Origin: a virus
Virus record (IMG/VR): IMGVR_UViG_3300006925_000135
Location: 1-25,382 of that record
Reading direction: 5' to 3' (one strand)
Length of the DNA stretch: 25,382 nt
The notes under the pieces were generated by a model, which saw only the letters and a list, made by a program, of their open reading frames with translations, had not been told where the DNA came from and did not search any database. Position 1 is the stretch's first letter. Each line of letters starts with the position of its first letter. This document shows positions 1 to 25,382 of this stretch, piece after piece. A program made the position numbers and the translations under genes.

Positions 1-61
1 AAAGGTGAGTAATTACAAGTAATAATAAACTATAAACCTAACTAATTTTAAACCAATACCA

Positions 62-343
62 ATGACACTATTTTACCAGACTCAATCGTGGTCTAGTCAA
101 CCACAAGTATCCGAAGAAACCAAGAAAATTTGGAAGCGTTATTCAAAGAAAAAAAATTGGCGAATAACTCAACTTCCAAACGGCTATTACCAAGCTGAAT
201 GGATTGATTTCAACGAAAACTGGAACGGAATTACAAGACGTGAAACAATTGAAGGGGCTGAAAAAGCAATTGAATCTTCAATTGAACATTACACTAAAAA
301 ATTAAAACTTTCCGAAGGTCCAGTTGTTGTAAAAACCTTTTAA
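62..343 (+). CDS. Small hypothetical phage protein, 93 aa
   Basis: The function is not recognised. The protein is mixed alpha/beta. A basic, lysine-rich stretch (residues about 20-32) leads into a probable beta hairpin containing PNGYYQAEW (about 39-47), followed by a helix with RRETIEGAEKAIESSIEHY (about 59-77). It has no signal peptide, membrane segment or catalytic motif. It starts at the first ATG after a 61-nt leader with almost no G and no Shine-Dalgarno motif, and it ends 31 nt before the chaperonin gene. C-ending codons look somewhat more frequent here than in the genes downstream. I have the impression that small proteins with this PNGYYQ plus RRET pattern are common in marine phages, but this rests on memory, not a search. 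That it is a real gene is fairly sure; its role is unknown. Confidence 0.7.
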   Translation: MTLFYQTQSWSSQPQVSEETKKIWKRYSKKKNWRITQLPNGYYQAEWIDFNENWNGITRRETIEGAEKAIESSIEHYTKKLKLSEGPVVVKTF

Positions 344-374
344 ATAAAATACTTAAATTAAATTTAATTAAATC
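344..374 (+). promoter_or_regulatory. AT-only leader of the chaperonin gene
   Basis: This short intergenic stretch is almost purely A/T and has no Shine-Dalgarno motif. Positions 356-368 (AATTAAATTTAAT) recur exactly at 5759-5771, just upstream of the start at 5775. The shared element sits 6 nt from the start codon here and 3 nt at the other site. It may be a translation-enhancing leader of the Bacteroidota type, part of a promoter, or chance in an AT-rich genome. No clear promoter pair can be read. Confidence 0.35.
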
Positions 375-1928
375 ATGTCAGACGCAATTGTCAAAAACCT
401 CAGCTTTGGTCACGAAGCTAAGGATAAACTATTTGAAGGTATAAACAAACTCACGAAAGCCGTTAGTTCCACACTCGGTGCTAGCGGTAAACGTGTGATA
501 TTAGAGGATGGTGCAGGAAAACCCGTTATTACAAAAGATGGGGTAACTGTAGCTGATTCAATTATATTATTAGATCCTATTGAAAATATGGGTGCTACGC
601 TTTTAAAGGAAGCTGCTAGGAAAACTGTAAGAGAAGCTGGCGACGGAACGACAACGGCTACAGTGCTAGCGCACTCTATTTTAACTGAAGCATACCCGCG
701 GTTAAAAGAATTAGGGGCTAGAAATTTAAAGGAGGGTATTGATAGTGCTGTACAAAAAGTTGTACAATACTTAGAAAAAACTTCTGTAGAAGTCACAGGC
801 GATATGATTGATCAAGTAGCTAGTATATCTACCAATAATGATATAAAGCTAGGTACAACTATCGCAAACGCGTTTAGATCAGTAGATGAGACTGGTGTAG
901 TTATGATGGAAACAACAGAGCTATCCGAAACTACATCTGAATTAATTGACGGATTACAATACGAGAAAGGACTAACAAATTCACACTTTATTACTAAGCA
1001 AGACGCAAAAGTTGCAGAGTTAGATAATCCTTATGTGCTATTAATTGAATCTCCTGTTGAGAATATACGTAAAATACAATCTGTATTAGAATATATTATA
1101 AAGAAAAGCAAACCTTTGCTTGTTATAGCTGATTTAGATCCTAAAGTTATATCTACATTGGCAATGAATAAAATTAAAGGTAATGTAAAGATTAATGTTA
1201 TAAATGCACCTACTTACGGAGTAGCTAAAAAAGATATGCTAACTGATTTAGCACTATTAACCGGGGCTACAATTATAAATGAAGATTTAGGTGATGATAT
1301 GGATTTAATACAACCAGAGCATTTGGGCAAATGTTTAAAGTCTGTTACTAATGATACAGAGACTATTATAAAAGTTGAAAACATCACTGATGAAGTATCA
1401 GAGGTAATTAACAAAATTAAAGAAGACTTATCTGGTAAAAACAATGCTGCTGAAACTATACGGCTTGAAAAAAGATTAGCTAGATTATCGGCTAAGATTG
1501 CTACAGTTAAAGTGGGTGCAGATTCAGATATTGAATTAAAAGAAAAAGCAGATAGAGTAGAAGATGCTATTTGTGCTACTAAAGCTGCGATTAAAGAAGG
1601 TATTGTACCGGGTGGTGGTGTAGCTTTACTAAATGCATCAACACAAATTAAGCCGAACAATAAAGCAGAAGAAATATTATTAGAGGCTATTAAGGCTCCC
1701 TATATTACAATATTACAAAATGCAAATTTTGACGTTGTAGAATCTAATAAAAAAGGCTGGGGGCTAGATGTTATTACTGGCAAAAGTAAAAATATGACTA
1801 AGTCAGGAATAATTGATCCGTTACTTGTTACTAAGACTGCATTAAAGAATGCGGCTTCCGTAGCAACTACTATATTATCTACAGATTGTATAATTAATAA
1901 TTTACGTATTAATGAAGGCAATAGGTAG
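375..1928 (+). CDS. groEL: Phage GroEL-type (group I) chaperonin, 517 aa
   Basis: Group I chaperonins form double heptameric rings that fold proteins with ATP under a GroES lid. The whole family architecture is visible: equatorial, intermediate and apical segments in order, with TKDGV (D55, E. coli D52), AGDGTTTATVLA (D90, E. coli D87) and RVEDA followed by GGGVAL (D397, E. coli D398). The ATPase residues are therefore intact. The length is 517 against about 548 in E. coli, and the C-terminal Gly-Gly-Met tail is absent. In the apical groove several canonical hydrophobic positions differ by alignment to E. coli: Y199 is L, Y203 is H, L234 is Q, V263 is A and V264 is M, while F204 and L237 are kept. 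The protein is likely active but tuned to its own clients, perhaps capsid or tail proteins. The gene overlaps the next one (groES) by 17 nt, so translation is probably coupled. The family call is very sure. Confidence 0.97.
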   Translation: MSDAIVKNLSFGHEAKDKLFEGINKLTKAVSSTLGASGKRVILEDGAGKPVITKDGVTVADSIILLDPIENMGATLLKEAARKTVREAGDGTTTATVLAHSILTEAYPRLKELGARNLKEGIDSAVQKVVQYLEKTSVEVTGDMIDQVASISTNNDIKLGTTIANAFRSVDETGVVMMETTELSETTSELIDGLQYEKGLTNSHFITKQDAKVAELDNPYVLLIESPVENIRKIQSVLEYIIKKSKPLLVIADLDPKVISTLAMNKIKGNVKINVINAPTYGVAKKDMLTDLALLTGATIINEDLGDDMDLIQPEHLGKCLKSVTNDTETIIKVENITDEVSEVINKIKEDLSGKNNAAETIRLEKRLARLSAKIATVKVGADSDIELKEKADRVEDAICATKAAIKEGIVPGGGVALLNASTQIKPNNKAEEILLEAIKAPYITILQNANFDVVESNKKGWGLDVITGKSKNMTKSGIIDPLLVTKTALKNAASVATTILSTDCIINNLRINEGNR

Positions 1929-2172
1929 AAACTTAATAATTAAAAAAGAAAAGCAAGGTACTTCTGAAACTAAAGGAGGCTTATTGTTAACTGAAAATCA
2001 AAGAGAAGATTTAAGATACAATAAAGCTAAAGTAATATCTATAGGTTCTGAAGTTGTTGGAGTTGAAGAAAACGACAATATTTATTATGACAAACATGCA
2101 GGTCATGGGGTTGAAATAAATAAAGAAGTTTTTCAAGTAATTAAGCTTCAAGACGTTGTAATCGTTTTATGA
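1912..2172 (+). CDS. groES: Phage GroES-type co-chaperonin, 86 aa
   Basis: Ring-forming co-chaperonin that caps GroEL. The start MKAIGRNLIIKKEK corresponds to the first beta strand of GroES (RPLHDRVIVKR). TKGGLLLTE at about residues 20-28 is the mobile loop with the hydrophobic tripeptide that docks on GroEL, and the C-terminal VFQVIKLQDVVIVL matches the last strands. It is shorter than the usual 95-97 residues, mainly in the roof hairpin region. The gene starts inside the groEL end and its own stop overlaps the next start (ATGA at 2169-2172), so the three genes look translationally coupled. In bacterial operons groES normally precedes groEL; the order here is reversed. Confidence 0.92.
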   Translation: MKAIGRNLIIKKEKQGTSETKGGLLLTENQREDLRYNKAKVISIGSEVVGVEENDNIYYDKHAGHGVEINKEVFQVIKLQDVVIVL

Positions 2173-2615
2173 AAAGATTAGAAGCAAGAGATTTAAAAGA
2201 TCTTAACTTGCTTAAGCATTATAGAATTATAAGAAAGTGGGCCGCTAAAAATAACGGCATGACTGATGCAGATTTAGAGCTTTTAATATATTTAGATTGT
2301 GTTGATTTATTTACTAAAATAGATTTTAAAATGGGTGCTTATTCATATAGCTGGAATAATAGAAGATGGAATACGCTATTAAAAGAAGGCTGGATAACTG
2401 TGTGGCGTAAAAGAAATCACACAACTCAAAAGTATAATATATACAAAACATCATTTAAATGCAAGCAACTTATAAATCGTATATATAAAATAATGTTAGG
2501 CGAGGAAGATATTCCTATAAGCGAACGCAGAAATGTAATAATGAAAGGCGAAACCTATACAAATAAAGTTTTGAAGGTTTCAATAGATAATATTAATAAA
2601 GACAAGTATAGATAA
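2169..2615 (+). CDS. Winged-helix-like protein, possible DNA-binding regulator, 148 aa
   Basis: The protein is mostly helical and basic. Residues about 34-90 read like a winged helix of the MarR type: a TDADLELLIYL helix, then a helix with WNNRRWNTLLKEGWI, then a basic hairpin WITVWRKRNHTTQKYNIY that would be the wing. A C-terminal helix carries KCKQLINRIYKIM, and the SERRN segment follows. The fold assignment is from pattern only; no profile was run. The gene overlaps groES by 4 nt (ATGA), which puts it in the chaperonin operon, so it could regulate this operon or the late genes. The alternative is a structural or nucleoprotein-binding role without regulation. Confidence 0.6.
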   Translation: MKRLEARDLKDLNLLKHYRIIRKWAAKNNGMTDADLELLIYLDCVDLFTKIDFKMGAYSYSWNNRRWNTLLKEGWITVWRKRNHTTQKYNIYKTSFKCKQLINRIYKIMLGEEDIPISERRNVIMKGETYTNKVLKVSIDNINKDKYR

Positions 2616-2617
2616 TT

Positions 2618-2827
2618 ATGGACAAAAGTAAAGCAATCATTTCAAACCCGCAACTTAAAGGGCAAGTAGGAGAATCTCATGTATGGGATGGTCCTTTAAA
2701 CACAAACGGATTTCCTATGGGTAACGGCTCTAGTTCGGGTATTACTGGAATGGAAGTTAAAAAAGCTCCGACCTTTTATAAAGCAGGTGCCATTACGCAA
2801 ATTGCTAAAGCAGCTAGGGGAGAATAG
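2618..2827 (+). CDS. Small hypothetical protein, 69 aa, Gly/Ser-rich
   Basis: Not recognised. The protein is short, soluble and rich in Gly, Ser and Asn, with WDGPLNTNGFPMGNGSSSG at about residues 23-41 and a helical, slightly basic end (AGAITQIAKAARG). It has no cysteine and no membrane segment. It begins 2 nt after the preceding gene and ends 2 nt before the next, so it is part of one operon. Such short flexible proteins upstream of the terminase are common among minor virion proteins, but nothing here proves that role. Confidence 0.65.
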   Translation: MDKSKAIISNPQLKGQVGESHVWDGPLNTNGFPMGNGSSSGITGMEVKKAPTFYKAGAITQIAKAARGE

Positions 2828-2829
2828 TA

Positions 2830-2976
2830 ATGGACATTGGAGATATAAAGTTGCTAGCTATCAACGGATCAGTTGGAGTAGTAACTATGATGGAAATGGA
2901 AGTATGGCTTAAAATAATACTTCTAGTGGTAACTATAGGCTATACTGTTGCAAAATGGTTTAAACTCATAAAATAA
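2830..2976 (+). CDS. One-helix membrane miniprotein, 48 aa, holin-like candidate
   Basis: This short frame starts at ATG 2830 and ends with TAA at 2974-2976, which overlaps the ATG of the next gene in a TAATG junction. The product begins MDIGDIKLLAINGS. It continues with a mildly hydrophobic stretch and a tryptophan (VEVW-like, W26), then one clear membrane helix (LKIILLVVTIGYTVAKW, about residues 27-43), and ends FKLIK. A single helix with a basic tail suggests N-out/C-in topology or a pinholin-like or antiholin-like protein. A second, more certain holin lies at 5375. Its place in the operon, tight junctions on both sides and clean membrane helix support a real gene. The function is inferred only from size and topology. 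Confidence 0.6.
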   Translation: MDIGDIKLLAINGSVGVVTMMEMEVWLKIILLVVTIGYTVAKWFKLIK

Positions 2977-3290
2977 TGGCATACGTACAAAACTCTTCGC
3001 CCTTTTTAAAGAAAGGAGATGCACCTTCAAGAAAAAAATCTAAAGGTTATTATAATAAAGCAAATAAAACCGGTACAGGTGCTGCTGCGGGCGGGGGTAT
3101 GTCAGAAAAAGGTGTTAAAAAATATAAAAAAGATAATCCTGGTAGTAAGCTGCAAACTGCAGTAACTACTCCACCTTCAGAATTAAAGAAAGGTAGTAAA
3201 GCTGCAAAACGCAGAAAATCTTTTTGTGCTAGATCTAAAGGCTGGAAAAGCGAACGAGGTAGAGCGGCAAGAAGAAGATGGAACTGTTAA
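2976..3290 (+). CDS. Basic protein of unknown function with FCAR...RRWNC C-terminus, 104 aa
   Basis: Very basic protein (Lys/Arg-rich, net charge strongly positive) with a Gly/Ala linker at residues about 33-42. The second half has a distinctive pattern: MSEKGVKKYKKDNPGSKL, then TAVTTPPSELKKGSKAAK, then KSFCARSKGW and a final RRRWNC. The cysteines C84 and C104 could bind metal or form a disulfide. I recall this C-terminal pattern as a recurrent domain of unknown function in phages and large DNA viruses, but I cannot give a reliable family number. The charge suggests DNA or RNA binding, for example packaging with DNA inside the head; that is inference. The start overlaps the stop of the upstream miniprotein by one base. 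Confidence 0.8.
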   Translation: MAYVQNSSPFLKKGDAPSRKKSKGYYNKANKTGTGAAAGGGMSEKGVKKYKKDNPGSKLQTAVTTPPSELKKGSKAAKRRKSFCARSKGWKSERGRAARRRWNC

Positions 3291-3335
3291 TAATTAAACA
3301 ACAACAATAACAACACAAACCAAAACACAGAAATT
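3291..3335 (+). promoter_or_regulatory. G-depleted A/C-rich leader
   Basis: These 45 nt before the start at 3336 contain a single G (position 3330) and consist of CAA/AAC-type repeats. No Shine-Dalgarno motif is present. Such unstructured leaders favour ribosome access in Bacteroidota, where initiation depends on A-rich, weakly folded upstream regions. Similar leaders lie at 4562-4599 and 15362-15387. Confidence 0.4.
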
Positions 3336-3722
3336 ATGGGAATGAAATCAGATCAACGTTATGATGCTAAAGAAGCATATAACAAAAAATTATCTTCACA
3401 AGCAAGAATGCATTATTTAGAAAATGATATTGCTGATAGAAAAGGACATTCGGGAACTTATAGCGGTAATCACCCAAGATATTCTAGCCCAGCTGGAATG
3501 ATGGGTCAAGCTAAAGCAGATCTTACTTATAATCCTATGGATGATATTGCAGGTCAAGGAACAGAGGGAGTAAATACAGGAATGATGATGAAAAACATGT
3601 CTCCTATGCAAAATATGAATAAAGGATATGGACAGCAAGTTGGCAAGCCTTCAGTTGCAAGCAGACAAAAATATGGTGGTAATAAAGGGGAGATGAGAAG
3701 ATCCGCTAAAAAAGATTATTAA
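3336..3722 (+). CDS. Hypothetical low-complexity protein, Met/Gly-rich, 128 aa
   Basis: Not recognised. The N-terminal third is charged and helical (RYDAKEAYNKKLSSQARMHYLENDIADRK is broken by several charged turns). The middle and C-terminal parts are Met-, Gly-, Asn- and Gln-rich (TGMMMKNMSPMQNMNKGYGQ) and end in a basic tail, MRRSAKKDY. It has no membrane segment or catalytic motif. It has its own G-poor leader, which suggests independent translation strength, and it ends 1 nt before the next start. Low complexity and context suggest a minor virion or scaffold-associated protein; confidence in that role is low. Two in-frame ATGs lie close together (3336 and 3342); the first is used here. 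Confidence 0.7.
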   Translation: MGMKSDQRYDAKEAYNKKLSSQARMHYLENDIADRKGHSGTYSGNHPRYSSPAGMMGQAKADLTYNPMDDIAGQGTEGVNTGMMMKNMSPMQNMNKGYGQQVGKPSVASRQKYGGNKGEMRRSAKKDY

Positions 3723-3723
3723 G

Positions 3724-4545
3724 ATGGGATTTAAAATGAAAGGTTCTCCTGTTGCTTTTGGGCCCGGCTTATTTGGCGCAAAACTTATTTCAGGAATAGG
3801 AAAAGCTTTAGGTTCTCTTGCGGATAATGATGAAAGGTATGCAAGAGAAAAAACTAAATATGGAACTAAAAAAGAAACCAATAATAGTATTAACACATCT
3901 AAAATAAAAGGAAGCTTTGCGGGCGTGGATATTAAGCAAAGAGTTAAAGATGTTAATAGGCCAGGAACACAACAACTAATTAATAAATTTACAAAACCTA
4001 CCACTGTTACGCAAAAGAATGAGTCTACTCAAACTATGCCTAAAAAGAAAATTAAAACTAAAAAGAAAGCAACAACCTCTACAAAAAGAAAACCCATCAT
4101 ATCTGATGAAGCTTTTGAAAAAAGGGCAAAAGCTCAAGGCCAAAAACCTAGAGATGGTAAAACAAAAGGCAAAAAAGTTAATATTACTGATGCTCAATTT
4201 AATAAGCGTGCTAAGGCCCAAGGCCAAAAGCCAACAGATGGTAAAGCACCTAAGGTAGATAAGGTACTTTCAAAAAGAGAATTAAGATTAGCGAATGTTA
4301 AAAGAAAGGCTGCAAACGAAAAAACAAGAACAAACAAGACTGCACAAAGTATTGATGCTAGCAAGCCTAAATCCACAGATACAGGAGCAAAACAAACAAG
4401 CGCTAGGCGTTCAAGAGCTAAAGCTAAACGATTAGAAAATAGAGCTACTAGAATTCAAGGGCGTATTGACAGAAAAGGCAAATCTAGTGCCGAAAAGAGA
4501 GCTAGCAGGCAAGCGCAACGCAAAAAAATTAAAGAAAACAGATAG
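3724..4545 (+). CDS. Lysine-rich disordered virion-type protein with 28-residue repeats, 273 aa
   Basis: Extremely basic protein. The N-terminus (MGFKMKGSPVAFGPGLFG) carries an FKMKGSP-type motif that I associate with small proteins of marine phages, followed by a short helical hydrophobic segment (about 19-33). From about residue 100 it is almost entirely Lys, Arg, Gln, Thr and Ala and probably disordered. Residues 126-146 and 154-174 are two copies of one unit with the core KRAKAQGQKPxDGK, at a period of 28. The C-terminal 50 residues resemble a basic nucleic-acid-binding tail. A histone-like or DNA-condensing role inside the capsid is possible, but there is no direct evidence. The gene is followed by a 54-nt noncoding gap. 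Confidence 0.7.
   Translation: MGFKMKGSPVAFGPGLFGAKLISGIGKALGSLADNDERYAREKTKYGTKKETNNSINTSKIKGSFAGVDIKQRVKDVNRPGTQQLINKFTKPTTVTQKNESTQTMPKKKIKTKKKATTSTKRKPIISDEAFEKRAKAQGQKPRDGKTKGKKVNITDAQFNKRAKAQGQKPTDGKAPKVDKVLSKRELRLANVKRKAANEKTRTNKTAQSIDASKPKSTDTGAKQTSARRSRAKAKRLENRATRIQGRIDRKGKSSAEKRASRQAQRKKIKENR
4099..4245 (+). repeat. Two tandem-like 63-nt coding repeats (28-codon period)
   Basis: The copies lie at 4099-4161 and 4183-4245 inside the lysine-rich gene. Both encode an I-(S/T)-D-x-x-F-x-KRAKAQGQKP-x-DGK unit. Synonymous codon differences (for example AAA AGG versus AAG CGT for Lys-Arg) show the copies have diverged at DNA level while the protein pattern is kept. Confidence 0.8.
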
Positions 4546-4561
4546 GACTGTATAAACCTAG

Positions 4562-4599
4562 CAAAACATAAACATAAACAATAACAAAACAAAAACAAA
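4562..4599 (+). promoter_or_regulatory. G-free A/C-rich leader of the 102-aa virion-type gene
   Basis: Thirty-eight bases with no G at all, made of AAAC/ATAAAC units, run directly into the ATG at 4600. No Shine-Dalgarno motif is present. The leader should be unfolded and is likely to support strong initiation. No promoter boxes could be recognised in the full 4546-4599 gap. Confidence 0.4.
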
Positions 4600-4908
4600 A
4601 TGGCAAGATTTATTTCTATCAAAGTCGTTGGAGGCGCGGATGCTTTCGAAGACGGACAACACTTAATTAACACAGATACAATTGTTTCTGTAACAACTGG
4701 AGATGCTGCTGGCGCAAATGAAGGAACTAAAACAACAATTCATACTGTTGCCCCAACATTAGACACGGTTACTTTAACTCATTCATCAGAAACAACCCCT
4801 TCCGTAAGAGATGCAATTAATGCCGCTCTTACTGCTAATCCAGGTGGTGTAAAATCAACTGTTGGATTACCTGCTGGAATTACTGTAACTGAATTTCTAG
4901 TTGTATAA
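4600..4908 (+). CDS. Probable abundant virion (decoration-type) protein, 102 aa
   Basis: Beta-rich, Thr/Ala/Val-rich protein without cysteine or membrane helix, with strands such as FISIKVVGG, TIVSVTTGDAAG, DTVTLTHSS and ITVTEFLVV and one helix with RDAINAALTANPGG. Codons are T-ending, with many GCT, ACT and GTT, as in the major capsid gene at 12953, and the leader is unstructured. Both fit high expression. Size and fold pattern would suit a small capsid decoration protein or other abundant head protein, but this is inference; no family was identified with certainty. The stop overlaps the next ATG (TAATG at 4906-4910). Confidence 0.75.
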   Translation: MARFISIKVVGGADAFEDGQHLINTDTIVSVTTGDAAGANEGTKTTIHTVAPTLDTVTLTHSSETTPSVRDAINAALTANPGGVKSTVGLPAGITVTEFLVV

Positions 4909-5063
4909 TGAGCAAATCTAAAGGACTTGGTGATTCAATTGAAAAAGTTACTAAAGTTACTGGAATTAAAAGTGTAGTAGATAGAGTCGCAGAGGGTTTA
5001 AATATCCCCTGCGGCTGTTCTGCTCGCAAAGATAAATTAAATAAAATGTTTCCTTATAAATAA
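4908..5063 (+). CDS. CGC-motif miniprotein, 51 aa, conserved phage unknown
   Basis: Short frame bounded on both sides by TAATG overlaps (4906-4910 and 5061-5065), which strongly supports that it is a real gene. The product starts MSKSKGLGDSIEKVTKVTG, continues as a helix (IKSVVDRVAEGLN), then has CGC (C35, G36, C37) followed by SARKDKLNKMFPYK. The helix-CGC-basic-helix-FPY pattern recurs, from memory, in many marine and Bacteroidota phages, typically near holin and peptidase genes. Function is unknown; the paired cysteines could bind metal or be redox active. The position beside the zinc-peptidase-like gene and the holin suggests a link with lysis or virion maturation, which is inference. Confidence 0.7.
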   Translation: MSKSKGLGDSIEKVTKVTGIKSVVDRVAEGLNIPCGCSARKDKLNKMFPYK

Positions 5064-5371
5064 TGGCTTTCAAACTTAATACACCTCCGTATAATTTAGA
5101 CAATACACCTATATATAATGTAGATTTAGGTAATGATGTATTAGGCAAAGCTAATAATAACGGAACTATATTAATAAATAAAAATTTAGATCCATCTAAA
5201 ACTAAAAAAGTTGTTGATCATGAAATGATTCATATCGATCAATTTAAAAGAGGCGATTTAGATTACGATGACAATAATGTTTACTGGAAAGGTAAAATAT
5301 ATTCTAGAAGTCAAATGCAGGAAGGTGCTAAAAATCTTCCTTGGGAAAAAGAAGCTTACGACAAAGCTTAA
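5063..5371 (+). CDS. Minimal zinc metallopeptidase-like protein with HEMIH motif, 102 aa
   Basis: Residues 50-60 read VVDHEMIHIDQ and contain the HExxH zinc motif (H53, E54, H57). A possible third ligand is E95 or E97 in PWEKEAYD near the C-terminus, about 40 residues downstream, which would make it gluzincin-like. The upstream half is beta-rich (TPIYNVDLGNDVLG, then NNNGTILINKNL). At 102 residues it is close to the smallest size for such a fold. There is no signal peptide or membrane helix. It lies between the CGC miniprotein and the holin and 3 nt before the latter, so it may act in lysis, virion proteolysis or host-protein cleavage. Activity is not proven; the motif itself is clear. Confidence 0.82.
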   Translation: MAFKLNTPPYNLDNTPIYNVDLGNDVLGKANNNGTILINKNLDPSKTKKVVDHEMIHIDQFKRGDLDYDDNNVYWKGKIYSRSQMQEGAKNLPWEKEAYDKA

Positions 5372-5374
5372 ATT

Positions 5375-5755
5375 ATGTTAAAATTATTATTAGGCCTACT
5401 AAAAGGTGGTGATGGCAGAAAGTCAGTAGCCGGTAACTTAGCGTGGGAAATAAGAGAAGCAATTAAGGGTAAAGAATTAGACCCTAATGAAATAATAGAA
5501 TTGCAAACTAAAATAAATGAAATTGAAGCTGGACATAGAACAGTATTTGTCGCTGGCTGGCGTCCGTTTATAGGATGGGTTTGCGGGGTGGCATTAGCAT
5601 ATAACTTCGTAATAAGAGATTTATTTATTTGGATAACAAAAACAACCGACGCTCCTCCGGCATTACAAATGGAGCATTTAATGACAGTCTTATTAGGTAT
5701 GCTTGGTCTTGGCGGATTAAGAACCTTTGAGAAAATAAAAGATAAAGTAAAATAA
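5375..5755 (+). CDS. Holin, 3TM GTA type, 126 aa
   Basis: Holins make holes in the inner membrane and time lysis. The pattern of the GTA_holin_3TM family is visible. A charged helical N-terminal half ends in EIEAGHRTVFVAGWRPFIGW, with the GWRPFIGW hallmark at residues 61-68. A membrane segment WVCGVALAYNFVI (about 68-80) continues into an aromatic stretch (DLFIW), and MEHLMTVLLGMLGLGGLRTFEK (about 99-120) forms the last hydrophobic segment before a basic end. Length is usual for the family. No endolysin follows directly; the only nearby enzyme candidate is the HEMIH protein upstream. Confidence 0.88.
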   Translation: MLKLLLGLLKGGDGRKSVAGNLAWEIREAIKGKELDPNEIIELQTKINEIEAGHRTVFVAGWRPFIGWVCGVALAYNFVIRDLFIWITKTTDAPPALQMEHLMTVLLGMLGLGGLRTFEKIKDKVK

Positions 5756-5774
5756 TTTAATTAAATTTAATCAA
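5751..5774 (+). promoter_or_regulatory. AT-only leader sharing a 13-nt element with the groEL leader
   Basis: The end of the holin gene runs into an A/T-only leader. Positions 5759-5771 (AATTAAATTTAAT) match 356-368 exactly. The element ends 3 nt before the ATG at 5775. It may be a leader enhancer or promoter part; chance cannot be excluded at this base composition. Confidence 0.3.
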
Positions 5775-6026
5775 ATGAGTACAAAAGAAAAAAAAGTAAC
5801 AGAGGAACAATTAGCTAAAATCAAAGAACAACAAGTAACAATGAACAACAAATTGAGGGACATTGGACTTGTTGAAAATCAAAAACACGTTTTATTACAT
5901 GAATACGCTGGACTTGAGCAAGATATGGAAGCTTATAAAAAAGACCTTGAAAAAGAGTATGGAGCGATTAGTATTGATTTGGAAACAGGTGTTTACAAAG
6001 AAATAGAAAAGCAGGAAGAAAAATAA
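5775..6026 (+). CDS. Coiled-coil small protein, 83 aa
   Basis: Highly charged, mostly helical protein. Residues about 8-62 carry heptad-like hydrophobic spacing (EEQLAKIKEQQ, then LRDIGLVENQKHVLLHEYAGLEQDM, then YKKDLEKEYG). A short beta-like tail follows, AISIDLETGVYKEIEK. It has no cysteine, membrane helix or enzyme motif. The pattern of two helices around a QKHxLLH core, then KELEKEYG, is one I recall from many marine phages as an uncharacterised protein. It probably forms a dimer or bundle and could be a structural or chaperone-like small protein. The role is unknown. Confidence 0.75.
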   Translation: MSTKEKKVTEEQLAKIKEQQVTMNNKLRDIGLVENQKHVLLHEYAGLEQDMEAYKKDLEKEYGAISIDLETGVYKEIEKQEEK

Positions 6027-6027
6027 G

Positions 6028-6258
6028 ATGAGCAGCATTATAAGGAAGATCAGCATCGGTTCTGATTATAAAAATGATGCTATGCATTATTCTGTAGGCC
6101 AGGAGGTATATGGAGGACACAAAATAGCTTATATCATATTTGAAGATACTGATAGTTCTTATAATATTTTTATTAAAAAAAACAATGAAGTATTACCGTG
6201 GAAAAAGTTTAATTCTAACATGGCTATTTCTGTTGAATATAATTTAGAATATGAATAG
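6028..6258 (+). CDS. Small beta-rich hypothetical protein, 76 aa
   Basis: The product starts MSSIIRKISIGSDYKNDAMH and has alternating strands with Tyr, Ile and Asp, including YSVGQEVYGGHKIAYII, then SYNIFIKKNNEVLPWKKFN and a last strand AISVEYNLEY. It is soluble, with no cysteine and no enzyme motif. I have a recollection of the RKISxGxDYK-xx-MHYxVGQ start in uncultured marine phage genomes, without any assigned function. It ends 8 nt into the next gene, so the two are translationally coupled. The neighbour looks like a GroES-fold protein, so a joint role is possible but not shown. Confidence 0.75.
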   Translation: MSSIIRKISIGSDYKNDAMHYSVGQEVYGGHKIAYIIFEDTDSSYNIFIKKNNEVLPWKKFNSNMAISVEYNLEYE

Positions 6259-6856
6259 TATCTACGATTTTATCGTTGAGCCTATCGGAGAAAGATACAA
6301 TAATACAACTAAAGTAAATAATAAGGATTTAATATTAAATTGTAATATAGAATCATTTAAGTTTATAAATAAACTTGCTAAAGTTATATCTACGCCAAAA
6401 GCTTATAATACCGTTATAAAAGAAGGTGATGAAATCGTAATTCATCATAATGTTTTTAGAAGATATTATGATATAAAAGGTAAAGAAAAAAATAGCAGTA
6501 AATATTTTAAAGACAATCTTTACTTTTGTCAGCCCGATCAGGTGTATCTTTACAAAAAAAGCGATAAGTGGCATTCGTTTATGGATAGATGCTTTGTTAA
6601 GCCTCTTTTAAATAATGATCCTACAAGCTTAGAAAAAGAACAAAAGTATATTGGTATACTAAAGTATGGCAATAGCTCGTTAAATGCGCTTGAAATAGCA
6701 CCTGGCGACCTTGTAGGGTTTACTCCTAATAGCGAATGGGAGTTTATAATTGACAACGAGCGATTGTATTGTATGAAATCTAATGATATTGTTATTAAAT
6801 ATGAATGTAAAGAAGACCAAACTGAATATAATCCAAGCTGGGCAAAAAGCAGTTGA
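6251..6856 (+). CDS. Predicted tandem GroES-fold protein, divergent co-chaperonin candidate, 201 aa
   Basis: Two GroES-like patterns can be read in one chain. Half 1 (about 6-103): FIVEPIGERYNN, a middle LILN segment, AKVISTP, IKEGDEIVIHHNVFRR, then NLYFCQPDQVYLYKK. Half 2 (about 114-190): CFVKPLLNN, GILKYGN, LEIAPGDLVGFTPNSEWEF, then RLYCMKSNDIVIKYE. Each follows the family order of first strand (rVlVkp), gkVv strand, kvGDkVlf strand, and final eylilresDIlavi strand. Clear mobile-loop GGIxLP sequences are weak or missing, so GroEL binding is uncertain. Tandem GroES barrels are known from plastid Cpn20, and a single one from T4 gp31. This protein may cap the phage or host chaperonin, or may use the fold for another purpose. 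It overlaps both neighbours. Confidence 0.72.
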   Translation: MNSIYDFIVEPIGERYNNTTKVNNKDLILNCNIESFKFINKLAKVISTPKAYNTVIKEGDEIVIHHNVFRRYYDIKGKEKNSSKYFKDNLYFCQPDQVYLYKKSDKWHSFMDRCFVKPLLNNDPTSLEKEQKYIGILKYGNSSLNALEIAPGDLVGFTPNSEWEFIIDNERLYCMKSNDIVIKYECKEDQTEYNPSWAKSS

Positions 6857-7067
6857 GGAGTTAATTAAAGTAGCTAAGGAAGCTATTGTAGATTCAGAAG
6901 ATGACATATCAGCAGATAGATTAAAAAATGCAGCAGCTACCAAAAAGCTAGCAATATTTGATGCATTTGAAATATTAACAAGAATTGAAACCGAAGAAAA
7001 ATTGTTAGAAGATAAATCTGCTAATCAAAAAACATTCGGCGGCTTTGCTGAAAAAAGATCTAAATGA
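6801..7067 (+). CDS. Probable small terminase subunit, 88 aa
   Basis: A short helical protein encoded directly upstream of, and overlapping by 4 nt (ATGA), the large terminase gene, the classic position for the DNA-recognition subunit. Helices include IIQAGQKAVEELIKVAKEAI and DRLKNAAATKKLAIFDAFEILTRIETEEKLL, ending in a loop with GGFAEKRSK. There is no recognisable N-terminal helix-turn-helix, and it is shorter than most TerS proteins (about 100-200 aa), so the call rests on position and helical character. The ATG at 6801 is preferred over 6783 because the extra six residues (MILLLN) are a hydrophobic out-of-frame shadow of the upstream gene; either start overlaps that gene by more than 50 nt. 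Confidence 0.55.
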   Translation: MNVKKTKLNIIQAGQKAVEELIKVAKEAIVDSEDDISADRLKNAAATKKLAIFDAFEILTRIETEEKLLEDKSANQKTFGGFAEKRSK

Positions 7068-9286
7068 TATATAAGCAAACACTATATTCAATAATACCGG
7101 ATTATGTAAAGCCCAATATATTAAAGAAAAAAAATAAACAAAAAAGCTGGGAATACGGATATAACAAAGAGCATGATTTAGTTGTAATAAGTAAATCAGG
7201 CGAGCTTGGCGAAGTGTACGATATTCAAGGTTTAAAAATAGGTTTACCATTAATCAATAGATGCTTTAAAAGATCTAATAATAAACAAGAGCAATATTGG
7301 CAAAAATTTAATTATCCCAAAGAATTACAAAAAATTAAAAGTGTATTTGATTGGAATAATTATCCTGACAATTTTAAAGAACAATGGTACGACTATATAG
7401 ATAATGAATTTAAATATAGAGAAGAAGGTTTTGCGTTCTACAATAATGGTACTGAAACTTATATTACTGGGTCTCATTACATGTACCTGCAGTGGACTAA
7501 GATTGACGTTGGGGCCGCCGACTTTAGGGAATCAAATAGATTATTCTATATTTTCTGGGAAGCGTGTAAAGCAGATACCAGATGTTATGGAATATGTTAC
7601 CTCAAAAACAGACGGTCTGGGTTTAGCTTCATGGCATCGAACGAAACTGTTAACCAGGCAACAATGTCAAGCGACGCGAGATTTGGAATTTTATCAAAAA
7701 CTGGGGCTGATGCCAAAAAAATGTTTACCGATAAAGTCGTTCCAATATCAATCAATTATCCCTTCTTCTTCAAGCCCGTCCAAGATGGTATGGATCGTCC
7801 GAAAACAGAGCTTGCTTACCGAGTGCCCGCCTCCAAACTAACTCGGCGCAAGATAGAAGTAGGCGAACAATTAGCTGAAATTGATGGGCTTGATACTACA
7901 ATCGACTGGAAAAATACAGGCGATAATTCATATGATGGAGAAAAGCTAAAGCTTTTAGTTCATGATGAATCTGGTAAATGGGAAAGACCAGATAATATAA
8001 TTAACAATTGGAGAGTAACCAAAACAACATTAAGACTAGGTAGCAGGGTAGTCGGAAAATGTATGATGGGTTCTACATCAAATGCTTTAGATAAAGGAGG
8101 TAATAATTTTAAAAAATTATATGAAGGATCAGATGTTACTAAAAGAAACCGCAACGGACAGACTAGCTCAGGATTATATTCTTTGTTCATACCTATGGAA
8201 TGGAATTACGAGGGATTCATTGATATGCATGGAATACCTGTATTCGATACACCGGAAAAGCTAGTCAAAAGTATTGATGGCACAGACATAGATACTGGAG
8301 TTATTGATTATTGGATGAATGAAGTTGATGGATTAAAAAAAGATCAAGACGCATTAAATGAATTCTATCGTCAATTTCCTAGAACAACACAGCACGCGTT
8401 TCGAGATGAAACAAAACAATCTTTATTTAATCTAACTAAAATATACGAGCAGATAGATTATGTTGAAGAAATGAAGTATACAGGTCTTATAACGCAAGGA
8501 AATTTTCAATGGCAAGGTGGCGTTAAAGATTCAGTAGTTGAGTTCGCGCCTAATAACAACGGACGGTTTTTTATTTCATGGATCCCGCCACATAATATGC
8601 AAAATAGGTCTATTGCAAAAGGTAATTTAAGATACCCGGCTAATGAACATTGCGGGGCATTTGGATGTGATAGTTATGATATATCCGGCACAGTTGATGG
8701 TAGAGGGTCTAAAGGCTCATTACATGGACTAACAAAATTTACCATGGAAGATATACCCCCTAACCATTTCTTTTTAGAATATATATCACGACCTGATAAT
8801 GCTGAAATATTTTTTGAAGATGTACTTATGGCTTTAGTATTTTATGGAATGCCAATACTTGCAGAAAATAATAAGCCGAGGTTATTATATTATTTAAAAA
8901 GAAGAGGCTATAGAGGATATTCTATGAATAGACCTGATAAAGTTTATAATAAATTATCAATAACAGAAAGAGAAATAGGAGGAGTGCCTAACTCAAGTGA
9001 AGATATGAAGCAGGCTCATGCAGCTGCTATAGAATCTTATATTGATTCTCATGTAGGGTTTAACGGAGAAACTCACGGAGACTTATATTTTACAAGAACA
9101 TTAAACGATTGGTCAAAATTTAATCTTAATAACAGAACAAAACACGATGCTTCTATAAGTTCTGGGCTCGCTATAATGGCTTGTAATAAAAATAAATATG
9201 CTCCAGTAGCTAAAAAAGTTTTTAAACCAATGAACTTAGGAATAAAAAGATATAATAACGATGGTTCTACATCAAAAATAATTTAG
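7064..9286 (+). CDS. terL: Terminase large subunit (TerL), 740 aa
   Basis: The packaging motor: an ATPase that pumps DNA into the prohead and a nuclease that cuts the concatemer. The N-terminal ATPase has a deviating Walker A (KNRRSGFS at residues 181-188, after ICYL), a Walker B with LLVHDES (D301, E302) and a coupling motif GSTSN at 336-340. The C-terminal RNase H-like nuclease shows FGCDSYD (D536), FFEDVLMA (E585/D586) and HDASIS (D695), giving a full acidic set. Length is above the usual 450-650 because of an N-terminal extension of about 150 residues, as in crAss-like and related marine phages. A stretch at about 7480-7860 has more G/C-ending codons than the rest of the gene. The portal gene follows 4 nt later. 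Confidence 0.93.
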   Translation: MIYKQTLYSIIPDYVKPNILKKKNKQKSWEYGYNKEHDLVVISKSGELGEVYDIQGLKIGLPLINRCFKRSNNKQEQYWQKFNYPKELQKIKSVFDWNNYPDNFKEQWYDYIDNEFKYREEGFAFYNNGTETYITGSHYMYLQWTKIDVGAADFRESNRLFYIFWEACKADTRCYGICYLKNRRSGFSFMASNETVNQATMSSDARFGILSKTGADAKKMFTDKVVPISINYPFFFKPVQDGMDRPKTELAYRVPASKLTRRKIEVGEQLAEIDGLDTTIDWKNTGDNSYDGEKLKLLVHDESGKWERPDNIINNWRVTKTTLRLGSRVVGKCMMGSTSNALDKGGNNFKKLYEGSDVTKRNRNGQTSSGLYSLFIPMEWNYEGFIDMHGIPVFDTPEKLVKSIDGTDIDTGVIDYWMNEVDGLKKDQDALNEFYRQFPRTTQHAFRDETKQSLFNLTKIYEQIDYVEEMKYTGLITQGNFQWQGGVKDSVVEFAPNNNGRFFISWIPPHNMQNRSIAKGNLRYPANEHCGAFGCDSYDISGTVDGRGSKGSLHGLTKFTMEDIPPNHFFLEYISRPDNAEIFFEDVLMALVFYGMPILAENNKPRLLYYLKRRGYRGYSMNRPDKVYNKLSITEREIGGVPNSSEDMKQAHAAAIESYIDSHVGFNGETHGDLYFTRTLNDWSKFNLNNRTKHDASISSGLAIMACNKNKYAPVAKKVFKPMNLGIKRYNNDGSTSKII

Positions 9287-9290
9287 ATAA

Positions 9291-11705
9291 ATGATTAATA
9301 CTAATTATAACAGTTCATTCCCAGATCAGGTAGTACCTGATTCAGTAAAGAATAGTTATGACTATGGGCTACAAGTTGCTCAAGCTATAGAAAATGAGTG
9401 GTTTCGGCAAGATATTGGGGGCGAAAGGTATTTACAGAACTTTCAGAATTATCATAGATTAAGACTATATGCTAGAGGCGAGCAGCCAATACAAAAATAT
9501 AAAGATGAATTATCTATTAATGGTGATTTATCTTATTTAAATTTAGATTGGAAAATTGTACCAGTAATACCTAAGTTTGTAGACATTGTAGTTAATGGCA
9601 TGACTGATAAAGGTTATGAAATAAAATCATTTGCTACTGACCCATTTGCTCTTAAAGAAAGAACTCAATTTGCTTTTAATGCAATACGCGATATAATTAA
9701 TAAAGAACAAATAGAGCAGTTAAATGAATTGACTGGAGGTAATTTTTATGCATCAGCCGATCCGGGTAGTTTGCCTTCCTCACAAGAAGAGCTTGATTTA
9801 TATTTACAATTAAACTATAAGCAAAGTGTTGAAATTGCTGAAGAAGAAATAATTAAAAATGTTTTTTCTTATAATAAATATGACGATATACAAAGACGTA
9901 TAGCTTATGATTTAGCTGTGTTAGGCATTGGGGTATCTAAAACTAGCTTTAATTTTTCAGAAGGTATTACGGTTGATTATGTAGATCCAGCGTCGGTAGT
10001 ATATTCTTATACAGAAGACCCTAACTTTGAAGATATATATTATGTAGGTGAAGTAAAAAACTTAAGTCTTTCAGAAGTAAAAAGATTATATCCTCAGCTT
10101 ACAGATGATGATCTTAAGGAAATACAAAAATATAAAGGGCCTACCAACTACAGTAATTATGTAAGAAATTATGGTGGTCAAAATGATGATAATTTAGTTT
10201 CTATATTATTTTTTGAATATAAAACATATACAAACCAAGTATTTAAATTAAAAAATACTGATCAAGGATTAGAAAAAATATTAGAAAAAGACGACACTTT
10301 TAATCCGCCAGAAAATGATAACTTTAGCAGAGTATCTAGAAGTATAGAGGTATTATACACAGGGGCAAAAGTTATGGGTATGAGCAAAATTATAGATTGG
10401 AAGATGGCAGAAAATATGACTCGCCCTAGTTCTGATGTTACAAAAGTAAATATGAATTACTCTATATGTGCGCCTAGAATGTATAAGGGCCGCATAGATT
10501 CTATTGTTAGTCGTATTACAAGCTTTGCTGACATGATACAGCTAACTCATTTAAAATTACAACAAGTATTATCAAGAGTAGTGCCAGATGGGGTTTATTT
10601 AGATATGGATGGTCTTGCTGAAGTTGATTTAGGTAATGGCACAAACTATAACCCAGCAGAAGCATTAAACATGTATTTCCAGACAGGTAGCATTGTTGGA
10701 CGCTCTTTGACTCAAGACGGAGATCTTAATAGAGGTAAAGTTCCAATTCAAGAGCTACAATCATCTAGCGGAATGTCTAAAGTTCAAGCTTTAATATCTA
10801 CTTATCAATATTATTTACAAATGATAAGAGATGTTACAGGGCTGAATGAGGCTGTTGATGGAAGTATGCCTGACAAGAATGCATTAGTTGGTTTACAAAA
10901 AATGGCAGCCGCTAATTCTAATGTAGCTACTAGACATATACTAAAAGCTTTAATGTATATAACTATTAAAATAGCAGAAAACATAAGTCTGAGGGCTAAT
11001 GATGCTTTACAATTCCCATTAACAAGAGAAGCTTTATTAAATAGCATCAACACATTTAATGTAAATACATTGCAAGAAATGGAAAAAGTAGCAATGCACG
11101 ATTTTGGTATATTTTTAGAATTAGAACCAGATGAAGAAGAAAAAGCTAAGCTTGAACAAAATATACAAGTTGCATTGCAAGGGGGAGGCATTGATTTAGA
11201 TGATGCTATTGATATTAGAGAAGTTTCAAACATAAAACTTGCCAATCAATTATTAAAATTAAAACGAAAAGAAAAACAAGCAGATGCGCAAGCGGCCCAG
11301 CAGGCTAATATTCAAGCTCAAGCTCAGGCTAACGCACAGGCTTCCGAAGCGGCGGCAATGGCTGAAGTACAAAAACAACAAGCTTTAGCTGAAACAAAAG
11401 TACAAATTGAAAAAGCTAAATCAGATTTTGAAATTGCTAGAATGGAGCAAGAAGCATTAATTAAAAAACAATTAATGGCAGAAGAGTTTAATTATAATAT
11501 ACAATTAGCTCAAGCGCAAGCATCTGCAACAACAGAAAAAGAACAAGAAATAGAAGATAGAAAAGATAAACGCGTAAGAATACAAGGTACACAGCAATCT
11601 GAACTTATCGATCAAAGAAAAAATGATTTATTACCTAAAGATTTTGAATCAGCAGGTAATGATAATTTAAGTGGCTTTGGCTTAGAACAATTTGAGCCAA
11701 GGTAA
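9291..11705 (+). CDS. Portal protein, crAss-like type, 804 aa
   Basis: Dodecameric ring at the capsid vertex through which DNA passes and on which the connector is built. The identity rests on its place between terL and the scaffold/capsid genes and on its large size and pattern. There is an alpha/beta wing-clip body, then the segment around 494-530 (GMSKVQALI, a helix with YQYYLQMIRDVTGLNEA, D514), which matches the stem-to-crown helix followed by TGLNEAxDGS seen in related portals. From about residue 655 to 770 the chain is a long Ala/Gln/Lys/Glu-rich helix or coiled coil (for example QAQAQANAQASEAAAMAEVQ), a usual barrel/crown extension in this group. The C-terminus is polar. It is separated from the scaffold gene by 31 nt. 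Confidence 0.88.
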   Translation: MINTNYNSSFPDQVVPDSVKNSYDYGLQVAQAIENEWFRQDIGGERYLQNFQNYHRLRLYARGEQPIQKYKDELSINGDLSYLNLDWKIVPVIPKFVDIVVNGMTDKGYEIKSFATDPFALKERTQFAFNAIRDIINKEQIEQLNELTGGNFYASADPGSLPSSQEELDLYLQLNYKQSVEIAEEEIIKNVFSYNKYDDIQRRIAYDLAVLGIGVSKTSFNFSEGITVDYVDPASVVYSYTEDPNFEDIYYVGEVKNLSLSEVKRLYPQLTDDDLKEIQKYKGPTNYSNYVRNYGGQNDDNLVSILFFEYKTYTNQVFKLKNTDQGLEKILEKDDTFNPPENDNFSRVSRSIEVLYTGAKVMGMSKIIDWKMAENMTRPSSDVTKVNMNYSICAPRMYKGRIDSIVSRITSFADMIQLTHLKLQQVLSRVVPDGVYLDMDGLAEVDLGNGTNYNPAEALNMYFQTGSIVGRSLTQDGDLNRGKVPIQELQSSSGMSKVQALISTYQYYLQMIRDVTGLNEAVDGSMPDKNALVGLQKMAAANSNVATRHILKALMYITIKIAENISLRANDALQFPLTREALLNSINTFNVNTLQEMEKVAMHDFGIFLELEPDEEEKAKLEQNIQVALQGGGIDLDDAIDIREVSNIKLANQLLKLKRKEKQADAQAAQQANIQAQAQANAQASEAAAMAEVQKQQALAETKVQIEKAKSDFEIARMEQEALIKKQLMAEEFNYNIQLAQAQASATTEKEQEIEDRKDKRVRIQGTQQSELIDQRKNDLLPKDFESAGNDNLSGFGLEQFEPR

Positions 11706-11736
11706 ATTTTATTAATTAATTTTATATTATCATATT

Positions 11737-12942
11737 ATGTCAACAGAAGTAAAACAAGAAGGAGATTTTAAAATTAAAAAAAGAACTCCAAAAAAATTAG
11801 CAGGTGAGCAAGACATTATTAAAGTTGATCTTTCTAAACCTCCAGTAGAAATTAAAAAAGAAGAAGATGCCGTTCAAAAGCCAAGCACAAAGAAAGTGGA
11901 TGTACATGAATCATCCGGAGATGGCAAAGAGGTGGGAAAAGGAAACGCCGAAGAACAAGTCATTGCCGAAAAAACTGAAGAAAAATTAGTAGAAGAATCT
12001 CCAATACAAATTATTGAAGATGAAGAAAATAATTCTGAAGAGACAAGAGTGGATGGAAGCAATGAGACTCCCTCTGCCCCATCGGAACAAAAAGAAATAT
12101 TACAGGAAACAAAAGCACAAGAGCTTCCAGAAGGAGTAGATAAGCTTATAAAGTTTATGGAAGAAACCGGGGGAGATGTACAAGACTATGCTAGACTAAA
12201 TGCTGATTACTCAAATGTAGATAATAATACATTATTAAGAGAATATTATAAACAGAATAAGCCTCATTTAGATTCAGAAGACGTAAATCTATTATTAGAA
12301 GATTTTACATGGGATGAAGAAGTGGATGAGGATAGAGACATACGCAAGAAAAAAATAGCGTATAAAGAAGAAGTTGCAAAAGCCAAAAACTTTTTAGAGC
12401 AAACTAAGAGTAAATATTACGAGGAAATTAAACTAAGGCCTGGTACTACTCAAGAGCAACAAAAAGCGACTGACTTTTTTAACCGATACAATGAAGAGCA
12501 AAAGCGTAATGACGCAGTTCGGGAAGGGTTCATTAATACAACTAAAGATTATTTTTCTAATGATTTCAAAGGTTTTGATTTTAAATTAGGAGAAAAGAAA
12601 GTTAGATATGGTATTAAAGATCCTGAATCAACTGCTGATAATCAAAAAGATCTTACAGACTTCGTCGGGACGTTCCTAGACAAAGATGGTCAAATGAAAG
12701 ATCCCGCTGGTTATCATAAAGCGATTTATGCTGCCCGCAATGCCGATACTATGGCAACACATTTCTACGAGCAAGGCCGTGCCGATGCCATTAAAGAACA
12801 AGTTGCTAAAACTAAAAACATAACCACTGAGCCAAGGCAGACTGCCCCGGGCGATGTATTTGTTAATGGATTAAAAGTAAAAGCTATTAGCGGACTAGAC
12901 TCTTCAAAACTTAAAATTAGAACAAAAAAATTTAACAATTAA
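11737..12942 (+). CDS. Putative scaffolding/head assembly protein, 401 aa
   Basis: The protein lies between portal and capsid genes, the normal place for scaffold. Residues 1-125 are acidic and disordered (Glu, Lys, Ser, Pro-rich). Residues about 129-185 form a compact conserved-looking segment (LPEGVDKLIKFMEETGGDVQD, then YSNVDNNTLLREYYKQ and LLLEDFTWDEEVDED). A long charged helix follows (KKIAYKEEVAKAKNFLEQTK, about 207-226), then a helical C-terminal third and a basic tail ending KLKIRTKKFNN, which could be the capsid-binding end. This helical, charged make-up suits a scaffold. No protease motif is seen. The upstream 31-nt gap is A/T-only; the capsid gene follows after 10 nt, so both are probably on one transcript. 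Confidence 0.7.
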   Translation: MSTEVKQEGDFKIKKRTPKKLAGEQDIIKVDLSKPPVEIKKEEDAVQKPSTKKVDVHESSGDGKEVGKGNAEEQVIAEKTEEKLVEESPIQIIEDEENNSEETRVDGSNETPSAPSEQKEILQETKAQELPEGVDKLIKFMEETGGDVQDYARLNADYSNVDNNTLLREYYKQNKPHLDSEDVNLLLEDFTWDEEVDEDRDIRKKKIAYKEEVAKAKNFLEQTKSKYYEEIKLRPGTTQEQQKATDFFNRYNEEQKRNDAVREGFINTTKDYFSNDFKGFDFKLGEKKVRYGIKDPESTADNQKDLTDFVGTFLDKDGQMKDPAGYHKAIYAARNADTMATHFYEQGRADAIKEQVAKTKNITTEPRQTAPGDVFVNGLKVKAISGLDSSKLKIRTKKFNN

Positions 12943-12952
12943 AATTTAAAGA

Positions 12953-14398
12953 ATGGCAAATGTAGTACCCTCGTTTGGGTCAATTAAACCTAGTCAGAAA
13001 CAACAAGTTCTGTCTACAAATTATCTGCAATTTACAGATAAAGCTGGCGACGATTTTTCAGATTTCGCAGCACAATATCTTCCTGAGATCTACGAACAAG
13101 AAGTAGAGCGATATGGAAACCGAACTCTTTCTGGATTTCTACGTATGGTAGGAGCAGAAATGCCTATGACTTCTGATCAAGTAATTTGGTCAGAACAAAA
13201 TAGATTGCACATTGCATATAATAACGTAACTAAAGCTAGCGCAACAACTTTAACTTTTGTACTTAATGCAACTGCTGGCGCTAACTTCGTTGATAATGCA
13301 ATTTCTATCAACCAAACTATTGTAGTATTGAATCCTACTACTGGAGCTGAAGTAAAAGCTTTAGTAACCAATAGTGTAGATACATCTGCTACTTTAGCAA
13401 CAATTACTGTAGCTACATATACTGGAGCTGATCTTGCTGCTACGTTTGGTGCCGGAGCCCCTACAAATCTTAAAATATTTGTATATGGTTCTGAATATAG
13501 AAAAGGGACTGGAGATGCTGACATTAGAAGCGTAACCCCATCTTTCACTCAATTTAACAATTCACCAATTATTATTAAAGAAAAGTATGTGGTCAATGGA
13601 TCAGATATGGCTCAGATTGGTTGGGTTGAAGTTGCTACTGAGGATGGAACATCTGGATACCTATGGTATTTAAAAGCTGAGTCTGAAACTCGTTTGAGAT
13701 TTGAGGATTATCTTGAAATGTCTATGGTTGAAGGTGAAAAAGCTGCTGCAGGTTCTGGAGTTGCTGGTATTGCTGCTGACTATGGCGGAACTGAAGGTCT
13801 TTTTGCTGCTATCAATGCTAGAGGTAATGTACTAAATAACTTTAGTGCTGCTGCTGGTCTTGGTGAATTTGACAGCATTCTTAAAAATCTTGATACTCAA
13901 GGTGCTATTGAAGAGAACATGCTTTTCTTAAATAGAAAAACTTCTTTGGATTTTGATGATATGCTAGGTGCTATTTCTTCCGGTATTGGAGGAGGTACTG
14001 CTTTTGGTCTATTTGAAAACTCTGAAGAAATGGCTTTGAATCTTGGTTTCTCAGGATTTAGAAGAGGTTCTTATGACTTTTATAAAACTGACTGGAAATA
14101 TCTTAATGACGCTTCAACTAGAGGTGGAGTAGCTGTTTCAGCAATTGATGGAGTTCTTATTCCTGCTGGTACATCAACTGTATACGATCAAATCTTAGGT
14201 TCTAATATTCGTAGACCTTTCTTACATGTTCGTTACAGAGCTTCACAAACTGAAGATAGAAGAATGAAATCCTGGATTACTGGATCTGCTGGAGGTGCTT
14301 ATACTTCTGACATTGACTCTATGGATGTTCACTTCTTGTCTGAAAGATGTTTATGTGTACAAGGTGCTAACAATTTCGTATTGTTTACTGCATCATAA
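12953..14398 (+). CDS. Major capsid protein, HK97-fold crAss-like type, 481 aa
   Basis: Builds the icosahedral shell. The call comes from position after the scaffold candidate, length, and pattern: a short N-arm with QFTDKAGDDFSDFAAQYLPEI, GNRTLSGFLRMVGAEMPM, a beta-rich, Thr/Ala/Val-rich insertion at about 85-185 that would form the I-domain or a surface domain, a spine helix around ETRLRFEDYLEMSMVEGEKAA, and the C-terminal block with GSNIRRPFLHVRYRASQTEDRRM and DSMDVHFLSERCLCVQGANN. Codons are strongly T-ending (GCT, GGT, CTT), a high-expression pattern, and unlike the A-ending preference of neighbours. A strong terminator follows at 14415. There is no sign of a protease cleavage domain at the N-terminus. 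Confidence 0.88.
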   Translation: MANVVPSFGSIKPSQKQQVLSTNYLQFTDKAGDDFSDFAAQYLPEIYEQEVERYGNRTLSGFLRMVGAEMPMTSDQVIWSEQNRLHIAYNNVTKASATTLTFVLNATAGANFVDNAISINQTIVVLNPTTGAEVKALVTNSVDTSATLATITVATYTGADLAATFGAGAPTNLKIFVYGSEYRKGTGDADIRSVTPSFTQFNNSPIIIKEKYVVNGSDMAQIGWVEVATEDGTSGYLWYLKAESETRLRFEDYLEMSMVEGEKAAAGSGVAGIAADYGGTEGLFAAINARGNVLNNFSAAAGLGEFDSILKNLDTQGAIEENMLFLNRKTSLDFDDMLGAISSGIGGGTAFGLFENSEEMALNLGFSGFRRGSYDFYKTDWKYLNDASTRGGVAVSAIDGVLIPAGTSTVYDQILGSNIRRPFLHVRYRASQTEDRRMKSWITGSAGGAYTSDIDSMDVHFLSERCLCVQGANNFVLFTAS

Positions 14399-14414
14399 TT
14401 TACCTGGTATAAAT

Positions 14415-14445
14415 TACCCTCGTTGTATTAACGGGGGTAGTTTTT
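14415..14445 (+). terminator. Rho-independent terminator after the capsid gene
   Basis: Positions 14415-14424 pair with 14430-14439 in a 10-bp stem with one T-G wobble (14420 with 14434) and a 5-nt loop (14425-14429). A G and then five T follow (14441-14445). It begins 17 nt after the capsid stop. It should cut most transcripts here, so genes upstream including capsid form a strongly expressed unit, and the neck genes get read-through or their own promoter in the A/T-rich 14446-14474 stretch. Confidence 0.85.
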
Positions 14446-14474
14446 ACCTTTTAACTATTTAATTTTATTATATC

Positions 14475-15320
14475 ATGGCTAAAAAAGCTACTCAAGCAGT
14501 AAAAGATATTGAGGTTGCACCTCAAGTAATTGAAGCAAAAGAAGTTGCAAAACCTGCAGCTAAAGTATCAACATCCAAAAAACCACAATGGGAAATTAAA
14601 GACAGAACATATTTACTAAATGGTCTTAAAACTCCATTAACATATACTATAGCATCTCGTCATACGAGCCGTTATCCTTTATTATGGTTTGATAAAGAAA
14701 AAAATGAACAAAGAGAATTAAGATATGCAACTAATCAAAATTCGCCATTAGTTGATGAACAATCGGGTGAAGCAACATTAGGGCATATTGTTTTTAGGGA
14801 TGGCACATTAACCGTAACTAAGGAAAAACAAAATTTGCAAAGATTATTATCTCTTTATCATCCAATGAAAGGAGTAAAATATAACGAATTTAATCCTGTA
14901 GAAGAAGCTGTAGACGATTTAGAAACTATTGAATATATAATTGAGGCATTAAATGTAGCAAGAGATATGGATATAGATCAAGCTGAGGCTATTTTAAGAG
15001 TTGAGGTTGGTTCTAAGGTATCTGACATGAGTTCTAAAGAAATTAAAAGAGATCTTTTAATATTTGCTAAAGAAAACGCTCAACTATTCTTAGAATTGGC
15101 TAATGACGAAAATGTGCAATTAAGAAATGTAGCTATTAATGCTACGGAGTTAGGTCTTTTAAATTTATCACAAGATCAAAGAACTTTTGCATGGGCTAAA
15201 ACAGGAAGGAAAATAATGAATGTTCCTTTTGACGAAAACCCATATTCCGCTATGGCTGCATTCTTTAAAACAGATGAAGGTATAGAAATTTACAAATCTA
15301 TAGAGAAAAAACTTCTATAA
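14475..15320 (+). CDS. Hypothetical head/neck-associated protein, 281 aa
   Basis: No named family was recognised. Residues 1-38 are a low-complexity Ala/Lys/Val tail. Residues about 39-120 are beta-rich (WEIKDRTYLLNG, TPLTYTIASRHTSRYPLLWFD, ELRYATNQNSP, LGHIVFRDGTLTV). Residues 120-225 are helical (LETIEYIIEALNVARDMDIDQ, a KEIKRDLLIFAKENAQLFLEL stretch). The end has VPFDENPYSAMAAFFKTDEG, then YKSIEKKLL. Its place, directly after the capsid protein and before the connector candidates, is where crAss-like and marine relatives carry an unassigned virion gene. A neck, head-completion or minor capsid role is likely but inferred. A second hairpin lies after the gene. Confidence 0.72.
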   Translation: MAKKATQAVKDIEVAPQVIEAKEVAKPAAKVSTSKKPQWEIKDRTYLLNGLKTPLTYTIASRHTSRYPLLWFDKEKNEQRELRYATNQNSPLVDEQSGEATLGHIVFRDGTLTVTKEKQNLQRLLSLYHPMKGVKYNEFNPVEEAVDDLETIEYIIEALNVARDMDIDQAEAILRVEVGSKVSDMSSKEIKRDLLIFAKENAQLFLELANDENVQLRNVAINATELGLLNLSQDQRTFAWAKTGRKIMNVPFDENPYSAMAAFFKTDEGIEIYKSIEKKLL

Positions 15321-15343
15321 CGTGTAATATTTATAATATGTAG

Positions 15344-15361
15344 AGCCGTCATTTGGCGGCT
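15344..15361 (+). terminator. Hairpin after the 281-aa gene, weak intrinsic terminator
   Basis: Positions 15344-15350 (AGCCGTC) pair with 15355-15361 in a 7-bp stem containing one T-G wobble and an ATTT loop. It is followed by TTACTATT rather than a clean T run, so termination is probably partial. It could also be an mRNA-end-stabilising hairpin. It lies 24 nt after the stop and 27 nt before the next start. Confidence 0.55.
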
Positions 15362-15387
15362 TTACTATTATATAACAAAAAACAAAA

Positions 15388-16146
15388 ATGGCAATAAACG
15401 TAAATACTGTATATCAAACAGTGTTGTCTATTTTAAATAAAGAGCAAAGGGGGTATATGACTCCTGATGAATTTAACAAAGTAGGAACACAAGTTCAACT
15501 TGAAATATTTGAAAAATATTTTGAAGATTTAAATCAACAGGCTAGAGTTCCTCAAAGCAATTTAAACTACGCTGATAGATTAGAAAATATAGATGAAAAG
15601 GTAGCTATATTTAAAACGTTTGGCAACGCCTCTTATAATAATACATCACCTACCCCTACTAATTATTTTACTTTACCTACAACTGATTCTTATGGAAGAA
15701 CAGTAAATTTATACAGGATAGGCGAAGTAACATATAAGAATGAAGTTCTTATACAAAGACTTCAAAGAAATGATTTTTATACTTCTGAAAAATCTAAATT
15801 AACAAAAGCAACTGAAACTTTTCCTACATATTTGTATGAGAATAATTATTTATTTGTAAAGCCAGATACTATACAAAATAATGTGCAAGTAGAGTATGTT
15901 AAAAAGCCGTCTAATGTAATTTGGGGATTTTTAGTAGGCAGTTTAGGCCAATACAATTGGAATGAATCAGACTACAATGCTACTACAGAGCCAAGCGGAT
16001 CTATAAATTTTGAGCTTCATGAAAGTGAACAAACAGAAGTTATCTTAAGAATACTACAATATGCTGGAATTATTATAAGAGATCCTCAAATAGTACAAGC
16101 CGCAGCACAGCAAGTGCAAATGGATGAAATAAACCAAAAAAGTTAA
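15388..16146 (+). CDS. Putative head-tail connector/ring protein, 252 aa
   Basis: Helical N-terminus (VNTVYQTVLSILNKEQRG, then a helix with TPDEFNKVGTQVQLEIFEKYFEDL, about 3-48), a beta-rich middle with Asn, Thr and Tyr (about 70-190, including PTYLYENNYLFVKPD and VQVEYVKKPSNVIWGF), and a helical C-terminus (EQTEVILRILQYAGIIIRDPQIVQAAAQQVQM). The helix / beta sandwich / helix layout resembles head-tail adaptors and the ring proteins that stack below the portal in crAss-like phages. The family name could not be fixed. Its leader (15362-15387) has no G. The next gene begins 6 nt downstream. Confidence 0.65.
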   Translation: MAINVNTVYQTVLSILNKEQRGYMTPDEFNKVGTQVQLEIFEKYFEDLNQQARVPQSNLNYADRLENIDEKVAIFKTFGNASYNNTSPTPTNYFTLPTTDSYGRTVNLYRIGEVTYKNEVLIQRLQRNDFYTSEKSKLTKATETFPTYLYENNYLFVKPDTIQNNVQVEYVKKPSNVIWGFLVGSLGQYNWNESDYNATTEPSGSINFELHESEQTEVILRILQYAGIIIRDPQIVQAAAQQVQMDEINQKS

Positions 16147-16152
16147 TAAGTT

Positions 16153-17379
16153 ATGGCAAAACCTAATGGTGGTTTAATACAAGAAACCAATGCACAATAT
16201 TACGCTGGAGCACAAACATTCTTAGCAGACGGAGCTACAAGTACATTTACAACTACTTTTAATACAAATTTAATTTTTAGCAGTTTTGATCCTAGCACCG
16301 TAAATTATGCAAATAATAATTTTAAACTTTACACTAGCCCTACAGGAATAGCTGGATCATACACAGAATACATACAAACATATAGCGTGGCTGACAATAC
16401 AATAACTTTCGCAGCTACTCCTGCTGCTAATTTAGTTATAGTTGTACAATTAAAAACTTTAACTGGTGGTAATTATGGCAATGAAAATGCTTACGGTAAT
16501 ACGGTTGAAGAAAACTACGGCGAGTATGCTTTTATAAAAGTTTCAGAATTAGTTACAAATTTTTTAGTGGGCTATGTGGGTAATGGAAAAATTATTCAAA
16601 ATGTAAAACGCAATGATGTTATATTTCATGTTAAGCGCGCATTACAAGAATTTAGCTATGATACTTTGCCAAGTATAAAATCACAAGAAGCTCAAATTCC
16701 TCATAATTTATCAATACCAATGCCTCAAGATTATGTAAACTATGTAAAAATGTCATGGGTAGATCAATTAGGGGTTAAACATATTATATATCCTACAACA
16801 TTAACTTCGAATCCAGACAGTTTATTACCTCAGGATTTTCAAGGTGTTCCTCTTCAAGACAACTTTAGCGAAGACATAGACGCTACTTCTTTAACAGAAG
16901 AAAGATGGGCCGCCGCTAATGATAGATTAATTAATGGAAATTTAAATTCAAAAGATGTAGAAAGCGGGATTTATCCGGGCACTTGGTATGGGTTTGGTTT
17001 TGAAGGAAGAGTTGGAGAAAGATATGGATTAAATCCAGAAACATCTCAAAGAAACGGTTGGTTTACTATGAACCATAGAGAAGGTAAAATATCTTTTTCG
17101 AGTGACTTAAGAGATGCTTTAGTAATATTTGAATATATATCTGACGGTCTTGCTTATGATCAAGACATGAAAGTTCCTAAAATGGCCGAAGCAGCCGTAT
17201 ATGCTTATGTAAACCATGCTGTACTTTCCACAAAAGTTAATACCCCTGAATATATAGTTAATAGATATAAAAGAGAAAAAAGTGCATTGCTTAGAAATGC
17301 TAAAATTAGATTATCTAATATTAAATTAGATGAAATAGTTCAAGTAATGCGTAATAAATCTAAATGGATTAAAAGTTAA
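16153..17379 (+). CDS. Putative tail adaptor (P22 gp4-like / crAss ring type) with N-terminal beta domain, 408 aa
   Basis: Residues about 14-112 are a beta-sandwich-like domain (FLADGATSTFTTTFNTN, FKLYTSPTG, NTITFAATPAANLVIVVQLK), reminiscent of domains found in tail-fibre ends and virion adaptors. After a linker with ENAYGNTVEENYGEYAFIKV, the main body has an amphipathic helix with NVKRNDVIFHVKRALQEFSYD (about 156-176), then SIPMPQDYVNYVKMSWVDQ followed by GVKHIIYP, a marker I associate with head-to-tail adaptors of marine and crAss-like podoviruses. The C-terminal 120 residues are helical and basic (KMAEAAVYAYVNHAVLSTK, YIVNRYKREKSALLRNAKI). It probably joins the portal to the hub. The next gene begins 4 nt later. 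Confidence 0.7.
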   Translation: MAKPNGGLIQETNAQYYAGAQTFLADGATSTFTTTFNTNLIFSSFDPSTVNYANNNFKLYTSPTGIAGSYTEYIQTYSVADNTITFAATPAANLVIVVQLKTLTGGNYGNENAYGNTVEENYGEYAFIKVSELVTNFLVGYVGNGKIIQNVKRNDVIFHVKRALQEFSYDTLPSIKSQEAQIPHNLSIPMPQDYVNYVKMSWVDQLGVKHIIYPTTLTSNPDSLLPQDFQGVPLQDNFSEDIDATSLTEERWAAANDRLINGNLNSKDVESGIYPGTWYGFGFEGRVGERYGLNPETSQRNGWFTMNHREGKISFSSDLRDALVIFEYISDGLAYDQDMKVPKMAEAAVYAYVNHAVLSTKVNTPEYIVNRYKREKSALLRNAKIRLSNIKLDEIVQVMRNKSKWIKS

Positions 17380-17383
17380 ATAA

Positions 17384-20300
17384 ATGGCAGAAGTTAAAAA
17401 TGCTTTTATAAAGTCTAAAATGAATTTAGATCTTGATGCACGTTTAGTGCCTCAAGGCGAGTATAGACAAGGCTTTAATATACAAGTTAGTAAATCCGAG
17501 GGCGATGACGTAGGGGCATTAGAAAATGTATTAGGTAATGCTTTGTTGCCGCAAGGCAATTTTCAAGCTTTAAATTCAGGCGCAACAGGTCTTCAAGCTA
17601 TAGGCCATGTTGTAAATCCTGCAAATAATATGGTATACATTTTTTTAACCAACAATACAGGAACTGCGTATAATTCTGGAGCGGATAATTTTATTTATGC
17701 TTATGATACTTTAAATCAAACTGCTATTAAATTAGTTGAAGGACTTTTTTTAAATTTTTCTACACAAAATCCTATATATGGCATTAACATAGTTGAAAAT
17801 TTATTGTTTTGGACAGACAATAGGAATCAACCAAGAAAAATAAATATAAACAAAACTTTAGGATATTATACTACTGAAGATCATATTTCAGTAGCTAAAT
17901 TTGCACCCTATGAAGCTATAAATTTGTACCAAGAAAGCTCTATAGCGGGCCAATATGAAACTACAATGAAAGATGTAGTAAGCCTTGCGGTGCCTAAAAT
18001 TAATGCTGCAGACGCAAACCCGCCAACCAATCCTTATTTACAAACAGACACTGGTGGAAATCCAAACTACGCTGGAGACCCGGATTATTTAGAAGATAAA
18101 TTTGTAAGATTTAGCTATAGATTTAAATTTGAAGACAATGAGTATTCGGCTTTAGCTCCTTTTACTCAAGAATGTTTTATACCCAAACAAGACGGATATT
18201 TTTATGCTGAGGATGAAGATGCAGCGTTTAGAAGCACTGTAGTTAGTTTTATGGAAAACAAAGTAAATGAAATTACTTTAAATATTCCTTTACCCAAAGC
18301 TATAGATGGCTCAGCTATTACCGGGGCTACATTAAATAATATTTTAAAAGTTACAGAAATTGATATTATTTATAAAGAATCAGACGCGCAAGCCGTACAA
18401 GTAGTAGACACTTTATCAGTAACCAATCAACTCTTCCAAACAACTCATACCGGCTCTACTATAAGTTATACTTATCAAAGTTTAAAGCCTTATAAAACAT
18501 TACCCGAGGCGGATTTAATTAGGGTATATGATAAAGTGCCTGTTAAAGCCTTTTCTCAAGAAATATCGGGAAATAGAGTTATTTATGGTAATTTTCAAGA
18601 TAAACATACCCCGCTTTTCCAAGATCTCAATGGCCAGCTTACACCCCAATTGGATTATGAAGTAGGTGCTTTTGATAAATCTAATTTTAATTTAGCGGCC
18701 GGCACTACTAGTAAAGTAGAGTACCCCAATAGCACTTTAAAACAAAATAGAAATTATCAAGTTGGCATTATTGTTTCAGATAGATATGGAAGATCATCTA
18801 CAGTATTATTATCTAAACTTTTAGAAAAAGCTACATTAGATCCGTCTGGAAATTTTGCCGCTTCAACTCATTATCATCCTTATAGAAACGACGCTGATAC
18901 TCCTGTAGCTTCCTGGCCCGGTGATGCTTTAAAAATATTATTTAATAGCCCTATAACTACCCCATCTCCAATTCCTGCTGGGTCTGGTATACCGGGGCTT
19001 TATATTGGTTCAGGTAATAATTACAATCCATTAGGTTGGTATAGTTATAAAGTCGTGGTTAAACAATTCGAGCAAGATTATTATAACGTTTATTTACCTG
19101 GTATACTTAACGGGCCGCCCGCTGGAGTTACAGATTTAAATGACACTGAAAACGAGGTAGGGTTTATTACTTTAATAAATGATAATATAAATAAAGTTCC
19201 TAGAGACTTAAGTGAAGTAGGCCCCGAACAAAAACAATTTAGAAGTTCAGTACAATTATTTGGAAGAGTTACTCCTAATTTTGTGTCTGCAACTTTTCCT
19301 TCTTATAATGAACAATTTTTTCCTAGTATTCAGTCGAATACCGTAATAACCATTGGGGAAGTTGCTGACGTGTTAGGAGAAGACGTTACAGGCCCAAGTG
19401 CAACAACAATAACAAATTTATATGACTCTAAATCTAATCCTTTAATCGCTAGAATATCACAAATAGATTCTTTACCTATTGGAAGTGCTGCGAAAGCCGG
19501 CGCTTATCCTTTTCAACTCGCAGTATTTGAAACAGAGCCTACTGAATCAAGGTTGGATATATATTATGAAACTTCTACTAGCGGACTAATATCAGAATTA
19601 AATACAGCTATAGAAACTACAACTAATGTTGTTACCGGCGCCACTGGAAATACTACAGTAGATTTTAATGAAAATCAAAGCCATGCAAATGGTAATGTAG
19701 ATATCTTGCCGTCAACTGCGGGAGCGGGATGGGCTCCTGTAGATATTACTTCTTTAGGCGAAGCTGTAAACCAAGATTTACCAGCCAATCGATTAACCGC
19801 GTCTATAGCAAGTGTTACAAGCTTAAGTGATGAAGGGGATAAATCTACCTTTTTTACCGTTATTAACGTACCATCTAATGGGCAACCTTATAATAATCAA
19901 GACCAAAACACTTGGTATAGATATAAAATACAAAGTACTAAAGATTTTTATTATAGCTTAGAGGCTGGAACAGAAAAAGTATATAATATAACAGTTAACT
20001 TTACAACCGCGGCTGGAGAATCTGCTGGTTCTGCGGGTTTTGAAGTGCCTTTAGCAAATACTTCACCTATTTTTAAAACATACACAATACCAAATCAACC
20101 GACTGTAAATATTGACCCAGTCCCTAGCAATCTTACTTTGCAACATACAGCTGGGGCAACAGGGATATTAGCTACATTTACTGGCGTAAACGGAACGGCT
20201 GACACAAGTCTAAATACAAATGATTTAAGTTGGTCTATTACATCTCCCGCTAATCAAACTATATTTAGTATAAACGCCGATGGCGAATTATCAACAACAG

Positions 20301-21766
20301 AAGATTTAACGGGCCCATACCCTATAACTATTACATTAACAGATGCGGGTGGCCCAACTGACGCTACTAATTTGCAGCTTACTGTTTTATTTGGTAATGA
20401 AGCTCTTAATACAGAATTTGGGTCCACTTCTAAATATGGGTTTGGTATTGCTAATTCAGGTGGAGAGTCTGGGGCTTTGTATTTTGTAGGAGGAACAAAT
20501 GCTCTCATCAATGCGGCCGGGTCTACCCCACTTCCCGGGGTGTCATCTATAAGTAATGACGATATAAGAGCCCCTTATAGTGGTTTGCAATTAAGCAATA
20601 ATGTAAACGAAGTAACTGTAAGTGGCGGTGGTGAAACTAAAGTTCTCGATTCTGTGCCAGATTGCGCAAGTTTCTACATGCTTAATAAAAACCAAAACGC
20701 AATGGCTATCCAGTCTTCAGCTAATGCTACAACATTAGACCAATCTCAAGCTGGATTGCGCCAAGGAACAGCATTTATAGGTGTAGAAATTAATTTTAAT
20801 CAATTAAACGTAGGGCTTGAAGGATTAACAACTGATGATTATCCTTTGCTTATGTATCCTATCTATTTACAATATAGACCATTTGGGGGAGGTAATAATT
20901 GGGTTACAGCAACAGATATTGAAGGCAAGCCTACTAATTTTGGAGGCTCTCAAATAAATAGAGACGCATTTGACTCTGGAGGCAGTGTTGGGGGACATGG
21001 AATAATAAATAAAAGAGACTTGCCCTATTATTTTCAGTCTACAAGAGTTAATAGTTCTAGTTTTACAACTGATATTTTAAATACAGCATGCTTAGAAGCA
21101 AACACACAGGCAAAAGCGCTTAATGGTGAAACTCAAAATGCTATTGCACGAAAAACTTTTGTAATAGGTAAATCACCTTATGCCGGGGTTAGCGATAAAT
21201 TTGGCGATTATAGATTAATTGTGCGTTATCCTTGGGGCATTAAAAGTTCAAACGGGTCAGATAATCCTATAGTTGTAGGATACGGATCTAGCGAATGTCC
21301 GGCAGATGGATTTAATATAATAAGCGGCCTAGTAAATGCTAATGTATTTTTTGGTGACTTTTACTATCCAGCAGCTTATGGTGGAAGCAATATATATTCT
21401 TACCAGTATAGAGTTAGCAATAATGCACAAAATACAGCGCAGCTTGCATCAACCGGAAGTGCAAACCAAACTCTGTTTGCCAGAGAATGGCATATGAAAT
21501 ATGTTACAAAATTTTATATAGATGCTGATCTTACACAACCATGGGTCCCTGATAATGCCGGGTGGTTTCAATATGTTGCTGGGTCAAACTCAACTGACAT
21601 TAATGCTGTATACGGAACAGACTATTCTAATACGAGTTCAACCGGGAACCCTGGATTAACTCAAAATATACATAGAAGATGGGTGGCATATTTTGACAGC
21701 ACAGGATTAAAAAGTTTAGCTAATTCAAATTATCCATCATTAGCAATGCAATATCAACCTTGGTAA
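17384..21766 (+). CDS. Large tail-hub ('stabilization'/muzzle) protein, 1460 aa, with cadherin-like domain
   Basis: The N-terminus carries a pattern I recognise from the crAss-like stabilization protein and its marine relatives: KSKMNLDLDARLVPQGEY (residues 11-27), then IQVSKSEGDDVGALENVLGN (about 34-53). It is followed by beta-propeller-like repeats with IYAYD, LFWTDNRNQPRKININ and FVRFSYRFKFEDNEYSALAPF. In crAss-like virions this protein forms the lower tail part below the rings. Residues about 906-1003 read as a cadherin or bacterial-Ig-like domain (FSINADGELSTTEDL, ITITLTDAGGPTDATN), probably surface exposed. The remaining 450 residues are beta-rich with several Cys. No enzyme motif is seen. 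It is longer than expected, while the usual C-terminal part seems to be in the next gene. Confidence 0.82.
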   Translation: MAEVKNAFIKSKMNLDLDARLVPQGEYRQGFNIQVSKSEGDDVGALENVLGNALLPQGNFQALNSGATGLQAIGHVVNPANNMVYIFLTNNTGTAYNSGADNFIYAYDTLNQTAIKLVEGLFLNFSTQNPIYGINIVENLLFWTDNRNQPRKININKTLGYYTTEDHISVAKFAPYEAINLYQESSIAGQYETTMKDVVSLAVPKINAADANPPTNPYLQTDTGGNPNYAGDPDYLEDKFVRFSYRFKFEDNEYSALAPFTQECFIPKQDGYFYAEDEDAAFRSTVVSFMENKVNEITLNIPLPKAIDGSAITGATLNNILKVTEIDIIYKESDAQAVQVVDTLSVTNQLFQTTHTGSTISYTYQSLKPYKTLPEADLIRVYDKVPVKAFSQEISGNRVIYGNFQDKHTPLFQDLNGQLTPQLDYEVGAFDKSNFNLAAGTTSKVEYPNSTLKQNRNYQVGIIVSDRYGRSSTVLLSKLLEKATLDPSGNFAASTHYHPYRNDADTPVASWPGDALKILFNSPITTPSPIPAGSGIPGLYIGSGNNYNPLGWYSYKVVVKQFEQDYYNVYLPGILNGPPAGVTDLNDTENEVGFITLINDNINKVPRDLSEVGPEQKQFRSSVQLFGRVTPNFVSATFPSYNEQFFPSIQSNTVITIGEVADVLGEDVTGPSATTITNLYDSKSNPLIARISQIDSLPIGSAAKAGAYPFQLAVFETEPTESRLDIYYETSTSGLISELNTAIETTTNVVTGATGNTTVDFNENQSHANGNVDILPSTAGAGWAPVDITSLGEAVNQDLPANRLTASIASVTSLSDEGDKSTFFTVINVPSNGQPYNNQDQNTWYRYKIQSTKDFYYSLEAGTEKVYNITVNFTTAAGESAGSAGFEVPLANTSPIFKTYTIPNQPTVNIDPVPSNLTLQHTAGATGILATFTGVNGTADTSLNTNDLSWSITSPANQTIFSINADGELSTTEDLTGPYPITITLTDAGGPTDATNLQLTVLFGNEALNTEFGSTSKYGFGIANSGGESGALYFVGGTNALINAAGSTPLPGVSSISNDDIRAPYSGLQLSNNVNEVTVSGGGETKVLDSVPDCASFYMLNKNQNAMAIQSSANATTLDQSQAGLRQGTAFIGVEINFNQLNVGLEGLTTDDYPLLMYPIYLQYRPFGGGNNWVTATDIEGKPTNFGGSQINRDAFDSGGSVGGHGIINKRDLPYYFQSTRVNSSSFTTDILNTACLEANTQAKALNGETQNAIARKTFVIGKSPYAGVSDKFGDYRLIVRYPWGIKSSNGSDNPIVVGYGSSECPADGFNIISGLVNANVFFGDFYYPAAYGGSNIYSYQYRVSNNAQNTAQLASTGSANQTLFAREWHMKYVTKFYIDADLTQPWVPDNAGWFQYVAGSNSTDINAVYGTDYSNTSSTGNPGLTQNIHRRWVAYFDSTGLKSLANSNYPSLAMQYQPW

Positions 21767-21795
21767 TTAAAATTATAAATAAGTAATAATAAATT

Positions 21796-23313
21796 ATGCC
21801 AGCAACTATAGAAGTAAAATATTTTAATAGCTTTGTTTTAAAGAAAGTTTTAAATTCTTCGTCTGTTCCGGTTTGGAATGGATCATTTGGTATACCTTAC
21901 GGTTTGCAAGGTTATGATCGAGGTAATGTAGAAACATCTAATGCTGCAATTATTGCTAAAAATTGGACAATTGAAGAATCAAGAATTAGGGGAGGATATA
22001 ATAATACATCGGTTAGTTTCGGCCCTAGGGCTTATTTGGTAGAAGAAGAGCCTAATGCGACCTTTAGAACTAACTCATTAATATATTCAGGAATATTTAA
22101 TTCAAGTACAGGAATTAATGATACTAATGTATTTAGTGTTGGAACAGATATTACTAAAAGTTTAAACCCGGCTTACGGATCAATACAAAAATTATACGCT
22201 CAAGATTATTATTTAACTATATTTCAAGAGGACAAAGTAAGTAGAGCACCTATTAATAAAAACATTATCTATTCAGCTGAAGGAAATCCTACAGTAACAA
22301 CTAGTAATATAGTTATAGGAGATCCACAAGCTTATGCAGGTAATTTTGGTATTAGTAGAAATCCTGAAAGTCATGCTGTTTACGGTTTTAGGCAATACTT
22401 TGTAGACAAAGATAGGAATGCGGTGCTAAGATTATCTAATAACGGTTTAGAAGAAATACAAAGATATGGTATGTATGACTTTTTTAGGGATAAGCTAAGT
22501 GAGTTAGATCAAGGCAAACCTTTTGTTGCTGGTAAAGCTGTGGGGATGTGGGATATTTATAATAAACAATATGTGGTGTCGCTTCAGACTGCTAATGCTT
22601 CTTTCACAACAGATTCTTTAGGAAATGTAGCCACTAATTCATATTTTACATTATCATTTGACGATGATATAAATGGATGGAATAGCTTTTTTAATTATAA
22701 ACCTGGATTAGGTTTTAGTTTAAAAAATTATTTTTATACTGTAAATAACGGCTCAGCATCATCAACAGCAGCGGCTTTATATCAACACAACTCTGAAGAT
22801 CCAACTATTAAAAGATCAAATTTTTACGGAGTAAATAATGATTCTAGTATAACCTTTATATTTAACCCTAGGCCTAGTATGTCAAAAGTGTTTAAAACAA
22901 TAAATTACGAAGGGAGCAATGGATGGGAAGTTAATAGCATTAATTCTGATTTTACAGGAATTGGTACTGTTGATACTGATTTTTTAAACTTTGCTATTAC
23001 TAACACACAAGATACAACAGCTTTAATATATAGTTATAATCAAGGGGCTTACGATAATTATGGCAACCAATTTCCCGCAAGACTTACACCGCCCTTAAAT
23101 AGAGCAGGTTTTACTAGAAAAGAAAATAAATATATGGCTAATATAATTAATAATAGTGCGGTTGCTCCCGGCGAAGTGAAGTTTGGCAATCAAATGAGCG
23201 GTATTAAAGGGTACTTTAGTACAGTTACCATGTCTACTGATACTGTTACTGATTATGGCGGCCCAAAAGAATTATTTGCTGTATCTTCGGAATACGCGGA
23301 ATCATCTTATTAA
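21796..23313 (+). CDS. Tail-hub C-terminal-like protein, 505 aa
   Basis: Beta-rich, Asn/Ser/Tyr-rich virion protein. The segment around residues 140-240 is the most telling: YGSIQKLYAQDYYLTIFQED, then KVSRAPINKNIIYSAEGNP, then NFGISRNPESHAVYGFRQYF (183-202) and DKDRNAVLRLSNNG, then GMYDFFRDKL. From memory this block usually sits in the same polypeptide as the N-terminal pattern of the preceding protein in related phages. Here the two are separate genes, 29 nt apart, which suggests a split hub protein. It may work as a beta-propeller at the tail tip and assemble with its partner. No membrane, signal or enzyme motif is seen. Confidence 0.75.
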   Translation: MPATIEVKYFNSFVLKKVLNSSSVPVWNGSFGIPYGLQGYDRGNVETSNAAIIAKNWTIEESRIRGGYNNTSVSFGPRAYLVEEEPNATFRTNSLIYSGIFNSSTGINDTNVFSVGTDITKSLNPAYGSIQKLYAQDYYLTIFQEDKVSRAPINKNIIYSAEGNPTVTTSNIVIGDPQAYAGNFGISRNPESHAVYGFRQYFVDKDRNAVLRLSNNGLEEIQRYGMYDFFRDKLSELDQGKPFVAGKAVGMWDIYNKQYVVSLQTANASFTTDSLGNVATNSYFTLSFDDDINGWNSFFNYKPGLGFSLKNYFYTVNNGSASSTAAALYQHNSEDPTIKRSNFYGVNNDSSITFIFNPRPSMSKVFKTINYEGSNGWEVNSINSDFTGIGTVDTDFLNFAITNTQDTTALIYSYNQGAYDNYGNQFPARLTPPLNRAGFTRKENKYMANIINNSAVAPGEVKFGNQMSGIKGYFSTVTMSTDTVTDYGGPKELFAVSSEYAESSY

Positions 23314-23322
23314 TAATAACAA

Positions 23323-24138
23323 ATGGAACAAGTAATTGAAATATTAAAGCTCGCATGGTATGGCCATGAAATCGAAGGATTAATAAAACTGGAACCTATT
23401 AGTGCTGGGGCCGCTTTAGCAATAAGTGGCGGAATTCAACTTATAGGTAGCCTTTTTGGCGCTAGCAGCGCTAATAAAAGAGCTAATAGAGCAGCGAGAG
23501 AAAAAAGAAGATTAGAGGGAGAGCTAAAAGAATTAGAAAATAGCAGACAACCAATCATAAATCCTTATGCTGGTATGCAAGACTTTTCTAGTATAGCTGA
23601 AGACTTAAGTTCTAAAATGACTAATCCTTTTGACAGTTTAGGCGTAGCAACGCAGGCTGCTGAAATACAAATGGAACAAACAGATATTGCTTTAGCTAAT
23701 ACTTTAGATACATTAAGAGCTACAGGGGCAAGTGCAGGAGGCGCAACCGCGCTAGCTCAAGCAGCTTTGGCTAGTAAAAAAGGTGTTGCTGCAAATATAG
23801 AACAACAAGAAGCTAAAAATGAACAATTAAGAGCGCAGGGAGAAGCTACTTTAGAAGCTAATAGAATAGCAGAAGAGCGAAGGCTTCAAAGTGTCAAACT
23901 TGGACAAGCTGAAAAATTAGAGCAAGGAAGAACTCAAGGCGCCGCATTTGTTTACGGGGAAAAAGAAAGAAGAAAAACGGAACAACTTAATAGAAAACAA
24001 GCTCAAATAACCGGGCAGGCACAAGCGCAAGCCCAGGCGAGGGCAGATGCCGCGGCTATAACAGGGGCTGGAATATCAGGAATAGCTGATACTACATCTG
24101 CTTATTTACAAAAAACATATAAACCGGGGGAAGACTAG
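23323..24138 (+). CDS. Internal/ejection-type virion protein, 271 aa in the zero frame
   Basis: One hydrophobic segment near the start (ISAGAALAISGGIQLIGSLFG, residues 26-46) is followed by a long charged and Ala/Gln/Arg/Glu-rich helical body (NKRANRAAREKRRLEGELKE, about 51-70; QAQAQAQARADAAAI near the end), with Gly/Ala-rich stretches such as ATGASAGGATALAQAALASK. This layout matches proteins packed in the head and ejected to make a channel, as in T7 and P22 internal proteins and crAss cargo proteins. The zero frame ends at TAG 24136-24138. A -1 shift at the G run 24126-24130 would add 29 residues and end at TAA 24216-24218, overlapping the next ATG. The longer form would be 298 aa. Confidence 0.78.
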   Translation: MEQVIEILKLAWYGHEIEGLIKLEPISAGAALAISGGIQLIGSLFGASSANKRANRAAREKRRLEGELKELENSRQPIINPYAGMQDFSSIAEDLSSKMTNPFDSLGVATQAAEIQMEQTDIALANTLDTLRATGASAGGATALAQAALASKKGVAANIEQQEAKNEQLRAQGEATLEANRIAEERRLQSVKLGQAEKLEQGRTQGAAFVYGEKERRKTEQLNRKQAQITGQAQAQAQARADAAAITGAGISGIADTTSAYLQKTYKPGED

Positions 24139-24153
24139 CGCCGGGGACGGCGC
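24126..24153 (+). promoter_or_regulatory. Candidate programmed -1 frameshift signal
   Basis: A run of five G (24126-24130) lies in the zero-frame codons CCG GGG GAA. A GGG tRNA slipped back by one base still pairs perfectly. Seven bases later a hairpin begins: 24138-24143 (GCGCCG) pairs fully with 24148-24153 around GGGA, a GNRA tetraloop. A zero-frame TAG overlaps the first stem base. Slip tract, spacer and stem agree with known -1 stimulators, although the heptamer is not of the classic X-XXY-YYZ form. The alternative is a miscounted G in the assembly. Confidence 0.5.
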
Positions 24154-24218
24154 AATTTAACGAAAAAGCATTGTTTGATCAAATAAAAACAGGAGATAAT
24201 ATAATAGCAAATTTATAA
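24129..24218 (+). other. -1 frame C-terminal extension of the internal virion protein (29 codons plus stop)
   Basis: This frame is open from 24123 to TAA at 24216-24218 and has no ATG, so it is not an independent gene with an ordinary start. Read after the shift it gives GRLAPGTAQFNEKALFDQ and ends in KTGDNIIANL. It looks like coding protein: balanced charges and an amphipathic helix. Its TAA overlaps the ATG at 24218 by one base, the same TAATG junction seen at 2974, 4906 and 5061. In the other reading the interval 24139-24217 would be a noncoding gap, untypical for this packed stretch. Confidence 0.45.
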
Positions 24219-25382
24219 TGGGAGCATATGAAAATCCAATAACGGTTGTAGATAATCAATCAGGTCAAATATGGGCAAATACAATATCAAATGTAGCTAA
24301 AGCCACAACTGATTATATTGATTTTACACGTCAAAAAGATGATGAGCTAGCTAAAAAAATACAAGATCAATTAGATTGGGCAGCTGAATATGCTTCTAAA
24401 AATCAAGAGCAAGTTTATGCTAATTTAGCTAAACTAGGCGCTGATTCAATATATAGTAAAGAAGCTGATGAAGTTTTAAATTTAGTTACTGAAAATAGAA
24501 TAGCTATGCAAAACGCCTCTACTAAAGAAGAATTAAAAATAGCACAAGAAGGATTTGGCAAAGCCCAGAAAAGATTGCAACAATTATATTCTGTAATTGA
24601 AATGGATGAAGAATCTAAGGTATTTTACGGGGAAGAATTTGATCCCGCTACAGCGGGTACGCAAGGGGGTATGTCTAAAAGTAAACCCGGTACAGCTGAT
24701 TGGGTTGCTGCACAAAATATAAACAACGGCTTTGCTAAAGGGCAAAAAGAAGTTTATTGGGATGCAGAAATAGGTGGTTATAGAATAAGATTTTCAGGAG
24801 AAAATATTGAGGGAGTTATTGATAAAGATGCTCGCTTGTTGTTCGGATATGATCCCGGGAAAGTTCCTGGTATTGATTCTATGATATATGGCACTTATCA
24901 AAAAGCAGGATATTTAGACAAAAACAATCAACTTACTGACAGCGCAATGTCTAATTATAAATTTACCAAGTTATCTGATAATGGTAAATATGAAACATTA
25001 TACACTGCTACAGCAGCTAATAGAATAGCTCAGGCCACTACATCGCAATTTGAAGCTCAGGCAAGATCATTTTTTACTGTTCCAGAAGATGCTGAAGATG
25101 TTTGGGCAATTATAGGTAAAGAAAGTAATAAGCAATTTAGCGCCTCAGAATTATTACAACAAGGAAGCGAAATGCAAACAGAATTTGTAAAAGCTTATGC
25201 TGAGTATGCTTCTAAATTAATACCTAATTATAAAGAAAACAATACCTATCAAACTAAAGCTGTTAGTAGCAAAGATGGTAAAGGCGGTTCAGGCGAAGCT
25301 AAAGCATTAGCCAACGCTGAAGCTTTTGTAGTACAGTTTTCTGAAAACTTAGATAGCTTTGGAATGGCTAGGAATAAAGATG
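24218..25382 (+). CDS. Virion protein, partial (first 388 codons, cut by window end)
   Basis: The reading frame starts at ATG 24218 and stays open to the end of the window, so the C-terminus is missing. No family is recognised. The N-terminal 140 residues are helical and charged (a YIDFTRQKDDELAKKIQDQL helix, then QEGFGKAQKRLQQLYS). A beta-like part follows, with KEVYWDAEIGGYRIRFSGEN and ARLLFGYDPGKVPG, then again helical segments with many Ala, Glu and Lys. The position after an ejection-type protein suggests another internal or cargo protein, and in crAss-like phages long proteins of this kind follow the hub genes. No catalytic motif could be seen in the visible part. Confidence 0.75.
   Translation, partial: MGAYENPITVVDNQSGQIWANTISNVAKATTDYIDFTRQKDDELAKKIQDQLDWAAEYASKNQEQVYANLAKLGADSIYSKEADEVLNLVTENRIAMQNASTKEELKIAQEGFGKAQKRLQQLYSVIEMDEESKVFYGEEFDPATAGTQGGMSKSKPGTADWVAAQNINNGFAKGQKEVYWDAEIGGYRIRFSGENIEGVIDKDARLLFGYDPGKVPGIDSMIYGTYQKAGYLDKNNQLTDSAMSNYKFTKLSDNGKYETLYTATAANRIAQATTSQFEAQARSFFTVPEDAEDVWAIIGKESNKQFSASELLQQGSEMQTEFVKAYAEYASKLIPNYKENNTYQTKAVSSKDGKGGSGEAKALANAEAFVVQFSENLDSFGMARNKD

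Follow-up and report, generated by a model that had tools for sequence, protein, structure and literature searches.

The slip heptamer of the lambda gpG/gpGT system is GGGAAAG. In lambda and in the mycobacteriophage versions with GGGGGAA, ribosomes slip by -1 close to the 3′ end of a morphogenesis gene and yield a minor form extended at the C-terminus (PMC5009743, PMC10885494). About a thousand annotated actinophage frameshifts have the slip motif GGGGGAA, which PRFect reports as the sole sequence of its 'fivetwo' motif (about a thousand motifs in training data from SEA-PHAGES); the explanation given there is that the second tRNA re-pairs on GGA through a G-U pair (PMC10885494). A corynephage frameshift with GGGGGAA is likewise annotated (PMC5506516). 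Bacterial -1 sites have spacers of 5-9 nt, G_GGA_AAG is highly shift-prone in E. coli, and for tail and Ig-like extensions the direction of frameshifting differs from phage to phage (PMC5009743). Frameshifts in phage morphogenesis are known mainly from tail chaperones, capsid or tail proteins.

Among podoviruses, T7/T3 gene 10A/10B and the capsid gene of phiEco32-like phages such as Privateer are structural genes with a -1 C-terminal extension, and the Privateer major capsid frameshift uses GGGAAAG (PMC7881722). For genes 39/40 of Alteromonas virus vB_AspP-H4/4, a slippery sequence with -1 frameshift involving an 'internal virion protein' is claimed in one line; an endolysin there overlaps a separate internal virion protein, and no conservation or structure is given (PMC5658483). 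T7 gp14 and crAss001 gp45-gp46 are helical ejected proteins whose N-terminal stretch is hydrophobic and rich in glycine; their genes come after that of the muzzle, and no frameshift is described for them in the literature examined. The crAss001 muzzle is gp44, and ejection is expected for the cargo proteins gp45 and gp46 (PMC10172136).

Here we analysed a viral DNA stretch of 25,382 nucleotides (the window; IMG/VR record IMGVR_UViG_3300006925_000135). Most probably, an internal-virion (DNA-ejection type) gene of a marine podovirus infecting Bacteroidota ends here in a programmed -1 ribosomal frameshift, a reading based on sequence comparison and folding. The features of the locus are the following.

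21796-23313, plus strand: upstream gene, 505 aa, whose product has the C-terminal domain of crAss-type muzzles (PF25729; score 51.6 bits, cut-off 27)
23323-24138, plus strand: zero-frame ORF, 271 aa, likely internal-virion/ejection-type protein from homologues and fold match, C-terminal end ...KTYKPGED*
24120-24122, plus strand: TAA closing the -1 frame upstream
24126-24132, plus strand: putative slip site GGGGGAA (G_GGG_GAA), the 'fivetwo' motif (PMC10885494)
24133-24137, plus strand: 5-nt spacer between slip site and stem
24136-24138, plus strand: zero-frame stop TAG
24138-24153, plus strand: hairpin GCGCCG-GGGA-CGGCGC, -11.8 kcal/mol, putative stimulator (folding and shuffles)
24132-24218, plus strand: 28-codon tail in the -1 frame, RLAPGTAQFNEKALFDQIKTGDNIIANL, followed by TAA, resembling the -1 tail of homologue L064
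24218-25382, plus strand: next gene, open at the window end, whose ATG overlaps the -1 frame TAA (TAATG)

The zero frame at the gene end reads AAA CCG GGG GAA GAC TAG (24121-24138), with the G5 run at 24126-24130 inside the heptamer. The -1 frame is closed by the TAA at 24120-24122 and then open until the TAA at 24216-24218, so any -1 slip must come after 24122. The last base of this second TAA is the first base of the next ATG (24218-24220), and further TAATG junctions are present at 2974, 4906 and 5061, the three already counted in the preliminary description. The stem 24138-24143 pairs with 24148-24153 (6 bp, all GC) around the loop GGGA (24144-24147), and the zero-frame TAG falls between the heptamer and the loop. 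All these elements lie where the preliminary description had placed them; its spacing of 7 nt after the G run is the same fact as the 5-nt spacer after GGGGGAA. Its product sizes are also right, 271 aa without the shift and 270 + 28 = 298 aa with it. The hairpin is the sole structure when 50 nt are folded as RNA (-13.3 kcal/mol; z -2.2 against dinucleotide shuffles). With its 5-nt spacer it lies within the 5-9 nt downstream at which a structured stimulator is expected. An Rfam search gave no match.

At G_GGG_GAA both tRNAs can re-pair in the right phase, the second through a G-U pair. The heptamer departs from the strict form X_XXY_YYZ, which 25 relatives satisfy, and a non-canonical heptamer had been named as a main doubt. 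This doubt shrinks, since GGGGGAA is the 'fivetwo' motif (PMC10885494) and relatives use GGGAAAN at this place. Counting both strands, the window has a single copy of the motif, at 24126, and this, together with the hairpin and its energies against shuffles, makes the arrangement more than a chance one. Spacer and slip sites agree with bacterial practice (PMC5009743). Two other origins of a tail were considered. Readthrough of the TAG was rejected, since the zero frame stays open for no more than about 15 further codons (RRGRRNLTKKHCLIK) that resemble none of the tails, and separate initiation in the tail frame is unlikely, as it lacks ATG and offers TTG only.

The other doubt was a homopolymer indel. 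An assembly or sequencing error, with the gene truly in one frame, would find some footing in the location of the G5 tract in a metagenome contig. Nevertheless, two contigs from other metagenomes (L002 and L005; homologues carry L numbers here) show 6 SNPs and no gaps against the window over 5,060 bp, and 2 differences between themselves in that stretch, and both contain the exact 31-base pattern spanning slip site and hairpin. A shared G miscount seems unlikely because three separately assembled contigs with differences elsewhere have an identical G5, TAG and hairpin. Relatives with GGGAAA, moreover, are split in the same way without long homopolymers. We consider such an error extremely improbable.

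Homologues were gathered by protein searches of viral contigs and genome bins and collapsed by identical 3′ ends to 218 sequences. The signal is present in 27 of the 218 distinct homologues, the window included, and this fraction of about one in eight is a biased frequency, since seeds of the searches were partly signal-bearing members. Twenty-one of the 26 others have GGGAAAN (L025, L034, L035, L044, L064, L076, L085, L089, L095, L100, L115, L116, L127, L152, L233, L243, L284, L323, L337, L432 and L446), four have AAAAAA[GC] (L053, L074, L097 and L131), and one has GGGGAAG (L033); 25 of these heptamers are canonical. Between the end of the heptamer and the zero-frame stop lie 0-6 nt, and the -1 frame is open for a tail that measures 15-49 codons in the 24 relatives counted automatically; in L074 the contig ends within the tail. 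Because signals of this kind are found in roughly one of every eight distinct relatives, the production of two protein versions from one gene is very likely real recoding, as judged from these comparisons.

Hairpins follow the same pattern. At spacers of 4-6 nt, a hairpin of -3 kcal/mol or lower was found at 20 of the 27 signal sites versus none of the 191 other members, which were scored at the matching distance from their own stop. Seven signal members are without a simple hairpin at the expected spacing. Mean hairpin energy over the 27 sites at spacers 4-6 was -5.24, against -0.29 +/- 0.19 in shuffles, and along the distance from the heptamer the energy is strongest at 5-6 nt and close to zero over most of the remaining range. 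Stem sequences vary among members, thus the structure is conserved and not the bases. Strong hairpins are also present in the window at 14415-14417, 15340-15344 and 19717. Those at 14415 and 15342 come directly after the likely capsid gene, whose stop is at 14398, and after the next gene, whose stop is at 15320, and are probably terminators; the one at 19717 is inside the 1460-aa gene.

The heptamers keep a strict codon phase. In the gene bodies of the homologues GGGAAA was found in slip phase at 2 of 33,630 codon positions, near the stop it was absent in both other phases, and 771 other long ORFs of the same loci all lack it in this phase close to the stop. In the first set, all in-phase GGGAAA at 30 nt or less from the stop were accompanied by a long -1 tail, except in L176, where it is located further upstream. 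AAAAAA-type heptamers were found in 28 of the 771 control ORFs, 6 of them with an open -1 tail, and were treated cautiously when alone because these AT-rich genomes carry them in control ORFs too. A rival explanation is transcriptional slippage, in which RNA polymerase instead of the ribosome would alter the G count at the G5 tract with help of the hairpin; stem-loop-aided transcriptional slippage is known (a reference listed in PMC5009743), and L053 has a long A run. Nonetheless, most members use GGGAAAN, a heptamer whose runs do not exceed three bases, a spacer of 5-6 nt is the geometry of ribosomes, and tRNA re-pairing accounts for the absence of off-phase GGGAAA near the stop. Transcriptional slippage is thus very unlikely.

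The -1 reading is further supported by homology among the tails: apart from two marginal hits, they match across loci solely as -1 tails, as in-frame tails or in the +1 frame of L099/L188. Matches of one -1 tail to another were found for L115-L233, L085-L089, L034-L044 and window-L064, the last being modest (E 0.006-0.008). The -1 tail of L053 matches the in-frame tail of L049 (E 6e-10), that of L064 the in-frame tail of L020 (E 0.0014), and that of L116 the +1 frame of L099/L188 (E 3e-6); the tail of L152 gave two marginal, uninterpreted matches. In eight tail pairs, substitutions per codon position of the -1 frame were 48/38/82, with pooled pN of 0.23 versus pS of 0.54 (pN/pS approximately 0.43), which indicates purifying selection on the pooled tails. 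The window-L064 pair alone has a pN/pS of 0.83 and so does not demonstrate selection on the window's own tail; the -1 product appears conserved and selected in the family, and for the window's tail the support is modest. The expectation that homologues share a related tail held for L064 (-1 frame) and L020 (in frame) and failed for the nearest homologue, L003/L004, which is without tail.

Such losses, together with the in-frame tails of L049 and L020 and the non-strict heptamer, would also fit a decayed remnant, in which a once in-frame tail was cut off by an indel or stop and the -1 frame now yields nothing. A remnant, though, would not set a known slip motif, unique in the window, 5 nt ahead of a strong hairpin, and would not reappear in 26 further members whose sequences differ; three population variants also retain the site. 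We regard decay as unlikely, and the preliminary proposal of a -1 frameshift is supported by the recognised motif, the hairpin and the recurrence in relatives. L049 and L053 have near-identical genes with the same tail, which is in frame in L049, whereas in L053 a long A run precedes it and it lies in the -1 frame; this difference is either a natural indel or an A-run sequencing artefact.

On a FastTree phylogeny the trait requires 22 changes, at least 14 of them forced by well supported branches, and shuffled labels require 25.8. The frameshift trait is scattered across the tree, close to shuffled labels. Close relatives that differ in the trait include window versus L003 and L064 versus L043. 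L003, the nearest relative of the window, is approximately 90% identical over the tree columns, and has a short unrelated stretch in place of the 125 bases 24092-24216. The 3′ end of the gene, by these comparisons, is a spot of turnover. In L042, L099 and L188 an identical GCC TTT GGG TAA C (stop of L099 at 3236) precedes a tail that lies in the +1 frame, a candidate +1 slip at the stop; the +1 tail of L099/L188, STVSTLTPQGYSF, is the one that matches L116.

The preliminary description called the product an ejection-type protein, and the gene position, homology to structural proteins of cultured phages and the best viral fold match fit this. PF25729 shows that the window possesses a Crassvirales-type tail feature, the muzzle C-terminal domain, and the 271-aa gene, directly after the muzzle gene, is in the position of ejected proteins. 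Terminase, capsid and muzzle have relatives in Flavobacterium elemo phages, Cellulophaga phi38:1-type phages and their relatives, and genome-bin homologues of the 271-aa protein are mostly from Bacteroidota. In a five-sequence comparison, the family profile matches phi38:1 gp099 ('structural protein') and the positional equivalents in Gundel_1 and Panino. No slip signal was found in these equivalents of phi38:1, Gundel_1 and Panino, whose genes end in frame, and the collection of cultured phages that was searched yielded no member with the signal. The predicted structure is almost all helix (pLDDT 80, pTM 0.52), with a glycine-rich hydrophobic N-terminal stretch. Among viral folds it comes closest to an 'Internal virion protein' (E 2.9e-5, TM 0.44-0.48), and a few family members match the DNA ejection group phrog_598. 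Foldseek of the model against PDB gave no significant match, PHROGs, Pfam and PDB sequence searches with the 271-aa protein gave nothing decisive, and tblastn of the window and L035 proteins against cultured phages gave no match, probably because of low-complexity filtering and distance. An internal virion or ejection-type protein is likely.

Two neighbours, 17384-21766 and 21796-23313, match different parts of one group (phrog_14478), as if a muzzle/structural protein were split in two. Genes for GroEL-like (375-1928) and GroES-like (1912-2172) proteins adjoin in the window and are likewise annotated in MW202828.1 and elemoE.

Compared with lambda gpG/gpGT, the gene is a different one, the gene order is of podovirus type and no tape measure was seen in the window; the gene follows the muzzle gene and does not lie between major tail and tape-measure genes. 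The extension is a 15-49 codon tail rather than a T domain, with the slip 0-6 nt from the stop. The T7/T3 and Privateer frameshifts are in the major capsid gene, whereas this one is in another gene, downstream of the muzzle gene, and the gene at 12953-14398 (phrog_13704, virion structural protein), the likely capsid gene, lacks a heptamer near its stop. No account of frameshifting in this gene family was found in the literature searched, outside of which most subscription papers lie, the nearest being that of vB_AspP-H4/4 (PMC5658483). The mechanism is known, and the gene and the family-wide pattern appear new.

According to the proposed mechanism, most ribosomes would terminate at the TAG, giving the 271-aa form. 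A ribosome positioned on GGG GAA would be held by the GC hairpin 5 nt downstream, and both tRNAs would slip back one base, tRNA-Gly onto GGG and tRNA-Glu onto GGA with a G-U pair, so that a minority would make the 298-aa form with the 28-residue tail. The sequences themselves show the slip site, the hairpin and the open -1 tail, their recurrence among relatives and selection on the pooled tails; we infer that slipping takes place in cells at some rate, that both forms may be in the virion and that the tail may tune assembly or ejection; the ratio of the forms may matter for virion assembly, as suggested in the preliminary description.

Standard gene callers easily miss the signal, and the tails are probably absent from annotations. 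More broadly, with about an even chance of being right, the locus may exemplify a widespread recoding switch in the ejection apparatus of Bacteroidota podoviruses, which would fix the ratio of tailed to tail-less protein, with a tail that is exchangeable (-1, +1 in L042, L099 and L188, in frame, or dropped). If true, the finding would add an ejected internal protein and a large group of mostly uncultured marine phages to the known cases, with more than two dozen natural variants, and why phages make two forms would become a testable question.
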